Below, in pieces: positions 1 through 64,000 of a stretch of 64,000 nt of DNA. The notes under the pieces were generated by a model. That model worked only from the letters and a program-made list of their open reading frames with translations. It did no database searches and was not told the origin of the DNA. Numbering within the stretch: the first letter of the stretch is position 1; the number at the start of each line of letters is the position of its first letter. This DNA is from Flavobacteriaceae bacterium. GTDB taxonomy: Bacteria; Bacteroidota; Bacteroidia; Flavobacteriales; Flavobacteriaceae. A program made the translations under genes and the position numbers. The stretch lies in contig JALQTJ010000005.1 in NCBI GenBank assembly GCA_023264015.1, positions 1 through 64,000 of the forward strand, written 5' to 3'.

Positions 1-783
1 ATGTATCTCGATACGGGCTTGGCAAAAAAGACTGAGAAAACTATTGCCATCGACCAGAGGTACTTCGATCGTTTCGGAAAACTTGGTCTATTACTCAAAA
101 ATGACGTGGCCCTGATACTTCGCAACAAGAGAGCGCGAATGGCTGTATTTGCAGGATTCTTTTTCATCTTCTATGGCTTACTCTTTTTTACCGGAGCCAT
201 TGAAGCCTACGACGGAATCTATTGGCGTGTCTTTGCCGGAATCTTTGTGACGGGGGGATTCTTATTCAGTTTCGGGCAATATGTACCCAGTTGGGACAGC
301 TCGTATTACTCGCTCCTCATGACGCAAAACCTGACCTATGTCGAGTACCTCAAATCAAAATATAGTCTGATTCAGGTCTTCACTGCGGTAACCACCGTAC
401 TTTCTAGTTGGTATATTATTTTCGGATGGGACATCTTCAGTTATGTACTGATCGGCGCTCTTTACAACATGAGTGTCAATGCCGCGATCGTTTTATGGGG
501 GGGCGCCTATGTGCGGACCAAAATAGACCTAACCTCAAGCAAAAAAGCTTTCGGAGACAAGAACGCCTTCAACTACAAAAGCCTCTTACTCACCTTACCA
601 AAAATTGCGCTACCGGTAGGACTTTTTGCCTTGGTCGACTATCTCGCAGGAACAACGGTGGCCAAGTGGAGCATTGTTTTTATTTCACTCATTGGACTTA
701 CGCTAAAGCCATGGGTTTTTAAGCGCGTCATTACGATTTACAAAAAGGAAAAATACCAAACCCTTAAAGCCTACCGCTCATGA
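1..783 (+). CDS. DUF5687 family membrane protein, C-terminal part (5' end outside window)
   Basis: The 260 visible residues hold several hydrophobic segments (about 48-66, 75-92, 120-140, 145-168, 200-216 and 222-238) and end in a basic tail. This matches my memory of the C-terminal half of DUF5687 proteins, Bacteroidota membrane proteins usually close to 490 residues long that pair with one ABC ATPase. The first window base happens to be the A of an ATG, but the family length suggests the true start lies upstream, so I treat the gene as cut by the window edge. Its stop overlaps the start of the next gene (ATGA), and that gene is an ABC ATPase, which supports a two-gene exporter. The substrate cannot be read from the sequence. 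Confidence 0.7.
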   Translation: MYLDTGLAKKTEKTIAIDQRYFDRFGKLGLLLKNDVALILRNKRARMAVFAGFFFIFYGLLFFTGAIEAYDGIYWRVFAGIFVTGGFLFSFGQYVPSWDSSYYSLLMTQNLTYVEYLKSKYSLIQVFTAVTTVLSSWYIIFGWDIFSYVLIGALYNMSVNAAIVLWGGAYVRTKIDLTSSKKAFGDKNAFNYKSLLLTLPKIALPVGLFALVDYLAGTTVAKWSIVFISLIGLTLKPWVFKRVITIYKKEKYQTLKAYRS

Positions 784-1493
784 TCACCGTATCTAACCTT
801 TCAAAAACCTACTCAGGAACCACGGTTCTATCGATAGACCAACTCGACCTGCAAGCCGGTGAAATCATAGGCCTTGTCGGAAACAACGGAGCGGGAAAAA
901 CCACCTTCTTCAGTCTGCTGCTCGATCTCATAAAACCGAGCACTGGTTACATCGAAAATCAAGGAGTTCAAGTGAACCAATCTGAGGCCTGGAAGACTGA
1001 TACCGCGGCTTTCATAGACGAGAATTTTTTGATCGGATACCTCACCGCTGAAGAGTATTTCACCTTCATCGGAGGGCTCCGAGGGGTTTCTGCCCCTGAC
1101 ATGGAGGCTTTTCTGGAGGTCTTCAAACCCTTTTTCAACGATGAGATTCTGGGTAACAAAAAGTACATCCGCGATTACTCAAAAGGAAATCAAAAAAAGA
1201 TTGGTATCGCTGCTGCCTTCATCGGGCATCCTAAGCTGGTCATTCTAGATGAACCCTTCGCCAATCTCGATCCACGCGCTCAAATGCAACTGCAAAAACT
1301 ACTCAAGCACTTTAACAGCGAAGAAGGGGTGTCTCTTCTTGTGTCTTCGCATGATTTGCTTCATGTGAGCGAGGTGTGCCAACGCATTTTGATCCTCAAT
1401 AAAGGAAACTTAGTAAAAGACGCGCGCACCAGCGAGATCACACTCGATCAGCTTCGCTCTTATTTCAGCGAAGAGCCTACTGAAGAAGCATAG
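780..1493 (+). CDS. ABC transporter ATP-binding protein
   Basis: A 237-residue single-domain ABC ATPase. Walker A is GNNGAGKTT at residues 34-42. The signature region reads YSKGNQKK, a common variant of LSGGQ in ABC-2-type exporters. Walker B follows as LVILDEPF with D-loop NLDP, and the H-loop is LVSSHD. There is no membrane segment, so it must work with a separate permease; the upstream DUF5687 protein overlaps it by four bases and is the obvious partner. It energises export or membrane remodelling at the cytoplasmic membrane. The 3' end overlaps the convergent SGNH hydrolase gene by 17 bases. Confidence 0.88.
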   Translation: MITVSNLSKTYSGTTVLSIDQLDLQAGEIIGLVGNNGAGKTTFFSLLLDLIKPSTGYIENQGVQVNQSEAWKTDTAAFIDENFLIGYLTAEEYFTFIGGLRGVSAPDMEAFLEVFKPFFNDEILGNKKYIRDYSKGNQKKIGIAAAFIGHPKLVILDEPFANLDPRAQMQLQKLLKHFNSEEGVSLLVSSHDLLHVSEVCQRILILNKGNLVKDARTSEITLDQLRSYFSEEPTEEA

Positions 1494-2133
1494 GACGAAT
1501 CACCTCATCCCAGAGCGCATACCCCTGCTCATTCATGTGTAAGCGGTCTTGAATAAAGATGTCTTCACGAACAGTATCACCATTAAGCATGACCGAATAC
1601 ACGTCGGCATAGCTGAGGCGTTTGTCGCGCTTAGCCATTCGTTCAATAGCAGCATTTAAGGCCTCGTACTGCTCGTGTTTTTCCCATCTGAGCGGACTCG
1701 GTTTCGCCGCTATAAAAACGATCTCTGTTTCAGGCAATTCCCTCCAAATGCGTTGAAAAATGCTGTTCAAATGTGCGATAATGGTTGCGTTTGTTCTACC
1801 TGCTGCGATGTCATTATCTCCTTCGTATATAAACACTTGCTTTGGTTTGAAGCGCAGCACTGTTTCTTCGAGATAGGTGAGCAGTCCGAACGCGGTAGAT
1901 CCGCCAAAACCCGTATTCAAAATTTCAACCTGGTTAGAAAGCGCCGCCACATTTTTGTACAAACGCACACTTGAGCTTCCGGTAAATACCACCACCGGGC
2001 CCTCTTGTACCGTCAAAGCTTCAAACTTAGTAACCTCTTCAGCAAAATTGCGCACTGCTGTTTTATAATCTTGAGCACTTAAACTGAAGACCAATAGCAA
2101 GGCAAAAAGCGAGGTGAAAGTGTATCGTTTCAT
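1477..2133 (-). CDS. secreted SGNH/GDSL-family hydrolase
   Basis: A 218-residue protein with a Sec signal peptide (MKRYTFTSLFALLLVFSLSA, then QD). The SGNH blocks are visible: block I as TGSSSVR with Ser54 the likely nucleophile (Asp of GDSL replaced by Ser), block II Gly around NTGFGGST (residues 73-80), block III GDND at 105-108 with Asn107, and block V DRLHM with Asp196 and His199. Members act as lipases or carbohydrate acetyl-esterases; which applies here cannot be told. It is transcribed alone on the minus strand and faces the ABC gene, sharing 17 bases at the 3' ends. Confidence 0.85.
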   Translation of the reverse strand: MKRYTFTSLFALLLVFSLSAQDYKTAVRNFAEEVTKFEALTVQEGPVVVFTGSSSVRLYKNVAALSNQVEILNTGFGGSTAFGLLTYLEETVLRFKPKQVFIYEGDNDIAAGRTNATIIAHLNSIFQRIWRELPETEIVFIAAKPSPLRWEKHEQYEALNAAIERMAKRDKRLSYADVYSVMLNGDTVREDIFIQDRLHMNEQGYALWDEVIRPMLLQ

Positions 2134-2187
2134 GGGTTGGATTTTGAGGAAAGTTAGTGCTTTAGTTCTAAAAATCGATGCTCAGGG

Positions 2188-2219
2188 TTGCGCGGTATTA
2201 GGGTAACCTCTTATTATTG
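2188..2219 (+). promoter_or_regulatory. candidate promoter of the fibre-like protein gene
   Basis: TTG at 2188-2190 is followed after 21 bases by TATTATTG at 2212-2219, one mismatch from the Bacteroidota -7 consensus TAnnTTTG. The spacing agrees with the known TTG-N17 to N23-TAnnTTTG pattern. The start codon lies 30 bases downstream. Confidence 0.45.
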
Positions 2220-2249
2220 AAATCGATCTAACACAAAATAAACACCCTA

Positions 2250-3869
2250 ATGAAAACGATTAGCAGTGCGCTGCTCTTCGCTTTGGTAGGCCTTTTTAGT
2301 TTCTGTTACGCTCAAGAAGGCTTCTATTACCAAGCAGTTTTGAGAAACCCTGACGGATCTCCCGTAAAAAATCAAACCATTAACTTAGAATTAAGCATCC
2401 GCGACGAAGCGGCAGTCTACTACCACGAGTCTCACGAACTCGTAACATCTGAAAACGGACTCATTCACACCACCTTTGGGAGCGGATCGGTGTTGTCAGG
2501 AAGCTTAGCCTCTATCGACTGGAGTGTAGCGCTCTCGTTACGCGAACACATTATACGCGATGGTGTAGCGCTCATTTCTAGCGAAAAGCCCATATTAAAG
2601 ACACCCCGATCGTACATAGCAGACAAGGCCTTACAGGTCAATGAACAAGCCATCGGCAATGCGCAAATTGCAGACGACGCACAGATTGCATTCGAAAAAC
2701 TGAGCATCAGTCGAGCAGATATTGAAGGGCTTGGAATCATTGATACCGACACTGATACCACTTATGAGGTGGGCGACAACGGATTGACCGAGAAGAACTT
2801 CAGCGCTGGGCTAAAATCAAAGCTCGACGGCATCGAAGCGAACGCAGACGTCACTGACACCCAGAATGTGGTTGCCGCCTTAACTGCCGGAACCAACATT
2901 ACCATCGCCGCAGATGGAACCATTAGCGCCACAGGCGGATCTTCGGGCACCACGTACAGTGTGGGTGACGGAGGACTCACCGAAATAAACTTCACCTCTT
3001 CCTTAAAAACGAAGCTAGACGCTATAGAGGCGGCAGCAGATGTGACAGACACCCAAAACGTAGTCGCAGCCCTAACGGCCGGAACCAATATTAGCATTGG
3101 AGCAGACGGAACCATCAGCGCTAGCGATAATGACACGACCTACAGTGCCGGCAGCGGACTTTCGCTCACCGGAACCACCTTTGCCATTGACAATAGCGTT
3201 GTCACGAACAACTACCTGGGTACCGTGACCGCCAATGCCTTCGTAGGAGATGGCTCTGGCCTAGTGGACATTCAAAACCTCGCAAATGCAAGTGTTACCA
3301 CAGCTAAGATTGCAGACGCTAGTATCACGGGTAGCAAAATCGCAGACGACACGGTAACAGCCGCCAAGATCAGTGATGCGAGCATCACGACTGCAAAAAT
3401 TGCGGATGATGCTGTAACGTCCACTAAACTGGCGGACGGATCAGTAAGCACTGCAAAGATTGCAGATGCTTCGATTACCAGTGGGAAGATCTCCACCTCA
3501 GTTAATTTCCAATCTGGAGTTAGCAACTATTCAATGAGCACCTCAACTGGTTATCCATTTATCACAGCAGGATTCATTGAAAATACCAATACCACTGGCG
3601 CGTCAAACAACACCTCATCTCTATTTATTTACGGAAAAGGTGAAATGTTCAATGGACTTGATGTTACTATTCCTGTATCTCCATATGATTTGACAGCCAA
3701 TTCATTAGTTTTTATTTCGAGAACAAATGAAAATGCGGACAACTACAGAAGCACCATTTACGGGATTGTAGATGCGGATGCCGATCAGATTATTGTTAAG
3801 TCAATGACCGGAAGCACCGGTGCTGCAGCTACCACCTTCAACTTCATGGTGGTCAATTTCGATTACTAA
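2250..3869 (+). CDS. secreted fibre-like protein with tandem repeats
   Basis: A 539-residue protein with a signal peptide (about 1-21, ending CYAQ). Residues 22-130 resemble the N-terminal domain found in many Bacteroidota secreted fibre proteins (FYYQAVLRNPDGSPV). From residue 172 a 64-residue unit with VTDTQNVVAALTAGTN is repeated, followed by seven decapeptides of the type ASITTAKIAD (residues about 347-416), as in phage tail fibres and trimeric stalks. The last 120 residues are unrelated to the repeats and may be a binding head. There is no T9SS sorting domain. The next gene starts only four bases after its stop and carries such a domain, so the two may be made together. Function unknown; adhesion or surface display is inference. 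Confidence 0.72.
   Translation: MKTISSALLFALVGLFSFCYAQEGFYYQAVLRNPDGSPVKNQTINLELSIRDEAAVYYHESHELVTSENGLIHTTFGSGSVLSGSLASIDWSVALSLREHIIRDGVALISSEKPILKTPRSYIADKALQVNEQAIGNAQIADDAQIAFEKLSISRADIEGLGIIDTDTDTTYEVGDNGLTEKNFSAGLKSKLDGIEANADVTDTQNVVAALTAGTNITIAADGTISATGGSSGTTYSVGDGGLTEINFTSSLKTKLDAIEAAADVTDTQNVVAALTAGTNISIGADGTISASDNDTTYSAGSGLSLTGTTFAIDNSVVTNNYLGTVTANAFVGDGSGLVDIQNLANASVTTAKIADASITGSKIADDTVTAAKISDASITTAKIADDAVTSTKLADGSVSTAKIADASITSGKISTSVNFQSGVSNYSMSTSTGYPFITAGFIENTNTTGASNNTSSLFIYGKGEMFNGLDVTIPVSPYDLTANSLVFISRTNENADNYRSTIYGIVDADADQIIVKSMTGSTGAAATTFNFMVVNFDY
2763..3140 (+). repeat. two imperfect 62-64-codon tandem repeats inside the fibre gene
   Basis: Unit 1 spans 2763-2954 and unit 2 spans 2955-3140. 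Both encode Y-x-VGD-x-GLTE ... KLD-x-IEA ... VTDTQNVVAALTAGTN ... ADGTISA. The DNA has drifted mainly at third codon positions while the protein is kept, so selection acts on the repeat protein. A third partial start (YSAGSGLSLTG) follows at 3141. Confidence 0.85.
3288..3497 (+). repeat. seven tandem decapeptide-encoding repeats (30 bp each)
   Basis: Seven successive 10-residue units of the form (A/D/G)-S-(V/I)-T-x-x-K-(I/L)-(A/S)-D are encoded in one frame. Their regular beta/turn-like periodicity is typical of stalks of trimeric fibres. They are coding repeats, not a CRISPR array. Confidence 0.85.
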
Positions 3870-3873
3870 GCCC

Positions 3874-4890
3874 ATGAGAACATTTTTGATCCTTGTGAGC
3901 TGTGTGGCGAGTACCGCATTAAGTGCCCAATCTAGTGTTTCGTCCTTTTTGGGTTTTCAGGCTTCTGATGCCTACATGCTTTACTCTGCGATCTCTTCAA
4001 GAAGCTTCCAAGAGCACAGTAATGAAGTTGTATTGCAGCGCGGACATCTCTCTTTTGAAGATGCAGGGAAGTTCGATTACGATCAAGACGGGGTGCTGTT
4101 TGCCTACGATCTTTGTCCGAATACCGCATCCGATGAATGGGTTGATGTGAACGGCTGTCCGCAACGGACGCTTGAGGCGAAAAGTATTCAGATTGAAATC
4201 AAAGCGCTGAGTTGCATTGATAGTGCAGACGGATCCATCCGTATTGCTACCAGCGACCACAGCATGAGTTATACCCTTTGGTTGAATGATATCGTCGTAG
4301 GGAATATGGAGGCATACGCCGATCATCCATTCGAAATCAACGCCCTTGAAAGCGGCAATTATACCTTGTGCATAGAAGCCTCGGATGCTTCGTATCAAAA
4401 GCGCTGTTATGAGCTGAGTATTGGTAGTCCAGCGCCTTTAGGAGTAACTGCTGTTGAAGACCTCAATAAACGCAATGTGCGCCTCGAATTGACGGGTTCA
4501 AAATCGTATACCCTTCGTCTAAACCGAGAACATTCAATAGTAGACTCAGATCAGATTGAATTGAGTTTATCGCCGGGTCTGAATACGCTGAGTGTTGAAG
4601 GTGAGCTCCCCTGTCAGGGTATCTTCAGTACCACCTTTTTTGTTTCTGAAGAGGTGCGGGTTTATCCGAATCCCACTCAAGGCCAGACCCAAATCCATGT
4701 AGGAGGGTCAGATCCATTAGCTCAGCTAACGATCAGAACTACAGCCGGAGAACTCCTGCAACAGCGAGAAATTACGATACCGTCAAATAGAACATCGGTG
4801 ATTGATTTAGCCGGATTCTCAAATGGAATTTACCTGCTCGAACTGAGAGGCCGAACCGTTCAATCCACCCATAAACTCATTAAGGAGTAA
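3874..4890 (+). CDS. T9SS type A sorting domain-containing secreted protein
   Basis: I start at ATG 3874, which gives a clean signal peptide (MRTFLILVSCVASTALSAQ); an upstream in-frame start would overlap the previous gene and spoil it. The protein has 338 residues. Near residues 68-95 sits a calcium-binding thrombospondin type 3-like motif (DYDQDGVLFAYDLCPNT ... VDVNGCPQ). Next comes a segment resembling SprB-type repeats (LSCIDSADGSIRI). The C-terminal 75 residues form a type A sorting domain: VYPNPTQGQTQIHV, then NGIYLLEL and a basic end KLIKE. Such cargo crosses the outer membrane through the type IX secretion system and is anchored or released after cleavage. It probably shares an mRNA with the fibre gene. 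Confidence 0.82.
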   Translation: MRTFLILVSCVASTALSAQSSVSSFLGFQASDAYMLYSAISSRSFQEHSNEVVLQRGHLSFEDAGKFDYDQDGVLFAYDLCPNTASDEWVDVNGCPQRTLEAKSIQIEIKALSCIDSADGSIRIATSDHSMSYTLWLNDIVVGNMEAYADHPFEINALESGNYTLCIEASDASYQKRCYELSIGSPAPLGVTAVEDLNKRNVRLELTGSKSYTLRLNREHSIVDSDQIELSLSPGLNTLSVEGELPCQGIFSTTFFVSEEVRVYPNPTQGQTQIHVGGSDPLAQLTIRTTAGELLQQREITIPSNRTSVIDLAGFSNGIYLLELRGRTVQSTHKLIKE

Positions 4891-4945
4891 TCGAGCATCA
4901 TTCAATTTTTTCACTACCTTATCAAATGTTAAAATTGAAGAGAAG

Positions 4946-6517
4946 ATGTATCGTTTTATGGTAAGAAATGTCCTCGTTTTACTCGGTCTAACGGTGTTAG
5001 CCTCTTGTGCATCAAGCACCTCTGAGACTGATGGTTTATTTCTCGAAGAAGTCACGGTGGCTGAATTACAAGAAATGATGCGCGACGGCTCACTCAGTGC
5101 GCAGTCGCTAGTCACCTACTACCTTGATCGCATTGAAGCTTACGATGACAAGGTCAATAGTGTAATAGAACTGAATCCTGATGCTTTAGGTATCGCCCGA
5201 GCGCTCGACGAGGAGCGGGCCAAAGGCGAACTGCGCGGACCGCTACACGGCATCCCCGTTTTAATCAAAGACAATATAGACACCGGTGATCAGATGCTCA
5301 CCACAGCAGGTTCAATGGCCTTAGCGTATGGGCCGGCGCCAGATGATGCCTTTGTGGTAAAGCGCTTGCGTGAGGCGGGAGCGATAATACTCGGAAAGAC
5401 CAATCTATCAGAATGGGCCAATTTCAGGTCAACGCGATCTTCAAGCGGATGGTCAGGTCGCGGAGGTCAAACCCGAAACCCCTATGTACTCGATCGCAGT
5501 CCGTGCGGATCAAGTTCTGGTTCAGGAGCTGCTGTTTCGGCAAATTTTGCCACCCTAGCGGTCGGTACTGAAACGAATGGCTCGGTGGTATGTCCGTCTT
5601 CTACCAACGGAGTGGTTGGCATTAAGCCAACGGTCGGATTGGTCAGTAGAGACGGGATTATTCCGATATCCGAGACCCAAGACACTGCCGGACCCATGGC
5701 GCGAACCGTTAGAGATGCTGCTGTTCTCTTAGGCGCAATGGCAGGGATAGACACGAACGATAAGGCCACCTTAGACGCCGAGCTTCATGCCGATTACACT
5801 CAGTTTCTCGATGAAAATGCCTTAAAAGGCAAGCGGATTGGAATTCTAAAGGGCACCTTCGGTAATCATGAAAAGGTGGATGTTATACTTGAACAAGCAG
5901 TAGCCACCCTTGAGGCCCAGGGAGCCGAAGTCATTCGAGACATTGAATTACCAGAGCGCTCAACTATTGGCAGAGCCTCTTACACATTGATGCTTTACGA
6001 ATACAAAGACGGCTTGAACAACTATTTTGCTTCAAGGCCAGATAGTCCGATTACTAGTATCGATGATCTCATTGCCTTTAACAACGAAAATGCAGCCATT
6101 GAAATGCCTTTTTTTGGCCAAGAACACCTTGAACGCGCCGCCGAAATGGGATCTCTAGAAGACCAAGAATACAAAGAAGCCTTTCAAAAGGTGACTGAGA
6201 ACTCTAGAGCCGCCATCGACAACGCCCTTGAGACCCATGGGCTAGATGCTATCATGGGGGTAACCGGTGGACCTGCCTGGACCATAGACGTGATCAATGG
6301 CGATCACTTTGGTATGGGAAGCTCTAGCCCAGCAGCGCAATCGGGGTATCCGAATATCACCGTTCCCGCAGGATTTGTGGGAGAACTACCGGTAGGGGTG
6401 AGTTTCTTCGCTGGTCGCTACCAAGAACCCCTCCTTATCGGTATTGCCTACGATTTTGAACAGGCAACTCAGGTGCGAAAGGCACCGCAATTTATTAATG
6501 CATTACCCACAGAATGA
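4946..6517 (+). CDS. amidase-signature-family lipoprotein
   Basis: A 523-residue enzyme with a lipoprotein signal (lipobox LASC, Cys21), so it is probably exported and lipid-anchored. The amidase signature triad is present: Lys108 in [11 protein letters not shown], cis-Ser within GSSSGSG (188-194), and nucleophile Ser213 in [11 protein letters not shown]. These enzymes hydrolyse amides with a Ser-cisSer-Lys mechanism; the substrate here is unknown. GatA activity is unlikely because of the export signal and because no gatB or gatC is nearby. Its stop overlaps the GapN start (ATGA), making it the first gene of a five-gene operon that ends with a GntP permease. Confidence 0.88.
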
Positions 6518-8079
6518 GACCCCAATTACAACAAGTAGAACACCGCTCGTATCTGATCAACGGAGAGCTCGTTGAATGGAACGGCGCCACCCAAGACGTA
6601 TTTTCAACCCTAAATGGAGCCGCCTCAGGATACGCCAAAACAAGACTCGGATCTATTCCTGATCTCGGCGAAAAAGAGGCGCTTGAAGCCTTAAACGCTG
6701 CCTTAGAAGCTTACGATCAGGGCAAAGGAGTGTGGCCCACCATGAAGGTGAAAGACCGCATCAACTGCATGCTGGCCTTTGTTGAACAAATGAAGACTAA
6801 ACGCGAAGAGGTGGTTCAACTGCTGATGTGGGAAATCATCAAAAACAAGGCCGATGCCTACAAGGAATTCGACCGGACGGTGGATTATATTTACGATACC
6901 ATAGAGGCCTACAAAGACCTGGACCGAGCCTCTGGGCAGTTTGAAAAAAACTCAGGAGTGTACGCGCATATCCGACGTGCACCCCTAGGTGTGGTGCTCT
7001 GTTTAGGGCCTTACAACTATCCGCTCAATGAGACCTTTAGCTTGCTTATTCCGGCCATCATTATGGGTAACACCACCCTGTTCAAACCTGCTAAGCACGG
7101 GGTTTTACTGATTACACCGCTCCTTGATGCGTTTAAAGAATGTTTTCCGAAAGGCGTCGTCAATATCCTTTTCGGGCGCGGGCGCTCTATCGCCTCACCC
7201 ATCATGAAAACCGGAAAGGTAGATGCCCTGGCCATTATCGGGCACAGTAGTTCGGCAAACGCCTTGCAGGAGCTGCACCCAAAGAGCAATCGTCTGCGCA
7301 CAGTTTACGGATTAGAGGCCAAGAATCCCGGGATCATTTTGCCCGATGCAGACCTTGATCTGACCGTTAGCGAATGTATTTCAGGAACGCTCAGTTACAA
7401 TGGCCAACGTTGTACGGCCCTGAAGATTCTCTACGTTCATGAGCATATAAGAGCGCGCTTTTTAGAGGCTTTCTGTGCGGCTGTAGATGCACTCGGTTTT
7501 GGAGAACCCTGGGACGAAAATGCATGGCTTACTCCTTTACCTGAACCCAATAAGGTCGATTACATTCAAGAATTAATTGACGATGCCCTAGCCAAAGGTG
7601 CCAAAATCATGAACGAAAAAGGAGGCCAGCGCTATGACAATTTTATATGGCCAGCAGTCCTCTATCCAGTCACCCGAGAAATGCGGGTATATCAAGAGGA
7701 ACAGTTTGGCCCTGTCATTCCGGTAGTTTCTTTCGAGGATCTCGACACCCCGCTAAACGACATGGCTACCTCTGACTATGGCCAACAAGTAAGTGTGTTC
7801 GGACGCGACCCCAATCAATTGGCCCATCTCATCGATGTACTGGTCAATCTGGTATGCCGCGTAAATCTGAACTCAGCCTGTCAGCGCGGGCCAGACATCT
7901 ACCCCTTTACCGGGCGAAAAGATTCAGGACAAGCCACTCTCAGCGTGCACGATGCACTGCGTTCTTTCTCTATCCGCTCTTTCTTAGCCTTCAAAGAAAA
8001 TGAGGTCAACAAAGAAACGGTCAAAGACATCTTAGATGCCGATCAAAGCAATTTTTTAAACACTGATTTTATTTTTTAA
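6514..8079 (+). CDS. gapN: NADP-dependent non-phosphorylating glyceraldehyde-3-phosphate dehydrogenase (GapN-like)
   Basis: A 521-residue aldehyde dehydrogenase superfamily protein. Catalytic Glu268 (YGLEAKNP) and nucleophile Cys300 (NGQRCTALK) are spaced as in the superfamily. GapN-like features include [15 protein letters not shown], and a C-terminal stretch [20 protein letters not shown]. GapN oxidises glyceraldehyde 3-phosphate directly to 3-phosphoglycerate and makes NADPH, skipping the ATP step of glycolysis. The start overlaps the amidase stop by four bases. In the same operon a glycerate kinase also feeds phosphoglycerate, which fits a shared C3 role. It could instead oxidise another aldehyde, but the match to GapN is good. 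Confidence 0.84.
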
Positions 8080-8082
8080 CCC

Positions 8083-9633
8083 ATGAAAAAATGGATACTG
8101 GCGCTGCTTGTAGCGGCGACGTTTAGCCTATCTGCTCAAGACCTAGCCGAAGGGCCTTTCAATCAACTCATCATCCGCGGCGCTATGCTCATCAACGGTA
8201 ATGGGGCACCACCGCTTGGGCCCGTCGATGTAGTCGTTGAAAACGATAAAATTGCAGAGGTTCGCGTGGTGGGCTACCCCGGAGTGGCCATCAACAACAG
8301 CAGAAGACCTGCCCTGAAACCAGGCGGAAAAGAAATCGATGCCTCGGGCATGTACCTGCTTCCTGGATTTGTAGACATGCACGGACACATTGGCGGCGTT
8401 GCACAAGGAGCCGATTGGGACTATGTATTTAGCCTTTGGCTAGCCCACGGAATCACCACTGTACGAGAGCCCAGCGGCCGCGGACTCGACTGGACGCTAG
8501 ACCTCAAGAAAAAAGCAGAACGCAATGAAATTATTGCTCCCCGCATCTTTGCCTACACCGGTTTTGGTTCAGGAAGTAAAGAAATAACGACTCCTGAAGA
8601 GGCGCGCGAATGGGTTCGCAACAATGCAAAAAAGGGAGCGGACGGAATCAAGTTCTTCGGTGCTGCCCCTGAAATCATGCAAGCGGCTCTTGAAGAAAAC
8701 AAACGCCTAGGTTTGGGATCTGCCTGTCACCACGCACAAATGAGTGTGGCGCGCTGGAATGTGCTGCATTCAGCACGCGCAGGACTGACCTCAATGGAAC
8801 ACTGGTATGGATTACCAGAGGCCCTATTTGAAGATCGTACGGTTCAAGACTACCCCGCAGATTACAACTATCAGAACGAACAACACCGTTTCGAAGAGGC
8901 AGGGCGCCTTTGGGAACAAGCCGCAGCACCCTATTCAGACCATTGGAACGCCGTGATGAACGAGCTGCTAGATTTAGATTTCACTTTAGATCCGACCTTC
9001 AATATTTATGAGGCCAACCGCGATCTTCATCGCGCAAGAAGAGCGGAGTGGCACGAAGAATACACCCTTCCGTCGCTTTGGCGCTTCTACCAGCCCTCTA
9101 AGATTTCTCACGGGTCGTACTGGCACGAATGGGGAACCTCACAAGAAATCAACTGGAGAAAAAATTACCAGCTTTGGATGACTTTTGTCAACGAGTACAA
9201 GAACAGAGGCGGACGCGTTACCGCCGGATCTGATTCTGGATTCATCTTTCAACTCTATGGATTCGCCTACGTTCGCGAATTAGAACTCTTGCAAGAGGCC
9301 GGATTCCATCCGCTCGAAGTGATTCGTGCTGCCACCCTCAATGGAGCCGAAGCTTTAGACGTGGCCGATCAAATCGGAAGCATAGAAGTGGGCAAACAAG
9401 CCGATATGATTCTAGTGAGCGAAAACCCGCTCAAAAACCTCAAGGTGCTCTACGGTACGGGAGCCATTAAGCTCACCGAAGACAACGAGGTTGTGCGTGC
9501 CGGAGGAGTAACCTACACCATCAGCAATGGTGTGATTTACGACGCAAAAGGCCTACTCGATAAAGTGAAAAAAATGGTATCCGACGCCAAGGCTGAAGAA
9601 GGTTTTAGCTTGAAACAACCCGGAATCAATTAA
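8083..9633 (+). CDS. secreted amidohydrolase
   Basis: A 516-residue protein with a Sec signal peptide (MKKWILALLVAATFSLSAQ). It belongs to the metal-dependent amidohydrolase superfamily: an N-terminal beta-sandwich segment with GxVDVVVENDKI, then DMHGHIGG with metal ligands His100 and His102, further His residues in ACHHAQMS and LTSMEHW, Asp in TAGSDSGF, and the C-terminal GSIEVGKQADMILV. Members hydrolyse cyclic amides, peptides or related bonds; the specific substrate is unknown. It sits three bases after GapN and one base before the glycerate kinase, so it belongs to this operon. Together with the amidase it suggests extracytoplasmic breakdown of an amide-containing compound. Confidence 0.85.
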   Translation: MKKWILALLVAATFSLSAQDLAEGPFNQLIIRGAMLINGNGAPPLGPVDVVVENDKIAEVRVVGYPGVAINNSRRPALKPGGKEIDASGMYLLPGFVDMHGHIGGVAQGADWDYVFSLWLAHGITTVREPSGRGLDWTLDLKKKAERNEIIAPRIFAYTGFGSGSKEITTPEEAREWVRNNAKKGADGIKFFGAAPEIMQAALEENKRLGLGSACHHAQMSVARWNVLHSARAGLTSMEHWYGLPEALFEDRTVQDYPADYNYQNEQHRFEEAGRLWEQAAAPYSDHWNAVMNELLDLDFTLDPTFNIYEANRDLHRARRAEWHEEYTLPSLWRFYQPSKISHGSYWHEWGTSQEINWRKNYQLWMTFVNEYKNRGGRVTAGSDSGFIFQLYGFAYVRELELLQEAGFHPLEVIRAATLNGAEALDVADQIGSIEVGKQADMILVSENPLKNLKVLYGTGAIKLTEDNEVVRAGGVTYTISNGVIYDAKGLLDKVKKMVSDAKAEEGFSLKQPGIN

Positions 9634-10760
9634 TGCGTGTACTCATTGTTTCTGACTCTTTTAAAGAGAGCTTAAGCGCCACTAAAGTGGCTGCGGCTAT
9701 CGCAAGAGGATTGACTCCTTTCTCAGAGGTGAGTACATGTGTAGAACTGCCCTTTTCAGATGGCGGAGAAGGCGCGCTCGATCTACTTGAACGCTTATTT
9801 GAAGGGTCGCGCATCGAAACGCATACGGTAGATGCACTGGGGCGACCCATCAAAGCACCCTACTTTCGATTCAAAGACCGGCCTGCGGCTTGGATTGAAC
9901 TCTCTCAAGCTTCTGGACTATGGCAAATCGAACCCGAGTTGCGCGATCCGCGCCTGACCTCAACCTACGGCACAGGCATTCAAATAAAACATGCCTTGGA
10001 TGCCGGATGCACCCAGATCTATCTCGGTGTGGGTGGCAGCGCTACGAATGATGCAGGTACAGGAATCTTATCTGCACTAGGCGGATTGTTCAGCGATGCA
10101 GCGGGTGAGCTCATAGAACCTGGAGGACTAGCCCTTCAACAATTAGCACACATCGATGTAGAGGCGATTCCTCAGTTCAACCTCAGTATCGCATCTGATG
10201 TAGAACACCCCCTATTGGGTCTGAAAGGGGCTACGCACACCTTTGCCCCTCAAAAAGGAGCCGACGCAAGGGCGGTTGAGGCGCTCGAAAGCGCCCTCTC
10301 TCAATTTGCCGATCAGGTGAAGCGCTTAACCCACATCGACTGCAGTACCCTGACCAAAGGAGGAGCTGCTGGAGGGACGTCTGCAGGATTACACGCCCTG
10401 CTGGGGGCCCAACTCGTATCTGGTTTTGAACTGCTCGCAGACCTGGCCGACCTTAACCAAAAGATAGCCGAGGCTGATCTGGTCATTACCGCCGAAGGGC
10501 AGATCGATAGTCAAACGCTAGGCGGAAAATTACCCAGTGCGCTGAGCGAGCGCTGTGCGGCTTTAGGCAAACCCCTGATAGCCTTTTGTGGCGCCTTGAA
10601 AGGATCAGCCGAGCCGCTCTTTAAGCGTGGATTTTCTGGTGTTTTTAGTATTCAGTCTGGCCCCATGAGTTTAGAAGAGAGCAAAGAAAATGCGGCAGAG
10701 CTTCTTGAGGCTACCGTTTCTCGGGTCTTTCATTTTCATTTTAATACCCCACAAGCATGA
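9633..10760 (+). CDS. glycerate kinase (GarK/GlxK family)
   Basis: A 375-residue protein of the usual family length. The N-terminus reads VLIVSDSFKESLSATKVAAA, followed by DGGEGALD, both hallmarks of the GarK/GlxK glycerate 2-kinase family; GVGGSATNDAGTG (nucleotide or substrate loop) and TAEGQIDSQT follow. It converts D-glycerate to 2-phosphoglycerate with ATP, feeding lower glycolysis. The start shares one base with the stop of the amidohydrolase gene (TAATG), and its stop overlaps the GntP start (ATGA), so expression is coupled. Import of glycerate or a similar acid by the neighbouring permease would supply the substrate; that link is inference. Confidence 0.9.
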   Translation: MRVLIVSDSFKESLSATKVAAAIARGLTPFSEVSTCVELPFSDGGEGALDLLERLFEGSRIETHTVDALGRPIKAPYFRFKDRPAAWIELSQASGLWQIEPELRDPRLTSTYGTGIQIKHALDAGCTQIYLGVGGSATNDAGTGILSALGGLFSDAAGELIEPGGLALQQLAHIDVEAIPQFNLSIASDVEHPLLGLKGATHTFAPQKGADARAVEALESALSQFADQVKRLTHIDCSTLTKGGAAGGTSAGLHALLGAQLVSGFELLADLADLNQKIAEADLVITAEGQIDSQTLGGKLPSALSERCAALGKPLIAFCGALKGSAEPLFKRGFSGVFSIQSGPMSLEESKENAAELLEATVSRVFHFHFNTPQA

Positions 10761-12052
10761 CGCAAGGTCTCATCGCTCTTCTGCTGGTTATCGGATGGAT
10801 CATCTTTGGCACCACCAAACTGAAGTGGCCTGCATTTTTTGTGCTTCTCGTCTCGAGCGTCATGCTTGCCCTGCTCACTGGCATTCCTCTTGGAGACTTA
10901 GGAGGGCTCTTAGGTGAAGGGTTTGGTAAGACCTCAGCCAGTATAGGGCTGCTCATCTTATTCGGATCGATCATAGGCGTGGTACTTGAACACACCCGAG
11001 CCACAGAACGCATTGCCCAATCGCTCATGGTTTATTTGCAGCGATTGCCCCTGCCCTATGTACTGGGCTCTATAGGATTCATCGTCTCGATTCCGGTCTT
11101 TTGTGATTCTGCCTTTGTGATATTGTCTTCGCTGAATAAAGAGCTCTCTAGACGATCAAAGGTGCCCCTACTCGCGCTCACCATTGCCCTATCGACCGGA
11201 CTGTTCGCGGCCCATACTCTAGTGCCTCCAACGCCTGGCCCGCTTGCGGCTGCTGCCAATCTCGGGCTCGAAAACCTTGGGCTACTCTTAGTGGTGGGTG
11301 CTCCCATCGCCTTTGTATTGGTTTTGGTAGGTGCTACCTATGCCCAGTGGGTGAGCAAACGTGTTGACCTCAGCCTTACGCTCGAAGCGGACGAAGAAAT
11401 CGCCGTCACTGAAGAAGCCGCTCCGCTCCCGAGTTTAGTGAAATCTTTAGCGCCTATACTTCTACCGATTGTTCTTTTGGCTCTTAGTGCCTTCTCGTCT
11501 ACCATCACTATTGACCCAACGCTCGCTTTGGGTGCCGGAATGCTCGTCTCATTTTCATTACTGCACACCCCAGGAGTCATCAGTTTTTCTGAGAGTATCA
11601 GGAAGGGGATACAAATCGCCGCACCGATTCTGATCATCACGGCTATGGGAGGAACCCTAGGACTTATCATTAGCAAGCTTGCGCTACAAGAATACATGAG
11701 CGCCTGGTTTGAGGGCAACCAATGGGGGCTGGTTATTGTCTTTCTCATTGCAGCCTTTTTGAAAACCGCTCAAGGATCTTCTACGGTGGCGATCATTACA
11801 GCAAGTGCAATGGTCTTTCCACTGCTATCTGTCATGGGACTCGACAGTGAGATGGGTAAGGTATGGGTCATTATCGCTGTGGGTACCGGTGCCATGACCG
11901 TATCTCACGCCAACGATTCGTACTTCTGGATCGTTTCTCAATTCGGAAACCTCAGTGTCGCTCAGGCCTATAAATACCACACTTTTGCCACACTGTTACA
12001 AGGTGTGACGGGCCTTATTCTAGTGGTTGTAGGGCATGCGCTGACGTCCTAG
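10757..12052 (+). CDS. GntP family permease
   Basis: A 431-residue polytopic membrane protein with about 12 hydrophobic helices. It shows GntP-type features: FGSIIGVVLEHT, AHTLVPPTPGPLAAA, the central region FLIAAFLKTAQGSSTVAIIT and the late MTVSHANDSYFWIVSQF. GntP carriers move gluconate, glycerate or related acids with protons. Being last in the operon with glycerate kinase points to glycerate or a sugar acid. The TAG stop overlaps the convergent GH109 gene's stop by four bases. Confidence 0.88.
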   Translation: MTQGLIALLLVIGWIIFGTTKLKWPAFFVLLVSSVMLALLTGIPLGDLGGLLGEGFGKTSASIGLLILFGSIIGVVLEHTRATERIAQSLMVYLQRLPLPYVLGSIGFIVSIPVFCDSAFVILSSLNKELSRRSKVPLLALTIALSTGLFAAHTLVPPTPGPLAAAANLGLENLGLLLVVGAPIAFVLVLVGATYAQWVSKRVDLSLTLEADEEIAVTEEAAPLPSLVKSLAPILLPIVLLALSAFSSTITIDPTLALGAGMLVSFSLLHTPGVISFSESIRKGIQIAAPILIITAMGGTLGLIISKLALQEYMSAWFEGNQWGLVIVFLIAAFLKTAQGSSTVAIITASAMVFPLLSVMGLDSEMGKVWVIIAVGTGAMTVSHANDSYFWIVSQFGNLSVAQAYKYHTFATLLQGVTGLILVVVGHALTS

Positions 12053-13434
12053 CTGATGATACCGAGCGGAGCCGTTTGCTTCCAATCTCCTCTGGTGAAA
12101 TCCGGAAAATCTTGAGGCATTCCGTCTTGTGCTACTGAACGTTCACTTAACTCGGTGACGGCGCTCCAAAGTGCTCCTTCGTATACGTTCTGATCTAAAG
12201 GCAAGCCTTGCTGCAAACATTCTACGATGCGATACATCATGATGCCATCCATTCCGCCATGACCGCTATTCGCCGCGGCCTCATTTAGACGTTTGTATAA
12301 AGGGTGGTCGTATCTTTCATAGAGGGCTTGAAGCTGTTCGCCCTGTATCCAACGGTGATGGTCTTCAGAGACGCCTTCTAACCCGCCCTCAAAAGCAGCA
12401 CGTGTTGGGAATCCGGCTAAGGTTCCTAGGGTTCCCTGAACCAAATTGTGTCTGGTGTAAGGGCGCGGAGAAGTTTCATCCCACTGCACCATAATGGTTC
12501 TTCCTAAATGGGTCTTAATAAGTGAAGTATTAAGATCTCCCCCTTTAAAATCTAGAGCGTTCCACTTATGATCTGGGGCAAAATTCATTTCGGCAAAACG
12601 CTTTCTGCCTCGCGCAGGGGTCGAAAAAGAAGTCAGTCGTCTAAAGGTGTCTTCAGTTCTTCCAATATTCATGTACTGGGCCACCGGACCCAATCCGTGC
12701 GTCGGATACAAATTACCGTTTCGGTGCGCATAGTGATAGGTGCGCCAAGAACCCGTTCCGCGTTCAACTTCGTTCATTTGCCAACGGAGCTCGTGAATAT
12801 AGGCGGCCTCAGCGTGCAACAATTCACCGATGAGCCCTTGACGGCACATGTTGAGAAACATCAACTCATCACGCGAATAATTGACGTTCTCCATCATCAT
12901 ACAGTGACGCTTCGTACGTTCAGAGGTATTTACAATATCCCAAAGCTCGTCAATGGTGAGGGCCATAGGCACCTCGACAAAGGCATGGGCCCCGGCATTC
13001 ATACTGGCAATGGCCATGGGTGCGTGGTTCGTCCAATTGGTTGAGATAAACACAGCATCTGGTTGTACTTCTTCGAGTAGGGTCTTCCAGGCCGATTCGT
13101 CTCCGTAATATTGTGCGGCTTCACAAGGTTTACCCGTTGCCTCAGCGCATATAGCAGCACTCTTAGCCACATTGTCTTCGTACAAGTCTGAGAGCGCGAC
13201 CACCTTGGTGTTCGGGAGGCTTGCAAAAAATTCGAGGTGTCCCTTACCGCGGTAACCCAGTCCGATAAAGGCAGCTCTCACCTCTTTGAGAGGCTCGGCA
13301 CCGTATCCGCCCATGTAGGTTTGATCGCTCGGACGCTCTCCCATACCTTGGGTAACCGTTGAACAAGCCATGGGTACCGCACCTAAAGCTGTGGCCGTCA
13401 ATGTAGTCGATTGAATAAATGCTCTTCGTTTCAT
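12049..13434 (-). CDS. Gfo/Idh/MocA family protein, glycoside hydrolase family 109 type
   Basis: I place the start at 13434 (MKRRAFIQSTT), giving 461 residues, the usual GH109 length; an upstream in-frame start would add 78 residues that overlap the divergent kinase gene. The N-terminus has a twin-arginine signal (RRAFIQ) and a possible lipobox ending at Cys24. The NAD-binding fold begins VRAAFIGLGYRGKGHLEFF. The stretch CMMMENVNYSRDELMFLNM, then AEAAYIHELRW and YPTHGLGPVAQYM, is very close to GH109 alpha-N-acetylgalactosaminidases, which cleave by an NAD-dependent redox mechanism. It is exported with its cofactor if the Tat signal works. The opposite gene is a sugar kinase, which fits amino-sugar use. 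Confidence 0.87.
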   Translation of the reverse strand: MKRRAFIQSTTLTATALGAVPMACSTVTQGMGERPSDQTYMGGYGAEPLKEVRAAFIGLGYRGKGHLEFFASLPNTKVVALSDLYEDNVAKSAAICAEATGKPCEAAQYYGDESAWKTLLEEVQPDAVFISTNWTNHAPMAIASMNAGAHAFVEVPMALTIDELWDIVNTSERTKRHCMMMENVNYSRDELMFLNMCRQGLIGELLHAEAAYIHELRWQMNEVERGTGSWRTYHYAHRNGNLYPTHGLGPVAQYMNIGRTEDTFRRLTSFSTPARGRKRFAEMNFAPDHKWNALDFKGGDLNTSLIKTHLGRTIMVQWDETSPRPYTRHNLVQGTLGTLAGFPTRAAFEGGLEGVSEDHHRWIQGEQLQALYERYDHPLYKRLNEAAANSGHGGMDGIMMYRIVECLQQGLPLDQNVYEGALWSAVTELSERSVAQDGMPQDFPDFTRGDWKQTAPLGIIS

Positions 13435-13497
13435 AGGTTCTTGTACTATTGGTTTGAAGATAAAAAAAGAAAGCGCAGTTTCGATTATTTTTAGGGA

Positions 13498-14556
13498 ATG
13501 ATACGTGTGAACGCCCCTGCCCGGATATGCCTTTTTGGCGACCACCAAGACTATCTGGGGCTTCCGGTCATTGCCGCGAGTATCGATCGTTACCTGACCC
13601 TCGAGGCAGTTCGACACGACGAAAAAGCCTTTGTTTTTGAACTCAACGACCTCCGTCAAACCAGGCAACTTCCCCTGTCCATTAAGGCTGCTGACGTAGA
13701 AGTCGGAGATTTCTTAGCCTCGTCCTTAGTGGTTTTGGCGCGTAAGGGGATTCTTCCTGATCATGGATATCGTATCAGCATTCAAAGCGATATCCCGGTG
13801 AATGCCGGCATTTCATCGTCTTCAGCGCTTATCATTGCCTGGATGCGTTTCTTGATTCAAGCCTTCGGATCCGAAAAGATCGATCGACAACAATTGGCCG
13901 ATTGGGCCAACGAGGCTGAAGTGGAGTTCTTTGGAGATCCTGGCGGACTTATGGACCACTACAGTATCGCCCTTGAAGACTTGCGGGTGATCTATCCGTC
14001 GTCAAAAACCACAGCACTACTTTCTAGGCCAGACGACTTGCCGCTCATTTTGGTCGAATCGGGCATCGCCAAACAGACTGTCGGCGTCTTGAGCCTCGCC
14101 AAAAAACATGCACTTGAGGCGCTAGAACACGTTCAGCAAGTAGTACCCGAACTCAATTACCACAATGCCCAATCCGAAGACATCAAGCGATTTGAGTCGT
14201 TCTTACCCCCCGAGCTCTTTGTCTATTGGGAGGCGGCTATCGCCAACCATCATATCACCCAGGCTGCCCTAAAGCTGATGCAAAGCAGCAATACACAACT
14301 AAGTCGCACTGAAGTAGCAGCGCTAATTGCACAACATCAACACTTTTTAGAGACGGCCATTCAGAACACTCCAGAGGCGATGAAGGCTCAAATGCAAGTC
14401 GCTTTAAAGGCAGGAGGCGAAGCCGTTAAGGTTATCGGCTCTGGCGGAGGAGGATGCTTCTTTGTCGTCTCAAGCGAAGAAGTTCAGCCTCAGATTATTA
14501 AAAAACTTCTCGATGCCGGAGCAGCAGCGGCTTATCCGATTCATTTCACCCCATGA
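13498..14556 (+). CDS. GHMP-family sugar kinase
   Basis: A 352-residue GHMP kinase. Motif 1 is APARICLFGDHQDYLGLPV (galactokinase-like), motif 2 the ATP loop PVNAGISSSSALI, and motif 3 VIGSGGGGCFFVV near the C-terminus. The GDHQDY motif suggests a sugar-1-kinase rather than a mevalonate-type kinase. The stop overlaps the start of a nucleotidyltransferase gene (ATGA), so the pair could turn a free sugar into sugar 1-phosphate and then an NDP-sugar, as the fused enzyme FKP does for fucose. The substrate is unknown; the divergent GH109 gene makes N-acetylgalactosamine one candidate. A near-consensus -7 box TATTTTTA (13486-13493) ends four bases before the ATG. Confidence 0.82.
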   Translation: MIRVNAPARICLFGDHQDYLGLPVIAASIDRYLTLEAVRHDEKAFVFELNDLRQTRQLPLSIKAADVEVGDFLASSLVVLARKGILPDHGYRISIQSDIPVNAGISSSSALIIAWMRFLIQAFGSEKIDRQQLADWANEAEVEFFGDPGGLMDHYSIALEDLRVIYPSSKTTALLSRPDDLPLILVESGIAKQTVGVLSLAKKHALEALEHVQQVVPELNYHNAQSEDIKRFESFLPPELFVYWEAAIANHHITQAALKLMQSSNTQLSRTEVAALIAQHQHFLETAIQNTPEAMKAQMQVALKAGGEAVKVIGSGGGGCFFVVSSEEVQPQIIKKLLDAGAAAAYPIHFTP

Positions 14557-15383
14557 ACACTACCCTTGTCATCATGGCCGGAGGCCGTTCGTCTCGAATG
14601 AAAAAATCAGCGTATCTATTGGGCGATGAGCATCTTGCGTCAAAGGTGCAGCAGCTGCACAAATCACTAATCCCTTTAGGCGCATCGCAAACACCCCTCT
14701 TGTCTCGCCTCTGCCTCGAGGCATTCAAAGCAGGCGTGACCGAAGTGATTGTGGTGACCAGCCCTGAAAATGAATCCTTTCTGCAGTGGAAAAAAAGCTT
14801 TGCAAAAAATACCCCCCAGGTGGCTAAGGCTATTCATTTCGCTATCCAGTTACCGGATGCTGCATCTGGTAAACCCATGGGTACCGCTGACGCGGTCTTT
14901 CAGGCCATGCAACAATACCCGAAATTGAAAAATCACAGATTCATTATTGCCAATGGTGATAACCTGTATAGTGCATATGCACTTTCAAAAGCCGTACATC
15001 ATACCAGCACACCTCATGCGCTTATCGCCTATGAGGCCAAGGCACTCGGATACCCAGAAGAAAGAATCAGCAGTTTTGCACTCATTCGTACCGCTCATCA
15101 ATACGCATCAGAGATCGTCGAAAAACCTCCGGTCGATACCCTTGATCGCTTCAGAGATACTGCAGGAAACCTGATGGTGAGCATGAATCTATGGCTGGCT
15201 GACGGGCCCTCATTCTTCAATGAGCTTGAGCGGTGCCCCATTCATCCTAAGCGCAGAGAAAAAGAATTGCCAGAAGCCTTTCGATTAGCCATCAAAGACG
15301 ATCCGTCAAGCGTATTTGTGCATCTTGTGCACGAAGCCTTACCAGATCTCACCTCGGCTTCAGACCTCAGTTCATTTGAATAA
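14553..15383 (+). CDS. NTP_transferase-like sugar nucleotidyltransferase
   Basis: A 276-residue protein starting with IMAGGRSSRMKK, the nucleotide-binding loop of sugar-phosphate nucleotidyltransferases, followed after an unusually long insertion by KSLIPLG (usual form KPLIPIG). FIIANGDNLYS holds the metal-binding Asp, and EKP in SEIVEKPPVD is the usual sugar-contact Glu-Lys. It should join a sugar 1-phosphate to a nucleotide. The four-base overlap with the kinase gene strongly suggests sequential steps. The nucleotide and sugar are not readable from sequence. An unrelated use in surface polysaccharide synthesis is possible. Confidence 0.8.
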   Translation: MNTTLVIMAGGRSSRMKKSAYLLGDEHLASKVQQLHKSLIPLGASQTPLLSRLCLEAFKAGVTEVIVVTSPENESFLQWKKSFAKNTPQVAKAIHFAIQLPDAASGKPMGTADAVFQAMQQYPKLKNHRFIIANGDNLYSAYALSKAVHHTSTPHALIAYEAKALGYPEERISSFALIRTAHQYASEIVEKPPVDTLDRFRDTAGNLMVSMNLWLADGPSFFNELERCPIHPKRREKELPEAFRLAIKDDPSSVFVHLVHEALPDLTSASDLSSFE

Positions 15384-15410
15384 ACCGCTCATTAAAAGAG
15401 GTAAAAAAAA

Positions 15411-15446
15411 TTTGTTTTCATATTAATAGTAATACTATTATATTTG
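15411..15446 (+). promoter_or_regulatory. promoter of the tetR-exporter operon
   Basis: A perfect -7 box TATATTTG lies at 15439-15446, with TTTG at 15411-15414 as the possible -33 element. The spacer of 24 bases is slightly long for the Bacteroidota norm. The TetR start codon follows 18 bases after the -7 box. The box overlaps the right arm of the palindrome described next. Confidence 0.6.
15424..15440. promoter_or_regulatory. candidate TetR operator (8-1-8 palindrome)
   Basis: TAATAGTA and TACTATTA form a perfect 8-base inverted repeat around a single A. The right arm runs into the first two bases of the -7 box, so a bound dimer would block RNA polymerase. Size and position are typical of operators of autoregulating TetR proteins, and a tetR gene starts 24 bases downstream. 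Confidence 0.6.
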
Positions 15447-15464
15447 CAAGGTTAATTTACAGGT

Positions 15465-16133
15465 ATGGATAAACTACTTTCAAGCTTGCGAATAAACGTA
15501 CCAAAATCGGTGTATCTCAAAGACCCAGAGTCTTCAGATTTAGGTAAGCGCATTATAGAGCAAAGTATCAAGCTCATCGATGAAATGGGTTTTGAAGCTT
15601 TCACCTTTAAAAAATTAGGCGAAGCGATCGGATCAAACGAGAGTTCGATCTACCGTTATTTTGAGAACAAGCACAAGTTGCTGATTTACTTGAGTTCTTG
15701 GTATTGGAGCTGGATCGAGTACCAACTTGTCATTGCCACCTTCAGTTTAAGTGAGGTTGAACTCAAGCTCGAAAAAGCAATAGAGATCGTGGCAAGAGAG
15801 GTCAAGAAAGACAACACCTTTACCTATGTAGACGAGGTAGCGCTGAATCGCATTATGATTAACGAGAACTCGAAATCGTTCTTGACAAAGCAAGTCGATA
15901 TTGAAAATAAAGAAGGGCATTTCGAGAGTTATAAGCGGCTGGTGAATCGCCTTCAAGAGATGATCAGTGCAGTTTCTCCTGAGTATCGCTATGCCAAAAG
16001 CCTAGCAAGTACGGTTCTTGATACCGCCCTACACCAACATTTTTTAGGAAATCATTTCAATAGCCTAACAAATTGTACAAAAGAGAGCCCGGTAACATTT
16101 CTTACCGAGCTCGTTCGAAAAACCATTGCATGA
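15465..16133 (+). CDS. TetR/AcrR family transcriptional regulator
   Basis: A 222-residue protein. The N-terminal helix-turn-helix lies at about residues 27-72: RIIEQSIKLIDEMGFEAFTF, then KLGEAIGSNESSIYRYFENK, the typical TetR recognition helix with YRYF. The C-terminal helical domain is divergent and would bind an unknown ligand. It has an extra N-terminal stretch of about 25 residues. A palindrome overlapping its own promoter suggests autorepression. The stop overlaps the start of the ABC gene (ATGA), so the regulator heads the exporter operon and probably responds to its substrate. Confidence 0.87.
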   Translation: MDKLLSSLRINVPKSVYLKDPESSDLGKRIIEQSIKLIDEMGFEAFTFKKLGEAIGSNESSIYRYFENKHKLLIYLSSWYWSWIEYQLVIATFSLSEVELKLEKAIEIVAREVKKDNTFTYVDEVALNRIMINENSKSFLTKQVDIENKEGHFESYKRLVNRLQEMISAVSPEYRYAKSLASTVLDTALHQHFLGNHFNSLTNCTKESPVTFLTELVRKTIA

Positions 16134-17797
16134 AAATAGACACTAAAGCCGTTTGGGATCGTTTCTTTGGGCTCATTTCACTCGAAAGAAAAGATATCTA
16201 TCAAATCTTCTACTACGCCCTATTTGCGGGTGTAGTATCGCTCTCTTTACCCCTTGGGATTCAGGCCATCATCAACCTGATTCAGGGTGCTCAGATTTCT
16301 AATTCTTGGGTGATTCTTGTGGTGCTCGTGACCCTTGGAGTTGTATTTACAGGAGCCTTACAAATTATGCAACTGCGTATCATTGAAACCTTGCAGCAGC
16401 GCATTTTCACGCGTTCTAGTTTCGAGTTCAGTTACCGTTTTCCGAAGATTCGGATGAGTCAACTTCGCAATTTGTACCCCCCTGAGTTGGCCAATCGCTT
16501 TTTCGACACCTTGACCCTTCAAAAGGGCCTCTCTAAAATCTTAATCGATGTGCCGACAGCACTCATTCAGATCGTTTTTGCACTGATTCTACTGTCGTTT
16601 TACCATCCGTTCTTCATCATTTTCGGACTCACTCTTCTACTCTTGATGTACTTCGTATTCAGGTATACCGTAAAAAAAGGGGTTGAAACCTCACTAGTAG
16701 AATCAAAGCACAAGTACCGTGTCGCTCATTGGATACAAGAGGTGGCTCGCTCGATTGTAAGTTTTAAACTATCCGGAAATACCCAATTGGCGATAAGCAA
16801 AAACGATGGATTGGTATGTGACTACCTCAAGGCTCGCGAGTCACATTTTCAGGTGATCAAATTGCAGTACATCAAGATGATCGCCTTCAAGGTGACCGTC
16901 ACAGCAGGGTTATTAGTTATTGGAGGTGCACTCGTACTGAATCAGCAAATGAATATTGGTCAGTTCGTTGCCGCTGAGATTGTAATCCTATTGGTAATTA
17001 CCTCGGTAGAAAAGCTAATCATCAGCCTAGAGACCTTATACGATATGCTCACGGCTATTGAAAAAATAGGTCAAGTAGTCGATTTAAAACTCGAGTCTCA
17101 AGAGGGCAAAACTCCTGAAATGACCACTACTTTCAGACTAGAACTCGATGATGTGTGGTACTCGGTTCAAGATCGCGAAGAGCCTGTTTTGAAAAACATT
17201 AGCTTCTGCGTAGATCCAGGAGAGGTTGTGCTTTTGAAGGGTGTATCTGGCTCGGGAAAGTCAAGCCTAATGCGCGTCTTAGCCGGAGTGAATACCCCGA
17301 CTAGTGGGTCTGTGTTTGTCGATAGCACCAATTTAAAAGCACTTCAATTAAATCATTACCGTTTGCATCTTGGGCTTTCATTATCAGACGAAGTGCCGTT
17401 TGAGGGTACCTTGATTGAGAATCTCACCTTTGGAACCTCGGACTATGATCACGGTTATTTAGATGAGCTTCTTCAACAAATTGGACTGAAAGACTTCATC
17501 AAATCATTACCGCTCGGTTTAGAAACCTTAATTAGCCCTGAAGGAAAGCACATCTCATACACCATCACTAAGAAAATAATCCTAGTTCGCGCTCTTCTAA
17601 AGAGACCAAAGGTGTTATTGCTTGAAGATCCACTCGATCAATTCAGACCCGAAGAAACCGCTAAGATTATCGATTACCTCTGCGACAAGAAGCATCAATG
17701 GTCGATTGTAGTGGTGAGCAATAATACACACTGGAATGGCAAGTGCAGCAAGGCACTAGAACTCAACGAGGGAGAATTAACCTCAATAAAGAAATAA
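16130..17797 (+). CDS. ABC exporter subunit with degenerate nucleotide-binding domain
   Basis: I start at ATG 16130, overlapping the tetR stop, giving 555 residues. Residues 25-320 are a type I exporter membrane domain with about six helices; no C39 peptidase domain precedes it. The nucleotide-binding domain has a normal Walker A (GVSGSGKSS, 371-379), but the other motifs deviate: no Gln in the Q-loop region (GLSLSDEVPFEGT), no LSGGQ (ISYTI at 475-479), Walker B LLLEDP with Glu499-Asp500 in swapped order, and VVSNN where the H-loop His is expected. The flanking frame is intact, so this is not a frameshift. It may bind but hydrolyse ATP poorly, or use a non-standard mechanism. It forms an exporter with the HlyD and TolC proteins that follow. 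Confidence 0.82.
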   Translation: MKIDTKAVWDRFFGLISLERKDIYQIFYYALFAGVVSLSLPLGIQAIINLIQGAQISNSWVILVVLVTLGVVFTGALQIMQLRIIETLQQRIFTRSSFEFSYRFPKIRMSQLRNLYPPELANRFFDTLTLQKGLSKILIDVPTALIQIVFALILLSFYHPFFIIFGLTLLLLMYFVFRYTVKKGVETSLVESKHKYRVAHWIQEVARSIVSFKLSGNTQLAISKNDGLVCDYLKARESHFQVIKLQYIKMIAFKVTVTAGLLVIGGALVLNQQMNIGQFVAAEIVILLVITSVEKLIISLETLYDMLTAIEKIGQVVDLKLESQEGKTPEMTTTFRLELDDVWYSVQDREEPVLKNISFCVDPGEVVLLKGVSGSGKSSLMRVLAGVNTPTSGSVFVDSTNLKALQLNHYRLHLGLSLSDEVPFEGTLIENLTFGTSDYDHGYLDELLQQIGLKDFIKSLPLGLETLISPEGKHISYTITKKIILVRALLKRPKVLLLEDPLDQFRPEETAKIIDYLCDKKHQWSIVVVSNNTHWNGKCSKALELNEGELTSIKK

Positions 17798-17799
17798 GT

Positions 17800-19158
17800 A
17801 TGCTGAATATTTCAAATAATCCGGTTAAGAACTTTGACTTTGAAAGGTTCAGGTCTGCGGATCGCATTTTTAAAGTCAGCTATTACAAGCAGTTCAATCG
17901 CTTTTTACTCCTCTTTTCTGGGGTGGTGTTCGTGGTGCTCTTCTTGCCGTGGACGCAAAATATTACCGGGAAAGGTTATGTCACGACGCTAGAACCCGAC
18001 AAAAGACCTCAAACTGTCCAGTCACAAATACCAGGACGCATTGAAGAATGGTTTGTGCGCGAGGGAGATTTTGTTGAAAAAGGCGACACTATCTTGCGTA
18101 TTTCTGAAGTCAAAAGCGAGTATTTCGATAGCGAGCTGCTCGAGCGTACGAAAGAACAAGTTGATGCGAAGAAAGGAGCCGTTACTGCTTACAATGATAA
18201 GGTAAACGCGCTCAGAACCCAGCTCTCTGCACTACAGAGAGAACAAACGCTCAAACTTGAGCAGGCTGAGAATAAGCTAAAACAAACTATACTTTATGTG
18301 CAGAACGACAGCATCAAGTTCGAGGCAGCTAAAACTGACCGAAGTATAGCACAAATACGTCTAGATCGTGACCTGTCTCTATTTGATCAGGGATTGAAAG
18401 CCATGCGCGATGTTGAAGAAAAACGCCTGAAGTTCAGAGAAACAGAGGCCAAGTATATCGCTGCTGAAAACCAGTATCAAAATTCGAAGAATGAGGTGGC
18501 TATTGCGCGCCTTGAAATTGAGCGCTTACAGGCCAGCTTTTCCGACAAGATCTCTAAGGCGCAATCTGATCTGGCGACCGCCCAATCAGATGGGTTTGAG
18601 GCCGCCGGAGAGGTAGCAAAACTCTCTAACACTTTAGTCAATTATACCAATAGAGCCGCATTACAATACGTGTTAGCGCCTCAGTCAGGAATCATCAATA
18701 AGGCCTTGAAAGGAGGAATTGGTGAAACCTTTAAAGAGGGAGATCGTCTAGTATCGATCATGCCTAACGACTACGCCATTGCGGTAGAAACCTATGTGCG
18801 TCCTATCGATATGCCGCTCATTCATATTGGTGAGAAGGTTAGGGTAGAATTTGACGGATGGCCCGCGATTATTTTTAGCGGATGGCCCAATGTCTCATAC
18901 GGAACTTATGGCGCCAAAGTTGTTGCGGTAGAGAACTTTATTAGCGACAATAACCTCTATCGAGTATTGCTCGCTCCTGACCCAGATGATCATCCTTGGC
19001 CGACCGAGGTGCGCATTGGCTCGGGTGCACGCACGATTGCACTGCTTCAGAATGTTCCAGTATGGTATGAACTTTGGAGACAGCTCAACGGCTTCCCTCC
19101 CGACTATTACGTTCCGGTAGACAATGAGATTCCTAAACTCCCGATCAAAATTAAGTAG
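17800..19158 (+). CDS. HlyD family periplasmic adaptor
   Basis: The ATG at 17800, two bases after the ABC stop, gives 452 residues. One membrane helix (about 34-51) follows a 33-residue cytoplasmic tail. The first lipoyl half (QIPGRIEEWFVREGDFVEKG) is at about 76-96, a long alpha-helical coiled hairpin spans roughly 105-285, and the second lipoyl half reads VLAPQSGIINKALKGGIGE. The C-terminal beta domain reads AVETYVRPIDMPLIHIGEKV. This is the membrane fusion protein that links the inner-membrane exporter to TolC. The C-terminal extension with conserved Trp/Tyr residues resembles adaptors of Bacteroidota type I-like exporters. Confidence 0.88.
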   Translation: MLNISNNPVKNFDFERFRSADRIFKVSYYKQFNRFLLLFSGVVFVVLFLPWTQNITGKGYVTTLEPDKRPQTVQSQIPGRIEEWFVREGDFVEKGDTILRISEVKSEYFDSELLERTKEQVDAKKGAVTAYNDKVNALRTQLSALQREQTLKLEQAENKLKQTILYVQNDSIKFEAAKTDRSIAQIRLDRDLSLFDQGLKAMRDVEEKRLKFRETEAKYIAAENQYQNSKNEVAIARLEIERLQASFSDKISKAQSDLATAQSDGFEAAGEVAKLSNTLVNYTNRAALQYVLAPQSGIINKALKGGIGETFKEGDRLVSIMPNDYAIAVETYVRPIDMPLIHIGEKVRVEFDGWPAIIFSGWPNVSYGTYGAKVVAVENFISDNNLYRVLLAPDPDDHPWPTEVRIGSGARTIALLQNVPVWYELWRQLNGFPPDYYVPVDNEIPKLPIKIK

Positions 19159-19161
19159 AAC

Positions 19162-20556
19162 ATGCAGCGATTGATCACGGGCTTTTTATTGGGTCTAGTT
19201 TTCGGAGTACACACCTCAGCACTCAGCGCTCAATCTGAGCCCGAGCAACTGACGTTGACCGAATTTCTAGGGTACGTCAAGGCATTCCATCCGTTTGTCA
19301 AACAAGCGAATATTGCTTTAGATGAAAGTGAAGCCAAGTTGATGAAGGCCCGTGGAGCGTTTGATCCAAAGTTCGGGGTAGACCTAAGCGAGAAAACCTT
19401 CAAAAATTCCACCTATTACGATCGTTTGAATGCGACCTTCGAGATTCCGACCTACTACGGGATTACGCTGAAAGGGGGATATGTAGAGGCAGACGGCAAC
19501 TACCTGAACCCCGAAAACGAGGTGAGCGGAGAAGGACTGTATAGTCTAGGTGGTGAGCTTAACCTAGGCAAAGGACTTTTGGCGAATCCGCGTATGACCG
19601 CCTTAAAACAGGCTAAACTATTCACCCAGCAAGCTGAAGAAGAAAATCTTTTAACCGTCAACGAGATCTTATTCGAGGCGACTCAAGCCTACTTGGAGTG
19701 GTATAGAGCGTACCAAGAGTACCAGGTTTTTGATCAATTCGTTGAGAATGCTCGGTTTAGATTTAAAGGGGTCAAAGAACAATATGCCGTGGGCGATCTT
19801 GCCGCCATTGACACCACTGAAGCGCGAATTGCTTTCAATACTAGGGTCTTAAGTCTTGAAAAGGCACAGCTCAAACTGAGAGAAAAGAGCTTAAAGGCCG
19901 CAAACTACCTATGGATCAATGATACTCCGGTCACTCTTAGTCCTGAGGTGCAGCCCGCACTAGACACCGAGGCCTACGAGATGCGCTTTAGTGCCGTTGA
20001 CTTTTCAATTGAAGAACACCCCAAACTCAGAGCACTTGGCTATAAAGTCGACTCACAACGCCTAGAGCGCAGATTACAGCGAAGCAATTTACTGCCTGAG
20101 GTAACCCTCGGTTATCAATGGATTTCAGAGACTGATGTGACTGAAAATATCCGCCTTGGCCTTGACCCCGAAAACAGTACCACAAAACTCAAGGTGGGTG
20201 TACCCCTTTTTATGAGAAAAGAGCGCGCCGAACTTGAAATCTCATCCCTAAAGCTACAAGACGTGAGCCTCGAGCGCGATCAAGTATTCATAGAGTTGAG
20301 CAACAAGATCAATGCCCTTCAAAGTGGGGTGAGCTCCTTCATGCGTCAATCCAAGCTTGCAGAAATGATGGTGAGCGATTACAGAGCACTGTTTGAGGGA
20401 GAGCAGCAAAAATTTGCCGCCGGCGAAAGCTCATTATTCTTAGTGAATACCCGCGAATCAAAACTCATCGAAGGGCTTCTCAAGGCCATAGAACTATCGG
20501 TAGCTCAGAAAGTAGCGCGTGCTGAGTTGTATTTCAATACCTCTTTTGCGCGTTAG
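19162..20556 (+). CDS. TolC family outer membrane efflux protein
   Basis: A 464-residue protein with a signal peptide (cleavage near LSAQ, residue 24). It has the TolC plan of two halves rich in long amphipathic helices: the first includes LTLTEFLGYVKAFHPFVKQA and the second repeats this as IEEHPKLRALGYKVDSQRLE. It would form the trimeric outer-membrane channel for the upstream ABC and HlyD proteins, from which it is separated by only three bases. The stop overlaps the convergent glpD stop by four bases, so the operon ends here. Confidence 0.88.
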   Translation: MQRLITGFLLGLVFGVHTSALSAQSEPEQLTLTEFLGYVKAFHPFVKQANIALDESEAKLMKARGAFDPKFGVDLSEKTFKNSTYYDRLNATFEIPTYYGITLKGGYVEADGNYLNPENEVSGEGLYSLGGELNLGKGLLANPRMTALKQAKLFTQQAEEENLLTVNEILFEATQAYLEWYRAYQEYQVFDQFVENARFRFKGVKEQYAVGDLAAIDTTEARIAFNTRVLSLEKAQLKLREKSLKAANYLWINDTPVTLSPEVQPALDTEAYEMRFSAVDFSIEEHPKLRALGYKVDSQRLERRLQRSNLLPEVTLGYQWISETDVTENIRLGLDPENSTTKLKVGVPLFMRKERAELEISSLKLQDVSLERDQVFIELSNKINALQSGVSSFMRQSKLAEMMVSDYRALFEGEQQKFAAGESSLFLVNTRESKLIEGLLKAIELSVAQKVARAELYFNTSFAR

Positions 20557-22106
20557 TGAATGAGGTAATGTTTTGACACTATTGCGAAGGCCTTCAATTG
20601 GTCTTTTACCCAAACTGACTTCTTTTTCAGGTGCTTCGCCATTATTTTGGCTACCTCTGGGGCTATGTCGACACAGGCTTGAGCATTTAAAAAGAGTGCT
20701 CGACTTCTTCTGGCCAACATATCTTCAAGGGTGATCGCCATCTCTTCTTGACAGGCCCATTGAATCATATTTGGGCTCAAGTAAAAGGCCTCACTCAAAG
20801 AATCGTTACCCTTTTCACTGAGCTCTCTTATTTTATCTGCATCGGTGCCGTAGACGTGCATGGGATCGTCCCAATTTGAGGCATAGTCAAATCCGTGTAT
20901 GGGCAACAGCTCTGTATTGCATTTGCGTTCAGGAAGCCCTCCGACCGCAATGGCGGTATTGATAGCGTCTTCGGCTATCTTTCGATAGGTAGTCCATTTA
21001 CCCCCTAAAATACTGACTAAGCCTGAGGTACTCACGATGACTTTGTGATGACGAGAGACCTCTTTTGTAGATGCCGAGTTGTCTTCGGAAGCCGCCAACG
21101 GGCGTAAACCAGAGAAAACACTAAGCACGTCTTTGCGCTTCGGTTTCTTGGTCATATAAGCACTGGCATTTTCCAGTATGAAGTCAATTTCTTCTTTCAG
21201 CGGTTTGGGTTCAAAATCGGCATTTTCTACGGCTGTATCTGTGGTTCCTACCACCACATAATCGTTCCAAGGCACTGCAAACAGTACCCTGCCGTCGGTG
21301 GTGTGAGGCACCATAATAGCGTACTTACTCTTTAAAAACGAAGCGTCTAATACCAAGTGGATGCCCTGACTTGGCCTGATGCGGGCCTTAGCATCGGGTT
21401 GATCGAGCTGCATAATGTGATCTGAGAACACCCCTGTAGCATTAATGACCACCTTGGCTTGAATGTCGTAAACTGCTCCGCTAAGGCTATCCGTAACTTT
21501 CACTCCCTGCACCATATCATCGGTTTTAAGCAGACCATCAACCGAACAATAATTTATTAGAATGGCCCCGTGATTCTCAGCCGTTTGAGCCATTGAAATG
21601 GCCATACGCGCATCGTCAAACTGTCCGTCGTGATAGATCACGCCACCTCTTAGCCCCTCTTCTTTAACATTGGGGATGAGCGCTAAAGTTTCTTCGCGAT
21701 CGAGTAAGGTACTCGGGCCTAATCCGAGTTTACCAGCCATCATATCATAGACCTTGAGTCCGATGCCGTAAAAAGGACTGTTCCACCAATCGTAAGAAGG
21801 AATCACAAAACTGAGATCCTGCACCAAATGAGGAGCGTTCTTACGCATAATCCCTCGCTCTCTAAGCGCTTCAATTACCAACGAAATGTCTCCATTCTGC
21901 AAGTAACGCACGCCACCATGGACCAATTTTGTGCTTCGCGAAGAAGTCCCTTTTGCAAAATCATACTTCTCGAGCAACAAGGTTTTATACCCTCTCGATG
22001 CAGCATCAATAGCCGCACCAATACCAGAGGCGCCTCCTCCAATAATGAGTACATCCCAGGGTTTATTGCGCTTTTTTAACTTCGAAAGGTTAGTGGCTCT
22101 ATTCAT
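20553..22106 (-). CDS. glpD: glycerol-3-phosphate dehydrogenase (FAD-dependent)
   Basis: A 517-residue flavoprotein. The dinucleotide fold DVLIIGGGASGIGAAID (residues 19-35) is followed by LLLEKYDFAKGTSSRSTKLV and HGGVRYLQNGD, the GlpD hallmark. VGTTDT and GGKWTTYRKIAED support the call. The C-terminal helical domain of about 110 residues is present. It oxidises glycerol 3-phosphate to dihydroxyacetone phosphate at the membrane and passes electrons to quinone. It follows a DtxR-type regulator by 11 bases. glpK and glpF lie about 18 kb away and a glycerophosphodiesterase beyond them, so the pathway is complete in the window but not in one operon. Confidence 0.93.
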   Translation of the reverse strand: MNRATNLSKLKKRNKPWDVLIIGGGASGIGAAIDAASRGYKTLLLEKYDFAKGTSSRSTKLVHGGVRYLQNGDISLVIEALRERGIMRKNAPHLVQDLSFVIPSYDWWNSPFYGIGLKVYDMMAGKLGLGPSTLLDREETLALIPNVKEEGLRGGVIYHDGQFDDARMAISMAQTAENHGAILINYCSVDGLLKTDDMVQGVKVTDSLSGAVYDIQAKVVINATGVFSDHIMQLDQPDAKARIRPSQGIHLVLDASFLKSKYAIMVPHTTDGRVLFAVPWNDYVVVGTTDTAVENADFEPKPLKEEIDFILENASAYMTKKPKRKDVLSVFSGLRPLAASEDNSASTKEVSRHHKVIVSTSGLVSILGGKWTTYRKIAEDAINTAIAVGGLPERKCNTELLPIHGFDYASNWDDPMHVYGTDADKIRELSEKGNDSLSEAFYLSPNMIQWACQEEMAITLEDMLARRSRALFLNAQACVDIAPEVAKIMAKHLKKKSVWVKDQLKAFAIVSKHYLIH

Positions 22107-22117
22107 ATTCGATTCCT

Positions 22118-22525
22118 CTAAAAGTTGTGATCTGGTATTGGCGTGCCGTGCGGATCGTGGCTATGGTCACCCAACATTTCACTCATGCGCTTAAAAAATT
22201 CAGGTTGCCTCACGTGTTCGAGCTCCTCGGCAATTTCATGTACATGATCGGCCTCAAATCCCATCACATCGACCAAGAACGATTCGATTAAACGGTGTTT
22301 TGCTACCACTTCTGTAGCGATAGCTCTTCCTTTAGCAGTGAGGTGAATAGGCTTGTAAGCCTGTGTCTGCACCAAACCCAATTGGACCATTTCTTTAAGC
22401 ATGTTCGACACTGTTGACTTGCTCACCCCAAAAAGCTTGCTCAATGCAGTCACCGTAACACCTTCTCCCCTCTCATCAAACTTGTAAAGAGTCTTTAGGT
22501 AGTTTTCTTTTTCAATGGTGGGCAT
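22118..22525 (-). CDS. DtxR/MntR-type metal-dependent repressor
   Basis: A 135-residue protein. Residues 5-62 form a winged helix (VTVTALSKLFGVSKSTVSNM), and 63-115 the dimerisation domain with metal-ligand-like residues (KHRLIESFLVDVMGF, then HVHEIAEELEHV). It ends soon after HSHDPHGTPIPDHNF, a His-rich version of the family's CPHGNPIP motif, and lacks the SH3-like third domain. The length suits MntR-type regulators. It would repress metal-uptake genes when iron or manganese is plentiful. Oddly it lies between an aldehyde dehydrogenase and glpD with small gaps (18 and 11 bases) and no metal transporter is near. Confidence 0.85.
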   Translation of the reverse strand: MPTIEKENYLKTLYKFDERGEGVTVTALSKLFGVSKSTVSNMLKEMVQLGLVQTQAYKPIHLTAKGRAIATEVVAKHRLIESFLVDVMGFEADHVHEIAEELEHVRQPEFFKRMSEMLGDHSHDPHGTPIPDHNF

Positions 22526-22543
22526 GCTTCTTTGATTTTAAGG

Positions 22544-23932
22544 CTAACTCAACCAGCGATTCAGGGTCAGTAATCTTTTCAGTGCCCCTAATTTATTTTT
22601 AAATGGGGCGTAACGCAACGGAACATCAAGCCAAGTAGCTCTGTACAAGACGGGCTTTTCTCTACTGAAGGTGTCAAACCCATACTTGGCATGGTAAACT
22701 CCATGGCCGCTCTCACCAACCCCTCCGAAAGGAAGGTTAGACTCTGCAATCATCATGATGGTATCGTTCACAGCGGCCTGACCAAAGCGGTGTTTGATCA
22801 AAAGGTGCTCAGCCCATTTTTTATTTTTTGAAAAGACATAAAACGCCAGCGGATTGGGTAAGTGCCCTAACCATTGATCTATCTCTTCCTCAGTTTCATA
22901 CGGGATGATTGGCAATAAGGGGCCAAAGATCTCGTCTTGCATTACGCGGTGTTCTTTGGTTACATCGGTGAGTAAAGTCGGTTGAACATAACGGCTTTTC
23001 TTATCGACAGACCCGCCATAGTAAACCGTCGCTTCATCGAGATAGGCCTGCATGCGCTCTACGTGTTTTTCATGAATCAATCGTCCGTAATCTTCGCTTT
23101 GATCAGCCGCAGCTGAGTAAGCGTTTTCAATGGCCTTTTTGAGCTCCTCTAAGAACGCAGTATATATCCCCTTTTGAACCAATACATAATCGGGAGCGAT
23201 ACACGTTTGGCCCGCATTCAAAAACTTGCCCCATACCACACGTCGAGCACTTAAAGCTAATGGGGCTGATACATCGACAATACAGGGAGACTTACCGCCG
23301 AGTTCAAGAGTCGTAGGCGTCAAATACTTGGCTGCTGCGGCTGCAACCACCTTTCCGACTGCAACGCTTCCGGTAAAAAAGATATAATCCCAACGGTGAC
23401 TGAGTAGTTCTTGACTGACCGAGGCGTCACCTTGAATGACGGTTACATGGTTTTTATCAAAAACTGCAGCTACCATACTTTCAAGCAAGGCACTGGTTCG
23501 AGCACTGTATTCACTGGGTTTAAGCACCACCGTGTTTCCGGCCGCGACGGCTGAAACGAGAGGAGTCAGACTCAATTGAAATGGATAATTCCAAGGGGCA
23601 ATATGCAGCGTTACACCATACGGATCTTTAAACACCTTAGAATGCGCCGGAAAAGAAGCGAGACTTGCAGAACGCCGCTCTGGTCTAGACCAGTGTTCGA
23701 AGTGTTTAAGGGTGTGTTTTAACTCGGCCTGCAGGTAACTGATTTCAGTAGCCACCGATTCAAAAGGAGCCTTGTTCAAGTCGGCTTTTAGCGCCTGTAT
23801 GATTTCATCTTCTCGACGATTGACCTCTTCGAGGAGTCTGCGCAGCGCCTGCTTTCGGTAGGCTATAGAACGGGTAGCGCCGGTCCCAAAGAACCGGCGC
23901 TGACCCTGTATGATTTCAAGAATTGCATTCAC
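22544..23932 (-). CDS. aldehyde dehydrogenase (class 3-like)
   Basis: A 462-residue aldehyde dehydrogenase. LELGGKSPCIVD carries the general-base Glu and NAGQTCIAPDYVL the nucleophile Cys244. IAPWNYPFQLSLTPLV and FFTGSVAVGKVVAAAA (cofactor fold) are typical. Its relatively short length and the C-terminal hydrophobic/basic region resemble class 3 and fatty aldehyde dehydrogenases, which oxidise medium or long aliphatic and aromatic aldehydes to acids with NAD(P). It heads a probable three-gene minus-strand operon with the DtxR-type regulator and glpD. Substrate unknown; detoxification of lipid-derived aldehydes is a reasonable inference. Confidence 0.87.
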   Translation of the reverse strand: MNAILEIIQGQRRFFGTGATRSIAYRKQALRRLLEEVNRREDEIIQALKADLNKAPFESVATEISYLQAELKHTLKHFEHWSRPERRSASLASFPAHSKVFKDPYGVTLHIAPWNYPFQLSLTPLVSAVAAGNTVVLKPSEYSARTSALLESMVAAVFDKNHVTVIQGDASVSQELLSHRWDYIFFTGSVAVGKVVAAAAAKYLTPTTLELGGKSPCIVDVSAPLALSARRVVWGKFLNAGQTCIAPDYVLVQKGIYTAFLEELKKAIENAYSAAADQSEDYGRLIHEKHVERMQAYLDEATVYYGGSVDKKSRYVQPTLLTDVTKEHRVMQDEIFGPLLPIIPYETEEEIDQWLGHLPNPLAFYVFSKNKKWAEHLLIKHRFGQAAVNDTIMMIAESNLPFGGVGESGHGVYHAKYGFDTFSREKPVLYRATWLDVPLRYAPFKNKLGALKRLLTLNRWLS

Positions 23933-23968
23933 ACCTTTAAAGGTACAAAAGCAATTAACACTATTTAT

Positions 23969-24529
23969 TTAGTATACGAGGCTTACCTCAACCTTAATGT
24001 CGTCTAGGATAAGTTTGTCTCCTAAATCAGAGAAAAATGCTCCTGAGCGAAATTTCACGTCATATTTAGAGCGATCAAACGTCATCTCAGCAGTCATTTT
24101 ATTTGATCCTGCGGCAGTGAAAGTCACGTCTACAGGATTTGTAATTCCTCTAATCGTAAGGTCTCCAGTTGCTGCAAAAGATCCGTCAGCCGACTCTTTT
24201 ACAGAGGTTAAAATAAGATAAGCTGTTTTGAATTGCTCAACTCCGAAAAAATCATCTGAGCTTAGGTGTCCTTTAAGCTTCTCAGCCCATTCGCCTTCTA
24301 AATCTTGAACATCGATAGAAGTCATATCAATCTCGAAAGCGCCTCCAGTTAGTTTTCCATTAGAGGTATTGATAGAACCTGATTTGAAGGTTAAACCTCC
24401 ATAGTGTTCTTTACCAGTGACATCACCTCCGTACCATTTCAGAGAACTCTCTGAGGCGTTAATGTCTTGAGCGTTAATTCCTAGGCTTAAGCCTAAAACA
24501 GCGATAAATGTTAAATAGATCGTTTTCAT
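23969..24529 (-). CDS. YceI family periplasmic protein
   Basis: A 186-residue protein with a signal peptide (MKTIYLTFIAVLGLSLGINA). The YceI lipocalin-like barrel is visible: INASESSLKWYGGDVTGKEH at the start, FEIDMTSIDVQDLEGEWAEK, LSSDDFFGVEQFKTAYLILT, and the late DLTIRGITNPVDV. YceI proteins bind isoprenoid or quinone-like lipids in the periplasm. Its own promoter (TATCTTTG at 24547-24554) and an inverted repeat beside it suggest separate regulation. A second YceI protein is encoded at 25180-25725. Confidence 0.87.
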   Translation of the reverse strand: MKTIYLTFIAVLGLSLGINAQDINASESSLKWYGGDVTGKEHYGGLTFKSGSINTSNGKLTGGAFEIDMTSIDVQDLEGEWAEKLKGHLSSDDFFGVEQFKTAYLILTSVKESADGSFAATGDLTIRGITNPVDVTFTAAGSNKMTAEMTFDRSKYDVKFRSGAFFSDLGDKLILDDIKVEVSLVY

Positions 24530-24546
24530 AGTTTTTAAGTTTTGGC

Positions 24547-24554
24547 CAAAGATA
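24547..24554 (-). promoter_or_regulatory. -7 promoter box of the yceI gene
   Basis: The minus strand reads TATCTTTG, a perfect TAnnTTTG box, 17 bases before the yceI start codon. No clear TTG is seen at the -33 position; an inverted repeat occupies that side instead. Confidence 0.55.
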
Positions 24555-24560
24555 GGCCGC

Positions 24561-24580
24561 TAACACTCGAATAAGTGTTA
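24561..24580. promoter_or_regulatory. inverted repeat TAACACT-N6-AGTGTTA (candidate operator)
   Basis: A perfect 7-base inverted repeat with a 6-base spacer (CGAATA) lies six bases upstream of the -7 box of yceI. The arm and spacer geometry fits a dimeric regulator such as a CRP/FNR-type protein, though the arm sequence is not one I recognise. Confidence 0.45.
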
Positions 24581-24616
24581 AAACATAATGAAAACTTAAA
24601 CTAGATTAAGGGATTC

Positions 24617-25105
24617 TTAAGCGACTTCTTTTTCAAGAGCCAAGAAGTGCGTAAGCTCTTTTGCAGCATTATAGAGTGGGACAATCTTTACGTCACAAAC
24701 ATAGGCTTCACCATTTTTACGGTGATTAGTGATTTGTGCTGAGAAACTCTTACCTGATTGCAACTGCTTTCTGAACACATCACGATCGGCTTGTTTAGTT
24801 TGCGGACCATGCAGTAACGCGTTTGGCTTTTTGCCAATAATCTCATGACCTTCATATCCAGTCATTTTGGTAAAGCCTGAGTCTACCCAAACCACATTGT
24901 AAGCGCTATCTGAAATAATGTAAGCTTGGTAAGTCGCATAATCTTCTGCCGCTTTCTCAATAGGAGTGATCCACTCAAAGTTTTGGGCCATACGCTGATA
25001 TACCTCTTTGAGATAAGTTCCGTTGAGCTCTCCACAAAGTTTGTGGTACGTCTCTAAAAAGAATTCTCCGGCGATCAATGGCACCGAGTTCGCATTTGTA
25101 CTCAT
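24617..25105 (-). CDS. stand-alone PAS domain protein, LOV-like but without the flavin cysteine
   Basis: I start at 25105 (MSTNANSVPLIAGEFF), giving 162 residues. Residues 15-50 are helical; the PAS fold covers about 55-160 and no output domain follows. AYNVVWVDSGFTKMTGYEGH and GKKPNALLHGPQTKQADRDV match the LOV subfamily in order and spacing (GxNCRFLQGPxT), as does NHRKNGEAYVCDVKIVPL. The photoreactive Cys of NCRFLQ is replaced (NALLHG), so a normal LOV photoadduct cannot form. It might bind another ligand or act in protein contacts. It lies between two YceI genes on the same strand. Confidence 0.75.
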   Translation of the reverse strand: MSTNANSVPLIAGEFFLETYHKLCGELNGTYLKEVYQRMAQNFEWITPIEKAAEDYATYQAYIISDSAYNVVWVDSGFTKMTGYEGHEIIGKKPNALLHGPQTKQADRDVFRKQLQSGKSFSAQITNHRKNGEAYVCDVKIVPLYNAAKELTHFLALEKEVA

Positions 25106-25179
25106 AAAAGGTATTTGGTGTAAATTTAATATATATAGCCGAACAAGCAAACTAACTGCCTGATTTTTAGAGAGAAACT

Positions 25180-25725
25180 CTATTTATAGCTGTTTTGTTT
25201 AAACTTTAGGCTAACCGCCAAATCGATGTTTTCATCGATCGGTTTGAGCAAAAAACGTGGCAATTTAAGATTGAAATCTAAGAGATTGACCTTGAATTCA
25301 CCTGAAATCTCATATAAATTCTCGTGTTCTTGGACCTTAAGAATTATGCGGTATTCTTTACGCAATCCGTTGAGTTCAAAGAATCCTGAAAGTTCAACAG
25401 ATTGAGCATCGATTTCACGGATATTTTCACTGTAAAAGCGCACTTCTGGAAATTTTAGGGCGTTTAACACTCTCAAGGCGTTAGAATCTCTATTAGAACT
25501 ATTCGAATCAAAACTGTTCAAAGGAACGCTAATTGCGATGCGTTGGGGCCCTCCCTCATCACGAATTAGGATCCCTTTTGCGGCGGTTGATACTCCAGAC
25601 CAATCATGAGCTACATGATATCCGCTGTATTGAATAGTAGAACTTTCGAGCGTAAATGAAGATTGGGTGTGGCCCCAAGTCGTCACGCTCACTAAAAGGA
25701 CGAGAAAGAGGTAGAGGTGTTTCAT
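25180..25725 (-). CDS. YceI-like periplasmic protein
   Basis: A 181-residue protein with a signal peptide (MKHLYLFLVLLVSVTTWGHT). The YceI-like pattern is present but divergent: FTLESSTIQYSGYHVAHDW, ISVPLNSFDSNSSNRD, NALKFPEVRFYSENI and LSGFFELNGLRKEYRIIL. Such proteins bind isoprenoid lipids. Its start codon shares one base with the stop of the upstream membrane protein gene (TAATG), and a Rieske gene lies just before that, so the three genes are almost certainly one operon. A carrier of quinone or another polyprenyl compound for a membrane redox unit is a plausible role. Confidence 0.8.
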   Translation of the reverse strand: MKHLYLFLVLLVSVTTWGHTQSSFTLESSTIQYSGYHVAHDWSGVSTAAKGILIRDEGGPQRIAISVPLNSFDSNSSNRDSNALRVLNALKFPEVRFYSENIREIDAQSVELSGFFELNGLRKEYRIILKVQEHENLYEISGEFKVNLLDFNLKLPRFLLKPIDENIDLAVSLKFKQNSYK

Positions 25726-26336
25726 TATTGTTTAAATCGTATGACCACGGTCGCGGCTGCATAGGCTCCGAAAGCTGTATAAGCAGAAGCCCTATGTAAG
25801 GCCTTGTCACGTTCTTTGTAATATTGGGTTGCAATCATGGCCGATAAATGCACGCTGGCTAACCACTTGTGCGCTCGTGCGCCGCTCAGTCCAATTTCTT
25901 TAGAGCTAATCAGCGGAGGTGGTGCGAACAAAGAAAGTGCTGCGCCGGTGAAATAAGTCGCCGTTACTATCCCGCCTAAGGTTTCGTGAGTATCGTAGAG
26001 CGAATAATCTCCATTGTACAGTTGTCCTCCGATGATTCCTTGAGCTACCATCCCAGCCAAGGTCGCATAACCGATAACTTGGTGCACATTGAGCATGGCT
26101 TTTCTCAGCTTCAACTCTTTCATGCGATGCTCCTCGTCTAAATCTGAGATGCCCGTAAGACGCATTACACCTTTTTCACCCCATAAAAGGCGCTGGGTGA
26201 AAAGCATCCGCTCAGGCAACAGGTCGAAAGGAGTCTCTTCAGGGGTGTCGAGCTGAGCAAACAGATCCTCTTGTCCGTAGGCTATCGAAGCCGTGATCGA
26301 TAAAAAAAAGAATAAAAGGATCCCCTTAAATCTCAT
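25725..26336 (-). CDS. four-helix membrane protein with helix-placed histidines (possible b-type cytochrome)
   Basis: I cannot assign a named family. The 203-residue protein has a signal peptide (about 1-21), a soluble stretch to residue 80 and four membrane helices at about 82-104, 116-138, 155-172 and 181-199. Histidines sit in or at the ends of these helices: His85 (NVHQVIGYA), His117 (DTHETLGG), His156 and His163 (AHKWLASVHLSAM) and His181 (LHRASAYTAFG). This pattern resembles cytochrome b561-like haem ligation, but haem binding is inference. The gene is between a Rieske lipoprotein gene (3 bases upstream) and a YceI-like gene (overlapping by one base), which favours an electron-transfer role. 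Confidence 0.7.
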   Translation of the reverse strand: MRFKGILLFFFLSITASIAYGQEDLFAQLDTPEETPFDLLPERMLFTQRLLWGEKGVMRLTGISDLDEEHRMKELKLRKAMLNVHQVIGYATLAGMVAQGIIGGQLYNGDYSLYDTHETLGGIVTATYFTGAALSLFAPPPLISSKEIGLSGARAHKWLASVHLSAMIATQYYKERDKALHRASAYTAFGAYAAATVVIRFKQ

Positions 26337-26339
26337 AGG

Positions 26340-26897
26340 TTATTTGCTTATCGTAAGTTGATTTTCATTGATTGTAGTCGTGTAGCGGGCCAGGTTTCCT
26401 GAGGTTTGCCCTGAAGAGCAATTCGCTGTTCCTCCTTGAGAAGTCCCGTATGAATTTCCGTGATTCCCACAGGTGAATCTACTACTAGAAGCACTAAAAC
26501 TCCAAGAGCTACTTGTACCTGCATGCGGACAACAGTTATCAAAAGCTAAAATTTGGGTGGCAGAAGTACGCAGTAATAGTACACCTGCATCTGTAAAATT
26601 CATCCATCCGCCAACGTTTTTCAGATTGTCAAAGAAGGGGTTTTCAAGGTCTGCAGTAATGGTATCTCCATCGATGATATAGGCCGGAGCATCATTTGAA
26701 GAATCATTAGAAGAGTCGTCAGAAGAGTCGTTTACATCGTCGTTTGAATCCGTAACTCCCGCGGTCTCGATCTCTGAGACACTCTCAGAGGAGCAAGCCT
26801 CTAAAAAGGATACGCCGAATAATGCAAAGGCTACCGTTGGACATACTTTGGTCAAAAATTCTCTACGCTTGTTTTGCTGATCTTCAGTAAGTTTCAT
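26340..26897 (-). CDS. Rieske [2Fe-2S] lipoprotein
   Basis: A 185-residue protein. A basic N-terminus with RRE, a hydrophobic stretch and a lipobox ending at Cys35 (FLEAC) suggest an exported lipoprotein, possibly by Tat since the cluster is inserted before export. A linker of about 22 residues rich in Ser, Asp and Asn follows (49-70). The Rieske motifs are C-P-H (Cys123, His125) and C-G-N-H (Cys143, His146). It would carry electrons outside the cytoplasmic membrane. It is not in a bc1/b6f context: the next genes encode a small His-rich membrane protein and a YceI-like protein. A near-consensus -7 box TATCTTTA (minus strand, 26917-26924) lies 19 bases upstream. Confidence 0.85.
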   Translation of the reverse strand: MKLTEDQQNKRREFLTKVCPTVAFALFGVSFLEACSSESVSEIETAGVTDSNDDVNDSSDDSSNDSSNDAPAYIIDGDTITADLENPFFDNLKNVGGWMNFTDAGVLLLRTSATQILAFDNCCPHAGTSSSWSFSASSSRFTCGNHGNSYGTSQGGTANCSSGQTSGNLARYTTTINENQLTISK

Positions 26898-26955
26898 TTC
26901 TTTTTCCTTTTTTGTTTAAAGATACGAGAGGATCTCTAAACAAACCAATAAAACC

Positions 26956-28452
26956 TTACCAGATTCGAGCAACTTGGTTGAATTCTTTGAGCTGCACGCG
27001 TCCTTGTTCTGACGTGACCTTTAGCTGAGTGAAGGGCACCTCTGAAAAATACAAAGCTGTCCCCACGGCCACTCCATCGTCTACAAAAACCTCAATAGAA
27101 GAGCGATCGATCCACAGGTCTAACAGCGTTTGGTCACTAGACGGATCGAATTCAACCACAATGGGATGATTAAATGTTTCATTAAAGTCTGTCTTGCCCG
27201 CATTAGAACGGTCGATAAGAATCCGCCCTAAATCGCGGTCGACCTTAATCGATAGGGCCGCTGAGCGCTCATTTTCGAATACAAACGCAGAGCTCTGAGC
27301 TGATACAGCAAGTTTAAGATGGGCTTGATCCGATACAAGCTCAAGTGTACCCGAGGCTTCAAAAACCTCTGCATCAAAAGAATGAGGCGATTTTAATTTT
27401 TTCATCGCTTCAATCGGACTACTTTTCAAATAGAGCTGGTCTTCGCGCGATTCAAGGCTTAAAGATCTGGGTAATGTAGAAGCGCTTCTCCAAGGCGAAG
27501 TCGGGACCTCTTGTGCGTACTGCCAATTACTCATCCAACCCATAAAAAGTCGGCTGTCGTCTGGAGCGTTATTGTAAGTGACTCCGGCATAATTATCTGG
27601 CCCATAGTCTACCCAACGAATGTCTGTTTGGTCGCTCGTGAAGCTATTCCCGTCAAAATCACCGATGAAGTATTGGGTAGCACTGCCTCCATTTGGGCCT
27701 CCGGGATTAATACTTATGAGTAACACCCAGTAGGTTTCTCCATTGACTTCTAAAGGAAAAAGATCTGGGCACTCCCAAACACCTCCATGAGCTCCAACCT
27801 CTTGGCCAAAGGTCGAACTGAGCTCCCAATCAATAAGGTTGTCTGAACGGTAGAGCTGCATGTGATCTCCAGCCACCAAAGCTAAGATCCACGAAGAGGA
27901 AGCTTCATGCCAAAACACCTTAGGATCTCTGAAGTCGGGTTCACCTGGATTGTCAATCACAGGATTTTCAGCATACTTGGTCCAGGTCTTCCCTTTATCT
28001 AAACTATAGGCTATTCCTTGGGTTTGGTTGGTTTCCTTCGGTCCGTCAGCATCAAAATAGGTGAATATGGCTACCATAGGAGGCCGATCTGCCGTTCCCA
28101 AACCCGAGGTATTTGAAGTATCCATCACAGCACTTCCTGAGAAAATAGTTCCATTCTCGTCAGGATACAGTGCAATTGGCTGGTGTTCCCAGAACACGAG
28201 ATCTTCGCTGGTAGCGTGCCCCCAATGCATGGGTCCCCAAACTTTGTCAAACGGATGGTATTGGTAAAAGAGATGGTACCGTTCGCCGTCATGAACCAAT
28301 CCATTGGGGTCATTCATCCACATCGAGTCGGGGCTAAAATGGTACTGAGGACGATAAGGTTCGTCATAGACCTGAGGGCGGTCGGCAGACTGCGAACACG
28401 CTGAAAGCAATGCGAAAACTCCTCCTAAAAGTGCGGTGTGAAAACTTCTCAT
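26956..28452 (-). CDS. glycoside hydrolase family 32 lipoprotein (fructan/sucrose hydrolase)
   Basis: A 498-residue protein with a lipobox (LLSAC, Cys19). The GH32 catalytic residues are clear: nucleophile Asp48 in WMNDPNG, transition-state stabiliser Asp176 in FRDPKVF, and acid/base Glu227 in WECPDL. The N-terminal five-bladed propeller is followed from about residue 345 by the beta-sandwich, with SSIEVFVDDG near the end. It hydrolyses beta-fructosides such as levan, inulin or sucrose outside the cytoplasm. No SusC/D pair or fructokinase is adjacent, so it is an isolated unit. It diverges from the TIGR04282 glycosyltransferase gene with 44 bases between starts. Confidence 0.92.
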   Translation of the reverse strand: MRSFHTALLGGVFALLSACSQSADRPQVYDEPYRPQYHFSPDSMWMNDPNGLVHDGERYHLFYQYHPFDKVWGPMHWGHATSEDLVFWEHQPIALYPDENGTIFSGSAVMDTSNTSGLGTADRPPMVAIFTYFDADGPKETNQTQGIAYSLDKGKTWTKYAENPVIDNPGEPDFRDPKVFWHEASSSWILALVAGDHMQLYRSDNLIDWELSSTFGQEVGAHGGVWECPDLFPLEVNGETYWVLLISINPGGPNGGSATQYFIGDFDGNSFTSDQTDIRWVDYGPDNYAGVTYNNAPDDSRLFMGWMSNWQYAQEVPTSPWRSASTLPRSLSLESREDQLYLKSSPIEAMKKLKSPHSFDAEVFEASGTLELVSDQAHLKLAVSAQSSAFVFENERSAALSIKVDRDLGRILIDRSNAGKTDFNETFNHPIVVEFDPSSDQTLLDLWIDRSSIEVFVDDGVAVGTALYFSEVPFTQLKVTSEQGRVQLKEFNQVARIW

Positions 28453-28483
28453 GTCGGAATTTAATAAGAATCTCGATACGGCT

Positions 28484-28491
28484 TACTTTTG
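28484..28491 (+). promoter_or_regulatory. -7 promoter box of the glycosyltransferase/redox operon
   Basis: TACTTTTG fits TAnnTTTG exactly and ends five bases before the ATG at 28497. If transcription begins the usual few bases after the box, the mRNA would have almost no leader. A GAGGGG purine run also lies directly before the ATG, so a short leader with ribosome site cannot be excluded. Confidence 0.5.
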
Positions 28492-28496
28492 AGGGG

Positions 28497-29111
28497 ATGA
28501 ATCTACCCCTTCAGCATAAGGCACTCGCTATCTTTTTAAAGAACAACGTTTCAGGACAGGTAAAAACGCGCCTAGCAAAAGAGGTGGGTCATGAAAGCGC
28601 CATGGAAGTCTACGCTCGCCTTTGCGCGCATACGCTGCATGTTGCGGCAAAGGCTAATGCCTCTGTTTTTGGATTCTACACGAGCGAAAAAGAAACGCAT
28701 CCGGTCTTTGACGAAGTACACCTTCAGCAAGGGTCTGGTTTGGGGGAGCGTATGAAAAACGCTTTTGAATTTCTATTGAATCGCTATGAACAGGTGGTAC
28801 TCATCGGCAGTGACCTGCCAGATCTCAGCGCCCAACTGCTTCACAAGGCCTTTGAGCTCCTAGAAGAAAACGACCTAGTACTCGGACCAGCCCTAGATGG
28901 CGGCTATTACCTCATCGCCCTTCGTGCCCCTCAGCCTCAACTTTTTGAGGATATTACCTATTCGAACGCTCAGGTTTTAGAGCGGACGCTAGCCATTGCG
29001 AAAGCATCCCGTTTGTCGGTTGGACTCCTCGAACCTTTGCGTGATCTTGATACCTTCGAAGACCTCAAACACTTTGGTTATTTGATCAATTCAGATCAAA
29101 GCACTCCATAG
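28497..29111 (+). CDS. TIGR04282-type glycosyltransferase (DUF2064)
   Basis: I use ATG 28497, which gives 204 residues and begins at the conserved LAIFLKNNVSGQVKTRLA; an upstream start would run across the promoter box. Family features are the DxD-like IGSDLPDLSAQLL and LVLGPALDGGYYLIAL, typical of the TIGR04282/DUF2064 family, which NCBI names after arsenosugar biosynthesis loci. These are soluble GT-A fold proteins. It heads a seven-gene operon and is followed after 22 bases by a purine nucleoside phosphorylase, a combination consistent with nucleoside-derived sugars. Neither ArsM nor ArsS, the known arsenosugar enzymes, is in the window, so that pathway is only a possibility. Confidence 0.82.
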   Translation: MNLPLQHKALAIFLKNNVSGQVKTRLAKEVGHESAMEVYARLCAHTLHVAAKANASVFGFYTSEKETHPVFDEVHLQQGSGLGERMKNAFEFLLNRYEQVVLIGSDLPDLSAQLLHKAFELLEENDLVLGPALDGGYYLIALRAPQPQLFEDITYSNAQVLERTLAIAKASRLSVGLLEPLRDLDTFEDLKHFGYLINSDQSTP

Positions 29112-29133
29112 AAATGGCGTAATTTAGTGGAGT

Positions 29134-29952
29134 ATGTTGAAGAATGAATTGTTAGCCGAAACACTTGAACACCTTCGAGCTAAAGGCTTTGAAACTCCAG
29201 AAATCGGAATTGTATTAGGCACGGGATTAGGCCAACTGGTCGACCAGCTTGAAATCATAGCCGTTGCGCACTACCATCATATTCCACACTTTCCTGTATC
29301 TACCGTTGAGTACCATAGCGGAAAGCTACTTTACGGTATCCTAGGCGACAAAAAAGTGGTGGTTATGCAAGGTAGATTTCACCTCTATGAAGGATACGAC
29401 TTCGTATCTCTCACCTATCCCATCCGTGTGATGCACGCCCTTGGAATCAAGAAATTGCTCATCTCAAACGCTGCAGGCGCTATCAATACAGGGTTCAAAA
29501 AAGGTGATTTGATGCTCATTAATGATCACATCAATTTGCAAGGCGGATCACCTCTAGCCTTCTCGAATGTTTCAGAATTTGGGCCTCGATTTGTCGATAT
29601 GATCTGTCCTTACGACCGCGTTTTATCTTCTCTTGCTATCAAAATCGCAGAAGAGCACGAGATCACTTTGAGAAATGGGGTTTACGCGGCCGTTGTAGGC
29701 CCTCAGCTTGAAACCAGAGCTGAATACCGTATGCTCAAAATTATTGGAGCAGATGCGGTGGGCATGAGCACTGTCCCTGAGGTGATCGTTGCCAATCATC
29801 TCGAATTACCGGTTATTGCCATTTCTGTCCTCACAGACGAATGCGATCCAGACCATCTAGAACCCATCAATGTAGAAGAAATACTTGCCATAGCTAAGGG
29901 AGCCGAACCCCAACTCATCACCTTGTTTAAAGAATTGATCATCCGTTCGTGA
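29134..29952 (+). CDS. punA: purine nucleoside phosphorylase (trimeric type)
   Basis: A 272-residue family I (trimeric) phosphorylase. GIVLGTGLGQL is the phosphate loop, RFHLYEGYD and LLISNAAGAIN are conserved, and GPQLETRAEYR holds the base-contact Glu193. The residue matching human Asn243 (LITNKV) is Asp235 here (VLTDEC); in human PNP that change is known to favour adenosine. The enzyme splits purine nucleosides with phosphate to base and ribose 1-phosphate. Its stop overlaps the GTG start of the flavoprotein gene, tying a nucleoside-cleaving step to the redox and glycosyltransferase genes of this operon. A housekeeping salvage role is the simple alternative. Confidence 0.9.
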   Translation: MLKNELLAETLEHLRAKGFETPEIGIVLGTGLGQLVDQLEIIAVAHYHHIPHFPVSTVEYHSGKLLYGILGDKKVVVMQGRFHLYEGYDFVSLTYPIRVMHALGIKKLLISNAAGAINTGFKKGDLMLINDHINLQGGSPLAFSNVSEFGPRFVDMICPYDRVLSSLAIKIAEEHEITLRNGVYAAVVGPQLETRAEYRMLKIIGADAVGMSTVPEVIVANHLELPVIAISVLTDECDPDHLEPINVEEILAIAKGAEPQLITLFKELIIRS

Positions 29953-31253
29953 AAGAAGTCTATATCATCGGAAACGGGGTTGCAGGAAGCACGCTTGCGC
30001 TAAATCTTAGCAGCAGCGATAACTATCGGGTACACCTGATTTCTGACGAATCTGACTTTTTCTACTCTCGAACGGCTCTCATGTATCTCTATATGGGGCA
30101 TCTGACACCAGAGCAAACGGAGCCCTATGAACGCAGCCTTTGGGAAAACAGCAAAATACATCGCATTCGCGGTCAGGTTATTGCCCTTAAGCGTGAAGAG
30201 AAGACCTTATCCTATACCGATCAAGATGGAAAGGCGCATAATGCCTCTTACGATATTCTCGTGATAGCGACCGGCTCTCTTCCACGGTTTTTAGACTGGC
30301 CAAATCGCTCGCTCAAGGGTATTTCAGGACTGTATCACCTCAGCGATTTAAAACATATCGAATCTTATACCAATACCTCTAACTGTAAAGAGGCTGTAAT
30401 TGTAGGCGGAGGTTTGATTGGAGTAGAATTAGCCGAAATGGTACACAGTAGAGGAATAGACACCACGCTTGTCATAAGAGAACCGTACTTCTGGTCTTCT
30501 GTGCTTCCCGATAGCGATGCGCAGCTGGTTCAGCGGCACATCGAATCTCATGGGGTTCACCTGCGCACAGAGACTGAAATTTCAGCTTTTTTAAGTGATG
30601 ACGGAACAAAACTGAGCGGTGTCCAATTACAGTCTGGAGAACAGCTAAAAGCACAATTCGCTGGGGTGTGCATCGGTGTCACTCCTAATACTGGATTTCT
30701 CGCAGAAAGCGGACTTACCCTTAATGAAGGAATAGTAGTGAATGAATATCTGCAAACTAATGACCCCTCAATCTATGCGATTGGAGACTGTGCCGAACTC
30801 TCTCAGCACCAAAGCGATCGCAGGGCTATAGAAGCCGTTTGGTATGTAGCTAGAGAGATGGCTGAAACCCTTTCAAAACACCTCCTTGAAGGCAATACCG
30901 CCTATAAGCAAAGCCATTGGTTCAACTCGGCCAAATTCTTTGACTTAGAATACCAAACCTACGGTCAGGTTAGCAGCAGTGCGAAGCGTAAAAACTCAGA
31001 ACTACAATTTCATTGGCACACCCAAAAACAACACAAGGGCATCACCCTGTCGTACAGTGCGCACGATCGAAAATTCTTAGGGGTAAATACCTTTGGTATC
31101 AGGCTCAAACAAGAGGTTTTTGAGCAGTGGCTCAATGCATCTGAGAGCATTGACACGGTAGTTGCACAGCTCGACCTCGCACATTTTGATCCCGAATTCA
31201 GTAAAACCTATTACAACGATTTTCGCTATGCTTTCGTATCAAACCACAGCTAG
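29949..31253 (+). CDS. NAD(P)/FAD-dependent oxidoreductase
   Basis: A 434-residue pyridine nucleotide-disulphide-type flavoprotein starting at GTG 29949, overlapping the PNP stop (GTGA). FAD-binding VYIIGNGVAGSTLALNL is at residues 4-20, the NAD(P) fold at EAVIVGGGLIGVELAEM, and the second FAD contact at IYAIGDCAEL. No redox-active CxxxxC pair is seen, so it is of the nitrite or ferredoxin reductase type rather than a disulphide reductase. A C-terminal domain of about 130 residues is unlike known ones to me. The next gene overlaps it and encodes a membrane polyferredoxin, so it may feed electrons from NAD(P)H to that protein. Confidence 0.85.
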   Translation: MKEVYIIGNGVAGSTLALNLSSSDNYRVHLISDESDFFYSRTALMYLYMGHLTPEQTEPYERSLWENSKIHRIRGQVIALKREEKTLSYTDQDGKAHNASYDILVIATGSLPRFLDWPNRSLKGISGLYHLSDLKHIESYTNTSNCKEAVIVGGGLIGVELAEMVHSRGIDTTLVIREPYFWSSVLPDSDAQLVQRHIESHGVHLRTETEISAFLSDDGTKLSGVQLQSGEQLKAQFAGVCIGVTPNTGFLAESGLTLNEGIVVNEYLQTNDPSIYAIGDCAELSQHQSDRRAIEAVWYVAREMAETLSKHLLEGNTAYKQSHWFNSAKFFDLEYQTYGQVSSSAKRKNSELQFHWHTQKQHKGITLSYSAHDRKFLGVNTFGIRLKQEVFEQWLNASESIDTVVAQLDLAHFDPEFSKTYYNDFRYAFVSNHS

Positions 31254-32697
31254 TCAAAAAGGCTTCATGTACACAGGCTTGTTCGGGATAGCCGTGCTTA
31301 TCTCGGCAGGCATTTCGAATACCTTAGGAACCTCTCCTCAAGTTTTGGCAGCGATAGCACTAGGCCTGGTGAGCGTAGGAGTTCTAGGATACACCTACAG
31401 CAGTTATGCGTCATTCGGACCTGGAATCAAAAACAATGGCGTAGTCTTCAGATCACTGACACAGCGGGGTGTATGGGCCTATGCCAGTGCCGTGGGCCTT
31501 ACTGCTTTTTACGTGTTATTGTATTTTTTTGAGCGTCAGCTTGAGGGTATTATCAGTGGATTTGATCCGCTGAGCGTTGCACTCTCTGGGAAGCCTGCAA
31601 GTCAGTGGTTCGTTTATGGGGTGTTGTATACCCTCGCGATCTTACTTTTTGGGATCAAGTTTATCGCTAAATACCGGCACAGTAGGTACCAAGTCATTCG
31701 CACGATCAGCGTGATGTTTTTTCAGTTGATTTTCGCCTTTCTGCTTCCAGAACTGATGGCCCGTTTAAATGGCGATTTGCCTTATTACGACTTGAAAAAC
31801 ATGTGGCCTCTAAATTATTACCTGTTCGACCAATACGCGGTAGACGGATTCATTAGCGCCAAATCTCTCGGAATCGGTTTGCTCATTTTCGGGATCGTTT
31901 CTATACTGGTTATTAGTCCTATTTTAACCTATAAGTTCGGAAAACGTTGGTATTGCTCTTGGGTCTGCGGATGCGGAGGATTGGCCGAAACAGCCGGCGA
32001 CGCCTTTCGCCATTTGAGTGACAATAGTGTTCGAGCTTGGAGGTTAGAACGCTGGATGATCCACAGTATTTTGGTTTTAATCACCTTGAGTACAGTTGGG
32101 GTGGTGCACAGCTATTTAAGAGAAGGCGCAGGTAAGTACTGGCTTTCAGCAGATCTCTTTTTAGGGTTCTTCAGTTTGCTCGTTCTGTTGTTGGTGACCC
32201 TCCTCTATTTTAAAAGAAGAGAATGGCTCGCCAAAGACGCTAAGCGGAGTATCTTAATTGTAGGCGCATTTATCGTCGGATTGTCGGGTATTCATTTTCT
32301 GAGTGACAATTACCATGTTTTCCTCATTCCTACCTACACGCTGAGATCTGCATACGGATTTTTCATTGGAAGCATCTTCTCAGGAGTCATAGGAACAGGA
32401 TTTTATCCGCTTCTCGGAAACAGGGTCTGGTGCCGTTTCGGATGTCCTATGGCTGCCATACTTGGTATACAGCAAAAGCTCTTCTCAAAATTTCAGATCA
32501 GCACCAATTCAGGTCAATGTATTTCTTGCGGCAATTGCTCGGCCTATTGCGAGATGGGTATTGATGTGCGTTCTTATGCCCAAAAGCAACAACCTATTAA
32601 GCGCGCTTCGTGCGTCGGCTGTGGGATATGCTCTGAAGTATGCCCTAGAGGTGTCTTACGTCTTGAAAATACCGCTAATCCCAATCAACTGTTATGA
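31228..32697 (+). CDS. membrane-bound 4Fe-4S polyferredoxin (NapH/NosR/CcoG-like)
   Basis: I choose ATG 31228 (489 residues), which overlaps the flavoprotein gene by 26 bases; ATG 31267 is an alternative that removes the overlap. About eight membrane helices are visible. Cys motifs of the NapH/NosR type are WYCSWVCGCGG and WCRFGCPMAAI next to helices, then two ferredoxin motifs CxxCxxCxxxC (CISCGNCSAYC and CVGCGICSEVC) near the C-terminus for two [4Fe-4S] clusters. Such proteins carry electrons between cytoplasmic donors, the membrane and periplasmic acceptors. The electron donor is likely the upstream flavoprotein. The acceptor is unknown; no nitrate, nitrous oxide or cbb3 oxidase genes are nearby. 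Confidence 0.84.
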   Translation: MLSYQTTASQKGFMYTGLFGIAVLISAGISNTLGTSPQVLAAIALGLVSVGVLGYTYSSYASFGPGIKNNGVVFRSLTQRGVWAYASAVGLTAFYVLLYFFERQLEGIISGFDPLSVALSGKPASQWFVYGVLYTLAILLFGIKFIAKYRHSRYQVIRTISVMFFQLIFAFLLPELMARLNGDLPYYDLKNMWPLNYYLFDQYAVDGFISAKSLGIGLLIFGIVSILVISPILTYKFGKRWYCSWVCGCGGLAETAGDAFRHLSDNSVRAWRLERWMIHSILVLITLSTVGVVHSYLREGAGKYWLSADLFLGFFSLLVLLLVTLLYFKRREWLAKDAKRSILIVGAFIVGLSGIHFLSDNYHVFLIPTYTLRSAYGFFIGSIFSGVIGTGFYPLLGNRVWCRFGCPMAAILGIQQKLFSKFQISTNSGQCISCGNCSAYCEMGIDVRSYAQKQQPIKRASCVGCGICSEVCPRGVLRLENTANPNQLL

Positions 32698-33380
32698 TTT
32701 GGGTCATCATACCCGCATTCAATGAAGAAAAGAGCATTGGGCTTGTTCTGTCTGACTTACCTCAAGAAGTAGATGAGGTCATTGTAATTGATAACGGCTC
32801 TACAGACGAGACTGCCGCTGAGGCCGAAAAAGGTGGAGCTACCGTTCTCTACGAACCCCGCAAAGGATACGGATTTGCCTGTTTGGCGGGCATAGAACAC
32901 CTAAAACCAAAAGCAAATCAAGGAGACATAGTCGTTTTTTTAGACGGTGATTATTCAGACTATCCTGAAGAACTGACCGCACTTATCTCTCCCATTCAAC
33001 AACAGAAAGCACTTTTTGTTTTAGGCACGCGTGTCACCCCTCAGCTTGAAAAAGGAGCCCTTACCCCGCAACAGCGTTTTGGCAACGCGCTCGCCACTAA
33101 GCTTATGAAATGGATTTACAGGTCTACTTTTACCGACCTTGGGCCCTTCAGAGCCATAGAGTGGAAAACCCTTATGCAACTCAACATGAACGATAAGACC
33201 TACGGATGGACGGTCGAAATGCAGCTTAAGGTCTTGAAGAAGGCCATCCCCTATCTTGAAGTTCCGGTTCGTTACCGCCCTAGAATTGGAGTTTCGAAGG
33301 TTTCAGGAACGGTAAAAGGAACCCTTATGGCGGGTTATAAAATCTTAAGTTGGATCTTCATCTTTAGTCTCAAGCGATGA
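32694..33380 (+). CDS. glycosyltransferase family 2 (polyprenyl-phosphate sugar synthase-like)
   Basis: A 228-residue GT2 protein: IPAFNEEKSIGLVL, the nucleotide pocket VIVIDNGSTDETA, the metal motif FLDGDYSDYPEEL and the late YGWTVEMQLKVLKK. It lacks long transmembrane domains apart from a hydrophobic C-terminal part, like dolichyl-phosphate mannose or glucose synthases. Such enzymes load a sugar on to polyprenyl phosphate for later transfer outside the membrane by GT-C enzymes; a GT-C-like protein is encoded two genes downstream. Its start and stop overlap both neighbours by four bases (ATGA), so the operon is tightly coupled. Confidence 0.86.
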   Translation: MIWVIIPAFNEEKSIGLVLSDLPQEVDEVIVIDNGSTDETAAEAEKGGATVLYEPRKGYGFACLAGIEHLKPKANQGDIVVFLDGDYSDYPEELTALISPIQQQKALFVLGTRVTPQLEKGALTPQQRFGNALATKLMKWIYRSTFTDLGPFRAIEWKTLMQLNMNDKTYGWTVEMQLKVLKKAIPYLEVPVRYRPRIGVSKVSGTVKGTLMAGYKILSWIFIFSLKR

Positions 33381-34807
33381 TGGGTTGGGTGAGTATACTT
33401 TTATTCGGCCTCTGTGTCTTTCTGCTCCTTGCCTATGCAGTATACCAATGCGCCCTTAGTTTGCGCTATTCTAGCCGAGAAAAAAGAATACTGCTAGATT
33501 CAGGACCGAAAGATTCAACCGATTTCAAAGTTGAAAATGCGAGCGTCACTTTTCAGATCGCATTATACAACGAAGGTCACGCTGTCGATGGCTTATTTCA
33601 ATCTGTTATTGCCCTAGACTATCCCAAAGATTTACTCGAAATCCAGGTCTTAGACGACTCAACCGACGGCTCTGACGAAATCAACGCGCAATGGGTAAAA
33701 CAACTTCAAGCTTCTGGCTTTAAGGCATATCATCTCAAGCGTTCTCATAGAGAGGGATACAAGGCGGGGGCCCTAAATGCTGGACTTCAGCAGGCGAAAG
33801 GTAGCTATATCGCCTTTTTCGATGCAGACTTCAGCTTTTCGCCAGACTGGTTACACCGCGGTCTAAACGGATTTACCTCAGATCAGGTGGCCGCCGTTCA
33901 AACCCGATGGGACTATGTGAATAGTGCAAAAAATTGGATTACAAAGATTCAGCCTCTCGCACTCAACCATCACTTCATCAACGAACACTTAGGCCGAGAA
34001 AAGATAGGAGCATTCACCACCTTTAACGGAACCGCAGCACTATGGAAGAAAAGCGCTATCGAAACCGTTCAAGGATTCAATACCGAAACCCTCACCGAAG
34101 ATTTAAACCTCGCCTACAGGGCGCAACTCGCAGGATATCAAATCAAGTACCACCCCAACATCACAGCCGACTGCGAACTCCCTGAAAGCCTAACCGCCTA
34201 TTTTTCGCAACAATTCAGATGGAACAAAGGTGCTGCCGAAAACTTTCAACTGCTAAAATCCTCACTAAGGCGTCTACGCGGCAGAAAAAGATTTCACGCC
34301 CTGATGCACCTGCTTGGATCAAGTTTTTACGCGGTCACCTTCACCCTTTTTCTCATTGGGCTTGTGCTTCCATTTATGAGACTCAGCGCACAACAAATTC
34401 ATGTGGTATCAATACTCTCTCCACTGCTCTTAGTCGCCTCTATATCTCTTGGTATTGCACTGTATCGCGCTGACCGAGATCTCAAGCACTCCTCTTCGAG
34501 TTTAGATTGGGTCATCAATTTTTTAGGTTATCTCATCGTTTCGGCGGGGATGAGCTACCTGAACACAAAGGCTGTACTTGAAGGGCACTTGAGAAAACCC
34601 TCTGTGTTTATTCGAACTCCCAAAGCGAAACAGCTGAAATGGAGGTCTTCAAAAGTATTCCCAACCGTCGAAATACTGATTACAGTGCTTAGTGGTTTAA
34701 GTGTGTTTATGGCCTTTGAAACCCGACAGTTCGCACTCGTAGGAATGCCTTTATTCACCACCCTCGCTTTTGCTGGGGTTAGTCTAGCTTCATTGAAAGG
34801 GAAATGA
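33377..34807 (+). CDS. processive-type membrane glycosyltransferase family 2
   Basis: A 476-residue protein with an N-terminal membrane helix, a GT2 domain and about four C-terminal helices. The motifs of the cellulose synthase/ceramide glucosyltransferase group are present: IQVLDDSTDGS, HREGYKAGALNAGL, FFDADF (DxD), LTEDLNLAYRAQL and QQFRW (QxxRW) followed by NKGAAEN. It should use an NDP-sugar in the cytoplasm and a lipid acceptor or growing chain. It overlaps both neighbours by four bases. Whether it makes a polymer or adds one sugar cannot be decided. Confidence 0.86.
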   Translation: MMGWVSILLFGLCVFLLLAYAVYQCALSLRYSSREKRILLDSGPKDSTDFKVENASVTFQIALYNEGHAVDGLFQSVIALDYPKDLLEIQVLDDSTDGSDEINAQWVKQLQASGFKAYHLKRSHREGYKAGALNAGLQQAKGSYIAFFDADFSFSPDWLHRGLNGFTSDQVAAVQTRWDYVNSAKNWITKIQPLALNHHFINEHLGREKIGAFTTFNGTAALWKKSAIETVQGFNTETLTEDLNLAYRAQLAGYQIKYHPNITADCELPESLTAYFSQQFRWNKGAAENFQLLKSSLRRLRGRKRFHALMHLLGSSFYAVTFTLFLIGLVLPFMRLSAQQIHVVSILSPLLLVASISLGIALYRADRDLKHSSSSLDWVINFLGYLIVSAGMSYLNTKAVLEGHLRKPSVFIRTPKAKQLKWRSSKVFPTVEILITVLSGLSVFMAFETRQFALVGMPLFTTLAFAGVSLASLKGK

Positions 34808-36087
34808 AAAAGGTACTCCCTCTTTTTCTAGCGCTTTGCACCCTATTGGCCTACTACATCGTAGGATACCTTATCGAACGCGCCGACATACTCTTATTAC
34901 TCGGAAGTCTAGTGGTGCTTTTTTCAGCCTATTTCTATTTGATAGAACAGCGGCTTTCAGTGGGTTTAATTTTCATCCTTGGCCTGGCGTTTCGAGGGGT
35001 ATTCAGTTGCTCTTTCCCATCACTCTCCCAAGACATTTATCGCTTTATCTGGGACGGGAGTTTAACGCTGAGATCGATCAGTCCGTATGCCTATACTCCT
35101 AATGAGATCATGGCGCTCGGAGGTTTTGAAGAGCTACGAAGTCTGTACAGTCAAATGGGTCCCCTAAGCGCAGGCAACTATAGCAATTACCCTATGCTGA
35201 ACCAATTGATGTTTGCCTTTGGCGCATCTGTAGAGCACCCTCATTATGTCTACCGCTTTCTGATTGTTTTAGCCGATATCATTGCTTTCGGAATACTGCT
35301 GAAGCTCATTCAGTCACAAGAACACAAAGTTTGGGCGCTAGGCGCTTACTTCTTGAATCCTTTAGTAATCATTGAAGGAACGCACAATCTACATTTTGAG
35401 CCCCTAATGGTCGTCTTTTTCTTAAGTGCGCTCTATGCCTTAAAAGTAAAACGGCCTGTACAGGCAGGGTGGATGTATGCGGCATCGGTACTGACCAAAC
35501 TCATGCCGCTCATGCTCATTCCATTATTGCTGCGAACTCTAGGAAGAAAGCCCTTAAGTCGATTTGGGCTTTCATTTGTGTTGTTCTCGATACTTCTGGC
35601 CCTATTATTCGTTGGTCCTCAATGGGCAGCACATTGGGGCTCAAGTATCGGTTTGTGGTTCTCAAACTTTGAATTCAATCCTTCGATTTACCGTATCTAC
35701 AAAGAAGTCGGAAGAATGTTCGGTGCATATGACGATCAGCTCATTAAAGCTTATGGTTATCTGCAAATCATAGGAATGCTCGGATGGGCGGGGTATTTGA
35801 GTTTCAGAACGACCCATTTAGGCCAATTCATTCGTCATGGTTACTGGATTCTCATCGCCTATTTAATCACGGCCCCGACGGTACATCCGTGGTACCTCAT
35901 CACATTGGTTGCGCTGGCGGCCTTGAGAAGAGATCGCATTATACTCCTCTGGTCGGCAACGATTTTCATAAGTTATGCGGCCTATGGATTTGAACACAAC
36001 GAGCTTCCGTTGTGGCTAGTGGGACTTGAATACCTTCCGGTACTTGGTTACGCGTATTGGATTAACCGATCATCCTTAAGAAGCTGA
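34804..36087 (+). CDS. polytopic GT-C-like mannosyltransferase family protein
   Basis: A 427-residue membrane protein with about ten helices. The first outer loop carries SQDIYRFIWDGSLTLRSISP, the acidic D-x-YRxxWDG pattern of Bacteroidota and archaeal GT-C glycosyltransferases, followed by PYAYTP. Further conserved loops include GTHNLHFEPLMV and APTVHPWYLI. GT-C enzymes take sugars from polyprenyl-phosphate donors and work on the outer face; the polyprenyl-phosphate sugar synthase encoded two genes upstream could make that donor. This is the last gene of the operon and its 3' end overlaps the convergent pseudouridine synthase gene by 26 bases. Confidence 0.78.
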   Translation: MKKVLPLFLALCTLLAYYIVGYLIERADILLLLGSLVVLFSAYFYLIEQRLSVGLIFILGLAFRGVFSCSFPSLSQDIYRFIWDGSLTLRSISPYAYTPNEIMALGGFEELRSLYSQMGPLSAGNYSNYPMLNQLMFAFGASVEHPHYVYRFLIVLADIIAFGILLKLIQSQEHKVWALGAYFLNPLVIIEGTHNLHFEPLMVVFFLSALYALKVKRPVQAGWMYAASVLTKLMPLMLIPLLLRTLGRKPLSRFGLSFVLFSILLALLFVGPQWAAHWGSSIGLWFSNFEFNPSIYRIYKEVGRMFGAYDDQLIKAYGYLQIIGMLGWAGYLSFRTTHLGQFIRHGYWILIAYLITAPTVHPWYLITLVALAALRRDRIILLWSATIFISYAAYGFEHNELPLWLVGLEYLPVLGYAYWINRSSLRS

Positions 36088-36940
36088 CCTCCTTTTCGGT
36101 AAGGTGCCTAAAGTGTCCTCTGGGAAGGTCTTTCTTTGTTAAGCCTGCAAAACTCACTCGATCAAGCTTGGTTACTTCGTATCCGAAATGTTCAAAAATG
36201 CGGCGAACAATACGGTTTTTGCCGCTGTGAATCTCTATTCCGACTTCTCTTTTAGTGGCGCCCTGAATAAAACTGATCGCGTCTGCGACTACCGGGCCAT
36301 CTTCTAGCGTAATCCCTTTTTCAATTTCTTGCAAATGGTTTACGCGCAAGGATTTATCCAGTACCACATGATAAATTTTCCGAACCCCGTACTTCGGATG
36401 GGTTAAGCGCGCAGCAAGCTCTCCGTCATTCGTAAAAAGCAATAAGCCTGTGGTATTGCGATCGAGACGTCCTACCGGAAAAAGTCGTTGTTTGGTTGCC
36501 GAGGCGATCAATTCCATCACCGTACGTCTTCCCTTATCATCTGAGGTTGTGGTGAGGAAATTTTTGGGCTTGTTGAGCAGCACATACTCTTTACGTTCTG
36601 AAGAAATCAAGCGACCGTCAAAACGAACCTCATCGTTAAAAGAGACTTGAAAGCCCATCTCTGAAACCACCTTTCCGTTCACCGTCACGCTCCCGGTCTT
36701 AATGTAGGTATCTGCTTCTCTGCGAGAACATATACCTGCATGGGCGATGAAGCGATTCAAGCGCATCTTTCCGCTTGTAGCTGCTTTTTTCTCAGGTCGA
36801 GGCGCTGCAGCGGGCTTCTTCGCCGCCATTGGCTTTCTGGGTCCTGAATACTTTTTAGGACCAGCCTGAGCTTTTGAAGCCCCAGGTTTAGGCTTTCTAG
36901 GTGAATTTTTCGAAGGCAATCGGTAGGTTTTAAAGGGCAA
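36062..36940 (-). CDS. rluB: RsuA/RluB family pseudouridine synthase
   Basis: A 292-residue protein. Residues 1-55 are a Lys/Pro/Ala-rich disordered tail, common in Bacteroidota versions. An S4 RNA-binding domain follows (MRLNRFIAHAGICSRREADT), then the catalytic domain with VGRLDRNTTGLLLFTNDGEL holding the active-site Asp, and SGKNRIVRRIFEHFG. It makes pseudouridine in rRNA, most likely 23S (RluB type), though RsuA, RluE or RluF function cannot be excluded. The start lies within the 3' end of the UbiA gene (11-base overlap), suggesting translational coupling with isoprenoid genes. Confidence 0.88.
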   Translation of the reverse strand: MPFKTYRLPSKNSPRKPKPGASKAQAGPKKYSGPRKPMAAKKPAAAPRPEKKAATSGKMRLNRFIAHAGICSRREADTYIKTGSVTVNGKVVSEMGFQVSFNDEVRFDGRLISSERKEYVLLNKPKNFLTTTSDDKGRRTVMELIASATKQRLFPVGRLDRNTTGLLLFTNDGELAARLTHPKYGVRKIYHVVLDKSLRVNHLQEIEKGITLEDGPVVADAISFIQGATKREVGIEIHSGKNRIVRRIFEHFGYEVTKLDRVSFAGLTKKDLPRGHFRHLTEKEVSFLRMIG

Positions 36941-37832
36941 AAATAAACGCTTTTAGCTCACCTAAGCGTGAAAGGTCAAAAAAGAGTATCCCCATAACCC
37001 CCATGAATACCAACAATTTTAAGAACCAATGCATTTGGCTATAGAGGTTGAGGCGCTCTTTAAAAGACAAGGCAACCATCAGCATTAGAAAGCTGACCAG
37101 GGCGAAATAAAAGTAATAGCGCATTTGTGAGAGTTCAAAACTGTAAAGGATCAGTCCACTTAAGAGAAGTTCAAAGGCGAATAAGATTTGAATGAGGCGG
37201 CGGTTCTTTTGAGCTCCCCATGTGGTCGCAAGCGTACGCAGCCCTACCGCAATGTCTCCAGGTAGGTTCTCAAGATCCTTGATCAAGGTGATGATCCAAA
37301 GTAAAACGAACAAGAAGAATGCAAAAGCTAGAATGGTGCCGTCAAAGTAACGGTAATACAAAAACAATACTGCAATGGGGCTCACGGATAAAAAAGCGGA
37401 TAGTAAGCTACCCCACAGCGGAATGCTTCTCAAGCGATGCGAATAGAGCCAAATAGTCAAGAAATAACCCAAAAAATACAGTGAGGCTAGAAATGAAACC
37501 AAAACGCTCAAAAGCAAAGCGACACTTATTAAAAGGGCCGACCAACGCATCAAACTAGATGGACTTCTTTGCAAGTCAATCATCGTCTTAATAGGGCGAT
37601 TGATAAGATCTTTAGGTAAATCGTAATACTGATTGATCAGGTATCCGGCAGAAACCACCAAAAAACTTGCTCCTACTAAAAGATGAAGGTCTTTATTAAG
37701 CAACAATTCTGCTACCGAAAACGATCTACCAAAGATGTAAACCGCTGAGAGGTATTGTGCCAAGACAACAAGGAATCCGTTGTACAATCGAGCAACACTA
37801 AAGAGCGACCAAAAGCGGGCCTTTAGGTTCAT
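36930..37832 (-). CDS. UbiA family prenyltransferase
   Basis: A 300-residue protein with about nine membrane helices. The two Asp-rich motifs of UbiA enzymes are seen: a variant first motif at NQYYDLPKDLINRP (usual NDxxDxxxD) and the second at IKDLENLPGDIAVG (DxxxD). It transfers a prenyl chain to an aromatic or glycerol phosphate acceptor in the membrane. It is two bases downstream of mevalonate kinase, so substrate supply and use are in one operon. The Bacteroidota group closest by eye is the geranylgeranylglycerol-phosphate synthase-like branch, but the acceptor is not certain. Confidence 0.85.
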   Translation of the reverse strand: MNLKARFWSLFSVARLYNGFLVVLAQYLSAVYIFGRSFSVAELLLNKDLHLLVGASFLVVSAGYLINQYYDLPKDLINRPIKTMIDLQRSPSSLMRWSALLISVALLLSVLVSFLASLYFLGYFLTIWLYSHRLRSIPLWGSLLSAFLSVSPIAVLFLYYRYFDGTILAFAFFLFVLLWIITLIKDLENLPGDIAVGLRTLATTWGAQKNRRLIQILFAFELLLSGLILYSFELSQMRYYFYFALVSFLMLMVALSFKERLNLYSQMHWFLKLLVFMGVMGILFFDLSRLGELKAFIFAL

Positions 37833-37834
37833 GA

Positions 37835-38773
37835 CTAAAACGTATATACCACTTCTAGGGTGTGTCCTTCTAGTTCACGCTTGGCGCGTTCAAGGTCTTC
37901 AGTGAACCCTAAGAAATAGCCTCCTCCGCCAGATCCACAGAGCTTGAGATAATACGCATCAGTTTCTAGTCCTTTTTGCCAAAGTCCTAAGACGCTTTCA
38001 GGAATCATGGGTTTAAAGTGTTCAAAAACCACTTGAGATAGCTTTCTAAGGTCTTTGAATAAACCTTTCACTTCACCCTTTAAAAAATGATCGATACAGG
38101 CGTCGGTGTATTTCACGAACTGGTCGCGCATCACCTCTTCGAATTGCTTGTTTTCAAGGTTCTTCATGAAGAGTTGTACCATCGGAGCCGTCTCACCCAC
38201 CACTCCGCTGTCAAGTAAAAAAACCGCTCCCTTTCCGTCGAGATTCTGCGATGGAATATGCGTAGACTCCACGTGATCCTTCGCATGTATAAGAATAGGT
38301 ATACTTAAATAACTATTGAGCGGATCAAGCCCAGATGAAGTTCCGTGAAAGAAAGATTCCATCACTCCAAATTGCTGCTTGAGATCTAGTAATTTTTCGC
38401 GCGTCAAATTCTCTAAAACGGTAACTTTTTCAGTGGCATAACGGTCGTATATCGCTGCTACAATAGCACCACTGCTCCCTACTCCATAACCCATAGGGAT
38501 CGAGCTGTCAAAGTACATCCCTTCGACCAAGTCGGCCTCAAGACGCTCAAAGTCAAAATCGACCAATAGCGCTCCTTCGGCACGTTTCTGCCTCAGGTAT
38601 TCGGCATAACGCCCAAGTTTTTCGTTAGAATCTTTATGTGCAGTAGCCTCTTTGTCTTCAAAGCGCAAAGCTCCATTGAACGTGTTGAAAGGAATAGCAA
38701 GGCCTTTAGAATCTTTGATGATCCCGTACTCGCCGAAAAGCAAAATTTTGGCGTAAAACAGAGGGCCTTTCAT
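37835..38773 (-). CDS. mevalonate kinase (GHMP family)
   Basis: I start at 38773 (MKGPLFYAKILLFGEYGI), giving 312 residues; a start 33 bases upstream would overlap the -7 box. GHMP motifs: AKILLFGEYG near the N-terminus, MGYGVGSSGAIVAAI as the ATP loop, GTSSGLDPLNSYLSIP, and LCGSGGGGYFLGF near the end. With the adjacent diphosphomevalonate decarboxylase this is best read as a kinase of the mevalonate pathway. The neighbouring gene order supports mevalonate kinase, but phosphomevalonate kinase is possible. It has its own consensus -7 box in the 3' part of the upstream gene's region. Confidence 0.82.
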   Translation of the reverse strand: MKGPLFYAKILLFGEYGIIKDSKGLAIPFNTFNGALRFEDKEATAHKDSNEKLGRYAEYLRQKRAEGALLVDFDFERLEADLVEGMYFDSSIPMGYGVGSSGAIVAAIYDRYATEKVTVLENLTREKLLDLKQQFGVMESFFHGTSSGLDPLNSYLSIPILIHAKDHVESTHIPSQNLDGKGAVFLLDSGVVGETAPMVQLFMKNLENKQFEEVMRDQFVKYTDACIDHFLKGEVKGLFKDLRKLSQVVFEHFKPMIPESVLGLWQKGLETDAYYLKLCGSGGGGYFLGFTEDLERAKRELEGHTLEVVYTF

Positions 38774-38793
38774 TTTGTTTAATTTTCCTGATT

Positions 38794-38801
38794 CAAAGGT
38801 A
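38794..38801 (-). promoter_or_regulatory. -7 promoter box before mevalonate kinase
   Basis: The minus strand reads TACCTTTG, an exact TAnnTTTG box, 20 bases before the kinase start and just after the stop codon of the decarboxylase gene. It could give the kinase gene an internal promoter. Confidence 0.45.
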
Positions 38802-38806
38802 AACAA

Positions 38807-39868
38807 TTAAACAGCCCCTTCTCCGCAGCGATCGTGAATATAGAATCCGTCTTCGCAATGTTGCTTCAACTGGTTTTCGATAAAGTCATAAACCTCTTTT
38901 TTATGTGCTTCTGGATACAGCAAATGCACATTGGCCCCAGCATCTAAGGTAAAACAGAGAGGAGTTTGAGTCTGCGCTCTATACTCCCAAACCTTTTTAA
39001 TCACTTCTAGCGTCTGGGGTTCCATAAGCACAAAATAAGGGTTAGAGGTCATCATCATTGCATGAAGGCTTAAGGCTTCAGATTCTACGATTTTAATGAA
39101 CGCCTCTATATTTCCTTTTTTCATAGCCGCCACTAATGAACTCATATGCGACTGAGCTTGTTCAAAGCGAGCCTCTTTAAAGGGGTGATTTTTCATAAGA
39201 TCATGGCCTACCGTACTGCTCACCTTTTTGGTGCCTTTGTGAACGATCAGAATACTGTCTTGATAGGTCTTAAAAAGCTCATGAGGGCGCTCGAATTTTG
39301 TGGCGTACAAATCAGAACTGTTCTCTAGTTCAGCATGCTCTCCCCATGAGACGACGGGTCCTTCAATACTCCTCGCCGCACTACCCGATCCGAGTCGCGC
39401 CAGAAAAGAAGCCTTTTGAAGCCTTGCCTCTTCGGCAATTCCGCCCAACTTTTGCTCTAAGGCTACGATACCCATGGCCAAAGCCGCCATACCACTAGCT
39501 GAAGAAGCAATACCGCTGCTGTGCGGAAAAGTATTAACAGTATCTATCGTGATCTTATAGGCGCTTAAAAATGGACAATACAGCCGAATACGCTCTAGAA
39601 ACTGAACAATCTTAGGCTCAAATTCAGGTTTGGGCTCGCCCTCATAAATGACATGCACCTCAGACTTAGCCGCCTTTTCAAAAAGAATACGCGAAGTGGT
39701 GTGGGCCTCAGAAAGTGTGAATGAAATCGACGCATTCGCAGGTATCTGTGAGGCGTACTTACCCCAATACTTTACCAAGGCTATATTACTGGGTGCCTTA
39801 TGCGTAGTCTCAAACCTCTCGATGTTGGCGGAATGAACCGCTGATATAAAAGCTTCGTTATGATCCAT
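38807..39868 (-). CDS. mvaD: diphosphomevalonate decarboxylase
   Basis: I start at 39868 (MDHNEAFISAV), giving 353 residues, because a perfect -7 box lies nine bases upstream; an earlier in-frame start would contain that box. Motifs: APSNIALVKYWGK, ISFTLS, FPHSSGIASSASGMAALAMG (ATP loop), GSGSAARSIEGPVVSWG and FTLDAGANVHLLYP. The enzyme makes isopentenyl diphosphate from mevalonate diphosphate using ATP. With the kinase and UbiA downstream it forms an isoprenoid operon, the usual route in Flavobacteriia, which use the mevalonate rather than the MEP pathway. Confidence 0.92.
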   Translation of the reverse strand: MDHNEAFISAVHSANIERFETTHKAPSNIALVKYWGKYASQIPANASISFTLSEAHTTSRILFEKAAKSEVHVIYEGEPKPEFEPKIVQFLERIRLYCPFLSAYKITIDTVNTFPHSSGIASSASGMAALAMGIVALEQKLGGIAEEARLQKASFLARLGSGSAARSIEGPVVSWGEHAELENSSDLYATKFERPHELFKTYQDSILIVHKGTKKVSSTVGHDLMKNHPFKEARFEQAQSHMSSLVAAMKKGNIEAFIKIVESEALSLHAMMMTSNPYFVLMEPQTLEVIKKVWEYRAQTQTPLCFTLDAGANVHLLYPEAHKKEVYDFIENQLKQHCEDGFYIHDRCGEGAV

Positions 39869-39877
39869 AGCGTAGCT

Positions 39878-39885
39878 CAAAGATA
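39878..39885 (-). promoter_or_regulatory. -7 promoter box of the isoprenoid operon
   Basis: TATCTTTG on the minus strand, nine bases before the chosen mvaD start. On the other strand of this 96-base divergent region, TATCTTTT (39939-39946) is a near-consensus box for glpK. Confidence 0.55.
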
Positions 39886-39964
39886 CGCAGTGCGGCTGCA
39901 TCGACCGCGTGATCACCTCAACCTAAGTTGAAATAATGTATCTTTTTATTCCCAAAAACTTGAT

Positions 39965-41449
39965 ATGAAACGCTTCTTACTCGCCCTAGATCAAGGAACC
40001 ACGAGCTCACGGGCACTCATTGTCGATCAAAATGCGTCTGTACGTGCTGTGGCGCAAAGAGAGTTCAAGCAAATTTTTCCCCAGAACGGATGGGTAGAAC
40101 ACGACGCAGAAGAAATCTGGACGAGCCAAATAGAGGTGGTTCGTGAAGCCATAGCTAAAGCCGGGATAAAGGCAGAAGACATTGAAGCAATTGGGATTAC
40201 AAACCAACGTGAAACCACGGTGGTGTGGAACAGTGATACCGGAAAGCCTATTTACCATGCCATTGTATGGCAAGACAAGAGAACGACCGAGCGTTGTGAA
40301 GCGTTGAAAGCGGCCGGAAAGGCCGAAATGATTCGTTCAAAAACTGGACTCGTAGTGGATTCGTATTTCTCGGCCACTAAGATCGAGTGGATTCTCGACC
40401 ATGTCGAAGGTGCACGAGAACTCGCAACGGCCGGAAAACTCAAGGCAGGAACCATTGATAGCTGGTTGATTTACAATTTAACAGAAGGCGAAAAGCATAT
40501 CACCGATGTGACCAACGCCTCAAGAACGCTCCTTTACAATATCAATACCCTGGGTTGGGATGAGGAGCTTCTTGAACTGTTTCGAATTCCGAAAAACATG
40601 CTCCCAGAAGTAGTGCCTTCTAGCGGTGTTATGGGACACAGTTCAGAAAAGGTACTCGGAGCACGGACCGTGATTTCAGGGATTGCCGGAGATCAACAAT
40701 CCGCACTTTTCGGACAGCATTGTACCGAAGTGGGCATGGTTAAAAACACCTACGGAACAGGTTGTTTCATGCTCATGAACATCGGAGACCAACCCGTTTT
40801 GTCTGAGGCAAATCTACTCACCACCATCGCATGGCAAATCGGCGACGAAGTGACCTACGCCCTTGAAGGAAGCGTATTTATCGCTGGAGCAGTGGTCCAA
40901 TGGCTCAGAGATAGCCTTGGTTTTATAGAAGCGTCCTCAGAGGTTGAGGCACTCGCAGCAAGCGTTCCAGACAGTGAAGGCGTCTATTTTGTTCCGGCCT
41001 TTGTAGGATTAGGTGCTCCGTATTGGGAACCCTATGTCAGAGGGCAAATTACAGGCCTCACCCGCGGTACTACTAAGGCACATATTGCTAGAGCTGCACT
41101 AGATGCAATCGCCTTTCAGACTATGGACATCTTAGAGGCCATGCAAAAAGACTCAGGTAACAGCATAAAAGCCCTTAAGGTTGACGGAGGAGCCTCTAAC
41201 AACAACCTGCTCATGCAGTTTCAGGCAGACATCTTGCAGACCCCAGTGATTCGTCCAAAGGAGGTAGAATCTACAGCGCTTGGAGCGGCATATCTCGCGG
41301 GCTTAGCCACAGGATTCTTTGAATCAACCGCGCATATTGCATCGCTACAAGAACAAAGTCAGACCTTTGATCCAAACCCAATGAACGAAACGTTGAGTAC
41401 CTCCATCACAGGCTGGCACAAGGCCATTCAAATCGCACTTAACCATTAA
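39965..41449 (+). CDS. glpK: glycerol kinase
   Basis: A 494-residue FGGY-family kinase. [18 protein letters not shown] is the N-terminal phosphate loop, [10 protein letters not shown] and [12 protein letters not shown] are GlpK hallmarks, and GVDGGAS-type ATP contacts appear as [31 protein letters not shown] is also typical. It phosphorylates glycerol to glycerol 3-phosphate in the cytoplasm. glpF follows after three bases, forming a glycerol uptake and activation unit. The product is oxidised by GlpD encoded at 20553-22106. Confidence 0.95.
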
Positions 41450-41452
41450 ACC

Positions 41453-42190
41453 ATGAATACACTCGTTTCAGAATTTTTTGGCACCTACCTCATGATGCTT
41501 CTCGGGCTCGGGGTAAACGCCAACGTTTCTCTAAAGAACACCAAAGGATCGTTTAGCAGCGCCAGTGCATGGGTGCTGATTTGTGCAGGATGGGCCTTTG
41601 CTGTATATGTAGGCGTCGTTGTAGCCGGGCCTATTAGTGGCGCTCATCTTAACCCCGCGGTAAGTCTCGCGCTGTTGATCAATGGAAGTTTGTCAATGAC
41701 TGATTTTATCAGTTATGTGGGCGTTCAATTTGCGGGAGCGATTGCGGCCTCTTTCAGCGTGTGGTATATGTATAACGATCACTTCAAGGCAACCGAAAGC
41801 CTTGAAACGAGAAGGGGCGTTTTTTGCACAGCGCCAGAATACGCCAATGTGGCGCAAAACTTTTTCAGTGAATTTATCGGAGCCTTCGTCCTCTTATTCG
41901 CCATATTGCATTTTACAGATCCAGAACTCTTGGCTTCGGGCGAGAAGATCGGAATGGGATCTATTGGAGCTTTACCTGTAGCTATCGTCGTATGGGGCAT
42001 TGGTTTGTCGCTTGGAGGAACTACGGGTTACGCGATCAACCCTGCACGAGATTTAGGTCCGCGAATTGCGCATGCGCTGCTTCCGGTTAAAGAAAAGGCT
42101 GACGGCAATTGGTCGTATTCGTGGATTCCAGTTGTTGGGCCGCTCTGCGGAGCAGCCTTTGCCGCCCTCTTATTTTCTTTACTGAGCTAA
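41453..42190 (+). CDS. glpF: aquaglyceroporin (glycerol facilitator)
   Basis: A 245-residue MIP family channel with six helices and two half-helices. The first NPA motif is SGAHLNPAVSL (Asn67) and the second GYAINPARDLGPR (Asn196). Asp200 directly after NPAR is typical of glycerol facilitators rather than water-only aquaporins. It allows passive glycerol entry, trapped by GlpK encoded just upstream. The 3' end overlaps the convergent GDPD gene by 12 bases. Confidence 0.92.
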   Translation: MNTLVSEFFGTYLMMLLGLGVNANVSLKNTKGSFSSASAWVLICAGWAFAVYVGVVVAGPISGAHLNPAVSLALLINGSLSMTDFISYVGVQFAGAIAASFSVWYMYNDHFKATESLETRRGVFCTAPEYANVAQNFFSEFIGAFVLLFAILHFTDPELLASGEKIGMGSIGALPVAIVVWGIGLSLGGTTGYAINPARDLGPRIAHALLPVKEKADGNWSYSWIPVVGPLCGAAFAALLFSLLS

Positions 42191-42931
42191 GGCTCTGTCG
42201 GGATAGTTGCAGAAGATACCGTCCACCTTATATTCACGCATCAAAGCGATATCTTCAGGTTCATTCACGGTGTAGGTGAACACCTTAAAGCCGGCCTCAT
42301 GGATGGCCTTCACATTCTCAGCCGTCACGCGTTTGTACCACGGGTTAATCGCAATAGCGTTAAGTTCTTGAGCTTTGCTTAGGGCATCGAGTGGATCTTC
42401 TCCGGTGAGTACTGCGATGTCGAACTGCTCCTCTAATTCACGTACCCGATCAAGCTCCTCCCACTTAAAACTTGAGAAAACAAACTGATCTGACGTATAT
42501 CCGTGTTCGGCGATATACGTGCGAACGATACGCACCGAATCATCTGCAGTGTTAGACCCCTTTAATTCGATATTCAATGAAGTGCGTTTATCAAGTGCCT
42601 CGAGCACCTCGATGAGTGTCGGTACGCGATGTCCGCCCTCAAGAGTTAACGCCTTTACCTCTTCGAGATTCTTGGCTTCAATTGAGCCACTTCCGTCGGT
42701 GAGTTTATCTACTTCATCGTCGTGAAAGACCACAAGTTCGCCTGAAGCAATTTTAAACACATCTATTTCTATCATGGGGACACCCAATTCAACCGCCTTC
42801 TCGATAGAAGCCAATGTATTCTCGGTCTCGTATCCCATTGCGCCGCGATGACCGATAACATACAGTTCAGAAACAGAAGAAGTACAAGCGCTCATAAGCA
42901 GTATCAACAGAATTAGTTTAAAGGTTTTCAT
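42179..42931 (-). CDS. glycerophosphodiester phosphodiesterase lipoprotein
   Basis: I start at 42931 (MKTFKLILLILLMSAC), giving 250 residues with lipobox Cys16. GDPD motifs: GHRGAMGYETENTLAS with catalytic His28 and Arg29, MIEIDVF with metal-binding Glu and Asp, and VVFHDDEVDKLTDG with the second catalytic His. It hydrolyses glycerophosphodiesters from phospholipids to glycerol 3-phosphate and an alcohol. As an exported protein it would act in the periplasm, releasing G3P; the glycerol genes next to it suggest C3 and phosphate recovery. It is the last gene of the symporter-GH13-GDPD operon and overlaps the GH13 gene by 14 bases. Confidence 0.9.
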   Translation of the reverse strand: MKTFKLILLILLMSACTSSVSELYVIGHRGAMGYETENTLASIEKAVELGVPMIEIDVFKIASGELVVFHDDEVDKLTDGSGSIEAKNLEEVKALTLEGGHRVPTLIEVLEALDKRTSLNIELKGSNTADDSVRIVRTYIAEHGYTSDQFVFSSFKWEELDRVRELEEQFDIAVLTGEDPLDALSKAQELNAIAINPWYKRVTAENVKAIHEAGFKVFTYTVNEPEDIALMREYKVDGIFCNYPDRALAQ

Positions 42932-44795
42932 CAGAAGATTCAATTAAAAGAAAAGATCTCGGAGCCAATGGCAGGTGGGTCGAGGCCTTAAAATCAGTTT
43001 CATTTACAATATCATAAAGCGATTGCCCAGGCCGAAGTGAAAGTTCTTCATAATCTTCTAGACTGAGTTCTGAGGTGGTGGCAGCCTTATTGATGAAAAG
43101 GGTTATACGCTTGTTAGAGGTATAACGCGACAACACATAAATCCCATCTGCTGGGGCATAGTGCAAGGTTCTTCCTTCAGCTAATTCGCTGCTCTTTTTT
43201 CTATAGTTAAAGAGTTTACGCGTGAGTGTCTGCACCTCAAGCTGTTCTTGAGTCAACCCCTCACCTGTGAAGGCGTTGACCTTGTCGCCTTTCCATCCTC
43301 CCGGAAAATCAGTGCGAATAAGTCCATGGTCGTGGGGCTTGGCCGTGTTTTGCATTAGAATTTCTGTTCCGTAATAGAGCTGAGGAGTACGAGGACTTAC
43401 CGCAAGAAGCGCTAGTGCCATCTTATGCAAACTGAGGTCTTCGCCTAGCTGGGTGAAGAGACGGTCCATGTCGTGATTATCGGCCATGAAGACCAAGGCA
43501 TTCGGATCGGGATAGATAAAATCATTTGACAAGGCTTCGTACCATTTGATCAATCCGGTATCCCAACCCTCATCTTCTTTGAGAGATGCGCTAAGTGCAC
43601 CCTGCAGCGGAAAATCAAAGACAGCATTTATATTAGATTGGTATCCGTCGCTATTTTGATGGTCCTCTTGCCAGTAAGCGATACGCATCGGGTTATAGCT
43701 CCACTCTTCGCCTACAATAGAAAAATGCGGATAGGCCTCCATGATGGTACCTGCCCATTGACTCATAAATGCTGGATCGTTGTAGGGTTGGGTATCTTGA
43801 CGGATGCCTCCCAGTCCTAAGGTTTCGATCCACCAAATACTATTCTGAATGATATAACGGGCCAAGTAAGGGTTGCGGTGATTCAAATCGGGCATCGTAG
43901 ACACGAACCAACCTTCGGTCATGGCTTCAAGGTCTTTCTTCGTGGCGTAAGGATCTTGAAGGGTCGTTCGCCTATGACTCGCATACGCAATCTCTTGCTT
44001 CTCGAGATAATTGGCTTGTCCGTTCAACCAGTCATCAAAAGGCAAATCATCCATCCACCAATGCAGTGATCCGCAGTGGTTGTTGATTTGATCCATGACG
44101 AGTTTCATGCCACGCTTACGCATCTGATCAGAAAGCTCTTGATACTCTTCAATAGTCCCGAAACGCGGATCTACCCGGTAATGATCTGTGATTGCGTAGC
44201 CGTGGTACGACTGTTCAGGCATATCATTAATGAGCATAGGGCCCGGCCAAATTGCAGTAAAGCCCAGAGCATCAATATACTCTAGACCGTTTATTATACC
44301 TCTGATGTCGCCTCCATGACGACCGTAATCGTCTTCACGATTGGGCAAGGGAGCGCGCAAAGAATCGAAATAATCGTTTTCAGGATCTCCATTAGCAAAG
44401 CGATCGGGGGTCAGCAAAAAAAGTGCATCAGAAGCATCGAATCCGCGTATAGACTCGGCCGAATGCGTTCGAGCTTTCAGTTCGTAAGATTGCGCTACTC
44501 TCGAGCCTTCTTTCTCAAGAACAAGTGTGATGGTTTTGGCTTGTTGAGTCGTTATTTGAAGGTCTACAAAGAGGTAATTCAAACTCTTAGCGCGGTGAAC
44601 ACCAAGAAGGCTTACCCCGTCTTCTTGAATGGATACCTCATAGCTACCCACTTGCTCTCCGTGGATCATCAATTGAAGTTCGTCGTGATGCATATTGACC
44701 CACCAATGCGGCGGATCGATACGCTTTATTTGGGCCTCAGCGTCGATCTGCAGCCCTAAGAGTACAATAAGTAGTAACCCTAACCGAATGTGCAT
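42918..44795 (-). CDS. secreted GH13 alpha-glucan hydrolase (cyclomaltodextrinase/neopullulanase type)
   Basis: A 625-residue protein with a signal peptide (MHIRLGLLLIVLLGLQIDAE). An N-terminal cyclomaltodextrinase-type beta domain (about 25-125) precedes the barrel. Catalytic positions are the Asp in GIRQDTQPYND, the Glu in SIVGEEWS and the Asp in FMADNHDMDR, with conserved MDQINNHCG and YYGTEILM. A C-terminal beta domain follows. It cleaves alpha-1,4 (and perhaps alpha-1,6) glucan bonds, as SusA-like enzymes do. The symporter encoded eight bases upstream could import the released sugar. No SusC/SusD pair is adjacent. Confidence 0.91.
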   Translation of the reverse strand: MHIRLGLLLIVLLGLQIDAEAQIKRIDPPHWWVNMHHDELQLMIHGEQVGSYEVSIQEDGVSLLGVHRAKSLNYLFVDLQITTQQAKTITLVLEKEGSRVAQSYELKARTHSAESIRGFDASDALFLLTPDRFANGDPENDYFDSLRAPLPNREDDYGRHGGDIRGIINGLEYIDALGFTAIWPGPMLINDMPEQSYHGYAITDHYRVDPRFGTIEEYQELSDQMRKRGMKLVMDQINNHCGSLHWWMDDLPFDDWLNGQANYLEKQEIAYASHRRTTLQDPYATKKDLEAMTEGWFVSTMPDLNHRNPYLARYIIQNSIWWIETLGLGGIRQDTQPYNDPAFMSQWAGTIMEAYPHFSIVGEEWSYNPMRIAYWQEDHQNSDGYQSNINAVFDFPLQGALSASLKEDEGWDTGLIKWYEALSNDFIYPDPNALVFMADNHDMDRLFTQLGEDLSLHKMALALLAVSPRTPQLYYGTEILMQNTAKPHDHGLIRTDFPGGWKGDKVNAFTGEGLTQEQLEVQTLTRKLFNYRKKSSELAEGRTLHYAPADGIYVLSRYTSNKRITLFINKAATTSELSLEDYEELSLRPGQSLYDIVNETDFKASTHLPLAPRSFLLIESSDENL

Positions 44796-44803
44796 CCTAC
44801 AAA

Positions 44804-46474
44804 TTACCTAAAATACCACCACAAGAAGAGCACCACAGCAATGATCATAATTGAAAGATAACGTTCGATCGCTGGACTTTTTTCTTTTGTACCCGAATTG
44901 TATTGGTACACCAAGGCTTCTTCGACCGGAGGAGCTGTTTTGGCATTTACCAAACTGACTGTAACCATTACTGAAATACTCACAACAAACAAGAAGATAG
45001 CATAGTGCAAGAAGTTCATAGTCACCAAGGCATAAATCATTCCGTCAGGATTTAAGGCTAGTCCTGACTCTTGGGTGAGGTACTCCAACACTAGGCGTGC
45101 CATTCCCAGCACAAATCCTGTCCAAAGCGCTGCAAGCGCTCCTTTTGAATTGATCTTTTTATAAAAAATACCGAGCAAGAAAGCCGCCGCTATCGGAGGC
45201 GAAACATAGGCCTGAACGCTTTGAAGGTAGCGGTAAATACCACCGCCTTCGGTAAGTTGACGCATAAATGGAATCCAAGCCAAGCCCACGATCACTAGCA
45301 CTACAGTAGCCAATCGGCCCACTAAAACCAACTGCTTTTCTGTGGCATTCGGACGCCAACGCTTGTAGAAATCAAAGGTGAATAAGGTAGAAGTGCTGTT
45401 AAATACCGAAGAGAGTGAACTCATCAGTGCAGCCAAGAAACCGGCGACTACTAGGCCTCGAACTCCCACAGGAAGCACGCGTAAAATCAAGGCCGGAAGC
45501 GCTGCATCTGTGGTCGTACGCACCTCACCGGTTATCGGATTCGTAACTGTAAACAGATCAGGATAGGTCGTCACCGAAAGTGCGTAAGCGATGATTCCGG
45601 GAAAGATAAAGATGAAAAGGGGTAACAACTTTAAAAACGATCCAAAGATGGTTCCCTTTCGGGCTGTTGAAATGTCTTTAGCTGAAAGCACACGCTGAAC
45701 AATGAACTGGTCGGTACACCAATACCAAATCCCTAAAATTGGAGCTCCTAAGAGCACCCCTGTCCAAGGATATTCTTTATTGCGCCACAGGCTCATAAAG
45801 GTATCAGCGTCCGGCGCATTTTCTTGAATCGCAAGAGTCACATTTGACCATCCGCCGATGGCCTGAAGGCCAAAATAGGTGGCTAAAAGTCCTCCGAGTA
45901 TAAAGATCACAGCCTGCACCATGTCCGTATAAATCACCGCTTTTAAACCTCCAAGAGCGGTATACAATCCAGTAGCCAACACAGTAATTAAAGCTCCTGT
46001 CCAGAACGGAATACCTAATAATACCTCAAAAACGAGGGCTCCAGCGAAAATGGTAAACGATATTTTGGTAAGTACATAAGAGATGATCGAAACGACCGAG
46101 AGATAGACTCGCGCTCCTTTATTGTAACGTCTTTCTAGAAATTCTGGCATCGTAAATACACCACTCTTCAAGTAAAACGGTACAAATACCCAGCCCAAAA
46201 GAAGAAGAATTAGAGAAGCGAGTATCTCGAATTGTGCCTCAGGAAAGGCGCCTCTTGCCCCAGAACCTGAGAGCCCAATAAGATGCTCAGAACCAATATT
46301 ACTTGCAAATAATGAGGCTCCAATGGCAAACCATCCTAGATCGCGTCCGCCTAAGAAATACCCCTGAGCACTACTCGAAGCCCTTTCTTTTTTAGTTACG
46401 TAAGCCGCGATGGCGAAAATGAGTACGAAATACAGTCCGATTACAGCAAAGTCGATACCTCCAATGGTCTCCAT
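44804..46474 (-). CDS. sodium/solute symporter (SSS/SGLT family)
   Basis: A 556-residue protein with about 14 membrane helices. SSS-type features are FLGGRDLGWFAIGASLFASN followed by GSEHLIGLSGSGA, then GGLKAVIYTDMVQA and FLAALMSSLSSVFNSTSTLF, which contributes to the sodium site. This is the SGLT-like branch that often imports sugars with sodium, consistent with a marine habitat. It is the first gene of an operon with a GH13 enzyme and GDPD. Glucose, maltose or another neutral sugar are likely substrates, by context only. Confidence 0.88.
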   Translation of the reverse strand: METIGGIDFAVIGLYFVLIFAIAAYVTKKERASSSAQGYFLGGRDLGWFAIGASLFASNIGSEHLIGLSGSGARGAFPEAQFEILASLILLLLGWVFVPFYLKSGVFTMPEFLERRYNKGARVYLSVVSIISYVLTKISFTIFAGALVFEVLLGIPFWTGALITVLATGLYTALGGLKAVIYTDMVQAVIFILGGLLATYFGLQAIGGWSNVTLAIQENAPDADTFMSLWRNKEYPWTGVLLGAPILGIWYWCTDQFIVQRVLSAKDISTARKGTIFGSFLKLLPLFIFIFPGIIAYALSVTTYPDLFTVTNPITGEVRTTTDAALPALILRVLPVGVRGLVVAGFLAALMSSLSSVFNSTSTLFTFDFYKRWRPNATEKQLVLVGRLATVVLVIVGLAWIPFMRQLTEGGGIYRYLQSVQAYVSPPIAAAFLLGIFYKKINSKGALAALWTGFVLGMARLVLEYLTQESGLALNPDGMIYALVTMNFLHYAIFLFVVSISVMVTVSLVNAKTAPPVEEALVYQYNSGTKEKSPAIERYLSIMIIAVVLFLWWYFR

Positions 46475-46494
46475 ATAGTCTTAGTTAGGATTCA

Positions 46495-46502
46495 TAACTT
46501 TG
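46495..46502 (+). promoter_or_regulatory. -7 promoter box of the secreted hypothetical gene
   Basis: TAACTTTG, an exact TAnnTTTG box, 26 bases upstream of the GTG start, in the 54-base divergent region. No TTG is found at the expected -33 distance. Confidence 0.5.
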
Positions 46503-46528
46503 CAATTTAGACCTTTTTCTAAATTGTC

Positions 46529-47182
46529 GTGGGTTCACATAAATTCATTTTAGCATTTGCTCTGATCGCTGTATCAGTCAGTTGGGGATTCGCACAAGGC
46601 GATATACCCACAGCACGGCCTATTATAAAAGGTACTGAACCAAACAAAGGCGTACAAAAGGCCAATACCGGAACCCTTTTGAGAATGCCCTCTATACTTA
46701 GCGACGGGCTGATCAAAGATCCTAAGGGACCCGATATGCTACAGCAAAAAAATCTGAAATCAGCCGGATTTGACCTGGTGATTGACCCTAAGATTGCTCA
46801 AACTGAGAAGGCGGATGCAAACCGTATTACGGGCGACGTCTACCTAGGTGATGTGACCACGCACTCGAATGTCATTGGTATTGCCATGCGCGACCATGGA
46901 GAGATAGACGGCGATCGCATCCTGATTGTGGTAAACGATCAAGTAGTTGAATACAATGCCCTTTTGAGTGGGCGATTTAAGCAGCTTGAAGTTCCTCTAA
47001 AAGAAGGTTTTAACACCGTAGAATTCAAAGCCTTAAACCAAGGATATGTCGGACTCAATACGGCACAAGTACTAGCCGTAGATGAAGAAGGAAAGGTGAT
47101 TCACAACAACAACTGGATGCTCTCTACTGGGGCAACCGCCAAGATTGTAATCGTCAAAAAACCTGATCTTCCGAATCAATAG
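46529..47182 (+). CDS. secreted protein of unknown function
   Basis: A 217-residue protein; the start is GTG at 46529, giving a signal peptide (about 1-23, ending GFAQ). I do not recognise a named domain. The mature part reads like two beta-sandwich-like stretches: a linker with THSNVIGIAMRDHGEIDGDR, then VPLKEGFNTVEFKALNQGYV, which looks like a C2-like or DUF-type beta domain found in several Bacteroidota secreted proteins. No catalytic motif, lipobox or sorting domain is seen. It is transcribed alone, divergent from the symporter operon and convergent with the penicillin acylase gene (7-base overlap of ends). Confidence 0.65.
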   Translation: MGSHKFILAFALIAVSVSWGFAQGDIPTARPIIKGTEPNKGVQKANTGTLLRMPSILSDGLIKDPKGPDMLQQKNLKSAGFDLVIDPKIAQTEKADANRITGDVYLGDVTTHSNVIGIAMRDHGEIDGDRILIVVNDQVVEYNALLSGRFKQLEVPLKEGFNTVEFKALNQGYVGLNTAQVLAVDEEGKVIHNNNWMLSTGATAKIVIVKKPDLPNQ

Positions 47183-49368
47183 CGCTTACCGGGCTGATAA
47201 GTCACTATTGCGCGTTTAAGCACATCTTCTCTGTAATAAGGAACTTCTTTAAATAAGCCCTCGGCATAGAGCTCGACTTGATCGTCAAAATGTTTTGATT
47301 CAGGATCACCACTCTGCCCTCCTGCTAGCAGCGACTTAGCTCTCACCTTTTCACCAAACTCGACTACAGCTACAAAACTATTGCCTCGTGTTCCGTAAAT
47401 CTTCTTGGTATTGTTCGAGTATCGCGCTCCATACGCCGCTAGAGCTCCCCATCTTCCGCTCGCGTGTCCAATGCCAACGCTTGGTAAACTATCGTTAAAG
47501 GCCTGGCGAATAGCCCCGTCAATACGCTGATAGCGATTCACCTCAGCCCATTCGATTTGAGAGCTGCCAAAGTCTTCTCGAAGCTGGGTCACCACTGTTT
47601 TTAGCGCCTCGATTCGGATAGCGCCTAAATCGCGTTCGCTGCCCCAATAAGTCATGAGCTCCATCGGACTATACCCCTCTGGTCTAGGAGCCTTAGTATA
47701 CATTTCAGTAGCATAGAAGTGTGCTAAGGTCATCGCCTTACTCGTTTTAGAGGTGCGAAAATCCCAATTGCGTAATAGCGCTATCTCTTCTGCCAACTGT
47801 GGCTCAGGAGACCGATCAAAGTCTTGAATTAGACCCGGAATTAAAGCTTCAAAGGCCGGAAGATAAGTGTCGTATGCCAGTTCAATCAACGATTCTAAAG
47901 TGTGTCTATTGGGCTGCTGTAAGAGTTCTATCGCATGCACTCCTCTAAAATTCTCGGGGGCAGTGCTCATATAGTAAGGGTAATTCTCTGGCCTTGGACT
48001 ATCTGGGCCTGCCGCGGTAAAAGGAGTAGAATTACAGTTTTGCAACCAATTTGTAGCGGGATTAAGCAGGGTGATGTGTTCAGAAACATCATGCAATCCT
48101 TTCCAATCGGTATCCGGATCAGACCCGTCAACCGGTTTCGAAAAGTCAAATCTTGTATCGCGCTCAGGGATGAAGTTTCCGTGCCAATAGGCAATGTTTT
48201 GATCGGCATCAGCGTAAACGGTGTTGTTTGATGAATTGGTCTTTAGATCCATCATCTCACTGAATCCCTCATAGTCAGATTGCTTAGTTCTTGTAAACGA
48301 TTGCTCTAATGCTTTAGCCGGACTCCACATCATTGCAGTAGCCGTCATTTGACCTTCGATTTGATGCGTGATGGGCCCGTGATGCGTTCGGTAAAGGGTT
48401 AGCGTTTTCTCTTGAATTCCCTGGTCGGTTCTTATAGAGAAAGACTGCTCAAGCGAATCGACAGGTCTCCAAGTATCTCCGTAGCGGTATTCTTTACCCC
48501 TTTGGCTACTGCGTATGTTTTCAACGTATTCATCAATTACGTCGGTGTAGGTTGAGGTGTGCATCCATCCGGTTTTTTCATTGAACCCTTGGTAGATGAA
48601 AAACTGCCCCCAGGTAACTGCTCCGTAGGCATTTAAACCCTCTTCACTCACCACGTGCATTTCTCCTCTAAAGAAAAAAGAAGTATGTGGATTAATGAGT
48701 AACATGGCGTTCCCTGAGGCGGTCATCGACCCATTAAGCGCGATTCCATTTGATCCAGCGGGCTCGTCGTAAAGCGAAAGCATCTCTTGTGCGATAGGTC
48801 GAGCGTCAACTTGGGCCACTGTATTTTGAACTTCACCCTCGTACAAGGCTTTAATCTTTGCCGTTGAGATGCGTTCGATATCTCCGCCGATGCTTCCTTC
48901 GCTAAAATAGAAAGGCATCCATGGCTCAAAATGCGTCAGTAATCGCGGCTCAACTTCTGGATGCGTATAGAGGTAGTAATTGATTCCGTCTGCAAAAGCG
49001 TCACATAGGTCACGCAACCACTGTGGACTGTTTTCATAGGCTTCTTTAGCCTCGTCTTGGGTCATAAACAGGCGTGCGCGAACATCACTGTAAAGTGCCG
49101 ATTCGCCCTCTACCTCTGCCAAGCGACCTATTGCCCAAATATAATTTTGCTCGACGCGATTAAAGTCGTCTTCGCACTGAGCGTATAACATTCCGAAGAC
49201 GGCATCGGCATCTGTTTTCGCATATACATGAGGCACACCAAAATCATCACGTATAATTTCTACCCGTTCGGCTATCGACTCAAGGCGATCTATTTCAGTA
49301 GTGTCAGAACAACTTAGTAAGAAGAAAAACGCAATAGCGATGGCGTTAAAAAGGGGAAACTTACGCAT
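47176..49368 (-). CDS. penicillin acylase family lipoprotein
   Basis: I start at 49368 (MRKFPLFNAIAIAFFFLLSC), 730 residues with lipobox Cys20; an upstream start would reach the promoter of the divergent ABC gene. N-terminal nucleophile hydrolase features: VEIIRDDFGVPHVYAKTDAD, the autoprocessing site PAGSNGIAL with predicted nucleophile Ser206, LLINPHTSFFFRGEMHVVS, NTVYADADQNIAYWHGN, and the C-terminal LAGGQSGDPESKHFDDQ. The precursor would be cut into alpha and beta chains. Substrates may be acylated amino compounds such as N-acyl-homoserine lactones or beta-lactams, or others; not decidable here. Confidence 0.9.
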   Translation of the reverse strand: MRKFPLFNAIAIAFFFLLSCSDTTEIDRLESIAERVEIIRDDFGVPHVYAKTDADAVFGMLYAQCEDDFNRVEQNYIWAIGRLAEVEGESALYSDVRARLFMTQDEAKEAYENSPQWLRDLCDAFADGINYYLYTHPEVEPRLLTHFEPWMPFYFSEGSIGGDIERISTAKIKALYEGEVQNTVAQVDARPIAQEMLSLYDEPAGSNGIALNGSMTASGNAMLLINPHTSFFFRGEMHVVSEEGLNAYGAVTWGQFFIYQGFNEKTGWMHTSTYTDVIDEYVENIRSSQRGKEYRYGDTWRPVDSLEQSFSIRTDQGIQEKTLTLYRTHHGPITHQIEGQMTATAMMWSPAKALEQSFTRTKQSDYEGFSEMMDLKTNSSNNTVYADADQNIAYWHGNFIPERDTRFDFSKPVDGSDPDTDWKGLHDVSEHITLLNPATNWLQNCNSTPFTAAGPDSPRPENYPYYMSTAPENFRGVHAIELLQQPNRHTLESLIELAYDTYLPAFEALIPGLIQDFDRSPEPQLAEEIALLRNWDFRTSKTSKAMTLAHFYATEMYTKAPRPEGYSPMELMTYWGSERDLGAIRIEALKTVVTQLREDFGSSQIEWAEVNRYQRIDGAIRQAFNDSLPSVGIGHASGRWGALAAYGARYSNNTKKIYGTRGNSFVAVVEFGEKVRAKSLLAGGQSGDPESKHFDDQVELYAEGLFKEVPYYREDVLKRAIVTYQPGKRY

Positions 49369-49446
49369 GATCAAATTTTTTGAAAAAGGTAGCAAAATCA
49401 ATTGAAGATAAATGACTCCACTGCACGCTAATCGTAAGGGGCACGG

Positions 49447-49454
49447 TATCTTTG
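49447..49454 (+). promoter_or_regulatory. -7 promoter box of the ABC exporter gene
   Basis: TATCTTTG, an exact TAnnTTTG box ending four bases before the ATG at 49459. The usual distance from box to transcription start would put +1 at or within a base or two of the start codon, suggesting a leaderless mRNA. Confidence 0.55.
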
Positions 49455-49458
49455 TCAC

Positions 49459-51192
49459 ATGTCAAGCCCCAAATCAAGCCTAAAAAAGGCCTTCAAAACC
49501 ATCATCATCCCCAGAATAAGAGTGGTGATTGTCGGACTGCTATTGATAGTCGTCAGTAAAAGTGCCTCTTTCGTGGCACCGATGGCCATGCGACGTTTCA
49601 TTGACGAGTTGATTCCGAATCAAGACCTAGTGGGTATTAAAAACCTCGTGATCATCGTTCTTATTGCTTTGGTCGTTCAGGCGGTTACAAGTTTCATGCT
49701 CACTAAACTTGTGAGCGTTCAAGCCCAATACCTCATCACCGAACTCAGAGCAGAGGTGCAGCGCAAAGTCTTATCGCTTCCGGTTCGCTTTTTCGACAAC
49801 ACCCAAAGCGGGGCCTTGGTTTCACGGGTAATGAAAGACGTTGAAGGCGTTAAAAGCCTGGTAGGTACAGGGCTCGTGCAATTGATCGGCGGACTCTTTA
49901 CGGCGGCCGTCGCCTTTGTATTACTCATTCGTATTAGTCCTCCTTTAACGCTATTCAGTTTAGCTCCTTTGGCCCTTTTCGCTATTGTGGCAATCAAGGC
50001 TTTTTCAGTGGTTCGTCCGGTCTTCAGAGAGCGAGGTAAGATTGAGGCCGAGGTAAAGGGTCGATTGACAGAGACCTTGGCGGGTATTCGGATTGTGAAA
50101 GGGTTTCATGCCGAGAAAAGTGAAGAAGCCAGTTTTAATAAAGGGATCCACCGCCTGTTTGACAATATCAAGAAGTCGATGATTTACATGGCCTTGGTGA
50201 GCTCGAGTTCTATACTGCTGGCAGGTATCGCCACAACCGTTATCACAGGTATAGGCGGATATTACATCATTAACGATCAACTCACACTTGGAGCATTTCT
50301 TCAGTTTACGTTTTTATTAGGACTCCTCATCAGCCCGATTTTTCAGCTTACCAGTGTGGGCACAGAAATTACCGATGCACTAGCAGGTCTAGACCGCACC
50401 GAAGAATTACTCGCCGAAGTCTCTGAATACGACACCTCAGGAAGTAAGGACTTTAAGGAGCCTTTAGAGCAACTGCGTTTCGAAGGGGTGAGCTACGCCT
50501 ATGAAGAAGACCAATTGGTCTTGAAAGACATTAATCTAGAGGTAAAACGGGGCGAAGTCGTAGCCTTAGTCGGTACTTCTGGGGCTGGTAAATCAACCCT
50601 AGCAAGCATCGCAGCAAGTTATTTGACCCCTACCAAAGGATCGCTCTGGGTCAACGGAAACCCCATGTCAGACTTATCGCTATCGGACTATCGCTCAAAA
50701 CTTGGTGTGGTGTTGCAAGATGACTTTTTATTTGATGGGACACTCAAAGAGAACCTCCTTTTCGTAAAGCCCGATGCTTCTGAAAAAGCTCTAGAAGAGG
50801 CCTTGACGTCAGCTCATGTGAAAGAATTTGTGGACCGCTTCGAAAACGGAATTGAAACGGTAATCGGTGAACGCGGCGTGAAACTTTCAGGAGGTCAGCG
50901 CCAACGCGTGGCAATCGCACGTGCATTACTCGCGAATCCTGAACTACTCATTCTAGACGAGGCCACCTCAAGTCTTGATACCGAAAGCGAGGCGCTCATT
51001 CAGCAAAGTTTAGCTACGCTTACCAAAGGGAGAGCTACCATTGTCATTGCCCACCGCTTGAGCACCATTCGGAATGCAGATAAAATTGTAGTCTTAGAAA
51101 AGGGAGAAATTGTAGAACAAGGATCTCATGAAGATCTTTTTGAAAAGAAAGGACGCTATTTTGACCTTTACACTCGTCAAGCTAAAATCTAA
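49459..51192 (+). CDS. ABC exporter, fused membrane and ATPase domains (MsbA-like)
   Basis: A 577-residue half-transporter. Residues 15-310 hold six membrane helices with the coupling-helix region KGRLTETLAGIRIVKGFHAE. The nucleotide-binding domain is complete: Walker A VGTSGAGKSTL, Q-loop VVLQDDFLFDGTL, signature LSGGQRQRVAIA, Walker B LLILDEATSSLD and H-loop IAHRLS. This contrasts with the degenerate ABC subunit encoded at 16130-17797. As a homodimer it would export lipids, lipid A or drugs. It is a single-gene unit; its TAA stop overlaps the convergent ferredoxin stop by four bases. Confidence 0.91.
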   Translation: MSSPKSSLKKAFKTIIIPRIRVVIVGLLLIVVSKSASFVAPMAMRRFIDELIPNQDLVGIKNLVIIVLIALVVQAVTSFMLTKLVSVQAQYLITELRAEVQRKVLSLPVRFFDNTQSGALVSRVMKDVEGVKSLVGTGLVQLIGGLFTAAVAFVLLIRISPPLTLFSLAPLALFAIVAIKAFSVVRPVFRERGKIEAEVKGRLTETLAGIRIVKGFHAEKSEEASFNKGIHRLFDNIKKSMIYMALVSSSSILLAGIATTVITGIGGYYIINDQLTLGAFLQFTFLLGLLISPIFQLTSVGTEITDALAGLDRTEELLAEVSEYDTSGSKDFKEPLEQLRFEGVSYAYEEDQLVLKDINLEVKRGEVVALVGTSGAGKSTLASIAASYLTPTKGSLWVNGNPMSDLSLSDYRSKLGVVLQDDFLFDGTLKENLLFVKPDASEKALEEALTSAHVKEFVDRFENGIETVIGERGVKLSGGQRQRVAIARALLANPELLILDEATSSLDTESEALIQQSLATLTKGRATIVIAHRLSTIRNADKIVVLEKGEIVEQGSHEDLFEKKGRYFDLYTRQAKI

Positions 51193-51518
51193 CTCTCGGG
51201 GGCAACGGTGACTTTCAGTTCGTCTAGAGCTTCTGTGATCTGAATCTGACAGCCCAAGCGACTGTTCTCTTTGACGTGAAAGGCCTCTGAAAGCATGGCT
51301 TCTTCTTCATCTGACGCCTCATCTAGTTCATGATCAGACTCAACATAGCATTGGCAAGAAGCACACATAGCCATACCACCACAAATGCCAACGGTTCCCT
51401 CGGCTTCAATCTCGTACGATCGAATGACCTCCATCAGGTTCATGTTCATGTCAGTGGGGGCCGCTACAGTATGCAGCTCACCACGGCGATCGGTAATATG
51501 AAGAGTAACATCGCTCAT
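51189..51518 (-). CDS. fdx: [2Fe-2S] ferredoxin (adrenodoxin/ISC type)
   Basis: A 109-residue ferredoxin. Cluster ligands are Cys46, Cys52, Cys55 (GICGGMAMCASC) and Cys90 (SRLGC), with the acidic interaction region ELDEASDEEEAML typical of adrenodoxin-like ferredoxins. It is the last gene of the Mrp-NifU-reductase-ferredoxin operon, two bases after the reductase gene. It probably accepts electrons from that reductase and may supply Fe-S assembly or a monooxygenase. Confidence 0.9.
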   Translation of the reverse strand: MSDVTLHITDRRGELHTVAAPTDMNMNLMEVIRSYEIEAEGTVGICGGMAMCASCQCYVESDHELDEASDEEEAMLSEAFHVKENSRLGCQIQITEALDELKVTVAPES

Positions 51519-51520
51519 TG

Positions 51521-52579
51521 TTAATCGAGCGTTTTGACCACGGCTTTAGGAGCCTCCTTTTTACTGCCATCAAAGCCACTCACGCCTCCCACAGTGGTGT
51601 ATTTCATCACGTACTTTTTATCAGGATGTATGCGTTGGTAGGCGCTTTGACACATGAGCGTGGCCTCGTGAAACCCACACAAGATGAGCTTTAGTTTTCC
51701 GGGATAGGTATTGACATCTCCAATGGCATACACCCCTGGAAGATTGGTCTGATAATCGAGCGTATTGTCTACTTTGATCGCATTTTTTTCGATCTCGAGC
51801 CCCCAGTCTGAAAGTGGACCCAACTTCGGAGACAAACCAAATAGCGGAATAAAGGCATCACAGGCAATTTCAGTACTCAGTCCGGTCTGAACATTTTCTA
51901 GGCTTATCGCTTCGAGTTGATCGCCCCCTTTGATAGCGTTGACCTCAGAAGGCGTGTACACCTTAATCTTGCCCTTCTTTTTGAGTTCGATTACTTTTTC
52001 AACAGAGTCTAGGGCTCCTCTAAATTCATTTCTGCGATGAACAAGATGAACTTCGCTTGCGACATCGGCTAAAAAGATAGACCAATCAAGCGCAGAATCC
52101 CCTCCACCGGCAATCACCACGCGCTTGTTTCTATATTGTTCTGGTTCTTTTACCAAGTAGGCTACCCCTTTATCTTCAAATTTTTCGAGGCCAGGAATTT
52201 CTGGTTTTCTGGGCTCAAAACTGCCCAAGCCACCGGCAATAGCTACTACCTTAGCCTTGTGCTTTGTTCCTTTGTTCGTGGTAACAATAAAAAAGTCGTC
52301 TTCGGTTCGCTCAAGGGTCTCAGCACGCTCACCCAAGGTGAATCCTGGTTGAAAAGGCTCAATTTGTTTCATGAGATTATCAACCAAGTCTCCCGCCAAC
52401 ACCTCAGGGTACCCCGGGATGTCATAGATGGGTTTCTTAGGATAAAGTTCGCTACACTGCCCTCCTGGTTGACCCAATGCATCGATAAGGTGGCATTTGA
52501 GCTGAAGCAGTCCTGCTTCAAAAACAGTGAACAATCCAGTGGGCCCGGCGCCTATGATAAGTATATCTGTGCTGATCAT
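51521..52579 (-). CDS. ferredoxin-NADP reductase, thioredoxin reductase-like type
   Basis: A 352-residue flavoprotein. FAD motif IIGAGPTGLFTVFEAG at residues 7-22, GQPGGQCSELYPKKPIYDIP, NADPH motif VVIAGGGDSALDW, and VYAIGDVNTYPG. It has no CxxC redox pair, which separates it from thioredoxin reductase and fits the type 2 ferredoxin-NADP reductase found in Chlorobi, Bacillus and Bacteroidota. A C-terminal extension of about 40 residues is typical. It sits directly before a [2Fe-2S] ferredoxin gene, its probable partner, and after NifU and Mrp Fe-S genes. Confidence 0.9.
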   Translation of the reverse strand: MISTDILIIGAGPTGLFTVFEAGLLQLKCHLIDALGQPGGQCSELYPKKPIYDIPGYPEVLAGDLVDNLMKQIEPFQPGFTLGERAETLERTEDDFFIVTTNKGTKHKAKVVAIAGGLGSFEPRKPEIPGLEKFEDKGVAYLVKEPEQYRNKRVVIAGGGDSALDWSIFLADVASEVHLVHRRNEFRGALDSVEKVIELKKKGKIKVYTPSEVNAIKGGDQLEAISLENVQTGLSTEIACDAFIPLFGLSPKLGPLSDWGLEIEKNAIKVDNTLDYQTNLPGVYAIGDVNTYPGKLKLILCGFHEATLMCQSAYQRIHPDKKYVMKYTTVGGVSGFDGSKKEAPKAVVKTLD

Positions 52580-52592
52580 GCTCTTGATTTCA

Positions 52593-52832
52593 CTAGGCTA
52601 CATTCACGACCTCTTCAATCTGAGGCGCGTGTTTCTTGATGGTCATTTCGACACCGCTTTTCAGCGTCATCTGATTGACCGAGCAACCCATACAATTTCC
52701 TTCTAAACGGACCTTCACAGAGGTACCGTTATCTATAGAAACCAGCGAAATATCTCCTCCATCGTTCTGAAGAAAGGGTCTGATTTCGGCCAGCGCCTCT
52801 TCAACTTTGTGTTGTAATTCTTCTGTTGTCAT
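52593..52832 (-). CDS. NifU-like Fe-S scaffold/carrier protein
   Basis: A 79-residue protein equal to the NifU C-terminal (Nfu) domain. Cys47 and Cys50 in GNCMGCSVNQMTL would bind a [4Fe-4S] cluster between two subunits. EIRPFLQNDGGDISLV is also conserved. It carries clusters to target proteins. Its start follows directly after the Mrp stop with no spacer, and the ferredoxin reductase follows after 13 bases. Confidence 0.92.
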   Translation of the reverse strand: MTTEELQHKVEEALAEIRPFLQNDGGDISLVSIDNGTSVKVRLEGNCMGCSVNQMTLKSGVEMTIKKHAPQIEEVVNVA

Positions 52833-53984
52833 TTATTTAGCTCTAACAGCAGCACATCCTGCCATAGTGGTAATGCGAATCGCTTCTGTGGGCGGAAGCG
52901 TTTCGTTTCGTTTAACCAATTCAGCAACCATATTTCGGGTTACTTCGGTGAAGGCGTCTGCAACAGGACTATCTACTTGCAATGCAGCAGGTCTTCCGAC
53001 GTCTCCGGCTTCTCTTACACTCTGGACTAGAGGAAGCTCGCCCAAAAGAGGAATACCGCTGTCTTCAGCGAGATGACGTGCGCCCTTCTCTCCAAAAATA
53101 TAGTATTTATTCTCAGGCAGTTCTGCAGGAGTGAAATAAGACATGTTTTCTATAATCCCCAAGACCGGCACTTGAATAGCCTCTTGTTTAAACATCGCCA
53201 CCCCTTTGCGCGCATCGGCAAGTGCCACCTCTTGCGGAGTGCTGACAACCACCGCTCCAGTTACAGGCAGCGATTGCATTATACTCAAATGAATGTCTCC
53301 GGTACCTGGTGGCAAATCAACCACTAAGAAATCGAGCTCGCCCCAGTGTGCGTCAAATATCATCTGATTGAGCGCCTTTGCGGCCATTGGGCCTCTCCAA
53401 ATAACCGCCTGATCTTTTTCTGTAAAGAAACCGATCGACAAGAGTTTTACCCCGTAATTAGAGATAGGCTTCATCTTCGACTTGCCCTCGACCTCAATCG
53501 CCAGCGGCTTCTCGTTTTCTACATCAAACATGAGCGGCTGAGAAGGACCATAGATGTCAGCATCAAGTACTCCAACTTCAAATCCCATTTTTGCCAAAGA
53601 AACCGCAAGGTTAGCAGTGACGGTAGACTTTCCAACACCTCCCTTTCCAGAGGCTACGGCTATAATGTTCTTTATCCCCGGAATTGGCTTTCCTTTAATC
53701 AAATTCGAAGGCTGTCCTTCGGCTTTGGCAGGAGCCTCAACCTTAAGGTTTACTTTGATTTTAGCCTTTTCATATACCTGTTTATGAATCGCCTGTAAAA
53801 CAGATACCTCAAGCTTTTTTTTTGCTTGAAGACTTGGGTTATTGATCGTGACATCAACCTCTACCTCATCGCCAAAAATCTGGATGTTGGTGATGGCCTT
53901 GCTTTCAACGAGATTTTGCCCCTCTCCTGGGGCACTAATCGTTTCTAAGGCCTTTAAAATGTCGTCTTTCGTCATGCGTTTCAT
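52833..53984 (-). CDS. apbC: Mrp/ApbC family Fe-S cluster carrier ATPase
   Basis: I use ATG 53984 (MKRMTKDDIL), 383 residues, six bases after the -7 box; ATG 53975 and TTG 53993 are alternatives, but the latter begins inside the box. An N-terminal DUF59/MIP18-like domain (about 5-85) precedes the P-loop ATPase: deviant Walker A SGKGGVGKST, LDADIYGPSQP, DLPPGTGD, and ENMSYF (the CxxC in this region is absent, as in many Bacteroidota members, where ENMAYF-type sequences vary). It loads or transfers [4Fe-4S] clusters. It is the first gene of the operon with NifU, the ferredoxin reductase and ferredoxin. Confidence 0.87.
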   Translation of the reverse strand: MKRMTKDDILKALETISAPGEGQNLVESKAITNIQIFGDEVEVDVTINNPSLQAKKKLEVSVLQAIHKQVYEKAKIKVNLKVEAPAKAEGQPSNLIKGKPIPGIKNIIAVASGKGGVGKSTVTANLAVSLAKMGFEVGVLDADIYGPSQPLMFDVENEKPLAIEVEGKSKMKPISNYGVKLLSIGFFTEKDQAVIWRGPMAAKALNQMIFDAHWGELDFLVVDLPPGTGDIHLSIMQSLPVTGAVVVSTPQEVALADARKGVAMFKQEAIQVPVLGIIENMSYFTPAELPENKYYIFGEKGARHLAEDSGIPLLGELPLVQSVREAGDVGRPAALQVDSPVADAFTEVTRNMVAELVKRNETLPPTEAIRITTMAGCAAVRAK

Positions 53985-53990
53985 AGGATG

Positions 53991-53998
53991 CAAAGATA
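53991..53998 (-). promoter_or_regulatory. -7 promoter box of the Fe-S operon
   Basis: TATCTTTG on the minus strand, six bases before the chosen Mrp start and downstream of the preceding gene's stop at 54014. Used to choose the Mrp start. Confidence 0.55.
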
Positions 53999-54013
53999 CG
54001 CACGAAAATGTGG

Positions 54014-54340
54014 CTATAAAAGCGCTTCAGAGGGGTCCCAAAAGAGACGATCAAAGTCTTTGACTTGGTCGTCAACGACTTCGATTCCTTCATTTTCAAG
54101 CAACTGCTGCATTAAATGTACCCCCGGAAAATGATGCTTTCCGGTAAGCACTCCCATACGATTGACTACCCGATGCGCAGGAACCTCCTTAGAATGCGAC
54201 ATATTCATGGCGTAGCCCACCATTCTAGAACTTCGCGCCGCACCCAAGTATCGTGCAATTGCTCCGTAGCTCGTCACTCTGCCGTACGGTACTTGACGCA
54301 CTACCTCATAGACTTTTTCGTAAAAATCAGTGTTAGACAT
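54014..54340 (-). CDS. alkyltransferase-like (ATL) MGMT-family protein
   Basis: A 108-residue protein. It matches the DNA-binding domain of O6-alkylguanine transferases (VPYGRVTSYGAIARYLG and RMVGYAMNMS), but the active-site PCHRV is PAHRV with Ala55 in place of Cys, and GVLTGKHHFPG follows. ATL proteins bind alkylated guanine without repairing it and hand it to nucleotide excision repair. It overlaps the upstream LysE gene by eight bases. The missing Cys is the family hallmark, not a defect. Confidence 0.9.
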   Translation of the reverse strand: MSNTDFYEKVYEVVRQVPYGRVTSYGAIARYLGAARSSRMVGYAMNMSHSKEVPAHRVVNRMGVLTGKHHFPGVHLMQQLLENEGIEVVDDQVKDFDRLFWDPSEALL

Positions 54341-54950
54341 AAGACCAAATCAGACGTACCAAAGAGACAACGGCCAACGCGAGCATAACAAAACCAATCA
54401 TACGGTTTGAACGTTTTTGAAAACTCAGATCGTCAAAATGTATTTTCGAACTCCCGTAACTGTATCCAAAAAGCACGGTAGCCGTTCCGCTCAAAGCTGC
54501 AGCTGCAAATACTAAAGTTTCTGACGGAGCTAAGCGCACTAGAGAGGCATTGCGCATCACCGCATGCAATACCGCGTAAAAAGGAATGTTGAGCACGTTC
54601 AAAGCCCCCATAACAGCACCTCTCAAAAAGAAATTGCGCTGATTCTTTAACGTCTCAACGCTCTTTTGAGAACGATTGAAAAAATACCAGGTCAAAAGCG
54701 AGAAAATACCAATACCCAACCATAGAAAATTGCGCTGCACCTCTGGATTTTCATAGACAAACTTAGAGAACACAGCAGCGGCCCAAGCCTCAAATGCAAT
54801 GACAGTAGCAACCCCAGCAATAAACCTGAAAGCCGCACCCGATCCATGAGCTACTCGAATACGGGCCGCATTCATGTTTAGCAAACCTGGTGGCAGTGTT
54901 GCACCAGCAGAGGCCGCGAAGGCTATAGCGAACAGAATGAAGTAGGCCAA
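54333..54950 (-). CDS. LysE family transporter
   Basis: A 205-residue protein with six hydrophobic segments. The N-terminal SAGATLPPGLLNMNAARIRV matches the conserved GxxPGP-like loop of LysE/RhtB-type exporters, here with Pro-Pro-Gly. They export amino acids or related compounds. It lies three bases after trmB and overlaps the ATL gene by eight bases, so the three genes form one operon without an obvious shared function. Confidence 0.75.
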   Translation of the reverse strand: MAYFILFAIAFAASAGATLPPGLLNMNAARIRVAHGSGAAFRFIAGVATVIAFEAWAAAVFSKFVYENPEVQRNFLWLGIGIFSLLTWYFFNRSQKSVETLKNQRNFFLRGAVMGALNVLNIPFYAVLHAVMRNASLVRLAPSETLVFAAAALSGTATVLFGYSYGSSKIHFDDLSFQKRSNRMIGFVMLALAVVSLVRLIWSYV

Positions 54951-54953
54951 GGA

Positions 54954-55619
54954 TTAAAGTTTAAAACTAAGGTAAGTGATTGGCACGCCCCTTTCAAGGT
55001 ACTGACTTTCATAAAAAGTTTGAACTGAGGTAACGATGTCAGGGCTGCCTCCAAGGCGGTATACATCGTGGTTTGAATAAACGATCTCTTTGCCCATTCC
55101 CTGTAACAACCCAATGGTGTATCCGTGCATAAAGGCGCTGTCGGTTTTCAGATGCACCAATCCTTCTAGCTTTAAGATCGCCCTGTAACGGGCCAGAAAT
55201 GCAGCATTCGTTAATCGGTGTTTGGTGCGCTTGTATTTAATCTGTGGATCTGGAAAGGTGATCCAAATCTCACTCACCTCTTGAGGTTTGAAGGCGTAAT
55301 CAATGAGCTCTATAGACATGCGCAAGAAGTGCACATTTTGAAGCCCTTCTTCAATGGCGGTCTTTGCACCGCGCCAAAGTCTTGCTCCCTTAATGTCGAT
55401 TCCGATGAAGTTTTTTTCGGGATAGCGTCGCGCGAGAGCCAAGGTGTACTCTCCCTTACCGCACCCGAGCTCTAGCACTATTGGATTTTCGTTACCGAAG
55501 ACATCCGTCCAATTGGTGCTCAACACTACACCATTTAAAAGGTCTTCACGTAAAGGTTGCGTTACGTTTACAAAACCTTCATTTTCTCTGAACCGCTTTA
55601 ACTTATTTTTACTTCCCAA
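54954..55619 (-). CDS. trmB: tRNA (guanine-N7-)-methyltransferase
   Basis: A 221-residue protein. The SAM-binding motif VLELGCGKGEYTLALARR, then NFIGIDIKGARLW, and the TrmB signature ITFPDPQIKYKRTKHRLTN are clear, with the late LHLKTDS-type strand as VHLKTDSAFM. It methylates G46 in the variable loop of tRNAs. It starts a small minus-strand operon with LysE and the ATL protein. Confidence 0.94.
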   Translation of the reverse strand: MGSKNKLKRFRENEGFVNVTQPLREDLLNGVVLSTNWTDVFGNENPIVLELGCGKGEYTLALARRYPEKNFIGIDIKGARLWRGAKTAIEEGLQNVHFLRMSIELIDYAFKPQEVSEIWITFPDPQIKYKRTKHRLTNAAFLARYRAILKLEGLVHLKTDSAFMHGYTIGLLQGMGKEIVYSNHDVYRLGGSPDIVTSVQTFYESQYLERGVPITYLSFKL

Positions 55620-55639
55620 GAGCTAGAACTTTCTAGTCG

Positions 55640-55647
55640 CAAATCTA
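55640..55647 (-). promoter_or_regulatory. -7 promoter box of trmB
   Basis: TAGATTTG on the minus strand, an exact TAnnTTTG box, 20 bases before the trmB start. It lies in the 48-base region between trmB and the divergent glycosyltransferase gene. Confidence 0.5.
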
Positions 55648-55667
55648 ATCAATACCCGGCAACGGCG

Positions 55668-56735
55668 ATGAATCTGAGTCAGCATACGCTTCTGGTTGCC
55701 CCGCTCAACTGGGGTCTCGGGCACAGTACACGATGTATCCCTATCATAAAGGCGCTTCTCGATAGAGGTGCCAATGTAGTAATCGCCTCTGATGGCGTTG
55801 CGCTGGGCTTACTCAAAAAAGAGTTTCCTGAGCTGACCGCTTACGAACTATCGTCCTACCGCATCAGTTACGCCAAAAACGGACGGCTATTTAAGCTAAA
55901 GATGGTTCTCAATAGCTATAAGATTTTATGGGCCATGTACAAAGAACGCCAAGAGATCAAGCGTATCGTAAGGGCTGAAAAGATCACCGGATTGATCTCT
56001 GACAATCGTCTAGGGGTGTATTGCAAAGGGATCACCAATGTGTTCATCACCCACCAATTGAGAGTGCTTTCAGGAAGCACTACCGCCATCAGCTCAAAAA
56101 TGCATCAGCAGATTTTTAAAAAATACGATGCCGTTTGGGTTCCCGACTTTGAATCTTCTTCGAATCTGACCGGCAAACTCGGACACCTCGACAAAAAGCC
56201 AAACAACCTCGTCTATCTCGGACCCCTAAGTCGATTTAAGAAGAAAAAAGAACCCATCGCCTACGATCTCTTAGCACTATTGTCAGGGCCAGAGCCACAG
56301 CGCAGCATGCTAGAAGAAAAACTCCTTGGTGAGCTGAAATCATTCAAAGGGCAGGCCATAATGGTACGCGGCGTCATTGAAGAAGAGCAAAAATTCGAGG
56401 ATCTACAGCTTGATGACGGAAGTTTAAAGGTGGTCAATTACATGCAGTCTGAAGAGCTCATGTCGACCGTACGCCAAAGTGCTATGGTACTGTGTCGTTC
56501 AGGCTACACCACAGTAATGGACCTAGCCAAATTAGGAAAGAAGGCCTTCTTTATTCCTACTCCAGGTCAATACGAGCAGCTGCATATTGCCGAACGTCTT
56601 GATGCCCAAAAAATAGTTCCGAGTTGCCATCAAGATGAATTTACGCTTGAACAGCTCGAGCGTATTGAAAGTTACAGCGGCTTAGCAGTCTTTAGTTCAG
56701 AAGTAGACTTTGATTCGGTATTCTCGATCTTCTGA
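55668..56735 (+). CDS. MurG-like glycosyltransferase (GT-B fold)
   Basis: A 355-residue protein. APLNWGLGHSTRCIPIIKAL is the N-terminal Gly-rich/acceptor loop of MurG-like GT-B enzymes; VLCRSGYTTVMDLAKLGKKA and IPTPGQYEQLHIAERL form the C-terminal nucleotide-sugar site. The donor and acceptor are unknown. It is a single gene between trmB and the two-component system; its 3' end overlaps the kinase gene by 64 bases, the longest convergent overlap here. Confidence 0.85.
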   Translation: MNLSQHTLLVAPLNWGLGHSTRCIPIIKALLDRGANVVIASDGVALGLLKKEFPELTAYELSSYRISYAKNGRLFKLKMVLNSYKILWAMYKERQEIKRIVRAEKITGLISDNRLGVYCKGITNVFITHQLRVLSGSTTAISSKMHQQIFKKYDAVWVPDFESSSNLTGKLGHLDKKPNNLVYLGPLSRFKKKKEPIAYDLLALLSGPEPQRSMLEEKLLGELKSFKGQAIMVRGVIEEEQKFEDLQLDDGSLKVVNYMQSEELMSTVRQSAMVLCRSGYTTVMDLAKLGKKAFFIPTPGQYEQLHIAERLDAQKIVPSCHQDEFTLEQLERIESYSGLAVFSSEVDFDSVFSIF

Positions 56736-57763
56736 AGGGTGAATGAGAACTCTGAGCCCACACCTGGTTCACTCTCAACATAAATACGTTCTCCGTGAGC
56801 TTCTACAATATGCTTCACTATAGAAAGCCCCAAACCTGACCCTCCTTCTTTTCTAGATCCACTCTTGTCTACCCTGTAGAAGCGCTCAAAAAGACGTGGC
56901 AAATGCTCTCGACTGATCCCATCTCCATTATCAGTGACCCTCACAATCACCTTGTCTTTTACCAAATCTTCAACACTCACCTCAGTAGTGCCATTGGCAT
57001 GACCGTACTTAATTGAATTTTCGATGAGGTTCGCAAGAACATGTTCTATCTTTTCGTAATCGGCAAGAACTTCTACCGGATTGGGATAAGGGCGATCAAA
57101 AATGAGCGCAATATTCTTTTTACCGGCTTTCATTTCGAGCATCTCAAAGACACTTTGAATAAGTTCTATAATATCCATCGGTTGTTTCACCACCTGTTGG
57201 GTGCCCGACTCTAACTTGGTAATGGTATCTAAATCTTTAACGATGTACAAAAGACGGTCAACCGCTTTATTAGTGCGCTCTAGGTACTTCTTTCTGATCT
57301 TTTTATCGTCCATCGCTCCGTCGAGCAGCGTGAGAATATAGCCTTGAATAGTGAATAGGGGTGTCTTCATCTCATGAGCTACATTACCCAGAAAGTCTTT
57401 GCGGTATTCTTCCTGAATTTTGAGTGTTTCTATTTCAACCTTTTTACCACGGGCAAACTTTTCAATATCCGATGTCAATGACTCTAGATCAGTGCTCACA
57501 CTGTTCCCTGAAAAACGGATTCCTTCTAGAAGAGAGACTTCTTTGTAAACGTTTTTGATCAATCGAAGTACATAGTTCTCTACCCCTGATCTAAGAGATA
57601 AGAAAGCAATTGCAAAAAGAAGAATAAAAAAAACAGCAAGTACCCAGTAAGCAGTTAAGGAGGCGAAAAAAAAGACTATAGATAAGACAGCAGTTGCTGT
57701 AAGTGAAATATAGAATGCGTATTTCAGCGCAAATGAATTCGCATTTTTATAATTACCCGCCAT
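56672..57763 (-). CDS. PhoR-like sensor histidine kinase
   Basis: A 363-residue kinase. Two membrane helices (about 14-32 and 36-56) are joined by almost no loop, so there is no periplasmic sensor domain, as in PhoR-type kinases that sense through other proteins. The dimerisation domain has the phospho-acceptor His in FLGNVAHEMKTPLF; the ATPase domain shows the N box LANLIENSIKYG, G1 VTDNGDGIS, the F box LFERFYRVD and G2 GGSGLGLSIVKHIVEAH. It phosphorylates the response regulator whose gene ends six bases upstream. Residues after about 345 lie in the overlap with the glycosyltransferase gene. Confidence 0.88.
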   Translation of the reverse strand: MAGNYKNANSFALKYAFYISLTATAVLSIVFFFASLTAYWVLAVFFILLFAIAFLSLRSGVENYVLRLIKNVYKEVSLLEGIRFSGNSVSTDLESLTSDIEKFARGKKVEIETLKIQEEYRKDFLGNVAHEMKTPLFTIQGYILTLLDGAMDDKKIRKKYLERTNKAVDRLLYIVKDLDTITKLESGTQQVVKQPMDIIELIQSVFEMLEMKAGKKNIALIFDRPYPNPVEVLADYEKIEHVLANLIENSIKYGHANGTTEVSVEDLVKDKVIVRVTDNGDGISREHLPRLFERFYRVDKSGSRKEGGSGLGLSIVKHIVEAHGERIYVESEPGVGSEFSFTLQKIENTESKSTSELKTAKPL

Positions 57764-57768
57764 AGGGT

Positions 57769-58452
57769 TTAAAGTACGAATTTATAACCTACTCCTTTTA
57801 CGGTCTTAAAGTGATCGTCTCCAATTTTTTCTCTGAGTTTACGTATGTGAACATCAATCGTCCGACCGCCAACGACAACTTCATTACCCCATACTTTTTC
57901 AAGAATGACTTCACGTTTAAATACTTTATCAGGCTTAGAGGTGAGTAAAGCTAGAAGTTCAAACTCCTTTCGCGGCAAGACCATTTCCTCGCCTTTATTT
58001 ACCACCTTATATTCTTCTCGATTGATGATGAGATCTCCAACTTTCATAATCTCATCTTCTTTCTTCTGCTCTTTACTTCTTCTGAGTAAGGCCTTCACTT
58101 TAGACATTAAAACCTTTGGCTTAATGGGCTTTTGAATATAATCATCGGCTCCTGCCTCAAAGCCTGCCAACTGAGAATAGTCTTCACCCCTAGCCGTTAA
58201 AAAGGTAATAATAGTATGCTCTAACCCTGGCGTGTTACGCATAATCTCGCACGCCTCAATACCATCCATTTCTGGCATCATGACATCTAGGATCACGAGG
58301 TGAGGTTGCTTCTTTTTAGCTTTAGAGACCGCTTCAACCCCATTTTTGGCTGTGTACACCTGGTATCCCTCTAGGGATAGGTTGTAACCCACTATTTCTA
58401 AAATGTCTTGCTCGTCGTCAACGAGCAAAATACGAATGTCTTCTTTTTTCAT
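57769..58452 (-). CDS. OmpR/PhoB family response regulator
   Basis: A 227-residue regulator. The receiver has the acidic pocket LLVDDEQD (Asp12, Asp13), phospho-acceptor Asp56 (LVILDVMMPEMDG), Thr in FLTARGED and Lys in YIQKPIKPKVL. The C-terminal winged helix carries LPRKEFELLALLTSKPDKVF, VWGNEVVVGGRTIDVHIRKL and the closing GVGYKF. Together with the loopless kinase it most resembles PhoB-PhoR of Bacteroidota. It would control transcription, perhaps of the downstream-lying TonB receptor/beta-helix pair, which is the next transcription unit upstream on the same strand. Confidence 0.9.
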   Translation of the reverse strand: MKKEDIRILLVDDEQDILEIVGYNLSLEGYQVYTAKNGVEAVSKAKKKQPHLVILDVMMPEMDGIEACEIMRNTPGLEHTIITFLTARGEDYSQLAGFEAGADDYIQKPIKPKVLMSKVKALLRRSKEQKKEDEIMKVGDLIINREEYKVVNKGEEMVLPRKEFELLALLTSKPDKVFKREVILEKVWGNEVVVGGRTIDVHIRKLREKIGDDHFKTVKGVGYKFVL

Positions 58453-58537
58453 TTTTGAAGAAGTTAGCTCTCTAAGTTACGCATTCGTGTTAAGAGCGCA
58501 CTGCTTACAATATTTTGGTCGCAAAACCCGTAGGTCC

Positions 58538-61345
58538 TTAGAACTTATATGAGAATCCTAGACTAGCGTTTATGCCCGGTGTTATACTGGAAAAAACAAA
58601 GGACTCATCGCCAAAGTAATCGAATCTACTCTCAATTTTATCGTTGAGTAGATTTTCGAGTTTAAGCGAGGCAGACATATTTTTCTTCTCGCCGAAGCTT
58701 TTACTCAAATTCGCGTTTAAACTATTAAAGGGTTCTGTAAAAACATCCGGAAACTGTCCTACTCCAATAACCTGAAGCGCTCTTCCCTGTACATTGAAGT
58801 AAGCCCCTACTTCGAGATCTTTTTCAAATATATTATAGCTCATCCCTGCATTTACTAGATAGGGTGATTGACCCTGTAATTCTCTTTTATTGCTCATTAC
58901 ACGATCAGGGGACACTGCAGTTCTAGCTGCAAACTCTCCATCGCTCATTGTCAACTCTGATACGATAAGAGAGGTGTTTACATTGAGAGATAAGCGTTGA
59001 TTTTCATTTTCAATCACATTTTTTCTAAACTCCAATTCAGCCCCATAAACCATAGCCTCTTCTGTGTTTCTTGCTATTAAGGTGTTCGGAGTTGAAACGT
59101 CGAAATAATTGATTTCTATAGGGTTCTCAAAGCGCTTATAAAAGACACTCAATGCCATGAACTCATTACCCTCACCATACTTCTCCCATCTTAAATCATA
59201 ATTGTCAATATAGGTTGGGACCAATGAGATGTTTCCGACAAAAAATCGTTCAGTAATTGGATCGTAGATATTCGCTGCAGAATTTTCTTTAAAACTCGGG
59301 CGGGCTGTGGTCTTCGAATAAGAACCTCTTAAATTAACAGCATCGCTAAAAGAATAGATGATATTAAGGGATGGATAAAAATCATCCACATTAATAAACT
59401 CCTCTTTATCAAACAGAGTTCCCTCTATACTTTGGCCAGAGTATATCACGTCGTACATCTCATAGCGCAAGCCCAGTATAGTCTTTATTTTTTCTGACAG
59501 CTTTATTTCATTTGAAATATACGTTCCAACAGTCTGACTTTCAGATTCATATTGGTTCGTTGGTTGGTATTCTCCGATAATAAATGACCCTGTATCTCTG
59601 TTGCTATTCCAAACAAATATGGGCCGTAGAATATTATTGTAATCCCCATCTAAAACGACCGAAGAACCTCTAAAACCTACAGTGAAAAAGTCAGTGCCAA
59701 ACGCTCTCTTCTTATTTAAAAAGGCTGCCCCAAACTTTAACTGACTCTCAGCCTTACCTGCTGAATAATCCAGAGTCACATCCATTCGACCTGAAAGCGC
59801 AGTTTCATCTAGATCTCTCCATAAACGCTGTGGTAAAGAAGAAACGGAATTGTCAATAAGTCGCGTTCCATTTTCAAGCTGATTAAAAACAGTTTTACGA
59901 AAATCAATATCACGCACTTGCACTATAGATGGCGCCACCTTCCAATCTACAGAAAGCTTAGAGCCCACTCTATAAGAGCCAGAAACAGGAAAGCTCACAA
60001 TATTTCGCTCGGTGTGCGTCATCGTATTCGTAGCACCGAAATAAGGATTTTCGATAAAATCTTGGATGAAGCCGTCAAAGGCATTGCTCTCACCACTTCT
60101 AATGGCCAAAACCAAAGCCTTATGTTTTGCGTTTCCTGTTTTTAAAGCAACCCCAAATAAGCCACTGGCGATGGCTTGGATTGTACCTAGCTCTCCTTCT
60201 TGAGCATCAAAGGGCTCAGGTTGATTTTCACGAATAGCGATGTTTCCATTTACTGCATTCTCGTAATAATCAGAATCGTATTTATAATTCAAGGAAGCTA
60301 TGTACCCAATCGAACTATTATCAGAAAAATTAAGTTGATTAGAGGCTGTTAGACCGATACTTGTATCGAATAAATTGTTCTCTCGACTAACTCCCATTTG
60401 AGGCGTTAGCGACAGTGTCCCGTTTCTAAGTTCAAGTTCTTGAGCCGGATTATTGATGCTTTCGGGACGCTCAAAAACTCGGGTTGATGAAAATGGCAAG
60501 TTGTTTTTTCCACTATCGAAAAAGAAGGGATCGAGGGCATACTCAGGCAGTGCTGGCGCAACCTTCAGATTTGTAGTGCTGTTAAATGAGGTTGAGAGTG
60601 ACACAGTATATTCGGGTAAAGCAGAAAAATCTCTTAGCAAAACATCTACTACTCCACCGGTAAAATCAGCACCTTGTTCAGCACTAGAAGACTTGCTTAC
60701 CAAAATATTGTCTAACAAGTTTGTAGGGAATATGTCCAATTGAAGTGTATTTCGATCAGGATCTAGACCTGGAACTTCTAATCCTCCTAATAAAGTTTTT
60801 GAATAACGATCTCCTAACCCGCGAACGTAAACGAACTTTCCGCCTTGTATAGAAACTCCAGGAATACGCTTGATCGCAGAGGCCACATTTCCGTCACCTG
60901 ATTTACGAATTGTCTGAGCCGATAATCCATCGACCAGAGTTACAGCTCCCTTTTGAATGGCTAAAACAGAGGCCTCGCTATTCTTTCGAGCAGAGGTAGT
61001 AACAACCACCTCTTCTAATGCATTTGCTGCAGGATTTAAAACAATACTCACCTCTTGCTCTCCTGAGATTTCTACTACTACATCACTTACGATTTTAGTT
61101 TCATAACCCAAATAAGAAAACTCTATTTCGTAAGTCCCTGCCTCTACATTAAGGATGTATCTACCTTCAAAATCGGTAATAGCCCCTACAATGGTTTCAG
61201 TAGATCCTTGCGCTCGAACAATTACATTCGCGAAGGCCAAAGGTTCGTTAAAGTCACCATCTATGACTACCCCAGAGACTACGGATTGAGATAGTGCAAA
61301 CGAGAAGCTTGCAAGGGAGAAAAACAAAAGGAAAAACTTTTTCAT
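58538..61345 (-). CDS. TonB-dependent outer membrane receptor
   Basis: I start at 61345 (MKKFFLLFFSLASFSFALSQ), 935 residues. After the signal peptide comes a carboxypeptidase-D-like domain (SGVVIDGDFNEPLAFANV, residues about 21-105), then the plug with GDGNVASAIKRIPGVSIQGG and RGLGDRYSKTLLGG, and a 22-strand-type barrel ending in Phe (SFSYKF). This is not a SusC because no SusD gene is adjacent and the SusC-specific N-terminal signature is absent. Its gene starts 13 bases after a strong hairpin following a beta-helix lipoprotein gene, and no consensus promoter fits between, so it should be co-transcribed. It lies next to a PhoB/PhoR-like pair. The imported substrate is unknown. Confidence 0.9.
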   Translation of the reverse strand: MKKFFLLFFSLASFSFALSQSVVSGVVIDGDFNEPLAFANVIVRAQGSTETIVGAITDFEGRYILNVEAGTYEIEFSYLGYETKIVSDVVVEISGEQEVSIVLNPAANALEEVVVTTSARKNSEASVLAIQKGAVTLVDGLSAQTIRKSGDGNVASAIKRIPGVSIQGGKFVYVRGLGDRYSKTLLGGLEVPGLDPDRNTLQLDIFPTNLLDNILVSKSSSAEQGADFTGGVVDVLLRDFSALPEYTVSLSTSFNSTTNLKVAPALPEYALDPFFFDSGKNNLPFSSTRVFERPESINNPAQELELRNGTLSLTPQMGVSRENNLFDTSIGLTASNQLNFSDNSSIGYIASLNYKYDSDYYENAVNGNIAIRENQPEPFDAQEGELGTIQAIASGLFGVALKTGNAKHKALVLAIRSGESNAFDGFIQDFIENPYFGATNTMTHTERNIVSFPVSGSYRVGSKLSVDWKVAPSIVQVRDIDFRKTVFNQLENGTRLIDNSVSSLPQRLWRDLDETALSGRMDVTLDYSAGKAESQLKFGAAFLNKKRAFGTDFFTVGFRGSSVVLDGDYNNILRPIFVWNSNRDTGSFIIGEYQPTNQYESESQTVGTYISNEIKLSEKIKTILGLRYEMYDVIYSGQSIEGTLFDKEEFINVDDFYPSLNIIYSFSDAVNLRGSYSKTTARPSFKENSAANIYDPITERFFVGNISLVPTYIDNYDLRWEKYGEGNEFMALSVFYKRFENPIEINYFDVSTPNTLIARNTEEAMVYGAELEFRKNVIENENQRLSLNVNTSLIVSELTMSDGEFAARTAVSPDRVMSNKRELQGQSPYLVNAGMSYNIFEKDLEVGAYFNVQGRALQVIGVGQFPDVFTEPFNSLNANLSKSFGEKKNMSASLKLENLLNDKIESRFDYFGDESFVFSSITPGINASLGFSYKF

Positions 61346-61348
61346 ACT

Positions 61349-61385
61349 AAAAATCAAAAAGTAGCCCTATCACCTAGGGCTACTT
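61349..61385 (-). terminator. intercistronic hairpin with T-run (attenuator or terminator)
   Basis: An 11-base perfect stem (AAGTAGCCCTA and its complement, 61359-61369 and 61375-61385) with a 5-base loop, followed on the minus strand by TTTGATTTTT. This is a classical intrinsic terminator shape. It lies 22 bases after the beta-helix gene stop and only three bases of non-T sequence separate the T-run from the receptor's ATG. Partial read-through would give more lipoprotein than receptor. The stem may also protect the upstream mRNA end. Confidence 0.75.
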
Positions 61386-61407
61386 GTTTTAATAAATTAT
61401 AAGAGGA

Positions 61408-62805
61408 TTAATACAGTTGTGTCCAAGTAAAAACCGATTCATCTGCACCTGCCGAAGAAGGTCTTGTTGCAACAACTGAAAGCCATGTTGCCGAAGCTTC
61501 AGAGGCCTTTCCGTTTAAAATTGAGGTTTTTGAATCGGTCGAAACGACCACAACATCCTTGTAGGTTAATTTACCAACGACCGCTGATGTTCCAGCTCCG
61601 TCGTAGTTTGAATCTATACCTTTTAGGGTTGAACCTGACTTGAAATCGACATAGAGAATGTTCTCGTTGAAACCAGTAGCCTTAGACTTCCAGTCCCCAT
61701 AAACAGCAGTTTTTACAGCATCGCCATTCCCGTATGCCGTAACACCAGTCAATGTATAGGCCCCGACAATTGATCCTGCTGGGTCTTCTGTACCGTCAAT
61801 CTCGAATACAGTATCTGATCCTGACCCCATGAATACCGCTGCATTAGAAATGGTACCACTATATGCTTGATCTACATCAATGGCATCATCATCTTGATAG
61901 GCGACAACCAAATTGGTCACATCTACAGATCCTCCAAAAATTTCAATACCGTCATCTTCTGACCCGAACAATTCGATGTTTTCAATTACCGTACCTGAAC
62001 CGACACCTCCCATAGTCAAACCTTGAAGCTCGTTTCCAGGAGAAACTGCCGTACCTGTATGACGGATAGACACATATTTCATAATTCCTGAATTATCAGC
62101 TGGCGAACTTCCACCGTATTGTGTAAACGTGTACCCTGAAACCACACCCTCTATGTTCGCAACACCACCAGCAGCTCCAACAGTACTATTACCTAATAAG
62201 ATAACAGACCCCCAAAGTCCTTTATCAGTTAGTGAACGGTTAGGGCTAGTAGAACCATTTGCGTATACGATATTGTCATCAACATCAGTAAAGATGATCG
62301 GCTTTTCAGCAGTACCTACTGCATTAATTTTTGCGCCCTTGGCCACGATTAAAACAGTAGCATTTGCACCTGTTCCTTTCGCACCCTTGATAATTGTTCC
62401 CTCTTCAATAGTAAGGGTTGCGCCACTCTCAACGACTACCTTACCATCCATTAACCAAATCTTATCATTTGACCATGTAGTGTCTGTTGAGATAGAAGTG
62501 ATTCCTCCTGATCCTACACGCTCAACCGGAGGGTTGGTTAGCGCCTCAGAAGCAGCCAAAGCAGCAGCAATAGCAGCTTCAACATCAATTGATTCTTGAC
62601 CGGCAAATCCAGCAGCAACTGCTTGTGTAGCGGCTTCACGAGCAGCATTTGCAATTGTTTCTGAAGATGGGTAATTCGCTAGTGCAGCTGCTACCGCTTG
62701 ATCTACGATAGACTGCAAAGTGGCTTGGTCAATCGTAACCTCTGTAGTACAAGAAGAAAAAAGTAATCCTCCTGAAAGCGTTAGAGCAAGAATAGATTTT
62801 TTCAT
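61408..62805 (-). CDS. secreted beta-helix lipoprotein paired with TonB receptor
   Basis: I start at 62805 (MKKSILALTL), 465 residues with lipobox ending at Cys19 (LLFSSC). Residues 27-90 are Ala-rich and helical. The rest, from about 110, looks like a right-handed parallel beta-helix: WSNDKIWLMDGKVVVESGAT, GTIIKGAKGTGANATVLIVA, GTAEKPIIFTDVDDN, then repeated turns with NIELFGSEDDGIEIFGGSVD. Such proteins are sometimes misannotated as transporters. No enzyme motif is seen. Position before a TonB receptor suggests a surface-exposed binding partner, playing the part SusD has for SusC, but with a different fold; that is inference. Confidence 0.78.
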   Translation of the reverse strand: MKKSILALTLSGGLLFSSCTTEVTIDQATLQSIVDQAVAAALANYPSSETIANAAREAATQAVAAGFAGQESIDVEAAIAAALAASEALTNPPVERVGSGGITSISTDTTWSNDKIWLMDGKVVVESGATLTIEEGTIIKGAKGTGANATVLIVAKGAKINAVGTAEKPIIFTDVDDNIVYANGSTSPNRSLTDKGLWGSVILLGNSTVGAAGGVANIEGVVSGYTFTQYGGSSPADNSGIMKYVSIRHTGTAVSPGNELQGLTMGGVGSGTVIENIELFGSEDDGIEIFGGSVDVTNLVVAYQDDDAIDVDQAYSGTISNAAVFMGSGSDTVFEIDGTEDPAGSIVGAYTLTGVTAYGNGDAVKTAVYGDWKSKATGFNENILYVDFKSGSTLKGIDSNYDGAGTSAVVGKLTYKDVVVVSTDSKTSILNGKASEASATWLSVVATRPSSAGADESVFTWTQLY

Positions 62806-62829
62806 TTTTTTGGGTTTATGATTTTGAGA

Positions 62830-62837
62830 CAAAACTA
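62830..62837 (-). promoter_or_regulatory. -7 promoter box of the beta-helix/TonB receptor operon
   Basis: TAGTTTTG on the minus strand, an exact TAnnTTTG box, 24 bases before the chosen start at 62805. No TTG is found at the usual -33 distance, which would fit an activator-dependent promoter. Confidence 0.5.
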
Positions 62838-62887
62838 TAGAGGGGTGCCGTGCAGATTCTTAGCTCAACGTTAAGGTTGAAAACTGA

Positions 62888-62911
62888 TTTTCTAAGAATT
62901 GTTTTCTAAGA
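62888..62911. repeat. direct repeat of TTTTCTAAGA (candidate regulator site)
   Basis: The 10-mer TTTTCTAAGA occurs at 62888-62897 and 62902-62911, 14 bases apart, about 50-75 bases upstream of the -7 box of the beta-helix gene. OmpR/PhoB regulators bind direct repeats, usually 11 bases apart, so the spacing is not ideal. A related CTTAG stretch at 62858-62862 lies closer to the box. Confidence 0.3.
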
Positions 62912-62963
62912 GTTTCTTGAGCGTTATTTAAATGTTAAGCGCCTTTTTTGACTCATTCTGAGG

Positions 62964-62971
62964 TATTTTTG
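62964..62971 (+). promoter_or_regulatory. possible -7 box of the LuxE-like gene
   Basis: TATTTTTG fits TAnnTTTG and ends four bases before the GTG start. The nearest TTG upstream is 13 bases away, too close for a -33 element. If used, the transcript would be leaderless. Confidence 0.35.
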
Positions 62972-62975
62972 AAAG

Positions 62976-63947
62976 GTGAAAAGGCCCGAGATTCAGTTTT
63001 TAAATACCTCTCAAGAGCAGTTTAAGGCTAGCGCCTTAGCGATTTATCGCTATCAGTATGAAAACAGTACCATTTATAGGGCTTATTGCGATCTCATCCG
63101 TAGAAGTCCAAAAGAGGTTCAGCGCTTCGAAGACATTCCTTTTCTACCCATTTCGTTTTTTAAGTCGCATCATGTGGTCTCTGCAGAAACAGTACCCCAA
63201 GACGTACTGACCTTTAAGAGTTCAGGTACCACTGAAACATTAAAACGAAGTGCTCATTACGTGCTTGACCCAGAACTGTACGTTAAAAGCTTTAAGGCAG
63301 GCTTCGCCCACACCTACGGATCACATACCGATTACCGTATTCTGGCCTTGCTTCCGTCGTATCAAGAGCAATCGCATTCCTCTTTGATATACATGGTCGA
63401 TCATCTGATGGCAGAGGCAAAGAGCGGATCGCGCTACATCACCCTTGAAGAGGACTTTGATCGCTTGTTTGAAGAGCCTCAAAAAACGTTATTGATAGGA
63501 GTGACATTTGCGCTGCTCGATTTGGCCGAGCGTTTTCAAAAGCCCTTACACAACACTGTTGTTATGGAAACGGGCGGAATGAAAGGACGGAGAAAAGAAT
63601 TGGTGCGCGCCGAGGTGCACGCCATACTCAAGAAGGCCTTCAGTGTTGATACGGTACATTCAGAATACGGAATGACAGAACTCTTATCACAGGCTTATGC
63701 TAAAAAAGAAGGCAGATTTGAATGTCCGCCGTGGATGCAGATAAAGATCAGAGAGCCCGAAGATCCCTTTAGCTATTGCCCGCCCTTAAGAACCGGAGCA
63801 ATTAATGTGATTGATTTTGCCAACCTTAACTCGTGTAGCTTTATCGCTACCGATGACCTCGGAAGATGTTATGAAGATGGATCTTTCGAAGTAATAGGCC
63901 GTTTTGATCACGCAGAGACACGCGGATGTAATCTTATGATGGCCTAA
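62976..63947 (+). CDS. LuxE/PaaK-like acyl-activating protein
   Basis: A 323-residue protein with GTG start. It matches the LuxE acyl-protein synthetase branch of adenylate-forming enzymes: FKSSGTTETLKRSAHYV (nucleotide loop), VVMETGGMKGRRKELVRAEV, and VHSEYGMTELLSQAYA with the YGMTE motif, followed by GAINVIDFANLNSCSFIATD. In lux systems LuxE activates fatty acids for reduction; no luxCD genes are here, and Bacteroidota homologues usually occur without them, often near surface polysaccharide genes. The acyl substrate is unknown. A terminator follows its stop. Confidence 0.82.
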   Translation: MKRPEIQFLNTSQEQFKASALAIYRYQYENSTIYRAYCDLIRRSPKEVQRFEDIPFLPISFFKSHHVVSAETVPQDVLTFKSSGTTETLKRSAHYVLDPELYVKSFKAGFAHTYGSHTDYRILALLPSYQEQSHSSLIYMVDHLMAEAKSGSRYITLEEDFDRLFEEPQKTLLIGVTFALLDLAERFQKPLHNTVVMETGGMKGRRKELVRAEVHAILKKAFSVDTVHSEYGMTELLSQAYAKKEGRFECPPWMQIKIREPEDPFSYCPPLRTGAINVIDFANLNSCSFIATDDLGRCYEDGSFEVIGRFDHAETRGCNLMMA

Positions 63948-63955
63948 ACGCTAAA

Positions 63956-63983
63956 CTACTTTTAGAAGAAAGTAGCTTTTTTT
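63956..63983 (+). terminator. intrinsic terminator after the LuxE-like gene
   Basis: A 7-base stem (CTACTTT and AAAGTAG) with a 6-base loop, followed by C and seven Ts, eight bases after the TAA stop. Confidence 0.7.
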
Positions 63984-64000
63984 ACCGCGTTGCAAAACGA

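Follow-up and report, generated by a model that had tools for sequence, protein, structure and literature searches.

A Rieske lipoprotein, a histidine-rich four-helix membrane protein and a YceI-family protein as a putative cell-envelope redox module of Bacteroidota

Genes and features of the locus

The window, the whole stretch of 64,000 nucleotides of Flavobacteriaceae DNA analysed here, carries a run of three genes encoding a Rieske [2Fe-2S] lipoprotein, an exported, His-rich four-helix membrane protein (here named mem, a label for this protein of the operon) and a YceI-family protein of the periplasmic lipid-binding type (Table 1). The original prediction had described a tight operon, and the sequence bears this out: the Rieske and mem genes are separated by 3 bases (26337-26339), and the mem stop and the YceI start have one base in common (TAATG). 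Both outer proteins pass the cut-offs of their Pfam families, so that the YceI-like nature claimed for the third gene holds. After the module follow a second YceI gene and a PAS-domain gene, an order kept across the genus (L012-L017, L022).

Table 1. Positions in the window of the three genes, of their diagnostic residues and of the two genes after them.
Feature	Positions	Strand	Details
Rieske [2Fe-2S] lipoprotein gene	26340-26897	-	185 aa; PF00355, 28.1 bits (cut-off 20.3)
Rieske cluster-binding stretch, C123-P-H125 ... C143-GN-H146	26460-26531	-	read from the sequence; motif common to module relatives
mem, exported four-helix membrane protein gene	25725-26336	-	203 aa; presumed b-type haem protein
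mem His85	26082-26084	-	start of helix 1, probably periplasmic side; invariant
mem His117	25986-25988	-	start of helix 2, probably cytoplasmic side; His in 56/63, Lys in 7/63
mem His156 and His163	25848-25871	-	helix 3, spacing always seven residues; invariant
mem His181	25794-25796	-	start of helix 4, probably cytoplasmic side; invariant
YceI-family gene, periplasmic lipid-binding type	25180-25725	-	181 aa; PF04264, 49 bits (cut-off 23.7)
YceI His37 to His40	25606-25617	-	His40 diagnostic of module subfamily
Second YceI gene, without the HxxH signature, and PAS-domain gene	23969-24529 and 24617-25150		after the module

The cluster ligands that had been reported as intact are all present in the Rieske protein (C123-x-H125 and C143-xx-H146), and the CxH...CxxH pattern recurs in every Rieske relative found adjoining the module. 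The N-terminus carries a twin-arginine-like export motif (RREFL) and a lipobox cysteine, Cys35; R11, F14 and C35 are invariant in 31 relatives. Judging from its lipobox, the protein could go to the outer membrane, apart from mem. High-potential Rieske proteins of the bc1/b6f type have an extra, disulphide-forming cysteine in each box (CxHxxC, CxCH); the boxes of the window's protein read CPHAGT...CGNHGN. Its lineage lacks this pair, which is present in many distant relatives (for example L031 and L044).

The YceI protein has a signature of its own. YxxxHxxH occurs in 61 of 62 module YceI proteins and in none of the 30 strongest other YceI proteins of Bacteroidota, which have FxxxHxx[S/T/A/N] instead; module members also carry Pro156 where Asn is common in the others. 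Compared with these 30 best-scoring canonical YceI proteins, the module proteins form a distinct YxxxHxxH subfamily.

Distribution, neighbours and co-inheritance

A search with a mem profile detected the protein in 32 of 395 Bacteroidota genomes; these come from 18 of 171 genera, some in the class to which the window belongs and others beyond it. Within its family, 23 of 299 genomes have mem. The carriers in this family all have small genomes (1.2-2.1 Mb in the family survey, up to 2.5 Mb in another search), which points to streamlined lineages. Eleven further mem loci, taken from named genome contigs, all come from Flavobacteriaceae or other Bacteroidetes assemblies, and a plasmid of Fibrella sp. 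ES10-3-2-2 (CP155472.1) has the trio, annotated as Rieske, hypothetical protein and YceI family protein.

The gene directly after mem is YceI without exception: in 29/29 loci of the phylum survey, 22/22 of the family survey and 11/11 of the genome contigs, the family and contig sets sharing some loci. The two genes mostly overlap or lie 20 bases or less apart. Since YceI lies beside mem in every locus, we rejected chance adjacency; the gene order recurs much more often than chance would give. The expectation that all three genes would occur together elsewhere stood in full for the mem-YceI pair and in part for the Rieske gene: a Rieske gene with the CxH...CxxH motif lies in the operon in 26/29 phylum and 7/11 genome-contig loci, but in only 8/22 family loci. 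In L037-L040, it comes after YceI and not before mem. Where mem and YceI are present and the Rieske gene is not adjacent, 18 of 18 genomes tested encode a Rieske lipoprotein of the same subfamily elsewhere (E<=6.6e-30), while a close Rieske lipoprotein was found in only 5 of 53 genomes without mem, the two groups being unmatched for relatedness. Moreover, the tree distances of the three proteins correlate at 0.68-0.75, against a permutation maximum of 0.17; this agreement is a sign of co-inheritance, not proof of interaction.

We mapped 20 neighbourhoods of the module. No gene family outside the trio recurs in more than four of them, and we therefore take the unit to be three genes; DUF4835 after YceI, considered as a fourth module gene, occurs in only 4/20 and was not counted in. 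No recurrent cytochrome c gene or other acceptor appears in these 20 neighbourhoods. Dps-like ferritin and catalase genes lie beside the trio in the Fibrella lineage, and MsrA and MsrB genes lie upstream of the Rieske gene in L208; these neighbours, seen in only 2/20 neighbourhoods, fit an oxidative-stress role of the module. In L018, the position immediately before mem, elsewhere held by the Rieske gene, is taken by a gene for a SOUL haem-binding protein (L018:7-516).

Rieske lipoproteins related to that of the module also occur in other settings. In most of the Flavobacteriaceae genomes L141-L145, which have no mem, such a protein adjoins a purM-like (AIR synthase) gene, and in L141, L142, L144 and L145 genes for a thioredoxin-7-like protein and an ApbE-like flavin transferase come next (Pfam was run on L141 only). 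The purM-prfA interval holds the mem-YceI pair in other genomes (L058, L063, L065), as if the Rieske/thioredoxin/ApbE set and the pair replaced each other there. A more distant Rieske lipoprotein is flanked by two proteins of about 400 aa in L146-L148, L150 and L152; in L147, the first of the two is a putative peroxidase of the di-haem oxidoreductase family PF06537 and includes a cytochrome c domain.

These partnerships raise the question of a reductase chain in the periplasm that would act on proteins or metals, in which electrons would flow outwards through mem and the Rieske protein to a lineage-specific enzyme, with YceI as a lipid chaperone or carrier. The association of related Rieske lipoproteins with thioredoxin-7 and ApbE, or with the di-haem peroxidase-like protein, speaks for such a chain, as do the MsrA and MsrB genes before the Rieske gene in L208 and the link of Shewanella YceJ-YceI to extracellular reduction (PMC8981235). 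A substrate enzyme recurring with the trio is, however, missing from the 20 neighbourhoods, and we regard the chain as improbable.

Histidines and family relationships of mem

The mem protein consists of a signal peptide followed by four helices. Its nearly invariant Gln22 stands immediately after the signal peptide, as predicted by the Q-rule for signal peptidase I in Bacteroidetes (PMC5837995). Because of this fit, the N-terminal part can be placed in the periplasm together with the start of helix 1, and therefore His85 and His156/163 would lie towards the periplasm, and His117 and His181 towards the cytoplasm. All these histidines are located in or at the ends of the helices, as had been proposed, and their conservation is high: His85, His156, His163 and His181 are invariant in 63 distinct homologues and His117 is kept in 56, with Lys in the remaining 7 (L031-L034, L038-L040), which retain His181. 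Arg59, Arg71, Arg78, Trp52, Pro139 and Pro140 are also invariant in the 63 distinct sequences. The layout of the histidines would leave room for a haem joining helices 1 and 3 and another joining helices 2 and 4, and the conserved histidines are numerous enough for the two bis-His b haems of a cytochrome b561. The proteins with Lys for His117 offer a natural experiment on whether the site towards the cytoplasm requires a pair of histidines.

On the question of family, mem has no family of its own in Pfam or NCBIfam. The sole Pfam match of the window's protein is to PF01292 at 14.1 bits, below the cut-off of 30.1, a value reached by none of eight mem members examined singly. A Pfam search with 47 members returned weak PF01292 matches in 19, PF03188 (eukaryotic-type cytochrome b561) matches in 9 and DUF4079 matches in 10; the bc1-type cytochrome b family is absent from the matches of these 47 proteins. 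Two distant members pass the PF03188 cut-off of 23 (L052 with 29.7 and L049 with 24.9 bits), and mem resembles that family in that each of its four helices has a His close to where it begins; most members are nevertheless below the cut-off, the window's protein has no match to PF03188 at all, and even in the better members the matches span only part of the chain. When 118 Bacteroidota genomes were scanned with PF03188, signal appeared in four, every time inside a mem gene. As a control, ten reversed mem sequences gave no match to these families.

Comparing the mem profile with a local PF01292 set, profile against profile, gave a probability of 1%, and PDB sequence searches with mem profiles gave no match. 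An AF2 model of the trimmed core reached a mean pLDDT of 79 and a pTM of 0.69, from a shallow alignment made up of the window and the named genome-contig loci; the full-length model was poor (pLDDT 59) and its structure matches are meaningless. Foldseek/VIA matches of the trimmed model in the PDB are generic four-helix bundles, so that the fold gave no family for mem; b561 is not among the candidates listed, which proves nothing on the mem fold. Genes of PF01292 are common in Bacteroidota (above cut-off in 64 of 118 genomes; none in the window's genome), and since mem does not reach its cut-off, we rejected an ordinary PF01292 cytochrome b561 at the family level.

Altogether, mem is likely a diverged b561-like haem protein. 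Its matches to haem-b families, obtained in the forward orientation only, favour the haem reading, against which stand the position of the window's mem below every Pfam cut-off and the Lys in place of His117 in one tenth of the proteins. If mem were not a redox protein, its histidines would serve to coordinate metal or to form a site of lipid transfer for YceI, with the Rieske gene as a frequent passenger. Haem binding is a prediction and the model does match generic helix bundles, which leaves some room for this; the Rieske protein is, however, strongly tied to mem (18/18 against 5/53 genomes) and the haem-family matches vanish on sequence reversal, so that we consider a non-redox mem very improbable.

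The invariant arginines recall the E. coli superoxide oxidase CybB, a minimal four-helix di-haem membrane bundle with helix histidines, a positive periplasmic face that serves as an antenna and extra histidines at the quinone site (PMC11869295). By analogy, mem would take electrons from periplasmic superoxide through Arg59, Arg71, Arg78 and haem and reduce membrane quinone, with YceI and the Rieske protein as accessory carriers; the Dps and catalase neighbours in one lineage point the same way. Yet CybB belongs to PF01292, to which mem shows no above-cut-off link, and the two proteins have no family-level sequence match; nor does the paper on CybB describe a YceI or Rieske partner (PMC11869295). 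The Rieske protein would also be left unexplained, and we find a superoxide oxidase unlikely.

Comparison with known systems and proposed function

The nearest known system to the trio is LcoA-BcnA of Burkholderia and other proteobacteria, in which a cytochrome b561 and a YceI lipocalin, encoded in one operon, detoxify lipid-peroxyl radicals; in Burkholderia, lipid peroxides build up in mutants of LcoA and of BcnA, and LcoA has been proposed by its authors to reduce BcnA-bound quinone (PMC9113575). Both systems have envelope parts and a membrane-protein gene directly upstream of YceI in the same operon, although mem is only presumed to be of the haem type. The differences are that mem, unlike LcoA, cannot be recognised as a PF01292 protein, that the trio includes a Rieske lipoprotein and that its YceI protein belongs to the separate HxxH subfamily. 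The analogy to yceJ-yceI drawn in the original prediction is sound for the order of the genes, but YceJ-type proteins pass the PF01292 cut-off and mem does not. The LcoA-BcnA paper mentions neither Rieske proteins nor Bacteroidetes (PMC9113575), and a literature search that covered few subscription journals found no paper joining YceI, Rieske and b561 in Bacteroidetes. The trio may be seen as a variant of the known cytochrome b561-YceI pairs in which the assignment of mem to a b561 family is putative.

A Rieske protein next to a presumed b-haem membrane protein also recalls the cytochrome bc1/b6f complexes. In contrast to these and to alternative complex III, the trio has no cytochrome b family match and no cytochrome c gene, and its membrane part is only 203 aa. 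A bc1-type complex, which pairs a large cytochrome b with cytochrome c1, was rejected, as neither partner was found among the Pfam matches of 47 mem proteins (cytochrome b) or as a recurrent gene in the 20 neighbourhoods (cytochrome c); an NrfD-type gene (a fragment), as expected of alternative complex III, sits elsewhere in the window's genome.

The original prediction saw in the trio a minimal unit for the oxidation of quinol. Spelled out here, such a unit would have mem and the Rieske protein take electrons from quinol, possibly presented by YceI, and pass them to some periplasmic acceptor. The parts that it needs are present and co-inherited: besides the Rieske protein, a membrane protein of b-haem-like character and a protein of the quinone-carrier type, and the cysteine pair typical of high-potential clusters occurs in the Rieske proteins of many relatives. 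Against it, the window's own Rieske protein has no such pair, the 20 neighbourhoods show no recurrent cytochrome c or other acceptor, the genome already has the NrfD-type gene fragment, and His117 is missing in one in ten mem proteins. In LcoA-BcnA, electrons are proposed to travel the opposite way, to a radical-quenching quinone bound by YceI (PMC9113575). The Rieske gene is present in the operon of only 8/22 family loci, and related Rieske lipoproteins occur with other partners. We hold a stand-alone quinol-oxidising unit to be unlikely. Its boldest form would be a minimal quinol-oxidising complex of a new class, with no relation to bc1/b6f or alternative complex III. Menaquinol presented by YceI would be oxidised at the periplasmic face and its two electrons would part, one to the Rieske lipoprotein and one to a b haem of the four-helix mem family; this we think improbable as well.

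The broader claim of a periplasmic electron-transfer module is supported by the conserved helix histidines and by the wide co-occurrence of the three genes. We propose, with a probability of about one half, that the trio is a three-part cell-envelope redox module whose likeliest task, by analogy with LcoA-BcnA, would be to keep envelope lipids and proteins reduced through radical quenching. In this proposal, mem would be a diverged cytochrome b561-like protein of the inner membrane, carrying electrons between the menaquinone pool and the periplasm. Near the periplasmic face, His85 and either His163 or His156 would hold a b haem between helices 1 and 3; near the cytoplasmic face, most members would have a further haem, held between helices 2 and 4 by His117 and His181. 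The YceI barrel is predicted to hold an isoprenoid quinone or similar lipid that mem would reduce, and the Rieske lipoprotein would act as a one-electron carrier alongside both.

The function of YceI is a long-standing question, and most work has been done on proteobacterial cytochrome b561-YceI pairs. The trio would be a phylum-wide counterpart of these pairs, with an unnamed membrane family and with a Rieske protein tied in by gene order and co-inheritance. The Rieske iron-sulphur cluster offers a direct EPR handle on the electron path, and therefore donor, acceptor and direction may be tested with three small proteins.
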